Assembly: GCA_017646625.1 (NCBI GenBank)
Contig: JAGCMF010000037.1
Span: 44,121-108,120 of the forward strand
Reading direction: 5' to 3'
DNA: 64,000 nt
Origin: Alistipes sp.
GTDB taxonomy: Bacteria > Bacteroidota > Bacteroidia > Bacteroidales > Rikenellaceae
The notes under the pieces are model-generated. The model did no database searches. It saw nothing but the letters and a program-made list of their open reading frames with translations, and was not told the DNA's origin. Of the stretch, positions 1 through 64,000 are shown piece by piece. A program made the position numbers and the translations under genes. Position 1 is the first letter of the stretch. Every line of letters begins with the position of its first letter.

Positions 1-1929
1 TACTACATTGTCATCAGAGAGGTTTGTCTTCATGCGCTTTGTTGTTGTAGCGCCCTCGATGTTACGAACAAAAGGATTGCGGTTCTCGACCTCACCGAGG
101 CGCACCTTGGTGTAGTGCTTTGCACCTGCCGAGTCGATAAAGTCGCGCGACAGGTCAACGACAACCTTATCGCCCCAATACATGCGCATACGGCGGGTGT
201 CAGTAACATCAGCAACATAGGTAACCTCAACATTCTCCTCACCGCATAGCGCCATAAACTGCTCCATATCCTTGCGTTCGATGACCACAGACATACGTTC
301 CTGCGACTCACTAATGGCAAGCTCCGAGAAGTTAAGACCATTATACTTTGTTGGCACACGATCGAGGTAGATATCCAAGCCATCAGTGAGCTCACCGATA
401 GCGACACTAACACCACCAGCACCAAAGTCATTAGACTTCTTGATTAGTCGAGTAACATCGCCACGACGGAACAGGCGTGCGAGCTTACGTTCCTCGGGGG
501 CATTACCCTTCTGCACCTCCGAGCTACACTCCTCAAGTGAGCTCAACGTGTGCTCCTTTGATGAGCCTGTAGCACCACCTACACCATCACGACCCGTGCG
601 ACCACCAAGCAAGAGGACTACATCGCCAGGTGCAGGGCTCTCGCGGCGAACGTTATCAGCCTTAACAGCACCCACAACAGCACCTACCTCAAGGCGCTTT
701 GCAACATAGTCAGGGTGATACACCTCACGAACATGCGTTGTAGCCAAACCAATCTGATTACCGTAGCTTGAGTAACCAGCAGCAGCCTTTGTAGAGATGA
801 TGCGCTGTGGCAACTTACCCTCCATGGTCTGATCCACTGGCTTATAGATATCACCAGCACCAGTAACTCGCATAGCCTGGTATACGTAGCTACGACCTGA
901 CAATGGGTCACGGATAGCGCCACCGAGACATGTAGATGCACCACCGAAAGGCTCAATCTCTGTTGGGTGGTTGTGTGTCTCATTCTTGAACTGCAACAAC
1001 CACTTCTCCATAACGCCATCTACATCTACGTTGACGAAGATGCTACAAGCGTTGTTCTCCTCACTCTGCTCCATATCGTCGAGCTTACCATGCTTACGAA
1101 GGTAGCGAGCACCTATCGTAGCAAGCTCCATAAGGCAGAGGCTCTTATTCTCGCGACCGAGCTCCGCACGTATGTTACGCATGAGCTCCAATGAGCTCTC
1201 GAACTCCTCCTTCATGAACGACTCATCGAGGGTTATCTCCTCAATCTCGGTAGTGAAGGTAGTGTGACGGCAGTGGTCACTCCAGTATGTATCCAAGATG
1301 CGCAACTCCGTCTCCACAGGATCGCGACCCTCCTCACGGAAGTAGTTAACGACCTCACGGAGGTCATCAGCATTCATAGCCAAACCATTCTCCTTGCAGT
1401 ATGCCACGAGCTCCTCGTCGTTCATATTACGGAAGCCATCGAGCACAGCAACAGGCTTAACCTCGGCACTCTCATTATCTGACAACACCTCAAGGTTCTT
1501 CTTGCGCGACTCCACAGCATTCACCAAGTACTTCTCGATGCGCTGCATCGCCTCGGCATCGACACTCTTATCGAAGATGTAGAGACGTGATGACTTAATC
1601 TTAACCTCGGCATTAGGCTCGATGAGGTGTACGCAGTCAACAGCCGAGGCAGCACGCTGGTCGAACTGACCAGGGAGGAACTCGACAGCGAGACATGGCA
1701 TGCCCTCTGTGTCACACTCATCAGTAACAGCATCTGTAACAATCTCACCAAATACGCTATAACGGCTCTTCTCGAGAAGCTCATCCGAGAAACCGAAGAG
1801 GTCGTACACATTAACGAAACGCAAGTGCTCGATATTTAGACCGAGGTTTGTGTTCAACTCCTTGCGCAACGTCTCGGCCTCAACCTGAAAACGTGAGTAT
1901 TTCTCAACAAATATACGGCGGTTCTTCAT
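1..1929 (-). CDS. purL: Phosphoribosylformylglycinamidine synthase PurL, N-terminal part (runs off left edge)
   Basis: ATP-dependent conversion of FGAR to FGAM with glutamine, purine biosynthesis step 4, cytoplasmic. An open frame of 643 codons begins at ATG 1929 (MKNRRIFVEKYSRF) and leaves the window without a stop, so only about half of a large single-chain PurL (about 1200-1300 residues in this phylum) is present. Visible family motifs are SDHCRHTTF (His219-His222) and NETHNHPTEIEPFGG (from Asn316), followed by a Gly-rich GGRTGRDGVGGATGSS segment. The gene lies 30 bp downstream of purE on the same strand and is probably cotranscribed with it. The glutaminase domain expected at the C-terminus is outside the window. 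Identification is firm. Confidence 0.96.
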   Translation of the reverse strand, partial: MKNRRIFVEKYSRFQVEAETLRKELNTNLGLNIEHLRFVNVYDLFGFSDELLEKSRYSVFGEIVTDAVTDECDTEGMPCLAVEFLPGQFDQRAASAVDCVHLIEPNAEVKIKSSRLYIFDKSVDAEAMQRIEKYLVNAVESRKKNLEVLSDNESAEVKPVAVLDGFRNMNDEELVAYCKENGLAMNADDLREVVNYFREEGRDPVETELRILDTYWSDHCRHTTFTTEIEEITLDESFMKEEFESSLELMRNIRAELGRENKSLCLMELATIGARYLRKHGKLDDMEQSEENNACSIFVNVDVDGVMEKWLLQFKNETHNHPTEIEPFGGASTCLGGAIRDPLSGRSYVYQAMRVTGAGDIYKPVDQTMEGKLPQRIISTKAAAGYSSYGNQIGLATTHVREVYHPDYVAKRLEVGAVVGAVKADNVRRESPAPGDVVLLLGGRTGRDGVGGATGSSKEHTLSSLEECSSEVQKGNAPEERKLARLFRRGDVTRLIKKSNDFGAGGVSVAIGELTDGLDIYLDRVPTKYNGLNFSELAISESQERMSVVIERKDMEQFMALCGEENVEVTYVADVTDTRRMRMYWGDKVVVDLSRDFIDSAGAKHYTKVRLGEVENRNPFVRNIEGATTTKRMKTNLSDDNVV

Positions 1930-1959
1930 AATCGTCAGTTTGTCGTTTGTCGTTAATTA

Positions 1960-2427
1960 TTACAACTCTGCTTCGAGCACCTTCTCTGTCTGTGCCTTAC
2001 GGAAGGCCTCAAGACGCGCCTCCAAAGCCTTATCTGTGAGTGCAAAGATTGATGCTGCGATAAGCGCTGCATTCTTCGCACCATTGATTGCTGTAGTAGA
2101 GACGGGGATGCCACCAGGCATCTGAACGATAGAGAGCAATGAATCCAAGCCGCCGAGAGCCGATGTCTTGATTGGCACGCCGATGACTGGCACAGTTGTT
2201 AGAGCCGCAGTGACACCCGCAACGTGAGCCGCACCACCAGCACCAGCGATGATAGCACCGATGCCGCGCTCGCGAGCTGTTGTGGCATACTCAAACATGA
2301 GGTGTGGAGTGCGATGTGCGCTGATAACTCGCTTCTCGTACTCGATACCCAACTCCTCTAAAGTCTCGACTGCGGCCTTCATAACATCCCAGTCGCTGGT
2401 AGAACCCATGATAACTGCTACTTTCAT
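1960..2427 (-). CDS. purE: N5-carboxyaminoimidazole ribonucleotide mutase PurE (class I)
   Basis: Catalyses the N5-CAIR to CAIR rearrangement in purine synthesis. At 155 residues it has the usual class I PurE length. Motifs: GSTSD (residues 8-12), SAHRTP (36-41), [12 protein letters not shown] and MPGGIPV, all lining the nucleotide/CAIR site. It precedes purL in the same direction with a 30-bp gap. No clear TAnnTTTG box lies between its start and the hairpin at 2467-2495, so transcription may come from the promoter at 2680-2687 through the structured RNA upstream. No purK is in the window. Confidence 0.96.
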
Positions 2428-2454
2428 AATTTTGATATTTTAAATTTACACTAT

Positions 2455-2495
2455 TTCAAAACAAACGACCGCCAACACATTAAGTATCAGCGGTC
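2455..2495 (-). terminator. Terminator-like hairpin between structured RNA and purE
   Basis: GACCGC (2467-2472) pairs with GCGGTC (2490-2495). On the minus strand the hairpin is followed by GTTTGTTTTGA. It would end the structured RNA or act as an attenuator before purE. The loop is long (17 nt), so strength is uncertain. Confidence 0.45.
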
Positions 2496-2674
2496 TATAT
2501 CCTATATTTCAATATTTTGCTCTCTCTGAATGGCCACAGCATATGCACCCGACGCCACGCCCATCTGCTTTCGATGAGCCACAGAAATGATGTCTTGCGG
2601 CATCATCCCTTGTATCGTCGTCACACAACCATAAAACGACATATTTCGCTGGGGGCATACTCTCATTACATTCA
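2467..2674 (-). ncRNA. Candidate structured RNA upstream of purE (6S-like architecture or purE leader)
   Basis: The 340-bp gap between purE and pnuC holds no convincing gene but a leftward transcript can be folded by eye. A closing stem pairs plus-strand 2648-2658 with 2530-2540 (9 of 11 pairs). Inside it are a hairpin 2617-2621/2636-2640, a 9-bp hairpin 2584-2592/2601-2609 (with G-U pairs) and a 7-bp hairpin 2559-2565/2573-2579. A -7 box lies just upstream and a GACCGC/GCGGTC hairpin followed by a T-rich run just downstream. The length of about 180-200 nt with a closed stem, an open middle and a terminal arm recalls 6S RNA, but I cannot test this. A cis-acting purE leader is the alternative. 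A 60-codon frame here starts inside the -7 box and is unlikely to be real. Confidence 0.5.
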
Positions 2675-2679
2675 TGCAA

Positions 2680-2687
2680 CAAAGATA
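2680..2687 (-). promoter_or_regulatory. -7 promoter box of the purE-proximal RNA
   Basis: On the minus strand the sequence reads TATCTTTG, an exact match to the Bacteroidota TAnnTTTG -7 element. No convincing TTTG lies 19-21 bp upstream. It would start transcription near 2673. Confidence 0.6.
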
Positions 2688-2770
2688 GCATTTATTTTGC
2701 GATTATAAAAATGTGCTACGCACTTTTTTCAACTTTTTTTTAACAATCGCAAGTATGCCTCTTCGCGACA

Positions 2771-3343
2771 CTATCTACCTTCACGATATCTATCGCACCA
2801 GCGCCTATATCCCACAACTGCCAAGATGCAGTAGAGGGTATATAGAGCAGCCGTCAGCGGAATACCCTTATAGACATACAAACCAACGCTTATCATATCG
2901 ACAACCAACCACACAAGCCACTGCTCGATATACTTTCGCGACAGCATCCACATAGCCACGATACTCAATGCCGTAGACATAGAGTCGAGTAGCGGCACAC
3001 GACTATCAGTAAATTCAGTGAGAAGATAATACATTGCTACATGAAGTACTGCATACGCAACGACAAGAGGCAATACATGCCTCATGGGGGTATGCACAAC
3101 CCTACCCTCCTCCTTGTCTACCGGCTTACGCAACCATACCACAAGGCCATAGATGCCGGCAAGCACGTAGTATAACTGCATCGCCGCATCGGCATAAATA
3201 CCCTTTGATAGGTAGAGGACACCATGCACAAGAGGCATGACAGCACCGACAACCCACACCCAGATATTAACCTTATACTCGAGCCACAGATAAAGAAGGC
3301 CGAGTGCGACACCAACAATTTGAAGGATAAGTGTTAAGTCCAT
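2771..3343 (-). CDS. PnuC-family vitamin transporter, probably thiamine (PnuT)
   Basis: A 190-residue inner-membrane protein with about seven hydrophobic segments and the PnuC signatures, including WxxVxGxxxxLxY-like spacing around VWVVGAVMPLVHGVLYLSKG and a C-terminal YxxKGxxLTAxLYxxYxxLAxxGY segment. PnuC proteins facilitate diffusion of vitamin precursors such as nicotinamide riboside. Here the gene starts 13 bp after a TonB receptor controlled by a TPP riboswitch, so thiamine is the inferred substrate, as established for Bacteroides clusters of this type. No thiamine pyrophosphokinase gene follows; the next leftward unit is the structured RNA and purE. Confidence 0.88.
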   Translation of the reverse strand: MDLTLILQIVGVALGLLYLWLEYKVNIWVWVVGAVMPLVHGVLYLSKGIYADAAMQLYYVLAGIYGLVVWLRKPVDKEEGRVVHTPMRHVLPLVVAYAVLHVAMYYLLTEFTDSRVPLLDSMSTALSIVAMWMLSRKYIEQWLVWLVVDMISVGLYVYKGIPLTAALYTLYCILAVVGYRRWCDRYREGR

Positions 3344-3356
3344 AATTATCTTTAGT

Positions 3357-5603
3357 TTAGAAACTTACAGTGACATTAGCGAGGAAGTTAATAGGTGCCT
3401 GCGGGAAGTAGAATGCATCGTCATAGCGTTCTCCATCCCACATATACGAGTATCCGTAACCATTCGACTCATAGAGTGTAGAGAAGAGGTTGTTAATGGC
3501 CAAGCCAAAGCGAACATCGCACCCCTTATTTGTTGTCAACGTATAGCCAAGATTAAGGTTCGTAACACAGTATGCATCCAACGACAACGCCTCGATCTCG
3601 TTATTTGTGAAATACTGCTTGCCAACATATTGCGTATGCCACAAAGCACTAAATCCGCCGACATGAAAATCTGCCATGACAGAGCCCATAACAGAGGGCG
3701 AATATGAGATGGTCATCGTGCCGAGATTTTCACCAAAGGTTGGACTATCCTTCAACATATCGACATAGTCCAAAATCTTATTCTGCGACAGCGTAGCATT
3801 TGCCGACAGCGTGAGCCACTTTGCCACCTTCCACGAGGCCATAAGTTCCACGCCACGGCGGAAACTCCTATCAACATTAGTATTAAGAGCATCATCACCG
3901 TCATTAACCATACCCGTAGCAACCAACTGATTGTGATATAGCATATAATACAGGTTAACCCCAACCACTACGCGAGGTGCTGTATAGGTATACCCAACCT
4001 CAAAATCTATCAATCTCTCGGGCTTTGGATAGCTATCATCTGCTGCAAACATATACCTATCCGTAAAGTCGGAACGTGTAGGTTCGCGGTGCGCAACAGC
4101 CGCAGAAGCAAAGATATTATGTCGATGATGAATATAACTAATTCCTGCTCGAGGATTAAAAAAGTTATACTGCTGATTAACATCTATAGGCTGCATGTAG
4201 ACACCATCATCTGCCCATATAGAATTGTCGTTCGTACCCCACGCCTTATAGTGCACATAGCGATACTGCAAGTCACCAAAGAGGTGTAGTTCGTTATCTT
4301 GCAGACCACGCAACACAGCCCAATCAGCACGGGCAAAGATATTAGCATCCTGCTTCATCACATCGTTATCGTACCATCTACCCGCAACATCGCCACTCGA
4401 CAGACCATCTACCCAGCTTATCTCACCCCAATGAGGGCAAGTATAGTAACTCCACGAGCCACCCATAGTAACATCGAGGGAAGATGAGTGATATGTAGCA
4501 GCAGCATTAACACCCGCAAGATGATTACGCATAATCTTATGACGTATGAGGTCCGCCTGCTCCACATCTGTAGACAAGTTGGTATATCCAGCCAACCAGG
4601 CATCACCCTTATACTGGTTATAGTAGCCATAACCATAAGTATAGAATAACGTCGCATTAAGTTGCCAGCCACCATCAAAACGGTGATTTATGACAAGCTG
4701 ATTATTTAGCTGCAGATAGTTATCCGTCTGATCGTCATAGTAGTCTACGTGCGTACCATCAGCCAATACATAGGGGCCTTTAGAGGTCTCATACTGACCC
4801 GATGTATGATACCTACGACCATAGAGGGCCATATCCTCGCGCGATACACCATCATATGTAAGGTATGTCTTTGCAGAACCACCAAACGACAGCAGCTTAA
4901 CCTTTGTCCTTGAGCCATAATAACCCGCCTGTAGCATGTATGACTTCAAATCCGTAGCACCACGATCTATGTAGCCATCCGAGCCAATGTGCGTCAGACG
5001 TGCATCGACAACCCAATGGTCCGCCATCAGACCAGACGATATATGCAGTGCCTGCTTATTGGTGTTGTACGAGCCATAAGACAACGATGCCGAGCCTCGA
5101 AAGTCGGTAGTGAGAGCATCAGTTGTCATAGAGACAGAGCCACCGAAGGCTCCTGTACCATTTGTCGAGACACCAGCGCCACGCTGCACTTGCACACTAC
5201 CCACAGAGGATATAAGGTCTGGCGTGTCGTACCAATACATAGAGTGTGAGTCGGGATTATTCATCGCCACACCATTTATCGTGACGTTGATACGTGTGGC
5301 ATCCGTACCACGAAGGCGAATAGATGTAGCGCCGATGCCTATACCCGTCTCATTGGTAGCAATCATAGATGGGGTTAGAGCAAGCACAGATGGCATATCA
5401 GAACCATACGTTGCACGCACCAAATTCTCCTCCGAAAGGTTATCTTGTGCCACAGGCGTAGTGCGCTTGGCATCTGTCGTTGTAACCTCGATAACCTCGA
5501 TGTCGTAGTTGCGTAGTGTGTCGATAGAGTGATAGGCATCCTGTGCCCTCAATGCCGAACTAAAGATAAACGTTGCGACAATAAAATAAAAAAACCTTTT
5601 CAT
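3357..5603 (-). CDS. TonB-dependent outer-membrane receptor, thiamine uptake
   Basis: A 748-residue protein with a signal peptide ending near LRAQ (residue 21), a plug domain (about 50-165, including the IRLRGTDATRINVTINGVAMNNPDSH region and a VQVQRGAGVSTNGTGAFGG segment) and a long beta-barrel ending in a terminal Phe (LANVTVSF), as usual for outer-membrane barrels. It has no N-terminal carboxypeptidase-regulatory-like extension, unlike SusC proteins. The TPP riboswitch in its leader and the following pnuC gene point to thiamine or a phosphorylated form as substrate; energy comes from TonB-ExbBD encoded elsewhere. Substrate assignment is inference from context. Confidence 0.92.
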   Translation of the reverse strand: MKRFFYFIVATFIFSSALRAQDAYHSIDTLRNYDIEVIEVTTTDAKRTTPVAQDNLSEENLVRATYGSDMPSVLALTPSMIATNETGIGIGATSIRLRGTDATRINVTINGVAMNNPDSHSMYWYDTPDLISSVGSVQVQRGAGVSTNGTGAFGGSVSMTTDALTTDFRGSASLSYGSYNTNKQALHISSGLMADHWVVDARLTHIGSDGYIDRGATDLKSYMLQAGYYGSRTKVKLLSFGGSAKTYLTYDGVSREDMALYGRRYHTSGQYETSKGPYVLADGTHVDYYDDQTDNYLQLNNQLVINHRFDGGWQLNATLFYTYGYGYYNQYKGDAWLAGYTNLSTDVEQADLIRHKIMRNHLAGVNAAATYHSSSLDVTMGGSWSYYTCPHWGEISWVDGLSSGDVAGRWYDNDVMKQDANIFARADWAVLRGLQDNELHLFGDLQYRYVHYKAWGTNDNSIWADDGVYMQPIDVNQQYNFFNPRAGISYIHHRHNIFASAAVAHREPTRSDFTDRYMFAADDSYPKPERLIDFEVGYTYTAPRVVVGVNLYYMLYHNQLVATGMVNDGDDALNTNVDRSFRRGVELMASWKVAKWLTLSANATLSQNKILDYVDMLKDSPTFGENLGTMTISYSPSVMGSVMADFHVGGFSALWHTQYVGKQYFTNNEIEALSLDAYCVTNLNLGYTLTTNKGCDVRFGLAINNLFSTLYESNGYGYSYMWDGERYDDAFYFPQAPINFLANVTVSF

Positions 5604-5639
5604 ACTTTAAGTTAATTAAGTTGAAAAGGGGCTATTAAG

Positions 5640-5766
5640 ATATTTCCTTCTTCCCGGTCTCGGCATTACCCGTATCCGGTTCAATGGGTCTAATCTCAGC
5701 CTCCCGCCACACCACAGCTCTATCCGGAACTCGAACCATAATGCAGAGGATAGCACCCCTTATATG
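5640..5766 (-). promoter_or_regulatory. TPP (THI-box) riboswitch
   Basis: On the minus strand the leader contains the THI-box elements in order: AAGGGGTGCT (5761-5752), GGCTGAGA (CTGAGA at 5699-5694), ACCCATTGAACCGGATA, GGGTAATGCCG, and GGGAAGAAGG (5655-5646). Flanking ATAT blocks can close P1. It lies about 40 bp before the TonB receptor start. TPP binding is expected to lower expression of the receptor and pnuC. The downstream leader sequence ATAGCCCCTT (5642-5630 region) is complementary to the aptamer's 5' strand, giving a possible alternative pairing. Confidence 0.93.
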
Positions 5767-5769
5767 GCG

Positions 5770-5801
5770 CAAATATACGAATAATTTTTTCAATTACAAC
5801 A
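5770..5801 (-). promoter_or_regulatory. Promoter of the thiamine uptake operon
   Basis: Minus-strand TATATTTG (5777-5770) is a -7 box, with GTTG (5801-5798) 20 bp upstream as the -33 element. Transcription would begin just before the riboswitch. Confidence 0.65.
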
Positions 5802-5884
5802 CCAAACTCTATTTTCACACCACAAACCCCTATTTCTACCTAAAACACTATAATTCAATACCTTAAGCGTCAAACGTGTAACTC

Positions 5885-5944
5885 GCTGATTATCAGCACT
5901 ATGAAAAATTAGGAAAATTACAACATTATAACACACTGATTATC
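5885..5944. repeat. Palindrome and repeated CTGATTATC between divergent operons
   Basis: GCTGATTATCAGC at 5885-5897 is a perfect 13-bp palindrome; CTGATTATC recurs at 5936-5944. The sites lie between the divergent thiamine and 6054-8299 promoters and could be a regulator binding site. The rest of the 450-bp gap 5604-6053 holds the riboswitch and two promoters and no gene. Confidence 0.35.
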
Positions 5945-5988
5945 TATATGTTACAAATGCCACCGCGGAAATAATAACGCGCCAAATA

Positions 5989-6020
5989 TTTGCAAAGAAC
6001 CATACGTTGCAATACCTTTG
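5989..6020 (+). promoter_or_regulatory. Promoter of the 6054-8299 operon
   Basis: TTTG (5989-5992), a 20-bp spacer and TACCTTTG (6013-6020): a textbook match to the Bacteroidota housekeeping promoter. The leader is about 30 nt. Confidence 0.8.
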
Positions 6021-6053
6021 CACTAACGAAAACAACAAAAAAAACACCACGTT

Positions 6054-6782
6054 ATGAGTAGACAAAAAGTAATAGTACGGATGGTTGCTTGTATAGCATT
6101 GTGCATGGCGTGCATAGGTGTGGCACATGCGCAATACACATACAAGTTTAGTGATGAACTGGGCACATACAAGGTAGTGTTTACCCCAGCAGACAAGGCC
6201 ACACAATTTACCAACCCCGTAGCCAAACCCCTCAACCCAAAGACACATGAACTTCGCCTCGGTATAACATGGGGAGGTACTAACGATTGGTACTCACCAG
6301 CATTCACGAATGATTTAGGGACAGTTAATGGCGACCTACTTCCACAAAACAGCGCCTGGGGCCCTCAACACTGGTATTCAGCAACGATAGACTACGGCTA
6401 TTGGATAACAGAGTGGTGTAGCATTGGTGGCACTGCAACATGGACAGCGGGCGTACGCAACATATATAATAGCAACACGCAGAAGCGAGCACTGACATTG
6501 CGTAAGGACTACATAGCCGTAATGCCCATAGCGCGCTTCGCATGGTATCGCAACGGCCGCGTACAGCTATACTCGAGTTTTGGCATTGGACTCGGCATAG
6601 AACGCTACCTACGATACTGGGATGGCATAGAGAGTCTATACAGCACATACTGCGCCTTTGACATTAAGCCTCTCGGCATTGCCGTAGGTCGCAAATGGTT
6701 TGGCTTCGCCGAGGTGGGCTATGGATCGCGAGGCATAGTGAATGTTGGTGTCGGCCATCGTTTTAACTCTAAAACAAAATAG
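6054..6782 (+). CDS. Putative small outer-membrane beta-barrel protein, paralogue 1
   Basis: A 242-residue protein with a signal peptide (cleavage after VAHAQ, about residue 27). The mature part has alternating hydrophobic/aromatic strands (for example VQLYSSFGIGLGIERYL and WFGFAEVGYGSRGIVNVGVGHRF) typical of an 8-12-stranded barrel. I do not recognise a named family. It is the first gene of a tight three-gene operon and resembles the next protein, most clearly at the C-terminus (GF.E.G.G..G...VG.G.RFN.K). Role unknown; an outer-membrane location is inferred from strand pattern and signal peptide. Confidence 0.72.
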   Translation: MSRQKVIVRMVACIALCMACIGVAHAQYTYKFSDELGTYKVVFTPADKATQFTNPVAKPLNPKTHELRLGITWGGTNDWYSPAFTNDLGTVNGDLLPQNSAWGPQHWYSATIDYGYWITEWCSIGGTATWTAGVRNIYNSNTQKRALTLRKDYIAVMPIARFAWYRNGRVQLYSSFGIGLGIERYLRYWDGIESLYSTYCAFDIKPLGIAVGRKWFGFAEVGYGSRGIVNVGVGHRFNSKTK

Positions 6783-6784
6783 TT

Positions 6785-7504
6785 ATGAGAAGATATAGAT
6801 TTTTAGCGTTGCTACTTGCAACACTCGTAGTGGGCACAGCGCACGCACAAGAGGTGGTAAGCGACCAGCTTATATATAACCGCGTGACAGGATTCATGGA
6901 GACTAATGGTCACAACGAAGAGTATATCGTAACGCCAAGCAAGAATATACAGAGAGTGCGATTTGAGCACGACATACGCCTATCTTATGGTGCGCCAGGA
7001 CTAATATCAATGGGACTTCTTGACCGTCTATCCTTTGGCTGCGGCTGCGACATAGGGCCTCAAGATTTACCATCACAGATACAAAATCTTCGCAGATACG
7101 ATGGTCCCACATATATGCTCGCTAACATAGGCTTAAGTTATAGCAAGCAATTGAGACCTTGGTTTGCACTTGGAGCAAAGGGCACCTTTGCTGCAACATG
7201 GCAGAATACATACGACACCTTCACAAACGAGAAGCTGTATGACAACAACTGCTACTTAACATCCATAATGCTCGAGAGTCGCTTCAGCTGGCTACGTCGC
7301 GAGAAGGTCGAGCTATACTCATCTATCGCATTGGGCATCGTGGCACGCATAGAACGTATGAATGGAGGCATTGCACCAATATTTGACACCACACTCTTCG
7401 GTTTTAGCTTCGGCCGTGCACTATATGGTTTTGTGGAGATAGGTGGTGGCATAGGTGGTTCAGCACGAGTAGGCATAGGTTATAGGTTTAACGGTAAAAA
7501 ATAG
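6785..7504 (+). CDS. Putative small outer-membrane beta-barrel protein, paralogue 2
   Basis: A 239-residue protein starting 2 bp after the previous stop. Signal peptide ends near GTAHAQ (residue 22). The C-terminal strands (LYGFVEIGGGIGGSARVGIGYRFNGKK) align with those of the upstream protein, and both have a conserved mid-region RFSW/RFAW...K/RVELYSS/QLYSS segment, so the two are tandem duplicates that have diverged. Barrel-type outer-membrane protein is the best description; I assign no function. Confidence 0.72.
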   Translation: MRRYRFLALLLATLVVGTAHAQEVVSDQLIYNRVTGFMETNGHNEEYIVTPSKNIQRVRFEHDIRLSYGAPGLISMGLLDRLSFGCGCDIGPQDLPSQIQNLRRYDGPTYMLANIGLSYSKQLRPWFALGAKGTFAATWQNTYDTFTNEKLYDNNCYLTSIMLESRFSWLRREKVELYSSIALGIVARIERMNGGIAPIFDTTLFGFSFGRALYGFVEIGGGIGGSARVGIGYRFNGKK

Positions 7505-7510
7505 CACATC

Positions 7511-8299
7511 ATGAGACGATATATGACAATTATAATGGTCGCCATTGCCACACTTGCGACATCATGCAAAGTAAGCGATGGAGAGAATTACATCCCAATG
7601 GATATAGGCAAGGCTATTGCCCATGACGCACACGAGCAACTATCTTATCACAACTTCGACATACGCCTTGCGCTGATGTGCGATAGGTACATCACAACCG
7701 AGGATGAGACGACACGCGCCATAATATACCGCGACTTCATAGGCCTCTATGGGTATCAGATAGTCTACAATAGCGAGTCTGGCGATATAACAATTACAAG
7801 TGGTAGTCAGGGTTGGGTGTATATAATATTCCATACAGGAGGCACACCACTATCCGAGGGTGGCACATGGACAACAACTACAACAAATGGCCACAACCAG
7901 ATATTCACAGCCACAGACGAAGGCGTCATGGTAACAGCAAACATCCCAGAGGATTATCCCATACATGGCAAGTATGAGTTCCTAATTAGCAACATCTCAT
8001 TCGACATAGTGAAGGGATTAAGCTACAACATGGATGGCTTCATGGACCTAACATACTACAGTGGTAATGCAAGTCTATACATGGTAACCACCGACACACT
8101 ATGCTTCAGCACAGAACCCAACAATAACTACACAAGCTACTACAAGAATGGCTACAGGGGTTTCTACGATGGCGCTATGGATGTGACATATAATGACACC
8201 CACACATACAATGTTGAGATGTCATATATAAACTCCGACAGCATTAGGGTTAAGTACCTTGGTGGGTCATGCTCTATTACAAACATCAAAATCAGATAG
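7511..8299 (+). CDS. Lipoprotein of unknown function, third gene of barrel operon
   Basis: A 262-residue protein with a lipobox LATSC (Cys19), followed by a charged region and then a beta-rich, Tyr/Thr/Asn-rich body without recognisable catalytic motifs. It lies 6 bp after the second barrel gene and is followed by a strong terminator, so the three form one transcription unit. A natural guess is that it sits in the outer membrane as partner of the two barrels, but nothing in the sequence proves this. Confidence 0.7.
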   Translation: MRRYMTIIMVAIATLATSCKVSDGENYIPMDIGKAIAHDAHEQLSYHNFDIRLALMCDRYITTEDETTRAIIYRDFIGLYGYQIVYNSESGDITITSGSQGWVYIIFHTGGTPLSEGGTWTTTTTNGHNQIFTATDEGVMVTANIPEDYPIHGKYEFLISNISFDIVKGLSYNMDGFMDLTYYSGNASLYMVTTDTLCFSTEPNNNYTSYYKNGYRGFYDGAMDVTYNDTHTYNVEMSYINSDSIRVKYLGGSCSITNIKIR

Positions 8300-8329
8300 T
8301 AACATATAAACCACTATATAACAGTCACA

Positions 8330-8372
8330 TTGAGGGTGTCCAACGAGTAATGTCGTGACACCCTCAACTTTT
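8330..8372 (+). terminator. Rho-independent terminator after barrel operon
   Basis: TTGAGGGTGTC (8330-8340) pairs perfectly with GACACCCTCAA (8357-8367), followed by CTTTT. Confidence 0.88.
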
Positions 8373-8374
8373 AA

Positions 8375-8406
8375 GTTGTATTTTAACATATTTATTGCTA
8401 CCTTTG
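8375..8406 (+). promoter_or_regulatory. Promoter of rpe
   Basis: GTTG (8375-8378), a 20-bp spacer and TACCTTTG (8399-8406), 43 bp before the rpe start. Confidence 0.75.
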
Positions 8407-8448
8407 TGCGAATATATAGACTCAAAGCCTTAAACAACCAAATAGACT

Positions 8449-9102
8449 ATGAAACGTATCATTGCTCCGTCGGTTCTATCTGCCGACTTTGGAAACCTCA
8501 ACCGCGACATGGAGATGCTTCAACGTTCACAGGCCGAATGGGTACATGTGGATGTTATGGATGGCGTATTTGTGCCAAACATATCATTCGGATTTCCCCT
8601 AATGAAGCCACTTCGCAAGGGCACAACAAAGGTGCTTGACGTGCACCTCATGATCACAGCTCCCGAGAAGTATGTAACACGCTTCGTGGAGGCGGGCGCC
8701 GACTATGTGACATTCCACTATGAGGCAACAGAGAATATCGACGAGTGCATAGAGCTAATACGCAAGGCTGGTGCAAAGGTGGGCATATCAATCAAGCCAG
8801 GCACTGAGCCCGAGGTACTCGACAAGTGGCTCCCACAGCTCGACCTTATACTCGTGATGAGTGTAGAGCCAGGCTTCGGCGGCCAGAAGTTCATGCCATC
8901 ATCTATCGCCAAGTGCGAGTATCTAAACCGCAAGAAGCAGGAGCTCGGCCTCGAGAACCTAATCATTGAGGTTGATGGCGGCATCTCGGCAGCAAACTCA
9001 CGCCTACTCTTCGACGCTGGTGCCGAGGCACTCGTTGCCGGCAGCTCCGTATTTGGTGCCGCAGACCCCGAACAGGCAATTATTGACATGATAAACTCAT
9101 AG
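8449..9102 (+). CDS. rpe: Ribulose-phosphate 3-epimerase
   Basis: Interconverts ribulose 5-phosphate and xylulose 5-phosphate in the pentose phosphate pathway. 217 residues, normal family length. Motifs: IAPSVLSADFGNL at the N-terminus, HVDVMDGVFVPNISFG with metal/acid residues, LDVHLMI, MSVEPGFGGQKF, and VDGGI near the C-terminus with the second catalytic Asp. TIM-barrel protein, cytoplasmic. It is followed 7 bp later by the ABC-F gene and probably shares its promoter. Confidence 0.96.
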   Translation: MKRIIAPSVLSADFGNLNRDMEMLQRSQAEWVHVDVMDGVFVPNISFGFPLMKPLRKGTTKVLDVHLMITAPEKYVTRFVEAGADYVTFHYEATENIDECIELIRKAGAKVGISIKPGTEPEVLDKWLPQLDLILVMSVEPGFGGQKFMPSSIAKCEYLNRKKQELGLENLIIEVDGGISAANSRLLFDAGAEALVAGSSVFGAADPEQAIIDMINS

Positions 9103-9109
9103 TTCAGAG

Positions 9110-11038
9110 ATGATATCCCTCGATAACCTCACGATAAGCTACGGCGGCTGGACACTCTTCGACGGCATTTCGTTCATGATAAACCCCAAAGACCGCATAG
9201 GCCTTGTGGGTAAGAATGGCGCCGGCAAGACAACGCTACTGCGTGTCATCACAGGAGAACAGCAACCTACAGATGGTGCAGTGACCATTAATGGCGAGTG
9301 TACTATAGGCTACCTGCCACAGCAGATGCGCGTGGCAGATACTACATCGCTTATGGCCGAGACAGCAAAGGCCTTCGATGAGGTGCTTCGCATAGAGGCA
9401 GATATCGAGCATCTGACAAACGAGATAGCCTCACGCACAGATTATGAGTCGACAGCATATGCCGACCTTATACACAAGCTTAACGAGGCAAATGACCGCT
9501 ACCACATACTCGGTGGCGACACCCGCGAGGCCGACATAGAACGCACACTGCTCGGCCTTGGATTTAAGCGCACCGACTTCGAACGCCCAACGCGCGAGTT
9601 CTCGGGAGGATGGCGCATGCGCATTGAGCTCGCAAAGCTACTACTACGCCGCCCATCAATCTTCCTCCTCGATGAGCCCACCAACCACCTCGACATCGAG
9701 AGCATACAGTGGCTCGAGGAGTACCTCAAGAACTACAACGGTGCAGTACTACTCATATCTCACGACCGCGCCTTCCTTGACAATGTAACAACACGCACAG
9801 TAGAGATATCACTGGGCAAGGCATACGACTACAAGGTGCCATACTCGAAGTTTGTGGAGCTACGCGCTGAACGTCGTGCACAGCAGATGGCAGCATACGA
9901 GAATCAGCAACGCATGATTGAGAAGACCGAGGAGTTCATCGAGAAGTTCCGCTATAAGCCCACGAAGAGCAACCAGGTACAGTCACGCGTCAAGCAACTC
10001 GAGAAGCTCGACCGTATAGAGATTGATGAGGAGGACCTATCACGCCTAAACATCAAGTTCCCACCAGCACCACGTTCGGGACAGATTGTCGCAGACATAA
10101 AGGGCGTAGGTAAGGCATTCGACCAGAAGCGCATATTCGCAGGTGCAGAGTTCACAATAGAGAGAGGTCAGAAGATTGCCCTCGTAGGTCGTAATGGTGA
10201 GGGTAAGACAACATTTGCCCGCATGCTCATTGGCGAGCTTGAGGCAACAGAGGGAGAGATAAAGATTGGCGCGAACGTAAACATAGGCTACTATGCGCAG
10301 AATCAAGACGACCTCATGGATGGCGAGTTCACAGTCTTCGACACCCTCGACCGTGTGGCCGTATGTGACATACGCACACGTCTACGCGACATCCTTGGCG
10401 CCTTCCTATTCCGTGGTGAGGATATAGAGAAGAAGGTTAAGGTGCTCTCGGGAGGCGAACGATCACGCCTGGCCATGGCACGCCTAATGCTCGAGCCCTA
10501 CAACCTACTAATCCTCGACGAGCCCACAAACCATATGGACATGCGTTCAAAGGATATCCTAAAGGATGCACTCCAGAAGTTTGATGGCACAGTGGTGGTC
10601 GTATCTCACGACCGAGAGTTCCTCGATGGTCTTGTTGACCGCATCTACGAGTTCCGTGATGGTGGCGTAAGGGAGTATCTTGGCGACATATGGTACTTCC
10701 TTGAGAAGCGTAAGGTGGAGTCACTACAAGAGATTGAACGTAAGGATAGTCCTACGACAGTGAAGAGCATAGACAACACCAACGGCAAGCTATCATATGA
10801 GCAGAAGAAGGAGCAGGAGAAGCTTCTACGCAGGCTACGAAAGGCGGTAGAGAGTGTCGAGGAGGAGCTGGCAAATGTCGAGGCAGAGATTGCAGCCTAC
10901 GATGCACGCTTCGCCACAGCCACAGAGTATAATGCTGATGACTACGCCAAGTATGACGCCCTAAAGCAGCGCTACGATAGCCTAATGCACGAGTGGGAGA
11001 AGGCATCATACGAGCTGGAGATAACAGAGCAAAATTAA
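9110..11038 (+). CDS. ABC-F family ATPase (ribosome-associated type)
   Basis: A 642-residue protein with two ABC domains and no membrane segments. First domain: Walker A GKNGAGKT (34-41), signature FSGGWRMR, Walker B LLDEPTNHLD. Second: Walker A GRNGEGKT (about 359-366), signature LSGGERSR, Walker B ILDEPTNHMD. The linker between them is charged and helical, and the last 80 residues form a coiled coil (LLRRLRKAVESVEEEL...), as in Uup/YdiF-type members. ABC-F proteins act at the ribosomal E site to relieve stalled translation; some give antibiotic resistance. Which subfamily this is cannot be settled by eye. It is cotranscribed with rpe and probably rlmB. Confidence 0.93.
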   Translation: MISLDNLTISYGGWTLFDGISFMINPKDRIGLVGKNGAGKTTLLRVITGEQQPTDGAVTINGECTIGYLPQQMRVADTTSLMAETAKAFDEVLRIEADIEHLTNEIASRTDYESTAYADLIHKLNEANDRYHILGGDTREADIERTLLGLGFKRTDFERPTREFSGGWRMRIELAKLLLRRPSIFLLDEPTNHLDIESIQWLEEYLKNYNGAVLLISHDRAFLDNVTTRTVEISLGKAYDYKVPYSKFVELRAERRAQQMAAYENQQRMIEKTEEFIEKFRYKPTKSNQVQSRVKQLEKLDRIEIDEEDLSRLNIKFPPAPRSGQIVADIKGVGKAFDQKRIFAGAEFTIERGQKIALVGRNGEGKTTFARMLIGELEATEGEIKIGANVNIGYYAQNQDDLMDGEFTVFDTLDRVAVCDIRTRLRDILGAFLFRGEDIEKKVKVLSGGERSRLAMARLMLEPYNLLILDEPTNHMDMRSKDILKDALQKFDGTVVVVSHDREFLDGLVDRIYEFRDGGVREYLGDIWYFLEKRKVESLQEIERKDSPTTVKSIDNTNGKLSYEQKKEQEKLLRRLRKAVESVEEELANVEAEIAAYDARFATATEYNADDYAKYDALKQRYDSLMHEWEKASYELEITEQN

Positions 11039-11052
11039 GAAACAGAGATTAT

Positions 11053-11784
11053 ATGGAAAACATCATTTTTGGTATACGCCCCGTTGCCGAGGCTATCGAG
11101 GCACGCAAGCAGATTGAACGTATCTACGTGCGCAAGGGTGCAGATGGTCAGCTCATGAACGACCTCAAGGACCTCATGGCACGCCACCACATACGCTATC
11201 AGGAGGTGCCCGTTGAGAAGCTCAACCGTCTTACTCGCGGCAACCACCAGGGTGTCGTGGCGCAGATTGCAGCCATAGAGTATGTAGAGCTCAACGACAT
11301 CCTTGAACGTGTCCCCGAGGATGAGACGCCACTGATTGTAGTATTCGACGGCGTTACCGACGTACGTAACTTCGGTGGCATAGCCCGTTCCGCAGAGTGC
11401 GCAGGTGCCCACGGACTAATCACTCCTCTGAAGAACTCTGCGCCAGTAAATGGCGATGCTATACGTTCCTCTGCGGGTGCACTACAGAACATCCCCGTGT
11501 GCCGTGTAGGTTCTATACGCAACACGCTAAAGACACTGCAGACCGAGGGATTCCAGATTGTAGCAGCGACAGAGAAGAGCCGTAAGCTACTCTACGATGC
11601 CGACTTCCGCAAGCCCACAGCGATAGTCATGGGTGCCGAGGATAAGGGTATATCAAAGGAGGTGCTAAAGCTATGCGACGAGCAACTCGCCATTCCACTA
11701 ATCGGTCACACCGAGTCACTCAACGTATCTGCTGCGGCAGCCATCATGCTCTTTGAGGTTGTACGCCAGCGCATAGGCGAGTAA
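11053..11784 (+). CDS. rlmB: 23S rRNA 2'-O-ribose methyltransferase, RlmB-type (SpoU/TrmH family)
   Basis: A 243-residue SPOUT methyltransferase. The N-terminal substrate-binding domain (IIFGIRPVAEAIEARKQIERIYV) precedes the knot domain with VFDGVTDVRNFGGIARSAECAGAHG-type motif 1, MGAEDKGIS (motif 2) and IPLIGHTESLNVSAAAAI (motif 3, AdoMet binding). I chose ATG 11053 over an upstream in-frame start at 10993, which lies inside the ABC-F gene and would add 20 unrelated residues. RlmB methylates a guanosine of the 23S peptidyl-transferase P loop; other TrmH-family targets cannot be excluded. Confidence 0.92.
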   Translation: MENIIFGIRPVAEAIEARKQIERIYVRKGADGQLMNDLKDLMARHHIRYQEVPVEKLNRLTRGNHQGVVAQIAAIEYVELNDILERVPEDETPLIVVFDGVTDVRNFGGIARSAECAGAHGLITPLKNSAPVNGDAIRSSAGALQNIPVCRVGSIRNTLKTLQTEGFQIVAATEKSRKLLYDADFRKPTAIVMGAEDKGISKEVLKLCDEQLAIPLIGHTESLNVSAAAAIMLFEVVRQRIGE

Positions 11785-12353
11785 TGAAGATTATAGAGCA
11801 TAATATGCTTGGCAAGATAGAGTGTGTACGCAGCATGCGTGCACACTCTATTCGCCTCGTCGTACGCCCTGATGGCACACTTCGCCTCACATACCCACTC
11901 TTCTCGAGCAGTAGCAAGGCTATAGTCTTTGCAGAGAGCAAGGCATCGTGGATAGAACGCACACGAAGGCGCATATCGCAACGCGCAGCACTCCTACCAA
12001 CGATAAGCAGTGCAGAGGTCGAGCAGCTACGCCGTGCAGCACGCACCTACATACCCACCACCATTGCGCACCTTGCCACCAAACACGGCTTCACATACAC
12101 CTCGCTACGCATATCCAAAGCGCAGACACGATGGGGCTCATGTAGCGGTCATAACGGCATAAGCATATCACTATTTGTGATGCTGCTACCAGAGCATCTA
12201 CGTGAATTTATACTCCTACATGAACTCTGTCACACACGCCACCACAACCACTCCGCAGCATTTCACTCACTGCTAAACAGTCTTGTGGGCGGCAATGAAC
12301 GCCTATTAATTGCCGAACTTAAACACCACCACATACCGAGAATCAGGGAATAA
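11784..12353 (+). CDS. YgjP/DUF45-type zinc metallopeptidase
   Basis: A 189-residue protein whose ATG shares its A with the TAA of rlmB (TAATG), indicating translational coupling. It carries the DUF45/WLM-type motif SKAQTRWGSCS followed by the zinc site HELCHTRHHNHSAAFH, with the third ligand expected in the NHSAAFH segment. The family is found widely, often annotated as a M48-like or SprT-like metalloprotease; its physiological substrate is poorly defined. Cytoplasmic, no signal peptide. A strong terminator follows. Confidence 0.88.
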   Translation: MKIIEHNMLGKIECVRSMRAHSIRLVVRPDGTLRLTYPLFSSSSKAIVFAESKASWIERTRRRISQRAALLPTISSAEVEQLRRAARTYIPTTIAHLATKHGFTYTSLRISKAQTRWGSCSGHNGISISLFVMLLPEHLREFILLHELCHTRHHNHSAAFHSLLNSLVGGNERLLIAELKHHHIPRIRE

Positions 12354-12385
12354 AAAAAATGAGGTTGCCCAGAGGGTTACCCTTC

Positions 12386-12420
12386 ATCGGCGGTGAATTA
12401 AATTTCACCGCCGATTTTAT
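12386..12420 (+). terminator. Terminator after the rpe-ygjP unit
   Basis: ATCGGCGGTGAA (12386-12397) pairs perfectly with TTCACCGCCGAT (12404-12415), followed by TTTATT. Confidence 0.85.
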
Positions 12421-12499
12421 TGATAATCAATAAATTATCTTATTGAGTTGTGAAACATTTTTTGTGAAAATGTATTAAGAGCTGATTTTGCCCTTTGTG

Positions 12500-12516
12500 T
12501 GTAGTCTTCTATGTAG
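12500..12516 (+). repeat. Left copy of 17-bp direct repeat bounding the island
   Basis: TGTAGTCTTCTATGTAG, repeated exactly at 17416-17432. The unit itself contains TGTAG twice. It lies in the non-coding stretch 12421-12963, which also holds a stem-loop, a promoter and a 9-codon frame and otherwise nothing recognisable. Confidence 0.75.
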
Positions 12517-12548
12517 TATAAATTAAATGCAACCAAATAGGGCCCTTT

Positions 12549-12576
12549 ATTTTCGCCTCTTGCGAGAGGCGAAAAT
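12549..12576. repeat. Perfect 12-bp stem-loop at left end of island
   Basis: ATTTTCGCCTCT (12549-12560), loop TGCG, then AGAGGCGAAAAT (12565-12576). It is followed on the plus strand by TTGTATAA. It may be a terminator or a recombination/termination structure of the island. Confidence 0.6.
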
Positions 12577-12608
12577 TTGTATAATACCCAAACAAGATCC
12601 CAAAGAGT

Positions 12609-12639
12609 GTTGTCATTTGCGAAAAAAATTCTAACTTTG
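12609..12639 (+). promoter_or_regulatory. Promoter of the M64 surface lipoprotein gene
   Basis: GTTG (12609-12612), a 19-bp spacer and TAACTTTG (12632-12639). It implies an unusually long 5' leader of about 320 nt before the ATG at 12964. Confidence 0.6.
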
Positions 12640-12679
12640 TAGTGACGTGGGGCATTGTACCCTCGGCATTACATATTTG

Positions 12680-12709
12680 ATGAAAGTGTTTCGCTTTTAC
12701 CCCGAATAG
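12680..12709 (+). CDS. Possible 9-residue upstream peptide in the leader
   Basis: ATG AAA GTG TTT CGC TTT followed by TAC CCC GAA TAG encodes MKVFRFYPE. It lies in the long leader of the surface lipoprotein gene, about 40 nt after the -7 box. It could be a regulatory leader peptide; chance occurrence is equally possible. Confidence 0.25.
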   Translation: MKVFRFYPE

Positions 12710-12963
12710 GAATCTGGAAAATTCATTGCTGAGGGTGAACGACAGCACTCATCATCTGTATTGGTATGTGTATTCTTACTCATGCAATACGGGTGTGGGG
12801 TCTTGTATTGTTTATTTTCAGTTGGGCATTCCAGAATCTCTATTCGAATAAACAGAGAGCTGCTCCACACTTTCTTTTTGTACATACCCGACCGACACAC
12901 ACCATCAAGGGGCAGAATGGTAATTTGAATTGGAAAAGAATATTAAACCAAAATCATATTACT

Positions 12964-15900
12964 ATGAAAAAACTATTTACCTATTTGCTCGTTGCAATAA
13001 CGCTGATTATCGCAGGATGTAGCGAATCGTTTGATGATTCGGCAATTTGGGACAAACTCGACGACCACGAGAACCGCATCGCCAAACTCGAAGAGCTCTG
13101 CCAACAGATGAATACCAATATTTCATCATTGAAGACGATTGTAGAGGCTTTGCAGAACAATGACTATGTTACAGGCGTTACGCCCATCACCAAAGATGGC
13201 GAAACTATCGGTTACACCATTGCATTCACTAAATCGCAACCGATTACAATTTATCACGGTGAGGATGGCAAAGACGGTCAAAACGGAACTGATGGTAAGG
13301 ATGGACACTCGCCAATAGTTGGCGTTCGTCAGGATAGCGACGGTATCTACTACTGGACTTTGGATGGCGAATGGTTGCTTGATGACGCTGGAAACAAGAT
13401 TAAGGCAGTCGGTATCGATGGCAAGGATGGTCAAGATGGTGAGGACGGCAAAGATGGTCAAGATGGCACCGATGGAGTTGATGGTGAGAACGGCGCAGAT
13501 GGCACCGATGGAGTTGATGGTGAGAACGGCGCAGATGGTAAGGATGGCGTTGATGGCATCACCCCACAGCTCAAAATCGAGAATGACTACTGGTATATCT
13601 CGTATGACAACGGTTCAACATGGTCGCAGCTCGGTAAGGCAACAGGCGAGGATGGAAAAGACGGTGCTAACGGTAGTGATGGTGCAGACGGTAAGGATGG
13701 TGACTCATTCTTCCAAAGCGTAACACAGGATGAGCAGTATGTATATTTCACACTCGCTGATGGTACTGTTATCACCCTTCCAAAGAGCTTGGCATTGAGT
13801 ATCTCGTTTGATGAGGCCGATTTGGTGGTGATGTCTCCTAATTCCACTCGTCAAATAGGTTACACAGTAACAAGCGCAACCGAGAGTGTAAAGGTGGAGG
13901 TAATCTCTTCGGCTGATATCAAAGCAAAAGTGGTTGCTGATGATGCAAGCAGCTTAACTGGTAAAATCAATATCACAACAGGTACAGTGATTGATGAGTA
14001 CAGTAAGGTTGTTGTATTTGTGTCCAATGGCACTAAGGTTATTATGCGTAGTATCACATTCGAGGAGGCGGGCTTGATTGTCGAGGAGAATGCGAAAAAG
14101 TTTGCTGCTGCCGAGGGAGGAGAGATAACTCTCGAATTCTTGTCGAATATGGAGTGTGAGGCTGTTATTCCCGAAGATGCGCAGAGTTGGATTTCAGTAG
14201 TTCCTGCCACTCGCGCAATGGAAAAGCAGACAATTACACTGAAACTTGAGCCCAACGAGGGTTACTATCGTAGTGCAACCGTTACCGTTCAATCATCGGA
14301 CGGCTCACTAAAATTGGAGTATATTGTTGAACAAGATGGCAACTTGGGCGTCCAAATTGACCCTACAGCCATTCCCGATAATGAGATTTGGTATAGAACA
14401 ACTGATAATCAGAAATACGATATATATGATTGTACCAATTTATACGGTCATCAGCCATTTGATGCCCAAATAATATCTCATACATACGAAAATGGTATTG
14501 GTAAAATTATTTGTGATAAAGTTATAACTAAAATTAATGATCATGCCTTTGGAAATGGATGGGGACGTAAGCTCTTGGAATTGTATTTGCCAGAAACTAT
14601 AGAAATAATTGAAACTGGTGGCATTTGCGGAAATGCGCATTTAACAACCTTGAGGATTCCTAAAAGCCTAAAAGTGGTAGGATCTTATGGCTTAAATAAC
14701 CCTAATTTAAAGTCATTTACAGGCTCTCACATAACAGAAGACGGAAGATGTGTTATCATTGAAGATGGTTTTATGCCAAATTATGGCAACACACTAACTC
14801 CTGTTAAAAATTACTTAGCAGCCTTTGCTCCCGCTGGAATTACTGAATATACTCTTCCTGACAATGTGGAGATTCTTGGATGGTATGCTTTTGCTAGGTG
14901 TCCTGAATTGCCAAAGATTATTTTCAATGAAGGACTTAAGACAATAATGGGAGACTGTTTTTATCAATCACACTTAGATTGCGAAATAATTCTTCCGTCT
15001 ACTCTTGAAAACCTTGACCCATATGCTTTCCATGCCTGTTCAGGTATTAAAGGCTTCTATGGTAATGAGAAATTCCACACTTCAGATCATTTATGCTTGA
15101 TATTTGAACAAACAGCTTTTAGTGAACCTGAAAAGAATGGAAAGTGGATAAATCGTTTTGTCGGATATGACATAACAGATTATTCTATTCCTGAAGGTAT
15201 TGTTGGTATTGAAAACTATTCATTCGATCAAATGCCTAATCTTAAAACAGTCACTCTGCCGTCTTCATTAGCAGAAGTCGGAGCATATGCGTTTAATCAT
15301 TGTGATAATCTTGAAGCTTTATATGGTGAATGTGTATCAGATGACCACAAAGCGATTGTTTTTGATACACAGTTTAGGAAACTCGTTGTAACAAAGGATG
15401 TGACCAGTTACACTATACCTGATGATATTACAAGCATTGGATATGGCGCTTTTGACGATAGCCCTGAAATAGAAACAATAACAATGGGCGACCAAATCTC
15501 ACACATTGAAGGTTATGCTTTCAGTTATTGTCCAAACTTGAAATCCATCACATTATCTGCTGGATTAAAAGATATTAGTGGTTATAATGCTTTTATTCAC
15601 AGCCCGAATTTGGAAATAATATATTGTAGAGCATTGATTCCTCCTTCATGCGGTGATTACCAAATGTCTGAATTCCCAAATTTGAAATTTTATGTACCAA
15701 AACAATCATTAGCTTTATATCAAAATCATGCTGATTGGGTTCCATTTAGAAAATATTTTATTGGTTATAATTATACTGATTTGCCTAATATTGATACATA
15801 TATTTCATCTGACTACTCTAATGATGGCAAAGTTACCACTTTGCAAACCGCCACAAAGGGTAATGGTATTGATATAGTGCTGATGGGTGACGCTTATAGT

Positions 15901-16812
15901 GACCGTCAGATTGCGGATGGTACTTATAAAACGGATATGGAGAATCTATATAATAATCTATTTATAGAAGAGCCATACAAATCATTTAAGGACCACTTTA
16001 ATGTGTATTATGTAAATGTAGTTTCTGCAACAGAAGGATATGAATACAGTGGAGCTGCCTTAGGTGGATATTTTGGTAGTGGCACATTGGTTGGAGGAAA
16101 TGATAATACAGTATTTAACTATGCTCTCAATGCAATTTCTGAGGAGGAAATGGACGAAGCATTGTTAATCGTAGCAATGAACTCCGACAACTATGCAGGC
16201 ACATGCTATATGTACTATCCAACATACGCAGCAGGCTCTTATGGTAGTGGTGTGTCGGTGGCATACTTCCCCAAGGGAGGCGATGCCGAGACATTTGCTC
16301 AACTGCTCCACCACGAGGCGTGCGGTCACGGCTTTGCAAAACTTGCCGATGAGTATGCTTACGAGGGTATGGGAGCAGTTCCAAGCGACTATGTTTCGCA
16401 GATTCAGTCTCAGCAGAACAGTTGGGGCTGGTGGAAGAATGTCGATTTCACAAACGACCCAACAGCAACACACTGGAGTCACTTCATAAACGACACTCGC
16501 TATGCCAACGAGGGCTTGGGTGCTTACGAGGGCGGTTTGACCTATTGGACAGGCGTATGGCGACCAACCGAGAACTCTATTATGAGACACAATACAGGAG
16601 GTTTCAACGCTCCCTCGCGCGAGGCGATTTATTACCGCATCCACAAACTTGCCTATGGTGATAGTTGGGAGTATGATTACGAAGATTTCGTGGAGTGGGA
16701 TGCCCGCAACCGAGCTGCTGCCGCAATACGTGCGATGGTATATAAGCCTACGAACTACAAGCCTACGTACCCACCTGTAATCATAAACAAATCGTGGAAA
16801 GATGCAAAGTAA
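12964..16812 (+). CDS. Large surface lipoprotein: coiled coil, collagen-like stalk, BspA-type LRRs and M64 peptidase
   Basis: A 1282-residue lipoprotein. The start is ATG 12964, giving signal MKKLFTYLLVAITLIIAG and lipobox Cys19; an in-frame extension to 12766 has no signal logic. Order: coiled coil (about 27-62), DUF4988-like segment, collagen-like Gly-X-Y runs (about 99-113, 149-200 and 225-245), BACON-like beta domain(s) (about 280-455), leucine-rich repeats of the BspA/LRR_5 type (about 470-940), then a peptidase M64 domain (about 955-1275) with HEACGHGFAKLADEY (His1117-Tyr1131) as metal-binding site. M64 includes IgA-cleaving enzymes. It is likely exposed on the cell surface on a trimeric stalk. 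The LRR section is visibly AT-richer than the ends. The final residues YPPVIINKSWKDAK resemble the end of the next protein. Confidence 0.9.
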   Translation: MKKLFTYLLVAITLIIAGCSESFDDSAIWDKLDDHENRIAKLEELCQQMNTNISSLKTIVEALQNNDYVTGVTPITKDGETIGYTIAFTKSQPITIYHGEDGKDGQNGTDGKDGHSPIVGVRQDSDGIYYWTLDGEWLLDDAGNKIKAVGIDGKDGQDGEDGKDGQDGTDGVDGENGADGTDGVDGENGADGKDGVDGITPQLKIENDYWYISYDNGSTWSQLGKATGEDGKDGANGSDGADGKDGDSFFQSVTQDEQYVYFTLADGTVITLPKSLALSISFDEADLVVMSPNSTRQIGYTVTSATESVKVEVISSADIKAKVVADDASSLTGKINITTGTVIDEYSKVVVFVSNGTKVIMRSITFEEAGLIVEENAKKFAAAEGGEITLEFLSNMECEAVIPEDAQSWISVVPATRAMEKQTITLKLEPNEGYYRSATVTVQSSDGSLKLEYIVEQDGNLGVQIDPTAIPDNEIWYRTTDNQKYDIYDCTNLYGHQPFDAQIISHTYENGIGKIICDKVITKINDHAFGNGWGRKLLELYLPETIEIIETGGICGNAHLTTLRIPKSLKVVGSYGLNNPNLKSFTGSHITEDGRCVIIEDGFMPNYGNTLTPVKNYLAAFAPAGITEYTLPDNVEILGWYAFARCPELPKIIFNEGLKTIMGDCFYQSHLDCEIILPSTLENLDPYAFHACSGIKGFYGNEKFHTSDHLCLIFEQTAFSEPEKNGKWINRFVGYDITDYSIPEGIVGIENYSFDQMPNLKTVTLPSSLAEVGAYAFNHCDNLEALYGECVSDDHKAIVFDTQFRKLVVTKDVTSYTIPDDITSIGYGAFDDSPEIETITMGDQISHIEGYAFSYCPNLKSITLSAGLKDISGYNAFIHSPNLEIIYCRALIPPSCGDYQMSEFPNLKFYVPKQSLALYQNHADWVPFRKYFIGYNYTDLPNIDTYISSDYSNDGKVTTLQTATKGNGIDIVLMGDAYSDRQIADGTYKTDMENLYNNLFIEEPYKSFKDHFNVYYVNVVSATEGYEYSGAALGGYFGSGTLVGGNDNTVFNYALNAISEEEMDEALLIVAMNSDNYAGTCYMYYPTYAAGSYGSGVSVAYFPKGGDAETFAQLLHHEACGHGFAKLADEYAYEGMGAVPSDYVSQIQSQQNSWGWWKNVDFTNDPTATHWSHFINDTRYANEGLGAYEGGLTYWTGVWRPTENSIMRHNTGGFNAPSREAIYYRIHKLAYGDSWEYDYEDFVEWDARNRAAAAIRAMVYKPTNYKPTYPPVIINKSWKDAK
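13465..13536 (+). repeat. Tandem 36-bp exact duplication in the collagen-like stalk
   Basis: Two identical 36-bp units, 13465-13500 and 13501-13536, each encoding 12 residues (four Gly-X-Y triplets, GTDGVDGENGAD). In-frame slippage would change stalk length without breaking the gene. Confidence 0.9.
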
Positions 16813-17008
16813 ACGACAAATAACACGCAATATGTTGGCGGTAGCAGCGATACTGCTATCGCTGGCATATCTTTGTTCGTGTGTAGCAAGCAGAAAGATG
16901 AAAAAGGAGATTGACAAACAGCCACAGACAGATAGTGTAGATGTTTTTGTGCCGACACACCCGCCCGTAGTTGTTCCGCATTCGTGGCGTGAGAGCGGAA
17001 AGAAGTAA
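16802..17008 (+). CDS. Small lipoprotein overlapping the M64 gene, with matching C-terminal motif
   Basis: A 68-residue protein whose ATG lies 11 bp inside the end of the M64 gene in another frame, so the two are translationally coupled. It has a hydrophobic signal and a lipobox-like LCSCVAS (Cys25 or Cys27), then a charged, disordered tail. Its last residues, PTHPPVVVPHSWRESGKK, match the end of the large protein (PTYPPVIINKSWKDAK) at the pattern PT-x-PPV-[IV][IV]-xx-SW-[KR][DE]. I know no family for it. The coupling and shared tail suggest a common partner or sorting step; this is inference. Confidence 0.7.
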   Translation: MQSKRQITRNMLAVAAILLSLAYLCSCVASRKMKKEIDKQPQTDSVDVFVPTHPPVVVPHSWRESGKK

Positions 17009-17023
17009 TCTCTCTACGAGGTC

Positions 17024-17068
17024 GGTTTAGTTTATCTTATTGGCTATATGCCCAAAACGGACTAAACC
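17024..17068 (+). repeat. Inverted repeat after the small lipoprotein gene
   Basis: GGTTTAGT (17024-17031) and ACTAAACC (17061-17068) can form a stem with a long loop and no T-run. Weak on its own. Confidence 0.3.
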
Positions 17069-17095
17069 TATCCGTCCGTTGACTGCGTGAAATAT

Positions 17096-17148
17096 GCTGG
17101 CGAAAAAAGAAATCATTGCAACTTCTCTTTTCGTCAGCAATATTTTTG
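17096..17148 (+). terminator. Terminator of the island operon
   Basis: GCTGGCGAAAAAAGAA (17096-17111) pairs with TTCTCTTTTCGTCAGC (17123-17138) at 14 of 16 positions, followed by AATATTTTTG. Confidence 0.75.
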
Positions 17149-17264
17149 TGCCTTTGTAGCATAAGAGTTACCACATTGTGGCAAAGCAACGAAGAACTCA
17201 GAAATACGAACGGTTACTATCTCGTTACCCAATTTTCAAGCAGTCCGACCAATTATAAACAAAA

Positions 17265-17305
17265 GTGGCGTATGTAAGAAACTGTGTAGTTTCTTCATAA
17301 GCCAC
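17265..17305. repeat. Interrupted hairpin in non-coding part of island
   Basis: GTGGC/GCCAC (17265-17269, 17301-17305) encloses AAGAAACT/AGTTTCTT (17276-17283, 17288-17295). The stretch 17149-17535 has no gene that I can support; it holds this structure, the right direct repeat, and a weak leftward hairpin at 17494-17507. Confidence 0.45.
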
Positions 17306-17415
17306 CGTTGTCTATTCACAATGCATCTTTGGAAGGGACTTGATTTCAGTGCTTTACTTTCAAAAGTTTCATATACCTTAATACTCGCAGTTAGTTGGCT
17401 TAATTACGACCTCCA

Positions 17416-17432
17416 TGTAGTCTTCTATGTAG
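17416..17432 (+). repeat. Right copy of 17-bp direct repeat bounding the island
   Basis: TGTAGTCTTCTATGTAG, identical to 12500-12516 and in the same orientation; flanking bases differ on both sides. Confidence 0.75.
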
Positions 17433-17535
17433 GATTTTCGCAATTTTCGTAAAAACTAACACTGAAAATCAATTAGTTAAAAATAAAAGCATAGTCCCTT
17501 TTCGGACAACCTCACGTATAAATACTATCGTAGTA

Positions 17536-17820
17536 TTAGTTGTTGCAAACTGCGCTCAAGTCAGCGAACAAACCAGCGAAGCTCTCAACCATGTCACGAC
17601 GCAATGCAGCATAGTGCTTCTTAACGAGTGAACGATTCTTTGGCTCTACAGGGTTATTAGCCTTTACATAGAGCACGTTACGCAACTCAACACCCTTCTG
17701 CATCAACTCTACAACCTGCTCCTCCTTGTTTGGCTGAACAAAGATAGCCATGTGGCAGTCGAAAGCGAACTCCTCGAGACGATAGTCAATCTCCTTCTTC
17801 AAATCTCTTAAATTTGCCAT
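17536..17820 (-). CDS. Small conserved cytoplasmic protein of unknown function
   Basis: A 94-residue soluble protein, rich in Glu/Lys/Leu and largely helical, without signal peptide, cysteine motif or known domain that I can name. It reads like a small conserved Bacteroidales protein. A minus-strand -7 box TATCTTTG lies at 17859-17852, about 32 bp upstream, so it is an independent unit. Stop codon at 17536 overlaps a small palindrome (17521-17537). Confidence 0.7.
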   Translation of the reverse strand: MANLRDLKKEIDYRLEEFAFDCHMAIFVQPNKEEQVVELMQKGVELRNVLYVKANNPVEPKNRSLVKKHYAALRRDMVESFAGLFADLSAVCNN

Positions 17821-17851
17821 AATATTTTGGTTTTAAACATTTGCTATTATG

Positions 17852-17859
17852 CAAAGATA
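17852..17859 (-). promoter_or_regulatory. -7 box for the 94-residue protein
   Basis: Minus-strand TATCTTTG, 32 bp before the start at 17820. Confidence 0.6.
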
Positions 17860-17870
17860 AGAAAATGTAT

Positions 17871-18773
17871 TTATTTATGCAAATTTTTTCTCTTTGATTT
17901 ATCATTATTCATATAGCAATACTCCACAGCACAACAATCGCCCGAGGCACCAGCATCATAAATAACACCCTCCCACTCATTAAGAATTATAACCTTACGC
18001 CTATCATCACGCTTATGCTTGTGGTGCGCATCGTTATCATGGTGCTCACGTCTATCTTTACCCTTCTGCGGCTCCTCGACGACAACAAGCTCCTCGACAA
18101 AGAGCTCCATAGGCGAGTATTCCATATCCTCCTGCATCACATCCTCGGTATAGGATACCGTCACCACAGCACGACGCATATCTGGCAGCACATCACTCTT
18201 GAGATACTGCCATGCCGCACCATCTCGCTTGAGCCTACCATCAACAACCATAGGCGCCTCCTTGGCATTAACAATATTGACCAAAGCACCTCTATTGGAG
18301 AGTGTAGAGTGCTCTATAGCATCTGTGGTGGCACTCCAGGGCTCTACATATGATGTAATCACGATATCTGTGCCACGAAGATTATAACGATGCGCAAGCA
18401 TGGTGCTCAACTGCTGGGCACGGCGACGTGCAAGTTCCGTATTGAATGATACAGTGCCATCGGGCGAGGCATATCCGGCAATAGCGATGCTCTTGACATG
18501 GCGCAATGTGTCACTCTTAAGCTCTTCAAAAAACCTATCGAGACTAACCATGACGTCACCATTCACGCCACTATCATCTGCCGCAGATGAGTTCACAGCA
18601 TAGTGTATCTCATACACCTCACTATGCTGCTTATCATCGGGAATGATATAACGACGCACAACATAGTCACCATCACGCCACTCGGCAACCTGACGACGCT
18701 GCGCACTGACACTACCAACAAAGGTCATAGCGAGCAAGAGAGACAGAACATAAATAGAAGTATTATCTTTCAT
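17871..18773 (-). CDS. OmpA-like domain protein, exported
   Basis: A 300-residue protein counted from ATG 18773, which places a clear signal peptide (MKDNTSIYVLSLLLAMTFVGSVSAQ) at the N-terminus; an in-frame start at 18863 would put 30 residues in front of it. The region about 95-150 (IAIAGYASPDGTVSFNTELARRRAQQL) is an OmpA/MotB-like peptidoglycan-binding motif. The C-terminal part is highly charged with an unusual His/Asp/Lys/Arg-rich stretch (about 240-268) that could bind metal. Likely periplasmic, holding the envelope to the cell wall; exact role unknown. Confidence 0.75.
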   Translation of the reverse strand: MKDNTSIYVLSLLLAMTFVGSVSAQRRQVAEWRDGDYVVRRYIIPDDKQHSEVYEIHYAVNSSAADDSGVNGDVMVSLDRFFEELKSDTLRHVKSIAIAGYASPDGTVSFNTELARRRAQQLSTMLAHRYNLRGTDIVITSYVEPWSATTDAIEHSTLSNRGALVNIVNAKEAPMVVDGRLKRDGAAWQYLKSDVLPDMRRAVVTVSYTEDVMQEDMEYSPMELFVEELVVVEEPQKGKDRREHHDNDAHHKHKRDDRRKVIILNEWEGVIYDAGASGDCCAVEYCYMNNDKSKRKNLHK

Positions 18774-18835
18774 AGTTGTAAAATATTTGTTCATACAAAC
18801 TGCTCCAACAACTATACCGAAAAGATTTTTTTTAC

Positions 18836-18843
18836 TACCTTTG
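18836..18843 (+). promoter_or_regulatory. -7 box upstream of ispE
   Basis: TACCTTTG, 77 bp before the ispE ATG. No good -33 element is visible. Confidence 0.5.
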
Positions 18844-18920
18844 TATGATGTAGATACAAACAATCGAATATGTCATTAATAAAGTGTAAATTTAGCAATA
18901 ATAATTTCTATATGTAACCA

Positions 18921-19736
18921 ATGATACTTAAGGCATATTGCAAGATAAATATAGGATTGCACGTGGTTCGTAAGCGTGAGGATGGTTACCACGAGTTGGA
19001 GACCGTCATGCTCGGCGTGAAGGGCCTATACGACACTGTAGAGGTGGAGCCAATAGATGGCAACGACATAATATTCACCTCACATGGCATAGTCGTAGAT
19101 TGTCCCGCAGAGAAGAATCTATGTGTTCGTGCAGCACGACTCATGCAGCAGCGATATAACATTGGCGGCGTTGCCATAACACTCGATAAGCGAGTACCCT
19201 TTGGTGCTGGCCTGGGTGGTGGATCATCTGATGCCACAGCCGTTATTGTTGCCATTAACGACATCTTCAACCTCCGCATATCGAAGCCTGACCTTGCAAG
19301 TCTGGCCGCAGAACTTGGCAGCGACACACCATTTTTCGTATACGACACGCCTCAACTATGCACAGGTCGTGGCGAGATAATGGAGCCCATAGAGATAAAC
19401 CTACGAGGCTATTGGCTTGCTGTAGCAAAGCCCATCAACGAGGGTGTCTCTACCGCCGAGGCATACTCCGGAATAGTACCCAAGATGCCAGCAAGAGGCC
19501 TTCGAGAGCTCCTCGCTGGTGATATAACAACATGGCAACAGAGTGTGGCTAACGACTTCGAGCCCCACATCTTTGCTGCACACCCAGCCATAGCTACACT
19601 CAAACAATCTATGCTTGAGGCGGGTGCTACATATGCTGCGATGTCTGGCTCGGGTGCTGCAGTATTTGGCATCTTCAAGCATATGCCAACACTACACCTC
19701 CCCAACGACACCTTCGTGCACATAGAGCAGATGTAG
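18921..19736 (+). CDS. ispE: 4-diphosphocytidyl-2-C-methyl-D-erythritol kinase
   Basis: Phosphorylates CDP-ME in the non-mevalonate isoprenoid pathway. 271 residues, GHMP kinase fold. Motifs: N-terminal AYCKINIGLHVVRKREDGYHEL, ATP-binding VPFGAGLGGGSSDATA (about 91-106) and C-terminal MSGSGAAVFGIF. Usual family length. The organism therefore makes isoprenoids by the MEP route. Transcribed alone. Confidence 0.96.
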   Translation: MILKAYCKINIGLHVVRKREDGYHELETVMLGVKGLYDTVEVEPIDGNDIIFTSHGIVVDCPAEKNLCVRAARLMQQRYNIGGVAITLDKRVPFGAGLGGGSSDATAVIVAINDIFNLRISKPDLASLAAELGSDTPFFVYDTPQLCTGRGEIMEPIEINLRGYWLAVAKPINEGVSTAEAYSGIVPKMPARGLRELLAGDITTWQQSVANDFEPHIFAAHPAIATLKQSMLEAGATYAAMSGSGAAVFGIFKHMPTLHLPNDTFVHIEQM

Positions 19737-19762
19737 CAACAACCACAAAGTAGTTTAGCCTA

Positions 19763-19969
19763 TTAGTCCCACTCGATGGTATCTACGACACTATTCTCAA
19801 AACCCGAGGATGAGGGGTCGTAGCGACGATTACACACTGGACAGAAGAATGGCGATGACTCATCAACAGCATCGCCACACGTAGGACATGAGCAGAAGAA
19901 GCCGACACCTGCCTGATGCTCGAAGCGCGTACCACAGCGTTCGCAACACATCTCATAAATAATACCCAT
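19763..19969 (-). CDS. Small zinc-ribbon protein
   Basis: A 68-residue protein with three Cys pairs (CCERC, CSCPTC, CPVC) spaced as in rubredoxin-like or zinc-ribbon folds, enough to bind one or two zinc ions. It begins like the FmdB-type MGIIYEMxCxxCG zinc ribbons. No partner domain. It lies between ispE (convergent) and the WYL regulator. Function not known. Confidence 0.75.
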   Translation of the reverse strand: MGIIYEMCCERCGTRFEHQAGVGFFCSCPTCGDAVDESSPFFCPVCNRRYDPSSSGFENSVVDTIEWD

Positions 19970-20029
19970 AGTACTAAATTTTCAGTTATTTTCTATGGCA
20001 AATGTCGTGCTATAATTTGACAAGTGATG

Positions 20030-20941
20030 TCAATCACCAACTTTTTCCAAAACAGCCTTCGCCTTATTGCAAATATATGCTTCAAGATCTGGTGTATCGA
20101 CAATGCGGATATCATCCATTAGTCCTATCACAAAACGACCAACACCCGCATAGTCGCACACCATAGTATCAAGCATCCACTTTCCCGCACCACAAGGCAC
20201 GATATCACGTTCTGCAAGAGGGTACTCCTCAACGAGGAGGTTGCGCGAACGCATGCCCAACTCCAAACGCACTCTCATCTGATTAAAACCCTTAAGGCGG
20301 AAGATATCTATATATCCCATCTCATGGCACTCTTCATGTTGCCACGGTGTATCAAGAACCTCAACAGAGCCGATACGCGATGTCTTAAAGAGCTTATTTA
20401 GACCACTCTCGGGCTCGAAGCACCACGCCTGGACATAGTTCGTCGTAAAGCCAAAGGGCTCCACTACCCTATTACGCACAACACCAGTGTTCGATGAGGC
20501 GTAATCGACAAGCACCACCTGACGATGCTCCGTAATGGCCTCAAGCAGTCGATTAACATTCGCGGCATGCTTACCACGCACGATGCTCGTAGCCATAGAT
20601 GTACAGTTATAAACCGTAGATAGTTTCTTACGGAGGTTATTCTTGAGCATATTAGTATCATCAAGGCCCTCAATAAGTTGATTCACAATATGCGCCTCCT
20701 CATCCGTGAAGTGCACAAGTTGCGAGATATCCTTAAAGTATCGACTCTCCTTGCCAAGTTTATAGACGCCGCCATCGAGTTTATGCACAACAAAACCAGC
20801 ATCCTTAAATGTCTCGATGTATCGGTATATCGAACGATAGGAGGTATCGAGACGTTCAGCAAGATCGTTAACAGTATAATTTACATTTCCCGTCATAAGC
20901 TTCATCAGACGAAGCATACGTTCAAGTTTAGGCTGATCCAT
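20030..20941 (-). CDS. WYL-domain transcriptional regulator
   Basis: A 303-residue regulator: N-terminal winged helix-turn-helix (about 1-65; TVNDLAERLDTSYRSIYRYIETFKDAGF) and a WYL domain (about 135-215), where the eponymous motif appears as WCFE rather than WYL, then a C-terminal extension. WYL proteins bind nucleic acid or nucleotide ligands and often respond to stress. It is divergent from the RND efflux operon, sharing a 197-bp intergenic region, and is the obvious candidate regulator of that operon. Promoter: minus-strand TATCTTTA at 20970-20963. Confidence 0.88.
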   Translation of the reverse strand: MDQPKLERMLRLMKLMTGNVNYTVNDLAERLDTSYRSIYRYIETFKDAGFVVHKLDGGVYKLGKESRYFKDISQLVHFTDEEAHIVNQLIEGLDDTNMLKNNLRKKLSTVYNCTSMATSIVRGKHAANVNRLLEAITEHRQVVLVDYASSNTGVVRNRVVEPFGFTTNYVQAWCFEPESGLNKLFKTSRIGSVEVLDTPWQHEECHEMGYIDIFRLKGFNQMRVRLELGMRSRNLLVEEYPLAERDIVPCGAGKWMLDTMVCDYAGVGRFVIGLMDDIRIVDTPDLEAYICNKAKAVLEKVGD

Positions 20942-20962
20942 AGTGTTGCGATTTTAACTATG

Positions 20963-20970
20963 TAAAGATA
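20963..20970 (-). promoter_or_regulatory. -7 box of the WYL regulator
   Basis: Minus-strand TATCTTTA, 21 bp before the start, one base from consensus. Confidence 0.45.
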
Positions 20971-21098
20971 TATATAATTTCTCAATTATGACAATAACCG
21001 TCAACATAAAAACACATCTATACACCCTGCATTACATAATATTCTATTTTTTATGGTTATTTTTATTAGTTTTTTACCACATGACAAGATAAAAATAT

Positions 21099-21106
21099 TA
21101 TATTTG
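21099..21106 (+). promoter_or_regulatory. -7 box of the RND efflux operon
   Basis: TATATTTG, 32 bp before the adaptor start; no clear -33 element, which would fit a regulated promoter. Confidence 0.55.
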
Positions 21107-21138
21107 CGCTATATTTATAAAATAATGAGATTTTAGTT

Positions 21139-22284
21139 ATGCGCAACTTGAAAAGCAAGTGGTTAATGAGTGCATTGGTGGTCTTTCTAATTATTATAGT
21201 CACCATCTTTATATTCAACAGAAAGAAGCCTATACCTGTGGTATATCCCGTAGTGGCCACACAACCCGTTGGCGTAGAGGATGTAAACATATATGGCGAA
21301 TATGTGGGTCGTATCAGAGCACAGCAGTTCGTTGAGATTCATGCCAGAGTGGAGGGCTACCTCGAGAAGATGTTCTTCGACGAGGGTACATATGTAAGCA
21401 AGGGTCAAACACTCTTCCAGATAGACCCTACGCTATACAGGGCACGTATGAAGCGTGCCGAGGCACAGCTAAATAAGGCCAAAGCACAAGCACTAAAGGC
21501 CGAACGCGACCTCAACCGTATACGTCCTCTCTTCGAGCTAAACGCCGCCAGCCTCCTTGACCTTGATAATGCCATTGCGAACTACGAAGGCGCAAATGCC
21601 GATGTAGCAGTTTGCGAGGCCGACATGGTACAGGCACAGATGACACTTGACTATACCACAGTAAAGTCGCCCATAGCTGGATATATATCCGAACGTAATG
21701 CCGACATTGGTGCACTCGTTGGCCCGGGCTCGCAGTCGTTGCTTGCAACAATCGTGAAGAGTGACACGGTACTCATAGACTTCAGCATGACATCGCTTGA
21801 ATACCTAAACTCCAAGTCGCGCAACGTGAATTTAGGTCAAACGGACACCACACGAACATGGAACCCCTATGTCACCGTCACAATGGCCGATGGCACGGTA
21901 TACCCCTACCAGGGTCTTGTCAACTTCGCAGACCCACAGATAGACCCCAAGACAGGCACCTTCTCGGTACGTGCGGAGATGCCCAACCCCGACCAGATAC
22001 TACTCCCCGGACAGTTTACCAGAGTAAAGCTTCTTATGGACGTACGTGAGGATGCCATCGTCGTGCCCACAAAGTCAATAGTCATTGAGAGTGGCGGTGC
22101 CTTTATTTATGTGGTACGCCCCGACTCTATTGTTGAGAAGAGATTTGTTGAGCTCGGTCCAGAGATTAAGAATAACACAGTGGTGGAACGAGGCATAATT
22201 GCGGGTGAGCACATCGTTGTGGAGGGCTATCACAAGCTCACACACGGCATAAAGGTTGAACCTGTAACAAACGTTGAGGAGTAG
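21139..22284 (+). CDS. RND efflux periplasmic adaptor (AcrA/MexA-type)
   Basis: A 381-residue membrane fusion protein. N-terminal hydrophobic anchor (about 9-27, no lipobox Cys), barrel-sandwich halves around VEIHARVEGYLEKMFFDEGTYVSKGQTLFQID and VKSPIAGYISERNADIGALVG, a helical hairpin between them (about 95-150), and a beta-barrel with PDQILLPGQFTRVKL. It links the inner-membrane pump encoded next (2 bp later) to the outer-membrane factor. First gene of a three-gene operon. Confidence 0.95.
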   Translation: MRNLKSKWLMSALVVFLIIIVTIFIFNRKKPIPVVYPVVATQPVGVEDVNIYGEYVGRIRAQQFVEIHARVEGYLEKMFFDEGTYVSKGQTLFQIDPTLYRARMKRAEAQLNKAKAQALKAERDLNRIRPLFELNAASLLDLDNAIANYEGANADVAVCEADMVQAQMTLDYTTVKSPIAGYISERNADIGALVGPGSQSLLATIVKSDTVLIDFSMTSLEYLNSKSRNVNLGQTDTTRTWNPYVTVTMADGTVYPYQGLVNFADPQIDPKTGTFSVRAEMPNPDQILLPGQFTRVKLLMDVREDAIVVPTKSIVIESGGAFIYVVRPDSIVEKRFVELGPEIKNNTVVERGIIAGEHIVVEGYHKLTHGIKVEPVTNVEE

Positions 22285-22286
22285 CT

Positions 22287-25200
22287 ATGAAGAGGAACTT
22301 CTTTATCGACCACCCCGTATTCTCGATGGTGATATCTATTGTCATCACCATCGTGGGTATCATAGGTCTATTCCTACTGCCCATAGATCAGTATCCACAG
22401 ATAGTACCACCTGTGGTTAAAGTGACAGCATCATACCCAGGTGCCGACGCCATGACAACAACGCAGGCCGTAGCGACACCCATCGAGCAGGTGCTAAACG
22501 GCACACCAGGCATGACATACATGGAGTCTGTGTGCTCTAACTCTGGTAGTTTCTCGGCAACAATAACATTCGACATAGATACAAACCCTGATATTGCTGC
22601 CGTAGATATTCAGAATAGAATAAAGCAGGCGGAGTCGCGCCTACCAGCAGAGGTGGTACAGAATGGCATCGGCGTAGAGAAGCAGGCGTCAAGCAAACTG
22701 ATGACCATCACACTGCTATCTAACGACCCGAAGTACGACGAGGTGTACCTATCAAACTACGCCACACTGAATGTCATAGATATGCTTCGTCGTGTGCCAG
22801 GCGTAGGTAGCATATCGAATGTCGGCAGTAGGTATTATGCGATGCGCATATGGGTAATGCCCGACAAGCTCACAGACATGGGACTCACCGTGAAGGATTT
22901 GCAGAGTGCCATCAAGGACCAGAACCGTGAGTCGGCAGCCGGCATCCTTGGTCAGGCACCCATAGAGGGCATAGATGTAACAATCCCAATTGCTGCACAT
23001 GGTAGACTATCATCCGTAGAGGAGTTTGAGCAGATTGTGGTACGCGCAAACCCTGATGGATCTATAATACGACTCAAAGATGTAGCACGCATATCTCTTG
23101 AGGCGCAATCCTACTCAACAGAGAGTGGCATAGATGGAGGCAATGCAGCGGTGATGAATGTAAACATGCTCCCTGGCTCAAATGCCATGGAGGTTGCAGA
23201 AAATGTCAAAGAGGCGATGGAGGAGATAGGTCGCAACCTCCCCGAAGGCATCACCTACTCGATACCTTTCGACATGACAACATACATATCGCAGTCTATA
23301 AACGAGGTATACAAGACACTATTCGAGGCATTAGTACTCGTAATTTTAGTTGTGTTCCTATCGCTGCAAAATTGGAGGTCTACGATAATACCTGTTGTTG
23401 CGGTGCCTATATCGCTGATAGGCACATTCGGCATAATGCTCATCTTTGGATTCTCCCTTAACCTGATGACATTGCTGGGTCTTATCCTCGCCATAGGTAT
23501 TGTCGTTGACGATGCCATAGTCGTGGTGGAGAGTGTCGATAAGATAATGAGGGATGAGGGATTATCGCCATATAAAGCGACACAGAAGGCTATGTCAAAC
23601 ATGACAAGTGCGCTTATCGCAACGTCGCTTGTACTATGCGCCGTGTTTGTTCCCGTGAGCTTCCTTGGAGGCATCACCGGCCTGCTATACAGGCAATTCA
23701 CCATCACAATTGCTGTATCCGTGGTGATATCTACGATTGTGGCTCTTACGCTAACGCCCGTGATGTGCTCACTCATTCTTAAACCAGAGAAGGAGGGCGA
23801 CAAGCATGCCATATTCAGATTTATCAACCGCTGGTTGGAACGAGGCAACAACTTCTACTGCACAAAGGTGGCATCGGCAATAAAGAACTCAAAGCGCGTA
23901 TTTGCGGGCTTTGGCATCATCCTCGTGGGCATATACGTGCTCAATGCTCTCACGCCACAGAGCTTCATGCCCAAGGAGGACCAGGGATACTTCACAGTGG
24001 AGCTTGAGCTCCCAGAGGGTGCCACCATAGAGAGAACACGCGAGGTGACACGACGTGCAATGAACTTCCTCATGCAGGACCCCGATGTCGACCACATACT
24101 CGATGTGGTAGGTTCAAGTCCACGTGTAGGCACAAACCAAGCACGTAGTCAGCTGACTGTGATACTTAAGCCGTGGAATGAACGAGAGTCTGAAGATATG
24201 AACGAGATAATGGATAGAGCACGACGCGAGTTTGCCAGCTATCCCGAGGCAAAAGCCTTCATATCAACACCTCCTGTCATACCAGGTCTCGGAACATCGG
24301 GAGGCTTCGAGATGGTACTCGAGGCACGAGGCAATGCCACCTATAATGATTTGCAGATGGCTGTCGACAGTCTGATGACACACGCAAGCAAAGCAAGAGA
24401 GCTATCTGGACTCTCCGCCTCGATACAGAGTGACATCCCACAACTATACTTCGACGTGGATAGAGACAAGGCGCGTCTGCATGGCGTACAGATGGCCGAG
24501 ATATTCTCCACGCTGAAGGCCTTCACTGGTTCGTTGTACGTAAACGACTTTAATATGTACAACCGCGTATACCGCGTATACATACAGGCCGAAGCACCAT
24601 ATCGCGCATATAGAGACAACCTTAACCTATTCTCTGTCAAGGGTGCTGATGGTGCAATGATACCAATCACAGCCCTGGGCAACACGGAGTATACAACGGG
24701 TTCTGGCACAATAAAGCGATTTAACATGTTCCAATCGGCAACCATCACGGGCGAGCCAAGCGACGGCTATAGCTCTGGTGAGGCGATGGCAATATTAGAG
24801 GAGATAGCAGAGAAGCACCTACCCGACGACATAGCCGTAGAGTGGAGTGGCATGTCGTATCAGGAGAAAAAGGAGGGCGGCAAAACGGGCATGATATTGG
24901 CACTCGCATTCCTCTTCGTCTTCCTGTTCCTTGCTGCGCAGTATGAGAGTTGGTCGATACCTATTGCCGTGCTACTATCACTACCCGTATCTATGTTAGG
25001 TGCATACATAGGCATCTTCGTATGCGGCCTGGAGAACAACATATACTTCCAGATTGGCCTTGTCATGCTGATAGGCCTCGTAGCGAAGAATGCCATCCTC
25101 ATCGTTGAGTTTGCAAAGGTTGAGATGGACAAAGGTGTAGATGCCATGACAGCAGCGATAACAGCCTCAAAGCTACGCTTCAGGCCTATTGTGATGACCT

Positions 25201-25385
25201 CATTAGCATTTATCCTCGGCCTGCTACCCCTTGTAATGTCATCTGGTCCAGGTTCAGCAAGCCGCCAGGGCATAGGCACAGGAGTATTCTTTGGAATGTG
25301 CGTAGCCATAACCATTGGCATTGTCTACGTACCATTCTTCTTCGTGTGGATTGATCGTCTAAAAAGAAAATATCGCAAGCAATGA
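22287..25385 (+). CDS. RND efflux pump, inner-membrane subunit (AcrB/MexB, HAE1 type)
   Basis: A 1032-residue proton-driven exporter with 12 transmembrane segments and two large periplasmic loops. Diagnostic features: MKRNFFIDHPVFSMVISIVI N-terminus, the TM4 proton-relay motif GIVVDDAIVVVE (two adjacent Asp), FxPxEDQGYF at the second half (FMPKEDQGYFTVELELPEG) and a second TM cluster near the end. The second half's TM10 counterpart VAKNAILIVEFAK carries the relay Lys region. Likely substrates are amphiphilic compounds such as bile salts, dyes or antibiotics; which ones cannot be read from sequence. Confidence 0.97.
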   Translation: MKRNFFIDHPVFSMVISIVITIVGIIGLFLLPIDQYPQIVPPVVKVTASYPGADAMTTTQAVATPIEQVLNGTPGMTYMESVCSNSGSFSATITFDIDTNPDIAAVDIQNRIKQAESRLPAEVVQNGIGVEKQASSKLMTITLLSNDPKYDEVYLSNYATLNVIDMLRRVPGVGSISNVGSRYYAMRIWVMPDKLTDMGLTVKDLQSAIKDQNRESAAGILGQAPIEGIDVTIPIAAHGRLSSVEEFEQIVVRANPDGSIIRLKDVARISLEAQSYSTESGIDGGNAAVMNVNMLPGSNAMEVAENVKEAMEEIGRNLPEGITYSIPFDMTTYISQSINEVYKTLFEALVLVILVVFLSLQNWRSTIIPVVAVPISLIGTFGIMLIFGFSLNLMTLLGLILAIGIVVDDAIVVVESVDKIMRDEGLSPYKATQKAMSNMTSALIATSLVLCAVFVPVSFLGGITGLLYRQFTITIAVSVVISTIVALTLTPVMCSLILKPEKEGDKHAIFRFINRWLERGNNFYCTKVASAIKNSKRVFAGFGIILVGIYVLNALTPQSFMPKEDQGYFTVELELPEGATIERTREVTRRAMNFLMQDPDVDHILDVVGSSPRVGTNQARSQLTVILKPWNERESEDMNEIMDRARREFASYPEAKAFISTPPVIPGLGTSGGFEMVLEARGNATYNDLQMAVDSLMTHASKARELSGLSASIQSDIPQLYFDVDRDKARLHGVQMAEIFSTLKAFTGSLYVNDFNMYNRVYRVYIQAEAPYRAYRDNLNLFSVKGADGAMIPITALGNTEYTTGSGTIKRFNMFQSATITGEPSDGYSSGEAMAILEEIAEKHLPDDIAVEWSGMSYQEKKEGGKTGMILALAFLFVFLFLAAQYESWSIPIAVLLSLPVSMLGAYIGIFVCGLENNIYFQIGLVMLIGLVAKNAILIVEFAKVEMDKGVDAMTAAITASKLRFRPIVMTSLAFILGLLPLVMSSGPGSASRQGIGTGVFFGMCVAITIGIVYVPFFFVWIDRLKRKYRKQ

Positions 25386-26785
25386 GAATAACACATTATA
25401 TTTGCATCATACTACTATCTCTTGTCGCACTTTCGTCATGTGGCGTCGCGGTTAAAATGTGTAAGGAGCCGCAGCTAAACATGCCCACAGAGATTGTTGC
25501 GGGAGAACTTGATAGTCTTACTATCGCCGACCTCAACTGGTGGGAGTTTTATGGCGACGAGGTGCTCAAGGGCTTCATAGAGCATGCGCTGAATAATAAC
25601 AAAGATATACTTGCTGCAGCAGAACGTGTTGAGCAGATGCGCCTCCTAACACGCGCCAGCAAATCGGAGCTCTTCCCAAAGATTGGCGCCTCGGTAGCGG
25701 CGGAATATGAAGTGGAGAATTACACCGACGAGGGACATACGGAGGATCTACAGTTAGACCTTAAGGCTAACTTAAGCTGGGAGATTGACCTATGGGGAAA
25801 TATTCGTTGGTCTACGCGTAAGGCGGCTGCCGAGTACCTCGCTACCGTCGAGGCGGAGAGAGCCATGCGCATGACAATAATCGCCGAGGTGGCTACGGCA
25901 TACTACGAACTCATGGCCTTGGAGAATGAGCTACTTATCGTAAACAGAACACTGCAGACGCGCAGCGAGGGCGTTGAGCTTGCTCGTCTGCGCTACGAGG
26001 GTGGCTTGACATCGGAGACGGTCTATCAGCAGGCACAGGTGGAATATGCCACAACAGCATCACTCATACCAGCCATAGAGACAAAGATTGAGGTGACAAA
26101 GAATGCTCTAAAGATGCTCATGGGCGAATATCCCAGCTTCGAGCTTGAGTATGCAAGGATGAGGGTGTTAGATAGAGAGATTCCCTCTGAACTACCCCTG
26201 GGACTACCCTCCGACCTACTCACACGACGCCCAGACCTCCGTGAGTCGGAGCAGAACCTAAAGGCTGCATCGGCGGCAGTGGGCGTGGCATACACAGACC
26301 GTTTTCCAAAATTAGAGATAGGCTTGACAGGAGGCTGGGAGAATGGCGCCCTTGCAAACTTCTTAAGAGCACCATATGGTCTTGCAGTAGGCGAGATAGT
26401 AGCTCCACTATTTGAGTTCGGACGCAGAAAGGCGAAGTACCAGGCAGCCATACACGCATACGACATTGCGCGTCTTAACTATGAGGAGAGGGTCATAGGT
26501 GCATTCCGTGAGGTTAACGACGCCATTGTACGCTATAACAATGCCCGCAAGGCTACAGAGCTAAAGAACGCACTACGTGAGGCAGCACTTAAATATGTAG
26601 AGCTTGCAACATTCCAGTATCGTTATGGCGACACTCGATATATAGATGTGCTCGATGCCCAGCGTCGCTACTTTGATGCACAGATAGGATTGTCGAATGC
26701 CGTGAGAGATGAGTATACAGCACTCATACAACTATACAAATCTCTGGGCGGAGGATGGATGGAACAAGCTGAAGAGGCTGAATAG
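25382..26785 (+). CDS. Outer-membrane efflux factor (TolC/OprM, NodT family) lipoprotein
   Basis: A 467-residue protein with lipobox LSSCG (Cys20) and two TolC-type repeats: helical regions with DLNWWEFYGDEVLKGFIEHALNNNKDILAAAERVEQ and WEIDLWGNIRWSTRKAAAEY in the first, and LTRRPDLRESEQNLKAASAAVGVAYTDRFPKLEIG and PLFEFGRRKAKYQAA in the second. Its ATG overlaps the pump's stop codon (ATGA), so translation is coupled. It completes the tripartite pump. Confidence 0.95.
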   Translation: MRITHYICIILLSLVALSSCGVAVKMCKEPQLNMPTEIVAGELDSLTIADLNWWEFYGDEVLKGFIEHALNNNKDILAAAERVEQMRLLTRASKSELFPKIGASVAAEYEVENYTDEGHTEDLQLDLKANLSWEIDLWGNIRWSTRKAAAEYLATVEAERAMRMTIIAEVATAYYELMALENELLIVNRTLQTRSEGVELARLRYEGGLTSETVYQQAQVEYATTASLIPAIETKIEVTKNALKMLMGEYPSFELEYARMRVLDREIPSELPLGLPSDLLTRRPDLRESEQNLKAASAAVGVAYTDRFPKLEIGLTGGWENGALANFLRAPYGLAVGEIVAPLFEFGRRKAKYQAAIHAYDIARLNYEERVIGAFREVNDAIVRYNNARKATELKNALREAALKYVELATFQYRYGDTRYIDVLDAQRRYFDAQIGLSNAVRDEYTALIQLYKSLGGGWMEQAEEAE

Positions 26786-26788
26786 AGT

Positions 26789-26820
26789 ATATGCGCGGCA
26801 AATACCGCGCATATCTATTT
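26789..26820. terminator. Bidirectional terminator between efflux operon and hydrolase gene
   Basis: ATATGCGCGG (26789-26798) pairs with CCGCGCATAT (26805-26814), followed by CTATTTT. It sits between convergent genes. Confidence 0.8.
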
Positions 26821-26828
26821 TATGGATC

Positions 26829-27896
26829 CTAAATTTTCACACTTACGATAGGTTGCGAAGCATCGCTATCGAGGGGTGACGAGTGATACGTGACCGTGGT
26901 AAAGTCTATGGTCGAGAGATCTATACAGCGGATGCTATTGTTGTACGCCGTCTTATAGTATATCTTACGTGCTGTTAAATCTATAGCCGATGTCCACTGT
27001 GTGGCACTTGGCAGGCTCCTCTCCGACGGGTTCTCGATAGCGATAGGCACGTCGAAGTTATTTAGTATATGGAAGCACTGCAACACCGTCTGCAGACCAT
27101 CGCTGCGCTGGGGCGCACTATTGCGGAAGAAGGCGGCACGCACAAAGCGTGAGGGCGGCGTGAAGTCACCAGGCAGGCCGAGCATCGCAGAACTGCCACC
27201 CAGCGGCTCAAGGGTAAGACCACCAAGGGTGTAATTAGATGCACTACCAGGGCGAAGGTTTACGTAATTCTCAAGGTTGGCTATCTGCCACTCGTAGCCA
27301 GGAGCATTAGTGAGCACTCCAACAGCATTCTCGTAGAAGTGCACCTTGCCATCCACAATCTCCATGACAACCTGACGACCCGACGGCTCACCAATGCGCC
27401 AATGTACAACAGCACTACGTTCAAGGCCTACGATACGCACCTTGCGCACTGCAGCCTTAATCTCATCTATCGAGGCAAACTGTGTGAGCATCCACTGCAC
27501 GACCTGTAAATCGGCAATCGTAAGATCATCCTTGGCAGCATCATATGGTGCATAGCTACCATAACGCGGGAAGAAGAAGAGACCCGCAGAGAGGCCTGCC
27601 TCGTTGATGCCCTCGGCTATAAACTCCCTCTCCACAACCGCGAGACCCACGGTGCCATAGCGCGCAGTATATAGCATGCCATTCATCCCTGTGGGCGTAT
27701 ACGACTGAAGCTTCTCGCCTCGCGGAATGACGACATATTCACTCTTAAGTGCGCCATATGCCCACTCTATGGTGCGAGCCTGCACGTAACTATTATCCGC
27801 TGCCGTGAGTGATATTCCTGTGCAGGCGATTGAGGCGTGTGTGCCGCCACATATCGCAGCGACTCCTAATAGTAATTTTTTCATTATCCCATTCAT
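26829..27896 (-). CDS. Choloylglycine hydrolase family protein (bile salt hydrolase / penicillin V acylase type)
   Basis: 355 residues from ATG 27896 (a start 13 codons upstream is less likely since it precedes the signal peptide). Signal peptide ends at SIA, so Cys25 becomes the N-terminal nucleophile of the mature Ntn hydrolase (CTGISLTAADN). Other family residues: ARTIEW (Arg41, with Glu44 where Gram-positive enzymes have Asp), LTNAPGYEWQ (Asn) and PGDFTPPSRFVRAA (Arg). The enzyme hydrolyses amide bonds: conjugated bile salts, penicillin V or N-acyl signals. Substrate cannot be assigned by eye. Exported to periplasm or surface. Transcribed alone, toward a terminator shared with the efflux operon. 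Confidence 0.9.
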   Translation of the reverse strand: MNGIMKKLLLGVAAICGGTHASIACTGISLTAADNSYVQARTIEWAYGALKSEYVVIPRGEKLQSYTPTGMNGMLYTARYGTVGLAVVEREFIAEGINEAGLSAGLFFFPRYGSYAPYDAAKDDLTIADLQVVQWMLTQFASIDEIKAAVRKVRIVGLERSAVVHWRIGEPSGRQVVMEIVDGKVHFYENAVGVLTNAPGYEWQIANLENYVNLRPGSASNYTLGGLTLEPLGGSSAMLGLPGDFTPPSRFVRAAFFRNSAPQRSDGLQTVLQCFHILNNFDVPIAIENPSERSLPSATQWTSAIDLTARKIYYKTAYNNSIRCIDLSTIDFTTVTYHSSPLDSDASQPIVSVKI

Positions 27897-27960
27897 AATA
27901 TTTCGTAATTTTATTGTTCGTGGTACAACATACATAAATCACGCCAACGTATACATAGAT

Positions 27961-27995
27961 AAAAAAAAGAGGCTACTCCAAAGCGGAATAGCCTC
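27961..27995 (-). terminator. Terminator after the 104-residue acidic protein gene
   Basis: Minus-strand GAGGCTATTCC pairs with GGAGTAGCCTC (plus 27969-27979 with 27985-27995, one mismatch), followed by eight Ts. Confidence 0.88.
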
Positions 27996-28014
27996 CATGC
28001 GATGTATATTTTTT

Positions 28015-28329
28015 TTAGAACTCGTCGTCAGCAACATCATCTGATGGTGAATCAGCCAACTCGTCAGCACCCTTCAAGTCGTCATCATCGTAGTATCCAT
28101 CGTTGTCATCATCCTGACCATCATCTACCTTAACATCAATCTTGACCATGTAGTAAGTATCCTCTGTCTCGTAAGGTACGGTATAGAAGAATGAGCCATC
28201 GGGCTTGTCGTAGCGCATCATAACCTCGCTAAAACCAAGAGGATAGAGTGCCTTTACTTCTGCCTGCTGCTCGGGTGTTAGATTGTGAAAACTTGTGATA
28301 AGACGTCTCTTCGTACTATTAGTAGCCAT
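28015..28329 (-). CDS. Small acidic conserved protein, unknown function
   Basis: A 104-residue protein. The first 65 residues look folded (ITSFHNLTPEQQAEVKALYPLGFSEVMMRYDKPDGSFFYTVPYETEDTYYMVKIDVKVD); the rest is an Asp-rich disordered tail (DDGQDDDNDGYYDDDD). The pattern is familiar from conserved Bacteroidales hypothetical proteins. No signal peptide. It is flanked by a strong terminator and the ligA promoter region, so it is a single-gene unit. No function proposed. Confidence 0.75.
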   Translation of the reverse strand: MATNSTKRRLITSFHNLTPEQQAEVKALYPLGFSEVMMRYDKPDGSFFYTVPYETEDTYYMVKIDVKVDDGQDDDNDGYYDDDDLKGADELADSPSDDVADDEF

Positions 28330-28447
28330 AAAATTATTTTAACGTTTAACTTCGAAAATTCTCAATATATATTTCGCACCAAATACTATTGTCACGAAAT
28401 TTTCCGCAAATGTAACTACAATTTGATAATGTGCAAGCATTGCGTAA

Positions 28448-30631
<2,184 letters not shown>

Positions 30632-30668
30632 TTGCAAACATATATTTAGAGACAAACTTTTTACACAC

Positions 30669-31556
30669 ATGATACAAGATATGATAAAGGGTGTAGGCGT
30701 GGCGCTGATAACCCCATTTGACAACTACAAGGTAGACTACAAGGCGCTGGAACGCATGGTGGAGCATGTCATTAACGGCGGCGTAGACTACATCGTGGCC
30801 CTCGGCTCGACAGCAGAGACGGCAACACTATCACAATCCGAGAGACAGCGCGTATTGCGCTTCATCATAGAGCACACCAAGGGTCGCGTGCCCGTAGTGG
30901 TGGGCATGGGGGGTAATGACACCTACGCCCTCGTATCCGAGCTACGTAGCTACGACCTATCGGGTGCAGTGGCCATATTAAGCGTAGTGCCATACTACAA
31001 TAAACCTTCACAAGAGGGCATATACCGCCACTACATGGCCGTTGCCGAGGCATCACCTGTGCCTGTAATATTATACAATGTACCAGGCCGCACGGGTGTT
31101 AACATGACAGCTGAAACAACACTACGCCTGGCTAATGCCTCACGCAACATCGTGGCAGTAAAGGAGGCCTCGGGCAACATCGAGCAGATGCAGCGCATCA
31201 TAGATGGCAGACCTGCAGACTTTCTTGTTCTATCGGGCGACGATGGCATCACCGTTGAGCTCGTAAAGCGTGGCGGCAATGGCGTAATATCAGTTGCTGC
31301 AAATGCCTTCCCCAAGCGCTTCTGCGACTGTGTGCACAAAGCAATGGAGGGTAACATCGCCGAGGCAGAGACCATAATGGCAGATTTGACAGAGCCAATA
31401 TCGCTACTCTTCCGTGAGGGTAACCCCACAGGCATAAAGAGCATGACGGCAGCGATGGGCATAACACGTGCCGAGGTGCGTCTACCCCTTGTTGAGGGCA
31501 GCGACACGCTATACCACGACATCAAAAGTGCCATCACGAAATACGAACTACGCTAA
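30669..31556 (+). CDS. dapA: 4-hydroxy-tetrahydrodipicolinate synthase
   Basis: Condenses pyruvate and aspartate semialdehyde, first step of the lysine/meso-diaminopimelate pathway that feeds peptidoglycan. 295 residues from ATG 30669; an in-frame frame extends back to 30597 but lies inside ligA and adds no family sequence. TIM barrel with Schiff-base Lys165 (AVKEASG), Tyr136 (ILYNVPGRTG) and the N-terminal KGVGVALITPF motif. Begins 37 bp after ligA and may be cotranscribed. Confidence 0.96.
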   Translation: MIQDMIKGVGVALITPFDNYKVDYKALERMVEHVINGGVDYIVALGSTAETATLSQSERQRVLRFIIEHTKGRVPVVVGMGGNDTYALVSELRSYDLSGAVAILSVVPYYNKPSQEGIYRHYMAVAEASPVPVILYNVPGRTGVNMTAETTLRLANASRNIVAVKEASGNIEQMQRIIDGRPADFLVLSGDDGITVELVKRGGNGVISVAANAFPKRFCDCVHKAMEGNIAEAETIMADLTEPISLLFREGNPTGIKSMTAAMGITRAEVRLPLVEGSDTLYHDIKSAITKYELR

Positions 31557-31583
31557 CATTTACGTTGTTCTATAAAAAAGAGT

Positions 31584-32351
31584 ATGACAAAATATATTAA
31601 GCGATTAATACTTATTATTTCGGCCATAGTAACACTTTGCGGCACATCAATAGCACAGGAGGAGACGACGATACGCGTGCCTGATGAGGATGACATTATC
31701 CATCAGACGCTATCTACAACATCGCCCTACTACTACACAAACCTGATGCTTAAGTATACGATGGGTAATGAGCCCCTCACAGACCTCGAGTACTACTATC
31801 TATACTATGGCTTTTTATACCAGGAACGCTACCGTCCGTTTGTTGAGAATAGGGCACTGGATAATATGCTCGACATCATGTCGCGCATAGACCCCGAACG
31901 CCCCAAGGTAGGCGACCTTGAGGACCTCATAGAGGCGGGCATAGAGTCTATGGATTTAGATCCCTTCAACCCGAAGATGCTCAACATGATGGCCTTCGCC
32001 TACGGATGTCTCGACGACCCACAGCGCGAGAAGCTATACTTCGACCACCTAAACGGCATACTCAAGGCCATAGAGTCGTCGGGCACAGGACGTAAGGAGG
32101 AGTCACCATGGCACATACTCATGTTCTCACACGCCTACGACGTGCTGGCAGCAAAGGGATATGCCTACAATGAGAGTCGCATAATAAGTCGCAGCGTGGA
32201 GTATGTACCTCTACTACGCAAGACACACGACAACATAAAGGGTTTCTACTTCGACTATAGCCGCGTATATCGCAACAAGCCAGACGATGTGACAATACGT
32301 CGCGACAGAACATGGCAGTTTAATAACTTGAAGCCTCAAGAGTATAAGTAA
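31584..32351 (+). CDS. Exported DUF4919-like protein
   Basis: A 255-residue protein with a signal peptide ending near SIAQ (residue 25). The body has the features I associate with DUF4919 (TNLMLKYTMGNEPLTDLEYYYLYYGFLYQERYRPF, and NPKMLNMMAFAYGCL, a TPR-like helical stretch). No catalytic motif. It lies 27 bp after dapA and may be the last gene of that unit. Function unknown; periplasmic location inferred. Confidence 0.7.
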   Translation: MTKYIKRLILIISAIVTLCGTSIAQEETTIRVPDEDDIIHQTLSTTSPYYYTNLMLKYTMGNEPLTDLEYYYLYYGFLYQERYRPFVENRALDNMLDIMSRIDPERPKVGDLEDLIEAGIESMDLDPFNPKMLNMMAFAYGCLDDPQREKLYFDHLNGILKAIESSGTGRKEESPWHILMFSHAYDVLAAKGYAYNESRIISRSVEYVPLLRKTHDNIKGFYFDYSRVYRNKPDDVTIRRDRTWQFNNLKPQEYK

Positions 32352-32362
32352 ATGTTTTTTTA

Positions 32363-32370
32363 TACCTTTG
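32363..32370 (+). promoter_or_regulatory. -7 box of the C11 peptidase gene
   Basis: TACCTTTG, 22 bp before ATG 32392. Its position excludes the in-frame start at 32368. Confidence 0.65.
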
Positions 32371-32391
32371 CACTCTCAATTATACAAGAAT

Positions 32392-33885
32392 ATGAAGAAG
32401 ATTACTACATACATAACATACATCATCTTGTCAGCAGTGGTCATGCTAACAGGCTGCGAGCAGACTCCTTCACGATACTACAATATCAGCATAAACCAAC
32501 ATGTAAGCTGCGCTTTTGACCACCACATATGCCAGATTAAGTATCAACTCATGGGCGACAGTCTTACTGGAGATGAGCACATTGCCACAGCCTCAACGAC
32601 AGCCGACTGGATTATTAACATCGACAACTCAAAGGCGGGAGTGTTAGCCATAGAGGTGATGGATAACGAGGGCGATATGCGCAGTGCCACCATAGAGGTA
32701 GGCGCGGAGGGCCATATGAGCACCACAATCACACTCACACAGCTTGCTGTACCCACAGAGACATCACACACGCTGATGTACTACTTCTTTGGCACAAGCC
32801 TCGGTCGCTTCTTCAACGACAACATATCGGATGCCAAGAGTGCTATATCCACAGGTATCCTCGGCAACAACAACCGCGTGCTATACCTACGACAGAATAG
32901 CAGCACTACGGGCTACATAGGTGAGCTATGCTACGACCCTATAAACAAGAGTTGTATTGAACGACACATCAAAGATATCACCATTGAGGGCTCACACCTC
33001 ACGCCCGAGCAGATAGGTCAGCACATAGCATCCATGGCCGCAGAGGCTCCTGCCGACCGCTACGGTATGATTATGGCGGGTCATGGCCAGGGGTGGTTGA
33101 CACGTGATATAGTAAACGGAGAGAGTGGAGCATCGGTATTCAGCATGTATGGCGAGGATACATGGGCACCGGCTTTTGGAGCAGAGATAACACGTGCCTT
33201 TGGTGAATCGAACGTATGCATGAACATACCTGAACTTGCCGAGGGAATAGAGTCGTCAGAGGTGGAACTCGACTACATACTCTTTGACGCCTGCTTCATG
33301 TCCAACATAGAGGCTATATACGATCTACGCAACACTGCCAACTACATCATAGCCTCGCCATGCGAGATTATGGGTAGAGGCTTCCCATACCATCGCACAC
33401 TACCCCACCTCTTTGTGGAGGGTGGCACAAGAAGTGACCTAAAGAGTGCTGCGGAGAGCTACTACCTATACTATCGTGACGAATATGCCAGCAACTCACG
33501 CTGCGGATCTGTTGCCCTATACGACTGTAGAGAGATAGATGCCCTCACCGAGATAACGGCACAGATTCTCACCACGGCGACTGACAACTATGATAGGAGC
33601 AAACTACAGACATACGAGGGAAAGAATGTACATATATTCTATGACTTTGGTCAGTGGGTAAGAACTATAGCAACAGACCCAGTTACACTCGATGCCTTCA
33701 ACGAGCAACTATCGCGCACTATCATAGCAAAGTATACGCTGCCCACATTCTACTCGGCATATGGCTCGTTTGGCACACATAAGATAGATGTAGAGCAGTA
33801 CACAGGCATTACCACATCGGCACCAAGCACAGCCTATCCAGAGGCATGGCACAAGACATCGTGGTATAAAGAGGTATGGGAATAG
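32392..33885 (+). CDS. Clostripain-family (C11) cysteine peptidase lipoprotein
   Basis: 497 residues from ATG 32392. Lipobox LTGC (Cys20). An N-terminal beta domain (about 25-125, resembling a BACON/Ig-like fold) precedes the C11 domain, with catalytic His231 in GHGQGW and Cys301 in FDACFMSNIE, followed by IASPCEIMGRGFPY. Clostripain relatives cleave after Arg or Lys and gut members process self and host proteins. Being a lipoprotein, it probably acts at the cell surface. The ending is typical of the family; no C-terminal sorting domain is seen. Confidence 0.88.
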   Translation: MKKITTYITYIILSAVVMLTGCEQTPSRYYNISINQHVSCAFDHHICQIKYQLMGDSLTGDEHIATASTTADWIINIDNSKAGVLAIEVMDNEGDMRSATIEVGAEGHMSTTITLTQLAVPTETSHTLMYYFFGTSLGRFFNDNISDAKSAISTGILGNNNRVLYLRQNSSTTGYIGELCYDPINKSCIERHIKDITIEGSHLTPEQIGQHIASMAAEAPADRYGMIMAGHGQGWLTRDIVNGESGASVFSMYGEDTWAPAFGAEITRAFGESNVCMNIPELAEGIESSEVELDYILFDACFMSNIEAIYDLRNTANYIIASPCEIMGRGFPYHRTLPHLFVEGGTRSDLKSAAESYYLYYRDEYASNSRCGSVALYDCREIDALTEITAQILTTATDNYDRSKLQTYEGKNVHIFYDFGQWVRTIATDPVTLDAFNEQLSRTIIAKYTLPTFYSAYGSFGTHKIDVEQYTGITTSAPSTAYPEAWHKTSWYKEVWE

Positions 33886-33904
33886 GAAATTAAATATATT
33901 TTGC

Positions 33905-33912
33905 TATCTTTG
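33905..33912 (+). promoter_or_regulatory. -7 box of ffh
   Basis: TATCTTTG, 53 bp before the ffh start. Confidence 0.55.
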
Positions 33913-33965
33913 CAGCCAATTTAACAACACTAATTTGTTTATAATAACTTAATAAGATACCCATC

Positions 33966-35306
33966 ATGTTTGAAAATCTAACCGAGAAACTCGAACGATC
34001 GTTTAAGATTCTTAAGGGCGAGGGTCGCATATCAGAGATTAACGTCGCTGAAACACTCAAGGAGATACGTCGTGCTCTTATCGACGCCGATGTCAACTAT
34101 AAGGTTGCAAAGACATTCACCGATGAGGTGAAGCAGAAGGCCTTGGGTCAGGATGTGCTTCGTTCAGTGAAGCCTGGCCAGATGATGACCAAGATTGTAC
34201 GCGACGAGCTTGCTGCACTGATGGGTGGCACAGCCACAGACATCCGCCTTGAGGGTAACCCTGCCATAATACTTATCGCAGGTCTTCAGGGCTCTGGTAA
34301 GACAACATTCTCGGGTAAGCTCGCAGGACACATCAAGAGCAAGAAGGGTCGCCAGGTGCTCCTCGTTGCTGGCGACGTATACCGCCCTGCAGCCATCGAC
34401 CAGCTCAAGATCCTCGGCCAGACAGTAGGCGTAGAGGTATATACCGAGCCAGGAAACAACAATCCTGTGGAGATTGCAGAGAACGCCATCAAGTATGCTC
34501 GACAGAAGTCCTTCAATACCGTTATCATCGATACAGCGGGTCGTCTTGCTGTGGATGAGGCGATGATGGTGGAGATTACAGCCATTAAGGCCGCCGTGAA
34601 ACCATCGGAGACACTCTTCGTTGTTGACTCAATGACGGGTCAGGATGCTGTAAATACCGCCAAGGAGTTTAACGACCGCCTCGACTTCGACGGTGTGGTA
34701 CTCACAAAGCTCGATGGTGACACACGTGGTGGTGCTGCCATATCTATACGTTCTGTTGTAGACAAGCCTTTGAAGTTCATCTCTGCAGGCGAGAAGATGG
34801 ATGCCCTACAGGTATTCCACCCAGAACGTATGGCAGATCGTATCCTCGGCATGGGTGACGTAGTATCACTCGTGGAACGCGCACAGGAGCAGTTCGATGA
34901 GGAGCAGGCACGAAAGCTAAAGAAGAAGCTCATCAAGGATCAGTTTAACTTCAACGACTTCCGTGATCAGATTGCACAGATAAAGAAGATGGGCAACCTC
35001 AAGGACTTGGCATCGATGATTCCAGGCATGGGCAAGATGCTTAAGAATGTAGATATCCCAGATGACGCATTCAAGCAGACAGAGGCCATCATCGACTCAA
35101 TGACACCTGCAGAACGCGAGCAGCCAGAGATTATCAACGCACGCCGTCGTGAACGTATCGCCAAGGGTTCTGGTACTACCGTGGCTGACGTCAATCGTCT
35201 TCTCAAGCAGTTTGAGGATACACGCAAGATGATGAAGACAGTTGCTGGCGGTGGCTTCCAGCAGCAGATGCAGCGCATGCAGCGCGGAGGTATGCGCCGC
35301 CGATAG
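33966..35306 (+). CDS. ffh: Signal recognition particle protein Ffh (SRP54)
   Basis: GTPase that binds signal sequences on nascent chains and delivers them to FtsY and the Sec/YidC machinery. 446 residues: N domain (1-85), G domain with GLQGSGKTTF (106-115), DTAGR, TKLDGDTRGGAA, and the Met-rich M domain ending QQQMQRMQRGGMRRR. Normal length. Followed by a large palindromic element and a terminator. Confidence 0.97.
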   Translation: MFENLTEKLERSFKILKGEGRISEINVAETLKEIRRALIDADVNYKVAKTFTDEVKQKALGQDVLRSVKPGQMMTKIVRDELAALMGGTATDIRLEGNPAIILIAGLQGSGKTTFSGKLAGHIKSKKGRQVLLVAGDVYRPAAIDQLKILGQTVGVEVYTEPGNNNPVEIAENAIKYARQKSFNTVIIDTAGRLAVDEAMMVEITAIKAAVKPSETLFVVDSMTGQDAVNTAKEFNDRLDFDGVVLTKLDGDTRGGAAISIRSVVDKPLKFISAGEKMDALQVFHPERMADRILGMGDVVSLVERAQEQFDEEQARKLKKKLIKDQFNFNDFRDQIAQIKKMGNLKDLASMIPGMGKMLKNVDIPDDAFKQTEAIIDSMTPAEREQPEIINARRRERIAKGSGTTVADVNRLLKQFEDTRKMMKTVAGGGFQQQMQRMQRGGMRRR

Positions 35307-35332
35307 TAGTCACCATACACATACAAACAATT

Positions 35333-35452
35333 GAGAGTGAATAAAAAGTGTATTTTGTCGTTACGCTTGCCCTCAAAATGCTCATTTACGCACAGTAAAC
35401 TCCGCTTTTTCGGGCTTCGCAAGCCTAAAACTACATCTTTTTATTCACTCTC
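35333..35452. repeat. 120-bp long imperfect palindrome (MITE-like or intergenic repeat element)
   Basis: GAGAGTGAATAAAAAG (35333-35348) is an exact 16-bp inverted repeat of 35437-35452, and pairing continues inward imperfectly (TGTATTTTG against the complement of CTAAAACTACA, and further GCTTGC/GCAAG and TTTAC/GTAAA blocks). The 120 bp encode nothing plausible. It resembles the palindromic intergenic repeats seen in many Bacteroidales genomes; only one copy is in this window. Confidence 0.75.
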
Positions 35453-35465
35453 CCAACATATTGAA

Positions 35466-35495
35466 GGGCTGACTAATTTACTTTTTAGTCAGCCC
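35466..35495. terminator. Bidirectional terminator between ffh and dacA
   Basis: GGGCTGACTAA (35466-35476) pairs perfectly with TTAGTCAGCCC (35485-35495). It lies between convergent genes. Confidence 0.8.
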
Positions 35496-35508
35496 TATAT
35501 ATTTAATC

Positions 35509-36309
35509 TTATGACTCCTGCTCCTCGCGACGCCTATCGTTTTTGCGCATGAGAGCACGAATAGCAACCTCGAGACGCTGTGGCTCTATGTTACGCTTGA
35601 TGACAGAGTCGTGTGCAAGAGATATGCCTCCTGTCTCCTCGGATACGGCAATGACGATAGCATCCGACACCTCACTCATGCCGAGGGCTGCACGATGACG
35701 CATACCATATGACTTGGGCACCTCCTGCTGTGTTGAGGGAAGCACACACTTTGCTGCTACAACCCTATTACCATGTATCACAACGCCTCCATCGTGCAAG
35801 GGCGCATTCTTAAAGAAGATATTCTCGAGCAATGCCGTTGACACCTTGGCATCGATAGAGATGCCACTCTCCTCAACCACACCCAAGTCATTGAGCTGGC
35901 GTATGATGATGAGTGCTCCCACCTTCTGCTCACCCATCTCCTGACACGCCACGACGATAGGCTTAAGATCAATATCATTCTCCGACTTACGAGCACGCAG
36001 GTTGAAGATACGTGACAACCACTCAAAACGACCTCGCTGTCGACCTATGACCTGTAGGAAGTGACGTATCTCGGGCTGGAAGATAATAAGTATGGCGAGG
36101 ACACCGACAGAGATAATCTGACCGAGGATAGTGGAGAAGAGCACAAGGTTGAAGGTCTTAACCAAAATCCAAACAAGATATATCACGAAGATGCCAACCA
36201 TGATATATGGGGCACTTGTACCGCGCATAGCACGATAAGCACCATAAAGCAGCGATGCCACCAAGAATATATCTATTAAGTCTATGAACTTAATTGGTAT
36301 AAATCCCAT
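35509..36309 (-). CDS. dacA: Diadenylate cyclase CdaA (c-di-AMP synthase)
   Basis: Makes the second messenger c-di-AMP from two ATP. 266 residues: three N-terminal transmembrane segments (about 10-95) and the DAC domain, with DGG (Asp173-Gly175) and RHR (Arg204-Arg206) active-site motifs and a SEETGGIS segment. CdaA-type membrane cyclases usually control osmolyte/potassium balance and wall homeostasis. No glmM or ybbR-like gene is adjacent, unlike the Firmicutes operon. Stands alone between two terminators. Confidence 0.95.
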   Translation of the reverse strand: MGFIPIKFIDLIDIFLVASLLYGAYRAMRGTSAPYIMVGIFVIYLVWILVKTFNLVLFSTILGQIISVGVLAILIIFQPEIRHFLQVIGRQRGRFEWLSRIFNLRARKSENDIDLKPIVVACQEMGEQKVGALIIIRQLNDLGVVEESGISIDAKVSTALLENIFFKNAPLHDGGVVIHGNRVVAAKCVLPSTQQEVPKSYGMRHRAALGMSEVSDAIVIAVSEETGGISLAHDSVIKRNIEPQRLEVAIRALMRKNDRRREEQES

Positions 36310-36360
36310 GTTTCAAAGGTTTCTATGCCCGAAAAAATCTCTGGGCGCTAAATTAGTTAA

Positions 36361-36401
36361 AAAAGAGAGTGAGCAACTGACGCGTTACGGCACTCTCTTT
36401 T
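36361..36401 (-). terminator. Terminator after the OmpH-like gene
   Basis: AAAAGAGAGTG (36361-36371) is an inverted repeat of CACTCTCTTTT (36391-36401); minus-strand T-run follows. It separates the OmpH-like gene from dacA downstream. Confidence 0.8.
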
Positions 36402-36456
36402 ATTAATCAGCCTACGAGGACTCTACCTTAAGCCCCCAAGTGCTGTCGTAGATATA

Positions 36457-37134
36457 TTACTCGAGAGCACCTGCCTCGTACAACTCATCAACCTTACGAA
36501 GGATGAGGTCAGAGATGTTGAGTGTAGGATCAGCATCTATTACTGACACTGCATTTACAATCATCTTGTAACGCTTATCAGCATTGATATCATCGAGAGC
36601 CTGACGTGTGATAGTCTGGAAACGATTCATCAGAACAACCTGCTCCTCTGCCAACGCCTGCTCCTCTGCCTGAAGTGAAGCACCCTCTGTCTGCACTGTG
36701 TTCTGCAAAGCTGTCATGCGTGACTGAATAGAGTTACCCTTTGTCTGCAACTCCTCCTGCTTCTGCTGTGCATTGAGAGTGGTGATAAGACCTCTGCTGT
36801 AGTCAGACTCAAGTTTTGCGGCATCACTCTGCAACTTTGAATACTCGTTAGCAAGCGCCTGCTCCTGGCTTGCCCAACCCTGCTGTGCTGTAGCAGCCTT
36901 TTGCTGGAAGGCCTCCATCTTCGCCTCAAGAGCCTTACCCTCGGCAGCATAGAACTTACTTGACATCATAACATAGTCGAGGTCAAGATATACAACATCA
37001 CCCGAAGCTACACACTCTACTGTACGTACCTCGAGGGAGTCACTTGCTGTTGCGGGCTTATTGTCAGCGCCCGAGCCACCACATGAAACCATCATTGCAG
37101 CTGCAGCCAAAGTGAATAGAACACTCTTTTTCAT
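36457..37134 (-). CDS. OmpH/Skp-like periplasmic chaperone lipoprotein
   Basis: A 225-residue protein with lipobox VSCGG (Cys18), then a short linker and a Skp/OmpH-like domain (about 45-200): beta segment VVYLDLDYVMMSSKF, a long coiled-coil arm (about 60-165, Gln/Glu/Ala-rich) and a C-terminal return with YKMIVNAVSVIDADPTLNISDLILRKVDE. Skp trimers hold unfolded outer-membrane proteins; the lipid anchor here would tether it. Promoter box at 37185-37178. Confidence 0.88.
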   Translation of the reverse strand: MKKSVLFTLAAAAMMVSCGGSGADNKPATASDSLEVRTVECVASGDVVYLDLDYVMMSSKFYAAEGKALEAKMEAFQQKAATAQQGWASQEQALANEYSKLQSDAAKLESDYSRGLITTLNAQQKQEELQTKGNSIQSRMTALQNTVQTEGASLQAEEQALAEEQVVLMNRFQTITRQALDDINADKRYKMIVNAVSVIDADPTLNISDLILRKVDELYEAGALE

Positions 37135-37177
37135 AATTTTTTATACCTTATTTTAGTTAATTTTCGGATTCAAAACA

Positions 37178-37205
37178 CAAAGGTACGAAAATTTATTTAC
37201 TTTTG
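37178..37205. promoter_or_regulatory. Divergent -7 boxes for the OmpH-like gene and ruvA
   Basis: Minus-strand TACCTTTG at 37185-37178 serves the OmpH-like gene; plus-strand TACTTTTG at 37198-37205 serves ruvA. The two are only 12 bp apart. Confidence 0.6.
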
Positions 37206-37244
37206 TAGAAAATTTATAATTATTTTTAATCTACCACACCTACT

Positions 37245-37838
37245 ATGTATGAATATATATCGGGCAGAGTGATAGAGGCAACACCCACCTACGCAGTGAT
37301 TGAGGCAGCTGGCATTGGCTACTTCATCAACATATCATTGAAAACATTCTCGAGCATTGAGCATGCCGAGAACGCACGCCTATATGTGCACTTCATCGTG
37401 CGCGAGGACCAACAGACACTCTTTGGCTTTGCCACAAAGATGGAGAGGGAGCTATTCAGACAACTAATAAGCGTATCAGGCGTGGGAGGTAACACCGCAC
37501 GAATGATACTCTCGACATACTCCACAAGCGAGTTACAGAACATCATAGCCACGGAGAATGCTGTGCTACTTAAGAATGTAAAGGGCCTCGGCCTAAAGAC
37601 GGCACAGAAGATTATAGTGGAGCTATCGGGTAAGATGCTCGAGCTGGGTGCCAGCGAGGCATTCACCGCACAGACACCCGCAGCAACCAACCCTGCAGCC
37701 TTCGACGAGGCACTTGCTGCACTCGCCATGCTTGGCTTCCAGAAGGCGGCATCAGAGAAGGTGCTCAAGGGCATATTCAAGGAGCAAGCCGATATATCCG
37801 TAGAGGAGGCAATTAGAGCCGCACTCAAGCGACTATAA
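37245..37838 (+). CDS. ruvA: Holliday junction branch migration protein RuvA
   Basis: Binds four-way junctions as a tetramer and loads RuvB. 197 residues: OB-fold domain I (1-63), helix-hairpin-helix domain II with SVSGVGGNTARMILS and VKGLGLKTAQKIIVEL, and C-terminal domain III (about 150-197) that contacts RuvB. ruvB and ruvC are not in the window. A terminator follows directly. Confidence 0.96.
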   Translation: MYEYISGRVIEATPTYAVIEAAGIGYFINISLKTFSSIEHAENARLYVHFIVREDQQTLFGFATKMERELFRQLISVSGVGGNTARMILSTYSTSELQNIIATENAVLLKNVKGLGLKTAQKIIVELSGKMLELGASEAFTAQTPAATNPAAFDEALAALAMLGFQKAASEKVLKGIFKEQADISVEEAIRAALKRL

Positions 37839-37848
37839 ATGGATAGTA

Positions 37849-37882
37849 TTAGGGGATACCGCGAGGCATTCCCTAACTTTTT
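37849..37882 (+). terminator. Terminator after ruvA
   Basis: TTAGGGGAT (37849-37857) pairs with ATTCCCTAA (37868-37876), one mismatch, followed by CTTTTTG. Confidence 0.7.
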
Positions 37883-37915
37883 GCCGTAAAATATGGAATG
37901 TTGCAAAATAATTAT

Positions 37916-37923
37916 TAACTTTG
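37916..37923 (+). promoter_or_regulatory. -7 box of the FKBP lipoprotein pair
   Basis: TAACTTTG, 15-16 bp before ATG 37939. It rules out the TTG at 37921 as start. Confidence 0.6.
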
Positions 37924-37938
37924 TGCGATTATATGTAT

Positions 37939-38559
37939 ATGAATATTGTGCAAAAAATAGGACATCTCTTTGCGACACTCTGCGTGGCGCTTTTTGTCGT
38001 GGCGTGCAAAAACGACACAGACACAAAACTCACACAGCAGCAAACAGCGATTGAGACATACCTCAAGGGTTCACATCAGCCACGCCTCATACCAGAGGCC
38101 GAAATAGCAAACTCGGTAGAGGAGGAGCCTCAATTCTACACTCGTTGGGGACTCGACATTTATCGCTACATTGCCACATACTATGCCGAGGGTCGCGACA
38201 CACTACCCGAGATAGCGCGTGGCACGACATTCGAGATGATATACACAGCATATATCTTCACGAATGGTGCGCCTTCGGTGGCTAACATGTATGCTACAAA
38301 CGACAAAGAGTCTCTATCACAGCTTGAGAATGCAGGACTCAACACCTCGTATGAGTGGACAACAGACCCTATGCGCATAACTCTCGGCAGTGACAGCCTA
38401 ATTTCAGGCCTCGAGACAGCACTGGAGGGGTGCCACGAGGGTGACACCGTAGAGATATATCTAACATACAATGAGGCATATGGCAACAACTACATCGGCA
38501 AGGTGCCAAGCAACTCCTCGGTAGTGTGGTTTATTCAGATTACAGACATCATCGAATAA
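37939..38559 (+). CDS. FKBP-type peptidyl-prolyl isomerase-like lipoprotein
   Basis: 206 residues from ATG 37939 (37933 also possible). Lipobox VACK near residue 23. The region about 75-206 fits an FKBP fold: GTTFEMIYTAYIFTNG, then ITLGSDSLISGLETALEGCHEGDTVEIYLTYNEAYG and VWFIQITDI, corresponding to the family's GxVIPGxExALxGMxxGExxxVxIPxxxAYG. Envelope foldase is the natural role. Operon mate of the next gene, 15 bp apart. Confidence 0.82.
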   Translation: MNIVQKIGHLFATLCVALFVVACKNDTDTKLTQQQTAIETYLKGSHQPRLIPEAEIANSVEEEPQFYTRWGLDIYRYIATYYAEGRDTLPEIARGTTFEMIYTAYIFTNGAPSVANMYATNDKESLSQLENAGLNTSYEWTTDPMRITLGSDSLISGLETALEGCHEGDTVEIYLTYNEAYGNNYIGKVPSNSSVVWFIQITDIIE

Positions 38560-38574
38560 GGGTAATAACAGAAG

Positions 38575-40143
38575 ATGAAAAAGGCGTATATCATATTAAC
38601 ACTTCTCCTCGCAGCAACACTATTTGCATGCGTTAAGGAGCCACAGATAAGCATAAACGATATTGAGCAGCAGTCGCTGAAGGCTTGGATTGAAAAGTAT
38701 CACCCCGAAATTAAGGATAACTACCAGCAGGAGGGAGGATACTATGTGGAGGTTCTCAACAAGGGTATTCTCGACTCCCTACCCGTCACAGGCAAGGATG
38801 TGTGGGTGTGGTACGACTTCACGGCACGCGACCTACATGGAAATGTCGTTGAGACACGCAACTGGGAGCTGGCAAACCAGCTTAACTCATACACCAACTA
38901 CACACACTATGTGCCAGCATTCCGCTTTAGTGGCGCTGACAGCCACTCGATGATGGAGGGCACATACCTCGCCACATTCAACAAACTCACAGTGCGTGAT
39001 ACGGAGAGTGGCCAGATGGTAGAGATGGAGGTGCGCTACGGCACAGAGTTGCGCCTATACCTCCCATCATCTGTCACAACAAGCGATACATCAACAGGCG
39101 ATGGTGGCTACGAGGGTGAGTTCACCATGGATAATAGTAGGCCAATAATCGTAGATATGCTCCTCTATGGTCATGTAAGCAACCCTGTGGCATATGAGGG
39201 CAACCGCGTAGATGCCTTCGCAAAGACAAATGGAGGTCTATGCGCAGAGCATAAGGCAGAGAGAGAGGAGGAGACAACAACAAGCAGTGCTCGTCGCAGA
39301 CATGTAACACGTGCCGATGAGCAAGAGGAGGAGATCGACACTCGCCCATTGGAGTTCTTCGACGGTCGCTGGCACCAGCCTACCGACTCGCTGGAGCACC
39401 TTTATGTCAACTACGCATACTCGCCAGCAACAACAACATTTGACTTCAACGTAATTGGCACAGACACGCTGATGTACCCACAGGAGAACATCTACGATGC
39501 TGGCAAGATTTATGGCAACAATAACCTCTCGGAGATTGACCGTCGCATAAACGAGGCTCTCGTAGAACGTTTCGGCAGAGGCATAACATATGACGAGGTG
39601 CTTGAGGCAGACTCGCTTAATGCGAACTCATCAGCAAAGGTATGGTACATAGGTCGTTTCCTTGATGGATACATCTTCGACACCAACATTGACGAGGTGA
39701 AGGAGATAATATATGGAGAGGTTGTGACACCTGGCTCGGCATTGACATTTGCCACATCCGAGCCACTCGATAACGATTATATATTGGCATGGAACTATGC
39801 GTTGCCAACACTCCGCTACGGACAGTGGGCAACAATTCTCACCGCATCGACATATGCATACGGCTATGATGGTCAGGTGGGTAGCCACACCTCAACAACA
39901 ACAAATACAAATGCCCAGTACGACATGATGAACTACTATAACTATATGAACTATATGAATAGTTACTATGGTTATAACTATGGCGGCATGTACAACTCTG
40001 GATACTATGGTTATAATCCATACTACTACGGCTACGACTATACGTATGATAGTGATAGCACGGTGACTATAACAACAACATCCACCGAGATACCATCATT
40101 CGCGCCACTCATCTTCCAGGTCTTTATAGAGAAGAATGAATAG
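38575..40143 (+). CDS. Large lipoprotein with two FKBP-like regions and a Tyr/Asn/Gly-rich insertion
   Basis: A 522-residue lipoprotein (lipobox FACVK, Cys19). Two regions look FKBP-like: about 45-200 (VEVLNKGILDSLPVTGKDVWVWYDFTARDLHGNVVETRN) and about 335-520 (AKVWYIGRFLDGYIFDTNIDEVKEIIYG, ending PSFAPLIFQVFIEKNE). The second is interrupted at about 443-490 by a low-complexity segment of Tyr, Asn, Met and Gly (NYYNYMNYMNSYYGYNYGG and similar), where the fold's flap before the last strand would be. The linker about 215-260 is charged. Cotranscribed with the preceding FKBP protein. Enzymatic activity is not assured. Confidence 0.75.
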   Translation: MKKAYIILTLLLAATLFACVKEPQISINDIEQQSLKAWIEKYHPEIKDNYQQEGGYYVEVLNKGILDSLPVTGKDVWVWYDFTARDLHGNVVETRNWELANQLNSYTNYTHYVPAFRFSGADSHSMMEGTYLATFNKLTVRDTESGQMVEMEVRYGTELRLYLPSSVTTSDTSTGDGGYEGEFTMDNSRPIIVDMLLYGHVSNPVAYEGNRVDAFAKTNGGLCAEHKAEREEETTTSSARRRHVTRADEQEEEIDTRPLEFFDGRWHQPTDSLEHLYVNYAYSPATTTFDFNVIGTDTLMYPQENIYDAGKIYGNNNLSEIDRRINEALVERFGRGITYDEVLEADSLNANSSAKVWYIGRFLDGYIFDTNIDEVKEIIYGEVVTPGSALTFATSEPLDNDYILAWNYALPTLRYGQWATILTASTYAYGYDGQVGSHTSTTTNTNAQYDMMNYYNYMNYMNSYYGYNYGGMYNSGYYGYNPYYYGYDYTYDSDSTVTITTTSTEIPSFAPLIFQVFIEKNE

Positions 40144-40151
40144 AATAGTAA

Positions 40152-40195
40152 AAAAATGTGGATAACTAATTTACTCATTAGTCATCCACATTTTT
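40152..40195. terminator. Bidirectional terminator after the FKBP pair
   Basis: AAAATGTGGAT with ACTAAT pairs with ATTAGT and ATCCACATTTTT across 40152-40195, one bulge. It lies between convergent genes. Confidence 0.8.
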
Positions 40196-40218
40196 GTTAG
40201 GCTACCTCAACCTCTTCA

Positions 40219-41241
40219 CTATAGTTCGTGAGACAAGGGTGCAGGGACACTATTGCGCATATCAAAATCGCCCCAACGTTCAGCAATATAATCAAGTGTA
40301 GACTCTATCTCCGCAACATCGAACGATGTAACGAGCTTCAGGCGTGTCTGCTTGAAGTCCGGGAGACCCTTGAAGTAGTTAGTCAGATGACGACGCATCT
40401 CAAGGATGCCTACCCTATCGCCCTTAATCTCGAGTGACTTACCAAGGTGCTCCTTGGCTATAGCAACACGTTCCACGACGGATGGTTGTGGCAACAACTC
40501 GCCAGTCTCAAGATAGTGGCGACACTCCTTAAATATCCATGGGCGACCATATGTGGCACGACCTATCATCACGCCATCAACACCATAACGATCGAACATC
40601 TGCTTACACTTCTCGGCAGAGTCGACATCTCCATTACCGATAATCGGGATTGTTATGCGTGGGTCATTCTTAATCTTGCCGATGAGTGTCCAGTCGGCCT
40701 CACCACGATACATCTGCGAACGCGTGCGGCCATGGATGGTGAGTGCAGCAATACCTACATCCTGCAGGCGGAGAGCTATCTCCTCTATATTCTTCATCTC
40801 ATCACTCCAGCCAAGGCGTGTCTTAACAGTCACAGGCTTATTCACAGCCTTGACAATCTGACGTGTCATCTCAACCATGAGGTCAGGGTCACGCATCATG
40901 CCCGAGCCAGCACCGCGGTTAGCAATCTTCTTAACAGGGCAGCCGAAATTGATATCTATGATATCAGGATTGGCACTCTCGGCGATGCGCGCAGCCTCTA
41001 CCATAGGCTCTATGAGGTGGCCATATATCTGTATACCCACAGGACGTTCATACTCCGCAATATTGAGCTTCGCACGCGACTTCCAAGCGTCACGGATAAG
41101 CCCGTCAGAGGAGATGAACTCTGTATACACGACATCTGCACCGAAACGCTTACACATGTAGCGGAACGATGGGTCTGTGACATCTTCCATCGGAGCAAGA
41201 AATAGCGGCTGTGAGCCAAGTTCTATATCGGCAATCTTCAT
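40219..41241 (-). CDS. tRNA-dihydrouridine synthase (DusB-like)
   Basis: Flavoenzyme that reduces uridine to dihydrouridine in tRNA D-loops. 340 residues, TIM barrel. Motifs: LAPMEDVTDPSFR, GIQIYGH, DINFGCPVKKI (catalytic Cys about 101), KTRLGW, TIHGRTRSQMYRG and IGNGDV, then MIGRATYGRPWIF for FMN phosphate. Dus subtype cannot be settled without alignment. Minus-strand TACCTTTG (41268-41261) is the -7 box. Confidence 0.94.
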   Translation of the reverse strand: MKIADIELGSQPLFLAPMEDVTDPSFRYMCKRFGADVVYTEFISSDGLIRDAWKSRAKLNIAEYERPVGIQIYGHLIEPMVEAARIAESANPDIIDINFGCPVKKIANRGAGSGMMRDPDLMVEMTRQIVKAVNKPVTVKTRLGWSDEMKNIEEIALRLQDVGIAALTIHGRTRSQMYRGEADWTLIGKIKNDPRITIPIIGNGDVDSAEKCKQMFDRYGVDGVMIGRATYGRPWIFKECRHYLETGELLPQPSVVERVAIAKEHLGKSLEIKGDRVGILEMRRHLTNYFKGLPDFKQTRLKLVTSFDVAEIESTLDYIAERWGDFDMRNSVPAPLSHEL

Positions 41242-41260
41242 AAATAAACAAATTATGGTG

Positions 41261-41319
41261 CAAAGGTATGAAATTTTCGCAGTAAATGGTGTAAGTTTGG
41301 TAAAGAAAACGTACCTTTG
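41261..41319. promoter_or_regulatory. Divergent -7 boxes for the dus gene and argS
   Basis: Minus-strand TACCTTTG at 41268-41261 (dus) and plus-strand TACCTTTG at 41312-41319 (argS, 24 bp before ATG). Confidence 0.65.
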
Positions 41320-41343
41320 CAGTCTGAATAAATATATGTAAGT

Positions 41344-43122
41344 ATGGTAAATATCGAAGAGTTTATTTCAAATGTTGTTGCACGTGCCGCAGAGGAGCTC
41401 TATGGTGCCAGCGAGAACCTACAGATACAGAAGACCCGTAAGGAGTTTGAGGGCGACTACACAGTGGTAGTATTCCCTCTTCTTCGTGCTTCACGCAAGT
41501 CTCCCGAGGCTACAGCCACAGAACTCGGCGAGAAGATTGTTGCTTCAACACCCGAGATTAAGAGTTTCAACGTCATCAAGGGTTTCCTTAACCTTGTTGT
41601 TGACGCCTCATTCTGGGCAGCACGCTTCCGCGAGATAGTGGAGACAGAGAACTATGGCATGGCGCCACAGTCGGGACGTACAATAATGATTGAGTATTCA
41701 TCACCAAATACCAATAAGCCACTTCACCTCGGCCACATACGTAATAACCTTCTCGGTTACTCTGTTGCCACTATCCTCAAGGCTAATGGCCACAACGTGA
41801 TAAAGGTAAACCTCGTGAACGACCGCGGTATTCACATCTGCAAGTCGATGCTCGCATGGCAGCTATATGGTGGTGGCGAGACTCCAGAATCATCAGGCAT
41901 GAAGGGTGACCACCTCGTAGGTAAGTACTACGTGGAATTTGATAAGCACTACAAGCAGCAGGTCAAGGAGCTGGTAGCAGAGAAGGGCATCACAGAGGAT
42001 GAGGCAAAGAAGCAGGCACCAATCATGCTTGCAGCACAGGAGATGCTCCGCAAGTGGGAGGCAAAGGATCCAGAGATATACTCATTGTGGGAGAGAATGA
42101 ATGGCTGGGTATACGAGGGCTTCGACGTGACATATAAGGCTATGGGCGTTGACTTCGACAAGGTATACTACGAGTCACAGACATACCTCTTGGGTAAGAG
42201 CCTCGTGGAGGATGGTCTTAAGAAGGGTGTATTCTTCCGTAAGGAGGATAACTCTGTATGGATCGACCTCGAGGCTGATGGTCTCGACCAGAAGCTACTC
42301 CTACGTGGTGATGGCACATCTGTATATATGACACAGGATCTCGGCACAGCATTGAGCCGCTTCGAGGAGAACAGCCTCGACGACATGATATATGTTGTGG
42401 GTAACGAGCAGAACTACCACTTCCAGGTGCTTAAGCTTGTACTTAAGAAGCTCGGTTACGAGTGGAGTGACAACATCTTCCACCTCTCATACGGCATGGT
42501 TGAGTTGCCCGAGGGTAAGATGAAGTCTCGTGAGGGTACTGTGGTAGATGCCGATGACCTCATCGCCGACATGATTGGCACAGCACGCGAGATGTCTGAC
42601 GAACTCGGCAAGCTCGACGGCTGCACAGAGGAGGAGGCATACAAGATCTCGGAGATGGTGGGTCTCGGCGCCTTGAAGTACTTTATCCTCAAGGTAGACC
42701 CCAAGAAGACCATGCTCTTCGACCCACGCGAGTCTATCGACTTCAACGGTAACACCGGTCCATTCATCCAGTATACACACGCACGTATACGTTCAATACT
42801 GCGTAAGGCTGCCGAGGCAGGCATCACAACAGAGGGCTATAGCGATGCTACCCTTCTACCCGAGGAGATTGAGCTTATCAAGGCTCTCTCGGAGTACCCA
42901 GCAGTGGTACGCACAGCGGGTCAGCAGTTTGCACCATCGGTGATTGCGGCATATGCCTACGACCTTGCAAAGCAGTTCAACGGCTACTACCACGATCACT
43001 CAATCCTTAAGGAGGAGAATGCAGTGGTACGTGCACTACGACTAACACTCGCCTCGGAGGTGGCACGCACAATTCGTTCAGCGATGGCACTATTGGGCAT
43101 CAATGTCCCCGAGAGAATGTAA
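41344..43122 (+). CDS. argS: Arginyl-tRNA synthetase
   Basis: Charges tRNA-Arg. 592 residues, class I synthetase: N-terminal additional domain, HIGH-type motif HLGH (128-131, in NKPLHLGHIRNNLLG), Rossmann core, a KMSKS variant KMKS (392-395) and the anticodon-binding helical domain ending LLGINVPERM, the usual ArgRS C-terminus. Ends at a perfect terminator. Confidence 0.97.
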   Translation: MVNIEEFISNVVARAAEELYGASENLQIQKTRKEFEGDYTVVVFPLLRASRKSPEATATELGEKIVASTPEIKSFNVIKGFLNLVVDASFWAARFREIVETENYGMAPQSGRTIMIEYSSPNTNKPLHLGHIRNNLLGYSVATILKANGHNVIKVNLVNDRGIHICKSMLAWQLYGGGETPESSGMKGDHLVGKYYVEFDKHYKQQVKELVAEKGITEDEAKKQAPIMLAAQEMLRKWEAKDPEIYSLWERMNGWVYEGFDVTYKAMGVDFDKVYYESQTYLLGKSLVEDGLKKGVFFRKEDNSVWIDLEADGLDQKLLLRGDGTSVYMTQDLGTALSRFEENSLDDMIYVVGNEQNYHFQVLKLVLKKLGYEWSDNIFHLSYGMVELPEGKMKSREGTVVDADDLIADMIGTAREMSDELGKLDGCTEEEAYKISEMVGLGALKYFILKVDPKKTMLFDPRESIDFNGNTGPFIQYTHARIRSILRKAAEAGITTEGYSDATLLPEEIELIKALSEYPAVVRTAGQQFAPSVIAAYAYDLAKQFNGYYHDHSILKEENAVVRALRLTLASEVARTIRSAMALLGINVPERM

Positions 43123-43135
43123 TTATCCGCATAAC

Positions 43136-43180
43136 AAGGGGTTGTCCAGCAAGAGAGATGGACAACCCCTTATTTTTTAG
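43136..43180 (+). terminator. Terminator after argS
   Basis: AAGGGGTTGTCC (43136-43147) pairs perfectly with GGACAACCCCTT (43160-43171), followed by ATTTTTTAG. Confidence 0.9.
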
Positions 43181-43217
43181 AGGGTATATAACTAAAGCCT
43201 ATTCATCCATTTATACG

Positions 43218-44177
43218 ATGAAGTACCTATATATTATTATAGTAACACTTGCACTTGTTTCGTGCAACAACACAAGAGTAAGCCGCGAGGAGAGTGAGGC
43301 GGAGGCTACCACGGAGCAATATGCACCTGGCACACGCCAGGTGAAGATAACCATGGACCTACAGCGCATAGCATCATGGGAGGAGTATAACCATGCTATA
43401 GAGCACTATTGGGACGACTTCGACTTTGAGTGTGGCGAGCAGGTGGTTGCATATGACACCATGCAGGTGATGAGCGCATTTGCCCAATATGCATCATACC
43501 TTGGTGCTGGCATGAGTGCAGAACGCCGAGACTCGTTACTTCGCAATCTTATGCACCGTGCCGAGCATAGCCGCCCCGTATTTGACTTCTTCACGCATAT
43601 TGCCGAGGGCGTGCTTCACGACCCAAACTCTCCACTACACAACGACGAGATGTATATTCCTATCCTCGAGGTGATGGTTGCTTCACCCCTCTTGGATGAG
43701 TATGACCGCATAGTGCCAGCCTACGACCTTGAGTTGGCCCTTAAGAATCGCATAGGAGAGGTTGCAGAGGATATAGTATATACCCTGGCGAACGGCAGAC
43801 AAGGTAGACTACACGCCATAGATAGCGACTACACGATAGTGATGTTCTCAAACCCCGGATGCCCAATGTGTGGTCAGATAACTGCCGAGATGTCATCATC
43901 GCCACTCATAAGCCAGATGCTCGCAAGCAAGCGCCTCACAATACTATGCATATACCCTGATGCTGACCTCGAGGCGTGGCACAACCACCATAGCGACATC
44001 CCCACGAGTTGGATAAATGCCTATGACAAGGGCATGAATATTACCCAGAATCGCACATATAACCTTGCCGCCATACCCTCACTATATCTTCTCGATGACC
44101 AGAAGCGTGTATTGATAAAGGATGGTTACTCGGTTGCCAACATCGAGGGTGTAATCATGTACTTTGAACAGATGTAA
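43218..44177 (+). CDS. DUF5106-like thioredoxin-fold lipoprotein
   Basis: 319 residues from ATG 43218 (an in-frame extension to 43158 crosses the argS terminator). Lipobox LVSC (Cys16). N-terminal helical part (about 45-165) resembles DUF5106 (ASWEEYNHAIEHYWDDFDF). C-terminal thioredoxin fold with CPMC (Cys215-Cys218) and the cis-Pro region AAIPSLYLLD. Probably a periplasmic or surface redox protein. First gene of a compact three-gene unit with an exonuclease and a LuxC-like reductase. Confidence 0.82.
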   Translation: MKYLYIIIVTLALVSCNNTRVSREESEAEATTEQYAPGTRQVKITMDLQRIASWEEYNHAIEHYWDDFDFECGEQVVAYDTMQVMSAFAQYASYLGAGMSAERRDSLLRNLMHRAEHSRPVFDFFTHIAEGVLHDPNSPLHNDEMYIPILEVMVASPLLDEYDRIVPAYDLELALKNRIGEVAEDIVYTLANGRQGRLHAIDSDYTIVMFSNPGCPMCGQITAEMSSSPLISQMLASKRLTILCIYPDADLEAWHNHHSDIPTSWINAYDKGMNITQNRTYNLAAIPSLYLLDDQKRVLIKDGYSVANIEGVIMYFEQM

Positions 44178-44178
44178 G

Positions 44179-44673
44179 ATGACAGACTTTGCAGCCATAG
44201 ACTTCGAGACAGCAAACAACGACCCCTCAAGCGTATGCTCCGTGGGTATCGTCATCGTACGCGAAGGTAAGGTGTTGCACCGCATACACAAGCTGATACG
44301 CCCAGTACCCAACTTCTACGCCTACCACAACACACGTGTGCATGGGATGACGCGACGCGATACCGACTTCTGTGTAGGCTTTCCGCTTGTATGGCGTGAA
44401 CTACAGCCACTATTTGCTGGGCTACCCTTCGTGGCACATAACGCATCGTTTGATGAACGATGCCTAAAGGCTGTACACGAGGCGTACAACATGCCATACC
44501 CCAACTACACATTTCACTGCACATGTCAGACTGCACGACGCGTATTCGGCAAGGAGTTGCCTAATCATCGTCTGCCAACAGTGGCGGCAGCATGTGGCTA
44601 CAACCTCGCAAATCATCATCATGCACTTGCCGACGCAGATGCCTGTGCCGCAATAGCACTACGAATACTATAG
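44179..44673 (+). CDS. DnaQ-like DEDDh 3'-5' exonuclease
   Basis: 164 residues from ATG 44179, one base after the preceding stop. Motifs: ExoI DFET (Asp8, Glu10), ExoII HNASFDERCL and ExoIII HHALADADA with the catalytic His and Asp. It is a stand-alone domain about the size of the epsilon exonuclease core, suitable for proofreading, repair or RNA turnover; another DnaQ-type protein is at 54587. ATG spacing suggests coupling with its neighbours. Confidence 0.9.
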   Translation: MTDFAAIDFETANNDPSSVCSVGIVIVREGKVLHRIHKLIRPVPNFYAYHNTRVHGMTRRDTDFCVGFPLVWRELQPLFAGLPFVAHNASFDERCLKAVHEAYNMPYPNYTFHCTCQTARRVFGKELPNHRLPTVAAACGYNLANHHHALADADACAAIALRIL

Positions 44674-44675
44674 CC

Positions 44676-45665
44676 ATGCTTGATATTATAGATATATTTG
44701 TTCAACTCGGCGAGAGACTGCGTAGCGAGATAGAGCCCCCCGCAATAGAGGAGTTATATGCTCGCGCCATAGCCGACAACCCATGGTTTACAGAGCATGA
44801 CATAACATGTGCCATAGATGCCATTTGTAGTGATATGCTCGACGAGACAAGACTCAAGGGGTGGATAAGAGAATACCCAAAGAGCACAACACCACAACGT
44901 GTTGCAATCATCATGGCGGGCAACATACCTCTTGTGGGCTTCTTCGACCTGCTATGTGTGCTCTGCAGCGGTCATGAGGCGCACATAAAGCCGTCAAGCA
45001 AGGATAGTATCCTTATGCATCATGTCGTCGACATACTCCGCGATATTGAGCCGCGAATAGCCATCTACGACTACAACGCAGATGAGAAGTACGACATGGC
45101 GATAGCTACGGGTGGTGATGATGCTAACCGCTACTTCAAGAGGCACTTTGCCAATACACGCTGTCTCCTTCGTGGCAGTCGACACTCTGTGGCGGTGCTC
45201 GATGGCACGGAGAGTGCTACAGAGATAGAGGGGTTGTGGCACGACATAACTGCATATTCGGGTCTCGGTTGCCGTTCCATATCCATGCTCTTCATACCTC
45301 GCAACGGCGTAGTGCCCAAGATGCACGGAGAGCCTATAAACCCAAAACTTAAGGGCATACTATCGACCACACGTGCTCTCTATGCCATGAAGGAGACTTC
45401 GCACATAGACTGTGGAGCATTCATCATGACCGAGGGTTACGAGTTCCCCGTATCACTTGCGACAGTTACACTCTACCGCTACGACGACATAGGCGAAGTT
45501 AAGACCTGGATAGCGGAACACGCGGAGAGGATACAATGTATAGTATCCCACACAGAGATTGCCAACAGCGTGCCCTTCGGGCAGGCGCAGCACCCCACAC
45601 TGCATGACTATGCTGATGGCGTTGATACTATGGCGATGCTTAACGAAGAGAAATTTTGCTATTAA
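44676..45665 (+). CDS. LuxC-like acyl-CoA reductase / aldehyde dehydrogenase superfamily protein
   Basis: 329 residues from ATG 44676, 2 bp after the exonuclease; an in-frame extension to 44592 lies inside that gene. The pattern fits the LuxC branch of the aldehyde dehydrogenase superfamily: IIMAGNIPLVGFFDLLCVL, HIKPSSKD, AIATGGDDANRYFKRHF and a nucleophile Cys199 in YSGLGCRSI. LuxC proteins reduce acyl groups to aldehydes. No luxD/E or luciferase genes are nearby, so bioluminescence is not implied; fatty-aldehyde or related metabolism is possible. Confidence 0.82.
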   Translation: MLDIIDIFVQLGERLRSEIEPPAIEELYARAIADNPWFTEHDITCAIDAICSDMLDETRLKGWIREYPKSTTPQRVAIIMAGNIPLVGFFDLLCVLCSGHEAHIKPSSKDSILMHHVVDILRDIEPRIAIYDYNADEKYDMAIATGGDDANRYFKRHFANTRCLLRGSRHSVAVLDGTESATEIEGLWHDITAYSGLGCRSISMLFIPRNGVVPKMHGEPINPKLKGILSTTRALYAMKETSHIDCGAFIMTEGYEFPVSLATVTLYRYDDIGEVKTWIAEHAERIQCIVSHTEIANSVPFGQAQHPTLHDYADGVDTMAMLNEEKFCY

Positions 45666-45677
45666 ATTAAAAATTAT

Positions 45678-45685
45678 TATCTTTG
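45678..45685 (+). promoter_or_regulatory. -7 box of the zeta-toxin-like gene
   Basis: TATCTTTG, 40 bp before ATG 45726. Confidence 0.6.
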
Positions 45686-45725
45686 CACAAAGCCACGACA
45701 TAAGAGACGGTGGCAGAGATATACT

Positions 45726-46298
45726 ATGCAGAAACTCTATATCATAGCAGGATGCAACGGAGCAGGTAAGACAACGGCATCGTACACAATGTTGCCCGAG
45801 TTGTTACACTGCCATGAGTTTGTAAATGCTGATGAGATCGCACGTGGACTATCACCCTTCAATCCAGATAGCATGGCGATTGAGGCGGGACGTCTTATGC
45901 TACGCCGCATAAACGACCTATTAGAGGAGGGCACAGACTTTGCATTCGAGACAACATTGTCAACACGTACATACCAGAAGTTTATAGATCGCGCACACGA
46001 ACGTGGTTACTTCGTATCGCTACTATACTTCTGGCTTCCATCACCCGAGCAGGCGATAGAACGTGTGGCAAAGCGTGTTAGCCTCGGTGGACATAACATC
46101 CCGACAAACACCATTAGACGACGATATGAGAGTAGCATGCGTAATCTCACAAAACTCTATGTTCCAATATGCGACTATTGGGTTATATATGATAACTCCA
46201 CTGCCGAGGGCGTGAAAAAGATAGCATATGGAGCAAAGGGCGAAATAAAAGAGATTGTTGACCCGTTAGCCTACCAGAAGATATTGAGCTATGAGTGA
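45726..46298 (+). CDS. Zeta-toxin-like P-loop kinase
   Basis: A 190-residue P-loop NTPase. Walker A GCNGAGKTT (9-17), then FVNADEIARGLSPFNPDSMAIEAGRLM (Asp36 as the base-type residue), FAFETTLS, FLLY-type strand LLYFWLPSPEQAIERVAKRVSLGGH, and RRYESSMRNL. This matches the short zeta-toxin/COG4185 family, related to UDP-GlcNAc kinases that poison peptidoglycan synthesis. Short members may instead be housekeeping kinases. Its stop overlaps the start of a 55-codon gene by 8 bp. Substrate not demonstrated. Confidence 0.85.
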   Translation: MQKLYIIAGCNGAGKTTASYTMLPELLHCHEFVNADEIARGLSPFNPDSMAIEAGRLMLRRINDLLEEGTDFAFETTLSTRTYQKFIDRAHERGYFVSLLYFWLPSPEQAIERVAKRVSLGGHNIPTNTIRRRYESSMRNLTKLYVPICDYWVIYDNSTAEGVKKIAYGAKGEIKEIVDPLAYQKILSYE

Positions 46299-46458
46299 TT
46301 TTGAGATTAGAGAACTACAAGAACGTATTGATGCGGGCATTCTTCTTGCGCAGCGTCGCCTTATCGAACGCACACGCAAGGATAATGGCGACCTTGTGGT
46401 CATGCGCGACGGTGAGGTCGTGCGACTTACCCCCGACCAACTACTCGCAAAGCAGTAA
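46291..46458 (+). CDS. Small 55-residue partner of the zeta-toxin-like kinase (candidate antitoxin)
   Basis: ATG 46291 lies inside the last codons of the kinase gene (8-bp overlap in another frame). The product begins MSDFEIRELQERIDAGILLA and ends VVRLTPDQLLAKQ, with a helical, strongly charged middle QRRLIERTRKDNGDLVVMRDGEV: an amphipathic helix followed by a beta-hairpin-like end. The layout and tight coupling are as in two-gene toxin-antitoxin modules, where the small gene may neutralise the kinase. No database family is claimed. Confidence 0.7.
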   Translation: MSDFEIRELQERIDAGILLAQRRLIERTRKDNGDLVVMRDGEVVRLTPDQLLAKQ

Positions 46459-46498
46459 CAGCGAGACGAAGATAACGAGATATAAACGTGAACAATCA

Positions 46499-46530
46499 AG
46501 CCCTACGGATACCGTGGGGCTATTTATATA
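46499..46530 (+). terminator. Terminator after the zeta-toxin pair
   Basis: AGCCCTACGG (46499-46508) pairs with CCGTGGGGCT (46512-46521), one mismatch, followed by ATTTATATA. Confidence 0.65.
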
Positions 46531-46590
46531 TAGAGCAACAACAGGTGCTAATAATTAGTGCATAATCTGTAATTATATGGGATAATTTAC

Positions 46591-46598
46591 TATCTTTG
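46591..46598 (+). promoter_or_regulatory. -7 box of the BACON-like lipoprotein gene
   Basis: TATCTTTG; start codons before about 46605 are therefore excluded. Confidence 0.6.
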
Positions 46599-46638
46599 TG
46601 TGATGAGATACCAGCAGAACGATAAACTAACAACCATA

Positions 46639-47922
46639 ATGAGGATGAAAAGATTTTTACTTATGCTTGCCGTTGCAGCGATGGCCATTGCCTGTGACGC
46701 ACCAACCACGGAGAGTACACAGGGTGAACCTACCGTGATAGTTAACTCCAATACTAACGTATTCTTCGAGGCCGAGGGTGGCAAGGGTGAGATTAGCTTC
46801 ACCATTGAGAATGTGAACAAGAGTATCGAACTCTTGGCGGAGAGTGCAGATGCGTGGATTACCATAGAGAGCATTGGTGAGGTGATATGCTACACGGTAG
46901 ATGCAAATGATGGTTATGAGGAACGCACAGGCCATATAACGATCACCTATGGCAATAGCTTGGCAACGGTAAACATCTTGCAGCATGTATCAGATGTCAC
47001 CGTTTACACTGCATTAACAACATTCGGCAGTGAGTATATTGCTGGCAGCAACGGCATACACAACTACTATGTGGTACTCTCTACGGTAGGCACTACGGAG
47101 TCGGGATACCTACAGCCAAATGCCGAGTACTACTACTTCGACATATACTCTTCAGTGGCAGCAACGAACTCTTCGACAACTGCAATACCCAACGGCACAT
47201 ACACCCTATCTACAGATGGCAATATACGTGATGGCATCGTAGACTACGAGTGGAGCAACTACACCGTATCGACAGATAGCGACTATGTGGAGTACTTCTA
47301 CAAGGAGTGTAATGTGGTTGTCTCTGACGGCTCAATAGTGGCAACCATAACACTTGAAAATGGAGATAAGCACATTGTCAAGTATACAGGCTCTCTCGAG
47401 ATACCTGTATACGACCCTAATGACAATGGTGGTGGTGGTGATGGTGGCGAGGATACGACAGAAGGCTTAAGCACACTAACCTCCGACCACACATTCAACA
47501 TTACAGGTGGTGTATTCGTAGGTGCATATGTTGGCGACCTCCTATATAACGGTTGCAACACATGCCAAGTATTCCTATTCGAGTACCTCGACTATGAGAC
47601 GGGTGAGGAACGTGGCGACCAGTTTGAGATTGACCTTCAGCTACCACAGAACGAGACAGATATATGTGGCACATACACTGCTGGCACAACCGCAGGACAC
47701 TTCATCCCAGGCACAGCAGAGGATATGGGAGGTCAGTACATGCAGGTGAATAGCTGGTATATGACAGCTGGATATACAGCCTTTGCACCACTGGTAAGCG
47801 GCACCGTAACAGTAGAGAAGGATGATGCTGACATATACACCTTCACTATAGACACCGTTGATGACAAGGGTAACAAAATATATGGCACATTCAAGGGTCA
47901 GGGCAAGTTCACAGAGTGGTAA
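46639..47922 (+). CDS. Lipoprotein with BACON-like domain, unknown function
   Basis: 427 residues from ATG 46639 (46645 also possible). Lipobox AIAC near residue 19. Residues about 35-120 form a BACON-like domain (VFFEAEGGKGEISFTIENVNKSIELLAESADAWITIES...TITYGNSLATVNILQ). The rest has two similar beta-rich modules separated by a Gly-rich linker (DNGGGGDGGED), each beginning with a YYVVLST/FNITGG-type strand and ending with TATITLENGD/TFTIDTVDDKGNKIYG: an internal duplication. Likely surface-exposed glycan or protein binding, not a known enzyme. Confidence 0.75.
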   Translation: MRMKRFLLMLAVAAMAIACDAPTTESTQGEPTVIVNSNTNVFFEAEGGKGEISFTIENVNKSIELLAESADAWITIESIGEVICYTVDANDGYEERTGHITITYGNSLATVNILQHVSDVTVYTALTTFGSEYIAGSNGIHNYYVVLSTVGTTESGYLQPNAEYYYFDIYSSVAATNSSTTAIPNGTYTLSTDGNIRDGIVDYEWSNYTVSTDSDYVEYFYKECNVVVSDGSIVATITLENGDKHIVKYTGSLEIPVYDPNDNGGGGDGGEDTTEGLSTLTSDHTFNITGGVFVGAYVGDLLYNGCNTCQVFLFEYLDYETGEERGDQFEIDLQLPQNETDICGTYTAGTTAGHFIPGTAEDMGGQYMQVNSWYMTAGYTAFAPLVSGTVTVEKDDADIYTFTIDTVDDKGNKIYGTFKGQGKFTEW

Positions 47923-47966
47923 TAGTAACATGCTTCGACACAAAATTGGGCTACACAGAGATTATA

Positions 47967-47998
47967 TTTGCATCATCACGGTAAAAATGTTAACTTTG
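47967..47998 (+). promoter_or_regulatory. Promoter of the dTDP-rhamnose operon
   Basis: TTTG (47967-47970), a 20-bp spacer and TAACTTTG (47991-47998), about 70 bp before rmlA. Confidence 0.75.
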
Positions 47999-48067
47999 TA
48001 GAGTTAAGGGCAGGGGCAACATACTGCCAAGAGAAAAGAGACGTTGATAAGTAAAAAGTTGATTGTT

Positions 48068-48934
48068 ATGAAGGGTATCGTACTTGCGGGTGGTAGTGGC
48101 ACACGCCTCTATCCAATAACAAAGGGTGTAAGCAAGCAGCTGCTCCCCGTATTTGACAAGCCGATGATATACTACCCTATATCTGTACTCATGATGGCAG
48201 GGATACGCGAGGTGCTGATTATATCTACACCCCAGGACCTACCATCCTTTAGACGTCTTTTAGGCACAGGTAGTGAGCTGGGCATGGAGTTCTCATATGC
48301 CGAGCAACCACAACCAAATGGCCTTGCAGAGGCATTCATCATAGGTAGAGAGTTTGTGGGCGAGGAGAGTGTGTGTCTGGTATTGGGCGACAACATCTTC
48401 CATGGCGCAGGCTTCGAGCAGAGGCTGCGTAGTGCCCGAGAGAGAGTAGAGAGTGAGAGACGTGCAACGGTGTTTGGCTACCGCGTGAACAACCCCGAAC
48501 GATATGGCGTGGTGGAGTTCAACGACAAGGGTGAGGCGCTATCGATTGAGGAGAAGCCCACAGCACCACGATCGAACTATGCCGTAACTGGACTATACTT
48601 CTACCCCAACAGCGTGCTCGACATAGCACGTGGCGTGACACCCTCGGCACGCGGTGAGTTGGAGATAACAACAGTAAATCAGGAGTACCTCGACCGCCGA
48701 GAGCTACATGTCGACATCCTTGACCGAGGATATGCTTGGCTCGACACAGGAACACACGACTCACTGGCTGAAGCATCAATATTTGTGGAGGTGATAGAGA
48801 AGCGCCAGGGACAGAAGATAGCATGTCTCGAGGAGATAGCATGGCGCAATGGATGGATAACACGCGAGGAGCTACATAGGCTTGCCGAGCCGATGAAGGC
48901 TAATCAATATGGCAAATACCTACTCGGGCTATGA
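48068..48934 (+). CDS. rfbA: Glucose-1-phosphate thymidylyltransferase RmlA
   Basis: First step of dTDP-L-rhamnose synthesis: glucose-1-P plus dTTP. 288 residues from ATG 48068; the in-frame start at 48044 adds an unrelated 8 residues. Motifs [41 protein letters not shown] and EEKP. The first of four genes in the order rmlA-C-D-B, with overlaps showing one operon. Confidence 0.96.
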
Positions 48935-49506
48935 GAGTTATAAAGACCGACATAGAGGGTGTGGTGATAATCGAGCCACAGCTCTTCAGGGATGACCGTG
49001 GATACTTCTACGAGTCGTTCAACAGCGACAAGTTCGAGGCGTTGACAGGCATAAAGACGACCTTTGTACAGGATAACGAGTCGTGCTCGAAGAGTGGCGT
49101 GATACGTGGTCTACACTTTCAGCTTGCGCCATATGCACAATCGAAGCTTATACGTGTGATAAGTGGCGAGATTCTCGACGTGGCTGTAGACCTACGCCAC
49201 GGCTCACCCACATATGGCAAACACGTAAGCGTAGTGCTCAACGGTGACAACCGCCGACAGCTATTCATACCCCGAGGCTTTGCTCACGGCTTCTCGGTGC
49301 TCAAGGGCGAAGCTATAGTGCAGTACAAGTGCGACAACCTATATACCCCCACTGCCGAGGGTGCTATATGCTGGGATGACAGCACACTGGCCATAGATTG
49401 GCACATACCGCATGGCAAGGCTATAGTATCGTCGAAGGATAGTGCAAGCAAGCCGTTTGACGAGTGTGAAAGGCTATTTGACTACAACATAGACTACTAT
49501 GCTTAA
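48931..49506 (+). CDS. rfbC: dTDP-4-dehydrorhamnose 3,5-epimerase RmlC
   Basis: A 191-residue cupin epimerase overlapping rmlA by 4 bp. Motifs: [20 protein letters not shown] (catalytic His), [24 protein letters not shown] and the C-terminal Tyr-containing [12 protein letters not shown] region. Third step of the pathway. Firm. Confidence 0.96.
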
Positions 49507-50359
49507 GATAGTTGTAACGGGTGGAGATGGTCAGTTAGGCAGGGCCATAGCCTTGATGTCTCGTAATAGCATGAATAGCTATATGCTAACCACGCGCGAT
49601 AGACTCGACATATGCAGCAGGGAGCAAGTAGAGGAGTACCTCAACAATAACGACATAGACATCCTCGTAAACTGCGCAGCATACACCAATGTTGAGGGTG
49701 CCGAGAGTGACGAGGTGGGAGCTATGCTTGTAAACGCAGAGGGCGTAGCAATATTAGCCGAGGCGTGCCAGCGACACGATATCCAACTGATACACATATC
49801 TACAGACTACGTATTTGGTGGCGATGGCATACGCAAAACACCATACCGTGAAGATGATGCCACTGCACCCTTAAATATATATGGCAAAAGCAAGGCCATG
49901 GGCGAGGATATGGCACTAAAGAACGGTGGCATAGTCATCCGCACAGCATGGCTATACTCGCCATGGTGCAAGAACTTTCTACTCACGATATTGCGCATAG
50001 CAAAGGAGAAGAGGCTAATAGAGGTTGTAGATGATCAGCGTGGCACACCCACATCTGCAATAAGCTTGGCACGCGCCATAACAACGATAATAGATAGTGG
50101 AGAGTATGTCGACATGAAGGGCATATACCACTATACGGACAAAGGAGAGGCTACATGGTGTGACTTTGCCACAGAGATAGTAGCACAGGCGGGTATAACG
50201 ACCTGCAAGGTGGCAAGTTGCAAGAGTCACGACAGAGGTCTCAAGGCGCAACGTCCAGCATACTCGGTGCTATCAAACCGCAGAATAGATGATATTGGCA
50301 TCACACGCCACACATGGCATGAGGAGCTAAAGCGTGTGATGGAGATAATAAATGAATAG
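49499..50359 (+). CDS. rfbD: dTDP-4-dehydrorhamnose reductase RmlD
   Basis: A 286-residue short-chain reductase overlapping rmlC by 8 bp. NAD(P)H-binding VTGGDGQLGRAI, VNCAAYTNVEGAESD, STDYVFGG, and YGKSKAMGE (catalytic Tyr-Lys). Makes dTDP-L-rhamnose, the donor for O-antigen, capsule and glycoprotein assembly. Confidence 0.96.
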   Translation: MLKIVVTGGDGQLGRAIALMSRNSMNSYMLTTRDRLDICSREQVEEYLNNNDIDILVNCAAYTNVEGAESDEVGAMLVNAEGVAILAEACQRHDIQLIHISTDYVFGGDGIRKTPYREDDATAPLNIYGKSKAMGEDMALKNGGIVIRTAWLYSPWCKNFLLTILRIAKEKRLIEVVDDQRGTPTSAISLARAITTIIDSGEYVDMKGIYHYTDKGEATWCDFATEIVAQAGITTCKVASCKSHDRGLKAQRPAYSVLSNRRIDDIGITRHTWHEELKRVMEIINE

Positions 50360-50361
50360 GT

Positions 50362-51384
50362 ATGAAGGCAAGAAAAATTCTTATAACAGGTGGAGCAGGA
50401 TTCATAGGAAGCCACGTGGTGGAGCTATTTTGCAGAGAGTATCCACACTACCACATAATAACCCTCGACAAGCTCACGTATGCAGGAGACATCGACAACC
50501 TCGAGGGTGTTATGAGTCTCGATAACCACACCTTCATACAGGGTGACATAACAGATGCAGCACTCGTGGAGGATATATTCACACGCCACAACATTGATGG
50601 TGTACTACACCTCGCAGCAGAGAGCCACGTAGACCGTTCCATAAGCGCACCTATGGTATTTGCTCACAACAACATCATAGGCACCATAACACTCCTTGAG
50701 GCGGCACGTAAGGCGTGGCATGGCAACTACACAGGAAAGCGTTTCCACCATATATCGACAGACGAGGTATATGGAGCACTCGAGCTCGACGGCGGCAAGT
50801 TCACCGAGGCAACGCCATATGCACCACACTCGCCATACTCCGCATCGAAGGCGTCATCTGACCACTTTGTACGCGCCTACCACGACACATACGGACTACC
50901 CACAGTGATAACAAACTGCTCGAACAACTATGGCGAGAGGCAGTATCCCGAGAAGCTGATACCCCTATTCATATACAACATACTAAACCGCCGACAACTG
51001 CCAGTCTATGGTAGCGGACTAAATGTGCGTGACTGGCTATACGTGGGTGATCACGCGCGAGCACTCGACATGGTATTTCACAACGCAGAAGATGGTGCCA
51101 CATACAACATAGGTGGCGACAACGAGTGGTCTAACATAGACCTTATAAAGCGTATGATTGAGATTGTAGACGAAGAGCTTGGTCGCCAGAAGGGAGAGAG
51201 CTTGAGCCTAATATCGCACGTTGAGGACCGCGCAGGTCACGACCTACGTTATGCCATAGACTCAACACACCTACAGCATGACCTCGGATGGCACGCCGAG
51301 ACACCCTTCGACGAGGGACTACGCAAAACAGTGCAGTGGTATCTAAAGAATAGAGAGTGGGTTGAGAAGAGTTTAAAGAGATAG
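50362..51384 (+). CDS. rfbB: dTDP-glucose 4,6-dehydratase RmlB
   Basis: A 340-residue extended SDR enzyme, 2 bp after rmlD. ITGGAGFIGSHV for NAD, HLAAESHVDRS, STDEVYG, YSASKASSDH (Tyr-Lys) and NYGERQYPEKLIP. Second step of the pathway although last in the operon. No glycosyltransferase follows; the next gene is convergent. Confidence 0.97.
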   Translation: MKARKILITGGAGFIGSHVVELFCREYPHYHIITLDKLTYAGDIDNLEGVMSLDNHTFIQGDITDAALVEDIFTRHNIDGVLHLAAESHVDRSISAPMVFAHNNIIGTITLLEAARKAWHGNYTGKRFHHISTDEVYGALELDGGKFTEATPYAPHSPYSASKASSDHFVRAYHDTYGLPTVITNCSNNYGERQYPEKLIPLFIYNILNRRQLPVYGSGLNVRDWLYVGDHARALDMVFHNAEDGATYNIGGDNEWSNIDLIKRMIEIVDEELGRQKGESLSLISHVEDRAGHDLRYAIDSTHLQHDLGWHAETPFDEGLRKTVQWYLKNREWVEKSLKR

Positions 51385-51388
51385 ATAG

Positions 51389-52141
51389 CTACTTAAATAG
51401 GATGGTTACACCACCACTATAGGCGCCACCAAGAGTGATGCGCCTATTTTTTATCACTACATGCTCCTCCGTTGCGGTCCGTGACGTATGAACAACAGCG
51501 ACATACTCCCCATCTGGAGGTAGCATCTTATACTCATCGACAACCGTCACTACACCATCACAAGCCTCGGCAATGACACTATAGCAAGCGCCAAGAAGCT
51601 GTGATGCACGCGACATATCACCCTCGGCTATAACACCGCGAATAACAGTGGAGCTAATCTTATCCCCATCATCGGTGTGCTGCGCCACACACTCCAGGGC
51701 AAAGCCACACTCACGAGCAATAGGGACAAGGCGTTCGTGGTTACCCTCACTACCGCGACCAAGACGATGGTTATAGCCTACAATCATGCCCACCATGCCG
51801 AGCTTTGCAACAAGCATATCGCGGACAAAGCTCTCATATGACTGCGCGCGGAAAGCATCATCGAAGCGCGCAACGACGAGGTGATCGACACCCATAGATG
51901 CTAACAGCGAGGCACGTTCATCTATGGTGGTAAGAAGTTGCATGCCCTCGGCACGTCCCATGGCTATGCGCGGATGTGGGTCGAACGTGACGACAACACT
52001 CTCGGCATCGAGTCTCGATGCCATGGCCTCAAGATGCGAGATGAGGAGACGATGTCCAGCATGGACACCATCGAAAGAGCCTACGGTGACGACGGTACGC
52101 ACGCCACACGGCATATCATCAAAACCAAAGTGAAGCCTCAT
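51389..52141 (-). CDS. RibF-like FAD synthetase, lacking a recognisable riboflavin kinase domain
   Basis: A 250-residue protein. The N-terminal nucleotidyltransferase domain is intact: VTVGSFDGVHAGHR (HxGH at 27-30), VVVTFDPHPRIAMG, VGYNHRLGRGSEGN and KISSTVIR. Bifunctional RibF proteins are normally near 310 residues with a C-terminal flavokinase holding a GxPTAN motif. Here the remaining 65 residues (SVIAEACDGVVTVVDEYKMLPPDGEYVAVVHT...) lack PTAN and are too short, retaining only the LLPxxGxY-like strand. It may be a single-function FMN adenylyltransferase or a degraded paralogue. Rex is 2 bp upstream. Confidence 0.85.
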   Translation of the reverse strand: MRLHFGFDDMPCGVRTVVTVGSFDGVHAGHRLLISHLEAMASRLDAESVVVTFDPHPRIAMGRAEGMQLLTTIDERASLLASMGVDHLVVARFDDAFRAQSYESFVRDMLVAKLGMVGMIVGYNHRLGRGSEGNHERLVPIARECGFALECVAQHTDDGDKISSTVIRGVIAEGDMSRASQLLGACYSVIAEACDGVVTVVDEYKMLPPDGEYVAVVHTSRTATEEHVVIKNRRITLGGAYSGGVTILFK

Positions 52142-52143
52142 AA

Positions 52144-52794
52144 TTAGCTATTACTCTCCTCTCCGACCTTAACGAAGTAGGCAACCTTCTCGAGGAGTGT
52201 TGTTATATCATAGTTCTCAACGACAATACCCTGGGGAAAGTTAAGAGGTGCAGAGGTGAAGTTAAGCACACCCTTAATACCTGCGTTGATTATAGGCAAC
52301 ACAAGCGTGGAGGCAACAGACGTGGGTGATGAGACGATAACGATGCTTATATCGAGCTGCTCGACACACTCCTCGAAGCTATCTATATGGTAGCATGGAA
52401 TGTTATCGATGGTCGTACCCACCTTGCTCTCATCGACATCGAAGGCGGCAGTGATGCGTAGCTTCAAGCCCTTGCCATTGAAGTAACGAGTGACAGCCCT
52501 ACCGAGATGACCCATGCCTATGACTGCCATATTCATGGTCTGCTCACTATAGAGGATGCTATCGATGAAGTCGATGAGCACCTTAACATCGTAACCCTTC
52601 TTCGTATCTGATGAGAAGCCGATAAGCATAAGGTCACGACGCACCTGCACAGCCGTGATGCCATGCATGCCGGCCAGCACATGAGAGAATATATGCGTGA
52701 TACCCTGGGCGTGACACTTAAGCAACGTACGACGGTACTCACTCAAGCGTTCTATGGTCTTTTCAGGTATCGGGGATGATATATTATTTGCCAT
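52144..52794 (-). CDS. rex: Redox-sensing transcriptional repressor Rex
   Basis: A 216-residue regulator: N-terminal winged helix (IPEKTIERLSEYRRTLLKC... AVQVRRDLMLIGF) and Rossmann domain with VIGMGHLGRA (about 90-99), binding NADH/NAD+ to control fermentation and respiration genes. The C-terminal swap helix (NYDITTLLEKVAYFV) is present. Followed at 2 bp by the RibF-like gene, so redox and flavin functions are cotranscribed. Confidence 0.95.
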   Translation of the reverse strand: MANNISSPIPEKTIERLSEYRRTLLKCHAQGITHIFSHVLAGMHGITAVQVRRDLMLIGFSSDTKKGYDVKVLIDFIDSILYSEQTMNMAVIGMGHLGRAVTRYFNGKGLKLRITAAFDVDESKVGTTIDNIPCYHIDSFEECVEQLDISIVIVSSPTSVASTLVLPIINAGIKGVLNFTSAPLNFPQGIVVENYDITTLLEKVAYFVKVGEESNS

Positions 52795-52811
52795 TATTAT
52801 CTCTTTTTACA

Positions 52812-54560
52812 CTACTGCACATCTATCGTGAAGTCACCATTATACTGCACCCTCATCCAGTTGTTATTAACATATATGCCATCCTCATTGACAAAGTGAT
52901 ATGTCGTAGCCAATGGGGTGAACTGCTCATTGATGAAACCTTCATCTATGCCACTAAACATCTTACGGCAGAAGATCATCACCGCATCATAACCACGGTA
53001 GGCATACATGGATGGTAAGATGCCATACATCTCCACATATCGGCTATCGAAGAGACGTATATTCTCACTGCTACGATTTGCATAGTAGGGCATGACAAAG
53101 AGCACATTATTGCGGAAGAACGACTGGTGGTCGATGTTAGCACTCTGTGTCCAACGACGGTTACCAACAACAACATAGTCGCCATAACTTATGCTACGTG
53201 CCACAATGTTAGACTTTGTGGATGACAGCGTAGTGAGTATACGGTCCACCTCTGTCTCATTCTGCGCAACAATAACATATGCCTTGCTCGACTTGCTCTG
53301 CATGAGCTCCATGATATCTATCTGCTCACCATTCGAGCCATCAGCATTTCGGCGATAGAAGAACGACTCACGGTCGAAGACAAAGTTTATATCGCGACCA
53401 GGAGCCATGGTGGACAACGATCGCATCTCTTGTGCAAAGCCTGCATCTATGGTAGAGGCGTAGATGGTGATTATCTCCCTGCTGCCATCAAAGATATCTG
53501 CGAGCTTATCGTACTTATGGTCACTCTCCGCCTGCATCTGGAACAATACAGGGCTCTCAAGAGTCTCTATATCCGCCAAGGGCGAGACAACAGGAATCTC
53601 ATTATCCTCGGCAAAGCCCACAACAAACCTCAACTCATTCTCATAGACAGGACCTATGATGAGCTGTGCATCGAGTACCCCCGACTCAAAGTCCATAATA
53701 TCCTTGATACGTTCACCACTACCCTGGGTATCCAACACCGACAGAGCAACATCGTAGCCCTCGGTCTTAATATCCTCAAGAGCAACAAGAACACCACGAT
53801 AGAAGTCAACATAGTTGGGATTGACCCTATTGTTCATGTGGAAAGGTAACATCAGGGCCATCTTCAACGTGTGATGACGGCTCAACGGAGGAAAGGCGAC
53901 ATCCACCTGCGCGATATCAGCATCGTCGACATCCTCGCCGAAGCCCAAGGCGTATAGCATCTTATCGAGCACCGTCACCGTATCCTGCTCCTCGGCAATA
54001 GCCGCCGACTCCCTGCCACGGCCATCGCGACCACGTGAACGACGTGATGAACGAACCTCGTCAGCCTCTACATCTGCCGCAACAGCCTCCCCCGTCACAA
54101 TATCTGCTGTCGCAGCAACATCGCCACACACCCTGATGACCATGCCGGCCTTAAGTTGTGTATAGTCCGACAAGCCATTAAGTGCCAACAACTCATCCTC
54201 GGTGATGCCGTATCGGCGCGATAACGAGTATAACGTCTCGCCCGCCACAACACGATGTTCACCCTCCTTCAGGCCACCACCTCGCACCACATCTCGAGCA
54301 CCATCGGCCCTATGTGGTACGAAGATATACTCTCCGGCACGCAACGTAGCAGCAGATAGTGACGCATTGCTGTCGATGATATCCTGCTCCGAGACACCAT
54401 AGGTCTTCGACAGGGAGTAAAGCGTATCACCCTTCTCAACCATATGTTTGTAGTAGGCCTTACCCTCTATAGTAACAACAATATTAGAGGGTTTGGTGGC
54501 CATGAGTGTCGTAGCACAGAATAGCGACAGCACAACAAGCAGAATGCGAAGTCCTTTCAT
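52812..54560 (-). CDS. LysM-domain protein fused to a periplasmic-binding-protein-like domain
   Basis: 582 residues from ATG 54560 (a GTG 6 codons earlier is also in frame). Signal peptide to about residue 22, two LysM repeats (about 38-85 and 105-150: HMVEKGDTLYSLSKTYGVSEQDI and HRVVAGETLYSLSRRYGITEDEL), a low-complexity linker rich in Arg/Ser/Asp/Glu, then a type I periplasmic-binding fold (about 225-580; LKMALMLPFHMNNRVNPNYVDFYRGVLVALEDIKTEGYDVALSVLDTQGSGE). The fusion anchors a ligand-sensing domain to peptidoglycan. Such proteins are known in Bacteroidota; ligand and role are not. Confidence 0.85.
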   Translation of the reverse strand: MKGLRILLVVLSLFCATTLMATKPSNIVVTIEGKAYYKHMVEKGDTLYSLSKTYGVSEQDIIDSNASLSAATLRAGEYIFVPHRADGARDVVRGGGLKEGEHRVVAGETLYSLSRRYGITEDELLALNGLSDYTQLKAGMVIRVCGDVAATADIVTGEAVAADVEADEVRSSRRSRGRDGRGRESAAIAEEQDTVTVLDKMLYALGFGEDVDDADIAQVDVAFPPLSRHHTLKMALMLPFHMNNRVNPNYVDFYRGVLVALEDIKTEGYDVALSVLDTQGSGERIKDIMDFESGVLDAQLIIGPVYENELRFVVGFAEDNEIPVVSPLADIETLESPVLFQMQAESDHKYDKLADIFDGSREIITIYASTIDAGFAQEMRSLSTMAPGRDINFVFDRESFFYRRNADGSNGEQIDIMELMQSKSSKAYVIVAQNETEVDRILTTLSSTKSNIVARSISYGDYVVVGNRRWTQSANIDHQSFFRNNVLFVMPYYANRSSENIRLFDSRYVEMYGILPSMYAYRGYDAVMIFCRKMFSGIDEGFINEQFTPLATTYHFVNEDGIYVNNNWMRVQYNGDFTIDVQ

Positions 54561-54586
54561 AAATCGTCGTTTGTTCACACCAGAAG

Positions 54587-55348
54587 CTACTTCATGCGTA
54601 GACGTATCTCGGTGATTATCTTCTTTGTGTAGAGGGGGAAGTTACTATCCATAATCCAATTGTAGTAGCTGGGCTCCTTACGGAAGATATCCTCCACCTT
54701 CTCACCTCTATACTTACCGAAGGTGAATATCTCCTCCCCCTTATCGTTAAAGCCTATGCGGCCCGCGAAATCGGCAGTAGCACCATGTGTAGAGAACTCG
54801 GCGAGCTGCTCAACGCTATCTCCAATATCGCTATAACGGGCAATCTGCGCCTCGAGAACCTCGTATGTAGCCAACGTATCGGCCTCGGCAGAGTGTGCAT
54901 TCTCCAAATCCTTATCGCAGTAGAATTTGTAGGCAGCAACGAGTGTGCGCTGCTCCTTCTTATGAAAGATGTTCTGCACATCTATAAACTTACGCTTGCG
55001 GAAATCTACATCGACACCCGCACGCATAAACTCCTCGACCAACAATGGCAAGTCAAAGCGATTAGAGTTGAAACCACCGAAGTCGCAACCCTCAATGTAC
55101 TGTGCCAACGACTTTGCCAGCTGCTTGAATGTGGGCTCCCCAGCAACATCTGCATCGGAAATACCATGCACAGCTGTTGCCTCCTGTGGAATATGCATCT
55201 CTGGATTAACACGACGTGTCTTAACCTGCTTCGTGCCATCAGGAAACACCTTAACCATAGATATCTCAACAATACGGTCAGTGGCATTATCAACACCCGT
55301 AGTCTCGAGATCGAAGAATATTATTGGTCTTTTTAGTTTTAAGTTCAT
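54587..55348 (-). CDS. DnaQ-like 3'-5' exonuclease with C-terminal DUF3820-like extension
   Basis: 253 residues. DEDDh exonuclease domain (1-180): FFDLETTG (Asp13, Glu15), FGGFNSNRFDLPLL and HSAEADTLAT with the His-Asp pair. The tail (about 190-253: GRIGFNDKGEEIFTFGKYRGEKVEDIFRKEPSYYNWIMDSNF) resembles DUF3820, a small nucleic-acid-associated module. It sits downstream of dnaN, so a clamp-linked proofreading role is plausible but not proven. The 162-bp gap to dnaN holds one short open frame. Confidence 0.9.
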   Translation of the reverse strand: MNLKLKRPIIFFDLETTGVDNATDRIVEISMVKVFPDGTKQVKTRRVNPEMHIPQEATAVHGISDADVAGEPTFKQLAKSLAQYIEGCDFGGFNSNRFDLPLLVEEFMRAGVDVDFRKRKFIDVQNIFHKKEQRTLVAAYKFYCDKDLENAHSAEADTLATYEVLEAQIARYSDIGDSVEQLAEFSTHGATADFAGRIGFNDKGEEIFTFGKYRGEKVEDIFRKEPSYYNWIMDSNFPLYTKKIITEIRLRMK

Positions 55349-55352
55349 AGTA

Positions 55353-55505
55353 TCACTCTTTTCGGTATCCTCCGTTCAACATCACATCATGCGTGACATT
55401 ATAACACCATTTTCTGAATGGGCAAACAACCAAGCCCTTAAGACGATGGGCAGCACTCTGTAGGTACCACCCATGGTCAAGGATATAGGCTCTACCCTGC
55501 GCCAA
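55353..55505 (-). other. Unexplained open frame between dnaN and the exonuclease gene
   Basis: Fifty codons open from TTG 55505 to the TGA at 55353, in the 162-bp gap. The sequence would read AQGRAYILDHGWYLQSAAHR and continue. There is no ATG and no promoter; it may be chance or a remnant. I do not support it as a gene. Confidence 0.15.
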
Positions 55506-55510
55506 AAGGG

Positions 55511-56638
55511 TTATGCGTTGATCATCATAGGCATCAACAACATCAACACCTCTGCGGCGTGCTTGTCATCGTATACAGGCTTGAATACACCTGCACGTGT
55601 TGAGTCAGCAAGCTCAATCATGACGGTTGGAGTGTCGATGTTAGAGAGAATCTCAACAAGGAATGTTGACTTGAAGCCAATAGTCACAGGCTGACCATCG
55701 TAGCTACATGAGATAGTCTCATTTGCCGATACAGAGAAGTCGATATCCTGGGCTGCAAGGCTAATCTTATTAGCACCAATATCCATGCGAATAAGGTTTG
55801 TTGTAGGGTTAGAACATACCGCAACACGCTTGATACCGTTAACAAGGGCAACACGGTCAACAAGCACCTTATTGGGGTTAGCCGTAGGGATAACAGCATT
55901 GTAGTTTGGATAGTTACCCTCTATAAGACGGCACACGAACTTATGATTCTTCAAGTCGAAAGTCACATTCTTCGCATCGAAGGTGATACGAATAGGCTCC
56001 TCCTCCTTAAGAAGCACACCCTTGAGGAGGTTTGCAGGCTTCTTTGGCAGGATGAATGAGGCATTGAAGTCAACATCTGGGCACTCAACCATAGAACGCA
56101 CGAGCTTGTGAGCATCCGTAGCAACGAATGTGAGCTTACCCTCCTCAAAGTTGAAGTATACACCATTCATCACAGGACGTAGCTCATCATCTGCTGTGGC
56201 GAAGATAGTCTTGTTGATACCAGCGATAAGCATATCTACATCCATGAGTATCTCCTTATGCTCGGCACCGATAGTCTGCATCGCGGGGTAGCTCACAGCA
56301 CTCGCACCAGGGATAGAGAGTGAACCACTCGACCAGCGCACCTTAATCTCCCATGTAGTGTCGTTAACATCGAACTCCAAAGGCATCTCTGGGAACTCCT
56401 TAAGTGAGTCGAGCATGAGCTTTGCGGGAGCAGCGATGACACCCTCACGTTCTACAACATCAACCTTTAGGCGGCCGATAAGTGTAGTCTCGAGGTCGGA
56501 AGTTGTAACTGTGAGCTCCTCGCCACGAAGCTCGAGGAGGAAGTAGTCGAGGATAGGAAGTGTGTTCTTATTGCTGATGACCTTACCTGTTGTTGCGAGC
56601 AACGACAAAAGCGCTGAACTTGATACTGTAAATTTCAT
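55511..56638 (-). CDS. dnaN: DNA polymerase III beta subunit (sliding clamp)
   Basis: 375 residues from ATG 56638 (a frame 10 codons longer starts at 56668 and is unlikely, since MKFTVSSSALL is the conserved start). Three clamp domains are recognised: FTVSSSALLSLLATTGKVISNKNTLPILDYFLLE at the start, FVATDAHKLVRS, and the C-terminal MLLMPMMI, typical of Bacteroidota DnaN (compare LMPM...). Confers processivity on polymerase III. Not next to dnaA here. Confidence 0.96.
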   Translation of the reverse strand: MKFTVSSSALLSLLATTGKVISNKNTLPILDYFLLELRGEELTVTTSDLETTLIGRLKVDVVEREGVIAAPAKLMLDSLKEFPEMPLEFDVNDTTWEIKVRWSSGSLSIPGASAVSYPAMQTIGAEHKEILMDVDMLIAGINKTIFATADDELRPVMNGVYFNFEEGKLTFVATDAHKLVRSMVECPDVDFNASFILPKKPANLLKGVLLKEEEPIRITFDAKNVTFDLKNHKFVCRLIEGNYPNYNAVIPTANPNKVLVDRVALVNGIKRVAVCSNPTTNLIRMDIGANKISLAAQDIDFSVSANETISCSYDGQPVTIGFKSTFLVEILSNIDTPTVMIELADSTRAGVFKPVYDDKHAAEVLMLLMPMMINA

Positions 56639-56680
56639 AGTCTTTCTGTTTTTATTTATTTTATTCAATTTTTCTCCACA

Positions 56681-57556
56681 TTAGATTACTGCAAGCTTAT
56701 CAAGAGCAATCTCAATCATGCGACGCACGAAGGGTTTATAGTCGGTACATGCATCCTTTGCCACACGCTGCGCGATGATAGTACACATTGTTGCTGCACG
56801 ATGACCCATAAGAGAGGCAAGACCCGCAAGTGCCGAGCCCTCCATCTCGAAGTTAGTGATGCGACGACCCTCAAAGTTGAAACTCTCAATCTTCTCATTG
56901 AGGGTTACATCATGAGGACGCAAGCGCACCCAGCGACCCTGTGGCGCATAGAATCCAGGCGCCGCAATTGTGATACCCTCCTTGGTTACATCCTTGAAGT
57001 GCTCGAAGAGCTCCGCATGAGCATTCACAAAGTATGGAGCTGGGAGCTTTGAGTACCAATTAGTGTGCTCCACAAAGGCACTCTCCAGCGCCAAGTCACA
57101 AACATCATCACGACCCTCATAGTACGATAGCAGACCATCGAAGCCTAACGACGTACGCGAGAAGATGACATCGCCAAACTCTATGTCGCGCTGTATGGCA
57201 CCCGATGTGCCGAGGCGCACCAAAGTGAGCTGACGGAACTCTTCCTTAACCTGGCGTGTTGCAAAGTCTATGTTGGCCAAGGCATCAAGCTCGGTAACAC
57301 AGATGTCAATATTTCCGATGCCAATACCCGTTGATAGCACTGTCATGCGACGGCCCTTATATCTACCTGTTACGGTCTTAAACTCACGGTTTGAGACCTC
57401 ACACTCTACATCATCAAAATACTCCGCTATCATAGCCACACGGCCTGGATCGCCAACCAGAATAACGATATCAGCGAGTTGCTCGGGCTTAAGGTGAAGG
57501 TGGAAAATTGATCCATCACCATTGATTATCAATTCAGAAGATGGTATCGTTCTCAT
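56681..57556 (-). CDS. Nucleoside phosphorylase (uridine phosphorylase-like)
   Basis: 291 residues from ATG 57556; a TTG 4 codons earlier is less likely. PNP/UDP family fold with VILVGDPGRVAMIAEYF (phosphate loop), STGIGIGNIDICVTEL, LVRLGTSGAIQ, and FEMEGSALAGLASLMGHRAATMCTII (ribose/base site Glu). Cleaves a nucleoside with phosphate; uridine is the best guess among the family. Lies 43 bp upstream of dnaN, same strand. Confidence 0.9.
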   Translation of the reverse strand: MRTIPSSELIINGDGSIFHLHLKPEQLADIVILVGDPGRVAMIAEYFDDVECEVSNREFKTVTGRYKGRRMTVLSTGIGIGNIDICVTELDALANIDFATRQVKEEFRQLTLVRLGTSGAIQRDIEFGDVIFSRTSLGFDGLLSYYEGRDDVCDLALESAFVEHTNWYSKLPAPYFVNAHAELFEHFKDVTKEGITIAAPGFYAPQGRWVRLRPHDVTLNEKIESFNFEGRRITNFEMEGSALAGLASLMGHRAATMCTIIAQRVAKDACTDYKPFVRRMIEIALDKLAVI

Positions 57557-57607
57557 ATATTTTGACAATTTATATACAATTTATTTTTAATATTCGTGTA
57601 AAAATAA

Positions 57608-57615
57608 TAATTTTG
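57608..57615 (+). promoter_or_regulatory. -7 box of the glmM-type gene
   Basis: TAATTTTG, 61 bp before ATG 57677. Confidence 0.45.
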
Positions 57616-57676
57616 TGAGAAATAACAAAACTTTTACATCGTTTTTTAAGTAACAACATAAAATTTAGATAGAGTA

Positions 57677-59068
57677 ATGACGCTTATAAAATCTATTTCA
57701 GGCATCCGCGGCACCATAGGTGGTCGCCCTGCAGATAACCTCACACCCATAGATGTTGTTAAATTCACAACAGCATATACACGTCTTATCAAAGATAAGA
57801 ATCCCGATAAACGCATCACAATAGTTGTGGGTCGTGATGCCCGCATATCAGGCTCTATGGTCGACTCACTTGTCGAGGGAACACTCCTCGGCTGCGGCGT
57901 TGACGTAATAAATGTTGGGCTTTGCACAACACCTGGCACGGAGATGGCCGTGATAACACATAAGGCCGACGGTGGCATCATCATCACTGCATCCCACAAC
58001 CCACGACAATGGAATGCCCTTAAGCTCCTAAATGAACGTGGTGAGTTCCTCGATGACAAAGAGGGTAAGCTCGTACTCGAGATGGCTGAAGATGAGATGT
58101 GGCACTACCCCACAATCGACAACATAGGCAAGGTCATTCTTCGTGAGGACTTCAATGCCAAGCACATAGAGCAGGTACTCGCACTTCCTCTTGTCGACGT
58201 GGAGGCTGTACGCAAGCGTAAATTTAAGGTTGTGGTAGACGCCGTAAACTCCGTCGGCGGCATTGTGATACCAGAGCTACTGCGCCAGCTCGGTTGCGAG
58301 GTTGTTGAGCTCAACTGCGAGCCTACAGGCGAGTTTGCACACAACCCCGAGCCACTACCAGAGAACCTAACAGCCATCTCGGAGGTTATACGTAAGGAGG
58401 GTGCCGACCTCGGCGTAGTTGTTGACCCTGACGTAGACCGTCTTGCCTTCGTAATGGAGAATGGCGAGATGTTTGTCGAGGAGTATACTCTCGTTGCGGT
58501 AGCGGACTATGTCCTTCGTCACACAAAGGGTAACACAGTCTCTAACCTATCGTCATCACGCGCCTTGAGTGACATCACAGCACGCTACGAGGGTTGCACA
58601 TACAACGCTGCGGCCGTGGGCGAGGTAAACGTCGTTAAGAAGATGAAGGATACAGGGGCTGTTATAGGCGGCGAGGGTAACGGTGGTGTCATCTATCCAG
58701 AACTACACTACGGCCGCGATGCTCTTGTTGGCGTTGCTCTCTTTTTGACCTATTTTGCAGGTCTCGATATGACCATGTCAGAGCTACGTAAGTCGTACCC
58801 CGCATACTACGCATCAAAGAACAAGATTGAGCTTACGCCAGAGATAGATGTTGACAAGATTCTTGCAACCATAAAGGAAAGATACTCAAGCGAAAAGGTG
58901 AATGACATAGATGGTGTGAAGATTGACTTTGCAGAGAACTGGGTACACCTACGCAAGTCTAACACAGAGCCAATAATACGTATCTACACCGAGGCTAAAA
59001 CCATGGAGGAAGCAGACACATTGGCGAAGCGCTTCATTTCCGAAATAGAACAAATTTACAAAGCATAA
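57677..59068 (+). CDS. Phosphohexomutase, phosphoglucosamine mutase (GlmM) type
   Basis: 463 residues, alpha-D-phosphohexomutase superfamily. Motifs: SGIRGTIGG at the N-terminus, catalytic phosphoserine Ser106 in TASHNPRQWNALK, metal loop DPDVDRLA, GEGNGGVIYPELHYGRDA sugar loop, and RKSNTEPIIRIYTEA phosphate loop. GlmM makes glucosamine-1-P for UDP-GlcNAc; PMM/PGM activity is possible in this branch, so no symbol is given. Followed 21 bp later by an M20 peptidase. Confidence 0.93.
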   Translation: MTLIKSISGIRGTIGGRPADNLTPIDVVKFTTAYTRLIKDKNPDKRITIVVGRDARISGSMVDSLVEGTLLGCGVDVINVGLCTTPGTEMAVITHKADGGIIITASHNPRQWNALKLLNERGEFLDDKEGKLVLEMAEDEMWHYPTIDNIGKVILREDFNAKHIEQVLALPLVDVEAVRKRKFKVVVDAVNSVGGIVIPELLRQLGCEVVELNCEPTGEFAHNPEPLPENLTAISEVIRKEGADLGVVVDPDVDRLAFVMENGEMFVEEYTLVAVADYVLRHTKGNTVSNLSSSRALSDITARYEGCTYNAAAVGEVNVVKKMKDTGAVIGGEGNGGVIYPELHYGRDALVGVALFLTYFAGLDMTMSELRKSYPAYYASKNKIELTPEIDVDKILATIKERYSSEKVNDIDGVKIDFAENWVHLRKSNTEPIIRIYTEAKTMEEADTLAKRFISEIEQIYKA

Positions 59069-59089
59069 TTAACCTTAAAACATATAACC

Positions 59090-60460
59090 ATGAAACTTGC
59101 AAACGACTACATCAAGCAGAACAGAGAACGCTTCTTGGAGGAGCTTTTCGACCTACTTCGTATACCATCAATCAGTGCGCAGCCATCACTCCACAAACAG
59201 GATATGGTACGCTGTGCAGAGTGGCTCGCAGCATCACTCGTTAAGGCGGGTGCCGACCGTGCTGAGGTGATGCCAACAGAGGGCAACCCTGTGGTTTATG
59301 CCGAGAAGATAATCGACCCAAAGGCAAAGACAGTCCTTGTATATGGCCACTACGACGTGATGCCCGAGGATCCTATCGATGAGTGGAAGACAAACCCATT
59401 CGAGCCAGAGATTAAGGATGGCCGCATATGGTGCCGTGGCGCTGACGACGACAAGGGTCAGCTATTCATGCACGCCAAGGCTTTCGAGGCGATGGTCGCT
59501 ACAGACACCCTTCCATGTAACGTTAAGTTCATGCTTGAGGGCGAGGAGGAGATTGGTTCACCAAGCCTCTACAAGTTCTGCGCAGAGAATAAGAAGCTCC
59601 TTAAGGCCGATATCATCCTCGTATCTGACACATCAATGATTGGCCTCGATACTCCTACAATCACAGCAGGTCTACGTGGTCTCACATACATGCAGGTGGA
59701 GGTTACTGGCCCAGATAAGGATTTGCACTCTGGACTCTTTGGTGGTGCTGTTGCCAACCCCGCAAACGTACTTGCAAAGCTCGTTGCATCACTCACTGAC
59801 GAGTTCGGCCGTGTGACAATACCTGGCTTCTATGACGACGTGCGTATACTCACAGATGCTGAACGTAAGGCTCTTAACAAGGCTCCCTTCTCACTCGATG
59901 AGTATAAGAAGGCTCTCGACCTTGGCGACGTGGCGGGCGAAATAGACTACACAACAATGGAACGTACAGGCATACGTCCATCACTCGATGTAAATGGCAT
60001 ATGGAGTGGCTATACAGGCGAGGGTACAAAGACCGTAATCCCATCAAAGGCATACGCAAAGATATCTATGCGTCTTGTGCCTAACCAGGACTTCAAGAAG
60101 ATTGCGAAACTCTTTGAGAAGCACTTCCGCCGCATAGCGCCAAAGAGTGTTAAGGTGAACGTAGAGTTCTTGCATGGTGGTGCTCCATACGTATCTCCTA
60201 CCGACCTACCAGCATATAAGGCTGCAGAGAAGGCTGTGGAGACAACATTCGGCATCAAGCCACTCCCATTCTACTCTGGCGGTTCAATTCCTATCATCTC
60301 GGGCTTCGAGAACATCCTCGGCATCAAGTCGATACTCCTCGGTTTTGGTCTATCGAAGGATGCCATCCACTCTCCTAACGAGAGCTATGGTCTCGACCAG
60401 TTCGACAAGGGTCTTGAGACTCTGCCATACTTCTACAAGTATTTCGCAGAGATGAAGTAA
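59090..60460 (+). CDS. M20-family metallodipeptidase
   Basis: 456 residues. Zinc-peptidase motifs: VYGHYDVMP (His, Asp), CRGADDDKGQ (bridging Asp), LEGEEEIGSPSL (catalytic Glu pair) and a dimerisation domain (about 210-370). The PITWxxxx-like tail FSGGSIPIISGFENILGIKSILLGFGL and HSPNESYGLDQF carries the last His ligand. Cytoplasmic; hydrolyses dipeptides (PepV/CNDP type). Terminator directly after. Confidence 0.93.
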   Translation: MKLANDYIKQNRERFLEELFDLLRIPSISAQPSLHKQDMVRCAEWLAASLVKAGADRAEVMPTEGNPVVYAEKIIDPKAKTVLVYGHYDVMPEDPIDEWKTNPFEPEIKDGRIWCRGADDDKGQLFMHAKAFEAMVATDTLPCNVKFMLEGEEEIGSPSLYKFCAENKKLLKADIILVSDTSMIGLDTPTITAGLRGLTYMQVEVTGPDKDLHSGLFGGAVANPANVLAKLVASLTDEFGRVTIPGFYDDVRILTDAERKALNKAPFSLDEYKKALDLGDVAGEIDYTTMERTGIRPSLDVNGIWSGYTGEGTKTVIPSKAYAKISMRLVPNQDFKKIAKLFEKHFRRIAPKSVKVNVEFLHGGAPYVSPTDLPAYKAAEKAVETTFGIKPLPFYSGGSIPIISGFENILGIKSILLGFGLSKDAIHSPNESYGLDQFDKGLETLPYFYKYFAEMK

Positions 60461-60479
60461 TTGAGATAAATTAATGCGT

Positions 60480-60522
60480 AATGCCCCTAAAGGCTCACAG
60501 CTCTTTAGGGGCATTATTTAAA
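60480..60522 (+). terminator. Terminator after the M20 peptidase gene
   Basis: AATGCCCCTAAAG (60480-60492) pairs perfectly with CTTTAGGGGCATT (60503-60515), followed by ATTTAAAT. Confidence 0.9.
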
Positions 60523-60531
60523 TAGCAGTAC

Positions 60532-62394
60532 ATGAAACTCATAACCACCATTTCCACTCTTCTATTGTTAGTTGGCTGCACGCATACGCGCGAGGTGCTG
60601 TATACCAAGTATGCTGCGTTTCCAGAGGATGCTACAACAGAGCAGAAGATAGATATTGCAGCACGTGTTGTGCCTACAGATGAACAACTTGCATGGCAAC
60701 AACTCGAGCTTACAGCCTTCATACACTTCGGCATGAACACATTCACCGATAGCGAATGGGGCAATGGCCGCGAGACTCCTACCCTCTTTAACCCCACAGC
60801 TTTAGACTGCGAGCAATGGGTGCATACACTGCAGAAGGGAGGATTTAAGATGGTGATACTCACAGCCAAGCACCACGATGGCTTCTGTCTGTGGCAGACA
60901 GAGACTACAGACCACTCCGTGGCAAGCTCACCATGGCGCGATGGTAAGGGTGATGTCGTACGCGAGTTAAGCGACGCATGTCATAAGCACGGCATGAAAT
61001 TCGGCGTATACCTATCTCCGTGGGATAGAAATGCGGAGTGCTACGGCGACTCACCTGCTTACAATGAGTTTTTCATAGCGCAACTAACAGAGCTCCTCAC
61101 CAACTACGGCAGAGTTGACGAGGTGTGGTTTGATGGTGCCTGTGGTGAAGGACCTAACGGAAAACAACAGGTATACGACTGGGAGAGCATACTCGCAACC
61201 ATAGAGCATCTACAACCCCATGCCGTAACTGCAATCATGGGTGATGATGTGCGCTGGGTGGGCAATGAAGGTGGGCGCGGCAGAACGACAGAGTGGAGTG
61301 CCACACCATTCACCCCACAATCATATAGCCTTGGTCGAGCAACAAATTCTAAACTCGGCATTGAGGAGATGTCTACAGATTTAGGCAGCAGAGAGCTTGT
61401 AGCAAGGGCCGAGGGCATATACTGGTATCCTTCGGAAGTAGATGTGTCAATACGCCCAGGATGGTTCTATCATGCCTCTCAAGATGACGAGGTACGTTCC
61501 ATTGCCAACCTCGTAGATATATATTTCAACTCCGTAGGCCGTAACTCTGTCCTCCTGCTAAACATACCACCAGATAGGCGCGGCCTAATACACGAGATAG
61601 ACGCAGCATGCATAGAGGCACTACATAACTACATCACAACAACATTTGCCAATAACTTTATAGATGGGAAAGTGAGAGAGTGGCACGCCTCGGAGGGAGA
61701 AAGCATAGAGCTCAAGATAAAGAGAGGCTCTATAATCAATACCGTGCAACTATCAGAGGATATAACACGAGGACAGCGTGTCGAGCACTTCACCATTGAG
61801 GCATATACAAATGGTAGATGGCAGCACCTGACCGAGGGCACAACAATTGGATATAAGCGACTACTACGCTTCTCTGATTGTCGTGCAGAACGTGTAAGAA
61901 TAACAATAAAGAGTTGTCGTTCTACAGCACATATTAATAATATAGGTGCATACTATGCGCCACATTTAGAGGATGATGGTCGTAGTGTTATAGTAAGCGA
62001 CCTCTCTAACGAAGGATGGCAGACTATGGATGATGATGCATACACCGCCATAGATGGAGATGTAGAGACTGCGTGGCGTAGCGAGGGTATCACACCTCTA
62101 ACTATCGACCTTGGAGCAATGACCGATATCGCAGGCTTCTGCTACGTTCCTCCAACAGACGATCCAACGGGAACTATATATCTATATAATCTCTACGTAA
62201 GTAAGGATGGTAACGAGTGGCAAGAGTGCATATCAAACGGGGAATTTAGCAATATAAAAAATAACCCTATACCCTACTATGTTAACTTTGGCACAACCTA
62301 CTCGGCACGCTACCTTCGTATAGTGCCACTCTATGAGATAGATGGAAAGTCTGCCACGGCAATATGCGAATTGGGCATCCTTCTTCCAAGATAA
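60532..62394 (+). CDS. GH29 alpha-L-fucosidase lipoprotein with C-terminal F5/8-type domain
   Basis: 620 residues. Lipobox LVGC (Cys16), GH29 catalytic TIM barrel (about 40-345) with FIHFGMNTFTDSEWGNG, ILTAKHHDGFCLW, and nucleophile Asp201 in EVWFDGACGEG. A linker beta domain and an F5/8 type C (discoidin/CBM32-like) domain follow (about 470-620; IDGDVETAWRSEG, then LTIDLG). Releases alpha-L-fucose from host glycans; the GNG motif at 77 and overall pattern may suggest the alpha-1,3/4 (GH29-B) type but I cannot confirm. No sugar-uptake genes are adjacent. Confidence 0.92.
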   Translation: MKLITTISTLLLLVGCTHTREVLYTKYAAFPEDATTEQKIDIAARVVPTDEQLAWQQLELTAFIHFGMNTFTDSEWGNGRETPTLFNPTALDCEQWVHTLQKGGFKMVILTAKHHDGFCLWQTETTDHSVASSPWRDGKGDVVRELSDACHKHGMKFGVYLSPWDRNAECYGDSPAYNEFFIAQLTELLTNYGRVDEVWFDGACGEGPNGKQQVYDWESILATIEHLQPHAVTAIMGDDVRWVGNEGGRGRTTEWSATPFTPQSYSLGRATNSKLGIEEMSTDLGSRELVARAEGIYWYPSEVDVSIRPGWFYHASQDDEVRSIANLVDIYFNSVGRNSVLLLNIPPDRRGLIHEIDAACIEALHNYITTTFANNFIDGKVREWHASEGESIELKIKRGSIINTVQLSEDITRGQRVEHFTIEAYTNGRWQHLTEGTTIGYKRLLRFSDCRAERVRITIKSCRSTAHINNIGAYYAPHLEDDGRSVIVSDLSNEGWQTMDDDAYTAIDGDVETAWRSEGITPLTIDLGAMTDIAGFCYVPPTDDPTGTIYLYNLYVSKDGNEWQECISNGEFSNIKNNPIPYYVNFGTTYSARYLRIVPLYEIDGKSATAICELGILLPR

Positions 62395-62459
62395 TGGAGC
62401 CAATAAATAACGGTTACAACAAAACTATATAGTGAGGTAAGAAGTAATACTCAAAATAA

Positions 62460-62493
62460 AAATGGTGCGTGTGGAGTTCTACACGCACCATTT
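62460..62493. terminator. Bidirectional terminator between fucosidase and lipocalin-like gene
   Basis: AAATGGTGCGTGT (62460-62472) pairs perfectly with ACACGCACCATTT (62481-62493) between convergent genes. Confidence 0.85.
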
Positions 62494-62512
62494 GTGTTGT
62501 ATTATTAACCGC

Positions 62513-63766
62513 CTACTTGCGTGCCTTAAATACGAAACTTACATTGATACTCTCAATACGTGCCTCCATATCTGTATATACCTTCTCTACAGCAGTAGCG
62601 TCTGTTACGTCAAGTTTACCCTCTGCAATCAAATCAGGAATCATCAAGTTAGCAAAGTAGTTTACGAACGAATCTGTTGGCATATACATATGCAACTGTG
62701 TATTATCCTTGTCCTGGAACATATACATCTCCACCTTACGGCAAATAGGGCTTACAGCACTCATGTCAAGCGTAACCTTGTTGCCATCTACAGTGACAGG
62801 GGTTACAACTTCCACATCCTGACCATTAGGGCGGAATGTATGCTTAATTGAGTTACCATTTAGCTCTACAAGGTAGAGGTCTGCACCAAATACTATATCA
62901 AAGTCTGCAGCTCCAATGTTTGCCATATTAAAAGTGTGACCCAACATCGAGACATCCTCATCCTTACCCTTTGCGTTGGTAACATAGGCCGTATTATAAG
63001 CATATACCTTACCATCAAAGTTAAGTGACTGCTTTACGCGAACGAAGGATGCTGTTGAATATATAACATCTCCATTATTAAATGCCACATATGACTTTTC
63101 TGTCAAGATATCACCCAACGATGTTCCATCTGGTGTATAGGTCAATAGACTTGCAAGATATGGAGTTTTACCCTCTGTAACATTCTGCTTTGGGAGCATC
63201 ATGAACAAAAGGTCACCAATAACTTTATAATCAGACTCCACACCTACAAGGTCTTTATCAACAAATGCAGAAGTTTGCGTTGTCAAAGTCATTTTACCAT
63301 TTTCAGTAAAAGTCTTAATACCCATATCATTCTCTACTCCAGGCAGACCATCATTGCATACCCACATACCTACAATCTCATCTGCGAGGTCATTCTCGCA
63401 ATAACGATAAGTGTAACAGATATCAAACTCTTCATCCCAAACCATAGTGAAAGATTCGCCAGCAGTCATCTCAAAGCGACCTTCCCACTCATCGCCATTG
63501 TCGAGTTTGTAAATCATCTTGTTGTTCTTCACCTGGATAGTACCTGTTGTCTCAAAGAACTCGCCATCTACTACACCAGTTACCTCTACCGAGCCATCAG
63601 CCTTGATAACCAAAGCCTCTGCATAATCCATATCCAAGCAAGTCCAAGTACCAACAAGTTCCTGGGTGTAATCGTGCTCGATAAATTCGTGACCGCAGTC
63701 GGCCTCCTTGTTACAAGCGGTGAAGAGCACACCCACCGCTGCAAACATAAGTAATAGTTTTTTCAT
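62513..63766 (-). CDS. Lipoprotein with two lipocalin-like modules
   Basis: 417 residues. Lipobox FTACN (Cys18), then two modules each starting with a lipocalin-like ELVGTWTCLDMD / EIVGMWVCNDG motif (about 36 and 133) followed by strand-rich sequence (ITVYxxG/MTLTTQ, YKVIGD). Such repeats bind small hydrophobic ligands or sit in the outer-membrane surface layer; family members in Bacteroidales are mostly uncharacterised. No catalytic residues seen. Monocistronic, leftward. Confidence 0.8.
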   Translation of the reverse strand: MKKLLLMFAAVGVLFTACNKEADCGHEFIEHDYTQELVGTWTCLDMDYAEALVIKADGSVEVTGVVDGEFFETTGTIQVKNNKMIYKLDNGDEWEGRFEMTAGESFTMVWDEEFDICYTYRYCENDLADEIVGMWVCNDGLPGVENDMGIKTFTENGKMTLTTQTSAFVDKDLVGVESDYKVIGDLLFMMLPKQNVTEGKTPYLASLLTYTPDGTSLGDILTEKSYVAFNNGDVIYSTASFVRVKQSLNFDGKVYAYNTAYVTNAKGKDEDVSMLGHTFNMANIGAADFDIVFGADLYLVELNGNSIKHTFRPNGQDVEVVTPVTVDGNKVTLDMSAVSPICRKVEMYMFQDKDNTQLHMYMPTDSFVNYFANLMIPDLIAEGKLDVTDATAVEKVYTDMEARIESINVSFVFKARK

Positions 63767-63812
63767 AATTGTTGTTTTTAATTGTTTATAATAAAGTAAA
63801 AGTTTTTGTTTG

Positions 63813-63900
63813 TTTTAGTGAGTTTAGTGAGTTTAATGAATTTAGTGGTTGACGCAATAGCTAAACTCGCTATATTCCCTAATCTCCTTAAATTCCCTAT
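63813..63900. repeat. Degenerate TTTAGTGAG repeats with inverted counterpart
   Basis: Four near-copies of the 9-mer TTTAGTGAG run through 63813-63848. About 30-50 bp on, CTAAACTCGCTA and CTTAAATTCCCTA read as the inverted form. Nothing else is recognisable in 63767-63930. Confidence 0.45.
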
Positions 63901-63919
63901 CTCTTGCGTACGTTTTTCA

Positions 63920-63969
63920 GTTAAAACAAAATATCGGCACTACTGCCTATGATAAGCAGTAATGCCGAT
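63920..63969 (-). terminator. Terminator for a leftward gene beyond the window
   Basis: TATCGGCACTACTGC (63931-63945) pairs with GCAGTAATGCCGATA (63955-63969), one mismatch; on the minus strand TTTTGTTTTAA follows, so it would end a gene lying right of 64000. Confidence 0.7.
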
Positions 63970-64000
63970 AATAATCTACAATATACTCTTTAACTACTTG

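Follow-up and report, generated by a model that had tools for sequence, protein, structure and literature searches.

Why should two lipoproteins encoded by overlapping genes, one a large protease and the other a protein of 68 residues, carry the same tail? We addressed this question in a stretch of 64,000 nucleotides (the window) from an Alistipes sp. genome (G000, 1.87 Mb, ~91% complete). The protease tail, PTYPPVIINKSWKDAK, is encoded at 16762..16809 of the forward strand. The tail motif of the small lipoprotein, PTHPPVVVPHSWRE, is encoded on the same strand at 16952..16993, and the protein ends in PTHPPVVVPHSWRESGKK. A tail HMM built from 48 M64-like domains without a small gene found downstream was run against the six-frame ORFs of the window that span 30 codons or more. 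It returned the small ORF (E=1.6e-8) and the protease (E=8.2e-7), with the next best match at 1.1, confirming the claim of an earlier note on this DNA that the two proteins have the same C-terminal motif. The common tail is real, beyond chance. Comparison of the two tails also bore out the observation that their codons differ. A recent DNA duplication is ruled out as the origin of the tail, because the codons differ and the protease tail is also found in stand-alone Bacteroides and Phocaeicola enzymes.

We wondered how widely the tail is conserved. A scan of genome contigs, based on alignment A2, gave 497 confirmed stretches, and the best 80 of these are the related loci used below. The window protease was aligned with 71 of the 80 (alignment A3; left out were seven loci that failed length or end filters, one near-copy, and L146, where the wrong place had been picked). 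The motif proline is present in 72 of 72 rows. Val comes after it in 66 rows and Ile in 3 (V or I in 69/72), the position beyond is V, I, L or M in all 72, and the tryptophan is kept in 63; the 16 residues ahead of the motif are unconserved. Judged from this alignment, the tail is characteristic of the protease family. It recurs in the stand-alone enzymes from Phocaeicola coprocola (L169) and Bacteroides caecigallinarum (L151), and in remoter paralogues the end is either reduced to P-V/I-hydrophobic or different (as in the second protease of the window genome, G000:C33). The idea that the motif always occurs in adjacent pairs did not hold, as 48 of the 72 aligned proteases had no small gene found downstream. 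That the motif ends both proteins is true of the window pair but not of 4 of the 26 small lipoproteins, in which 21-45 residues follow the tryptophan, so that the tail is not strictly C-terminal there.

The protease gene (12964..16812, forward strand) encodes 1282 residues from the ATG at 12964, where the lipoprotein signal MKKLFTYLLVAITLIIAGC starts. This start is the probable one, judging by the lipobox; the ORF is open from 12766 (12766-16812, +) and counts 1348 residues from its first ATG. The signal is followed by DUF4988, collagen-like repeats, BACON, BspA-type LRR, Peptidase_M64 and the tail. The Pfam Peptidase_M64 model (PF09471) scored 64.1 bits against a curated cut-off of 26, and 57.6-72.1 bits in seven relatives. 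Profiles also matched the protease to 4df9 (E 4e-16) and 3p1v (3e-15); the solved chains matched all end before the tail, leaving the C-terminal extension uncovered. The zinc-site motif HEACGH (16312..16329, forward strand) is one residue longer than HExxH. The form HExxGH occurs in 72/72 domains of A3 with invariant H, E, G and H columns, although the rows were partly selected by that pattern. Compared with HExxHxxxGxxD, the protease is of the HEAxGHGFAKLxDEY type, in which an extra residue separates E from the second H, K replaces G, and D is kept. Because it exceeds the Pfam cut-off but departs from the strict pattern, we call the enzyme M64-like rather than canonical M64. Family M49 has a hexapeptide similar to HExxGH. 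Four paralogues (L239, L240, L242 and L243) share the longer motif, and a fifth, L238, has the canonical spacing. Other paralogous proteases (L035, L040, L041, L044, L058 and L061) stop shortly past the last conserved part of the domain, ahead of the tail. The window genome also encodes a second LRR-M64-like protease (contig C33, 31324-32238, L099), whose end differs (RPPKFMGEKPMFDKSKF) and gave no match to the tail profile.

The small lipoprotein gene (16802..17008, forward strand) encodes a signal with lipobox Cys27, a variable linker and the conserved tail. The product had no credible match in Pfam, NCBIfam or PHROGs. Across the 26 small-protein sequences, the start, the cysteine and the tail are kept, and the length ranges from 57 to 113 residues (57 for L113, counted from its ATG). 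pN/pS over all pairs of these sequences was 0.72 for the signal, 0.71 for the linker and 0.23 for the tail. The protease behaved similarly (first 27 rows of A3), with values of 0.25 for the catalytic domain, 0.71 for the linker and 0.32 for the tail. In this composition the small protein amounts to a tether for the protease's own conserved tail and hardly anything else, which suggests that it serves this protease as a dedicated ligand or guard. Its start overlaps the protease stop by 11 nt in the +1 frame (ATGCAAAGTAA, 16802..16812, forward strand), the length given in the earlier note. The overlap is equally long in 19 of the 25 loci that bear the small gene among the best 80 of 497, and it makes translational coupling of the two genes plausible.

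The two proteins differ in the residues that follow the lipidated cysteine. The protease begins C-SESFDD, an acidic start similar to the Bacteroidetes lipoprotein export signal (LES), given as S-DDDD for B. fragilis in excerpts of PMC5080379. The small lipoprotein begins C-VASRK, which is basic and without acidic residues, and its surface export is not predicted. The net charge of positions +2..+6 was negative in 17 of the 22 proteases read and zero in the other 5 (4 were unread, and the cysteine was mis-picked in L128), and positive in 24 of 26 small proteins (with the cysteine mis-picked in L115, L164 and L171). From the acidic, surface-export-like start of the protease and the basic start of its partner, we infer that the small protein may stay on the periplasmic face of the outer membrane.

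Where does the small gene occur? It lies behind the protease at 25 of the best 80 of 497 loci, 24 of them no more than 20 nt from the protease stop, with one (L118) at 150 nt. The script behind this count required a tail; a lipobox scan without that requirement returned the same 25 genes, together with frames that we took to be spurious, and no partner lacking a tail. The small gene is dispensable, as the other 55 of these 80 loci yielded none. Two of the 55, L130 and L135, stop within the protease, and the other end of the L130 contig carries a protease end with a small gene (L043). A search of 180 genomes of the genus found 17 small-gene places at E < 2e-9 in 16 genomes. Sixteen of the 17 adjoin a protease C-terminus, a count that includes G031 (the tail end alone before the contig edge), G036:C23 (an in-frame stop in the protease) and G068, where both genes are broken. 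The exception is G184 contig C22 (L093), an intact orphan small lipoprotein with an intact tail (932-1195) in a 96% complete genome where the protease profile had no match at E <= 1e-5. On the catalytic-domain tree, whose bootstrap is unsettled, presence of the small gene required 7 changes versus 20.3 under shuffled labels. The earlier note had made its proposal depend on conservation; orthologues of each protein carry the pattern, and the small gene is likewise conserved.

Farther afield, 393 genomes of the order gave, beyond the window's own gene, only weak matches to the small gene (E 1.1e-5 or worse), mostly to the signal and linker part. Among the matches listed, those in G365 and G042 (unopened) reach positions 62-64 of 69. 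The small gene had no match in plasmids, and 11 pattern matches in viral contigs included no relative. No third linked neighbour was common across groups at the 26 loci (ORFs of at least 90 codons, among the 12 largest families listed). The candidate shared neighbours at these loci were, by position, antisense protease frames, frames of the protease front or domain, or synteny of four related loci, and were rejected. A search of open-licence PMC text found no paper on the gene pair, the tail or the small gene.

We also scored which other proteins carry the tail. In the window genome the tail profile matched the two partners only (E 1.7e-11 and 8.0e-11, next 0.78), a result that is partly circular because the profile includes both tails. 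Of the 33 genomes of related loci, 30 had matches at E <= 0.01, at 58 places. The matched ORFs were protease- or small-lipoprotein-sized (by ORF length, most of them unopened) save two fragments of protease tails, a 70-codon ORF of G585 and a 45-codon ORF of G594. The profile is not exhaustive: it left three of the 33 genomes unmatched despite a tail or a W-less tail (L164, L151 and L169) and gave one match rather than two in G589. Within its reach, and with ORFs judged by length, it found no third tail carrier in the window genome and the 33 related genomes.

If the two tails serve one site, they might be expected to vary together. In 32 partner pairs, 8.53 of 16 tail residues were shared, versus 7.43 (sd 0.18) when the partners were shuffled, and 0 of 20000 shuffles reached the observed value. 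Co-variation was still detected with catalytic-domain distance held fixed (partial Mantel r 0.38, p 0.0012, 24 pairs with aligned domains), in a test that removes ancestry only partly and includes some near-copy rows; column by column, only four of the 16 positions gave p ~0.01 or less. The tryptophan is missing from both partners in L164 and L171, and an unusual histidine is common to both partners in L049 and L050 (PIIHNKSW with PVIHDHSW). The association between loss of the tail tryptophan and columns of the catalytic domain looks phylogenetic. Taken together, the restriction to two carriers in the window genome and the co-variation of partner tails speak for a single dedicated binding site rather than a general sorting tag. 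The earlier note's proposal of a shared binding partner, or of a competitor for the same site, fits the lack of a third carrier, the purifying selection focused on the tail of the small protein and the tail co-variation.

A further feature of the small gene is an RNA hairpin of 18 pairs (16830..16870, forward strand) within its signal-peptide codons, kept in many but not all relatives. It was first flagged by a terminator scan, and related genes fold alike (z below -3 for six of the seven sequences). With 200 synonymous codon replacements per gene, 17 of the 26 small genes had a stem at p <= 0.05, and 19 had a folding energy at that level. Control sets with 150 replacements gave 1 (stem) and 0 (energy) of 22 protease signal regions, and 5 and 1 of 37 mechanical ORFs of the window. 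The stem test was not significant in nine small genes, two of which, L108 and L115, are fairly close. Alignment A6 holds a chosen set of 18 of the 26 genes; those left out (L113, L118, L120, L123, L124, L147, L164 and L171) have an absent, weak or shifted hairpin. In this chosen set, 90.4% of cells pair, both sides have changed in 10 of the 18 pairs, and the covariation score is 0.429 versus 0.304 in shuffles (0 of 500) and 0.07-0.20 in slid controls. RNAalifold, unaided, predicted 13 of the A6 hairpin pairs. The many G-U pairs point to the mRNA strand.

A covariance model of the hairpin, run on 46 sources, gave nine matches at E <= 1, and all nine are small-gene starts. In 151 genomes it matched a single place in each of 9 genomes. 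It recovered 9 of the 18 small genes in the 46 sources and missed L113, L118, L120, L123, L147, L171, L046, L049 and L050. Rfam contained no credible match to the hairpin, and nothing near its cut-offs. A classical terminator is possible in the window and was rejected as a general reading, the T-run not being kept in all rows. Coupling, attenuation and message protection are candidate roles. The hairpin is a clear case of RNA structure encoded within signal-peptide codons.

What would the tails bind? We tentatively favour a reading, drawn from the sequence comparisons, in which both tails dock in one groove of the M64-like catalytic domain and the small lipoprotein acts in trans as a tethered pseudo-substrate or guard. 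The catalytic domain is the simplest receptor because the tail is present in cis, has two carriers, co-varies between partners and, as its most invariant element in both proteins, has a Pro-Val/Ile step that recalls known M64 specificity. The groove would most likely be the substrate cleft, with the invariant Pro-Val/Ile lying across the catalytic site as a pseudo-substrate. The tail of stand-alone enzymes would act in cis, and the small lipoprotein would supply one in trans. Staying on the periplasmic face of the outer membrane, it may hold or guard the newly exported protease before it reaches the surface, and the 11-nt overlap and the hairpin may tie its dose to translation of the protease. 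The full scheme, in which a cis pseudo-substrate tail regulates the protease family and the lipid tether of one lineage acts in trans in the periplasm, with a dual-coded hairpin and overlap setting the dose, is rather doubtful as a whole. If true, it would mean that a short linear motif on a membrane tether inhibits a bacterial surface protease, with a dual-coded RNA element for control. It would also give a simple rule for restraining a group of M64-like proteases of gut Bacteroidales, kin of IgA proteases: a 14-residue motif, in cis or tethered. The tails would also be ready-made peptide ligands for enzymes without known substrates.

The window protease resembles known M64 enzymes, namely the Thomasclavelia ramosa IgAse (ThomasA) and B. 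fragilis BF3526, in its Pfam match and its profile match to 4df9 and 3p1v. It differs in having HEAxGH rather than HExxH (BF3526 is gapped by one residue at this motif), a front of LRR, BACON and collagen-like parts, and a tailed C-terminal extension. Excerpts of PMC12237041 state that the IgAse hydrolyses the P-V bond of the IgA hinge with an essential P1 Pro, and according to those of PMC12402451, BF3526 prefers to cut after Pro, near N-termini. This Pro-centred specificity, as far as these sources describe it, corresponds to the Pro-Val of the tail. However, tight binding of short Pro-Val peptides by M64 enzymes is not a given, since the same excerpts report very poor cleavage of a synthetic hinge peptide by the IgAse (PMC12237041), no peptide density when ThomasA was crystallised with the hinge decapeptide (PMC12402451) and the work of BF3526 near N-termini. 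Pro-Val could be a mere docking motif. The zinc motif of this group is longer than in the studied enzymes, so specificity may differ; this, the orphan small lipoprotein of G184 and the dispensability of the small gene count against the catalytic-domain reading.

The arrangement of a protease gene with a small co-encoded partner recalls staphopain-staphostatin, SpeB-Spi and the C10 proteases with Bfi/Bti. Spi resembles the SpeB propeptide. In Bacteroides, a lipidated C10 protease has a co-transcribed small lipoprotein inhibitor; BtpA and BtiA of B. thetaiotaomicron are predicted lipoproteins, btiA starts 5 bp past btpA, and the Bti/Bfi group is 116-138 aa and mostly beta (all from excerpts of PMC3462683). 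Here too a small gene adjoins the protease gene, at 25 of the best 80 of 497 loci and 16 of the 17 genus places. The partner itself is different, with 57-113 aa that consist of a signal, a variable linker and a tail, no domain match, and, beyond the tether, a 14-residue motif in which the C-terminus of the protease itself recurs. If the reading holds, it would act like a cognate inhibitor but outside the staphostatin/Bti group.

Other partners for the tails have to be weighed. Both could bind a third, unlinked envelope protein in docking or scaffolding, with the small lipoprotein as competitor or adaptor. Such a protein would suit a shared tail and a partner that is only a tether, and also the intact tail of the orphan in G184, where no protease of this family was detected. 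It is somewhat unlikely, as the tail profile found no third carrier, no linked third gene emerged among the 12 largest families listed (ORFs of at least 90 codons), and pair-specific co-variation would require the third protein to co-vary too. A tag for sorting or secretion, read at the C-terminus by an export machine, is suggested by two lipoproteins that both end in the tail; a tag of this kind should be commoner than two profile matches in the window genome, and should not be followed by 21-45 residues beyond the tryptophan in 4 of 26 small lipoproteins. We regard it as very improbable. The sorting tag or general surface-assembly module raised in the earlier note is likewise unsupported, given the lack of a third carrier, the tail that is not strictly C-terminal and the small protein without acidic residues after the cysteine.

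The tail may also be part of the chemistry or the fold of the protease. It could be a cleavage site, the protease cutting past the conserved Pro of its own tail and that of the small lipoprotein for maturation or release. Although a characterised M64 enzyme does cut at Pro-Val, the same excerpts (PMC12237041) have the hinge peptide cut very poorly, and conservation of the tail extends to the Trp, seven residues past the Pro, which leaves cleavage improbable. The hydrophobic VVV/VII stretch and the presence of the tail in stand-alone enzymes would suit a structural strand of the protease fold, into which the small lipoprotein strand-swaps to hold the protease at the membrane. With ~16 unconserved, length-variable linker residues between domain and tail, such a strand is quite improbable.

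Other loci gave a few side observations. In two relatives, L124 and L147, an AhpC-TSA/thioredoxin-like domain lies ahead of the protease domain. At the G068 locus (contig C3, L060), the broken protease C-terminus and small gene look as if in joint decay. A lone 14-residue piece resembling the small-protein tail, with no tailed protease alongside, occurs in G106 (contig C50, L094, 4821-4862) and in G187 (contig C37, L095, 5574-5615), and both pieces sit between the same two genes.
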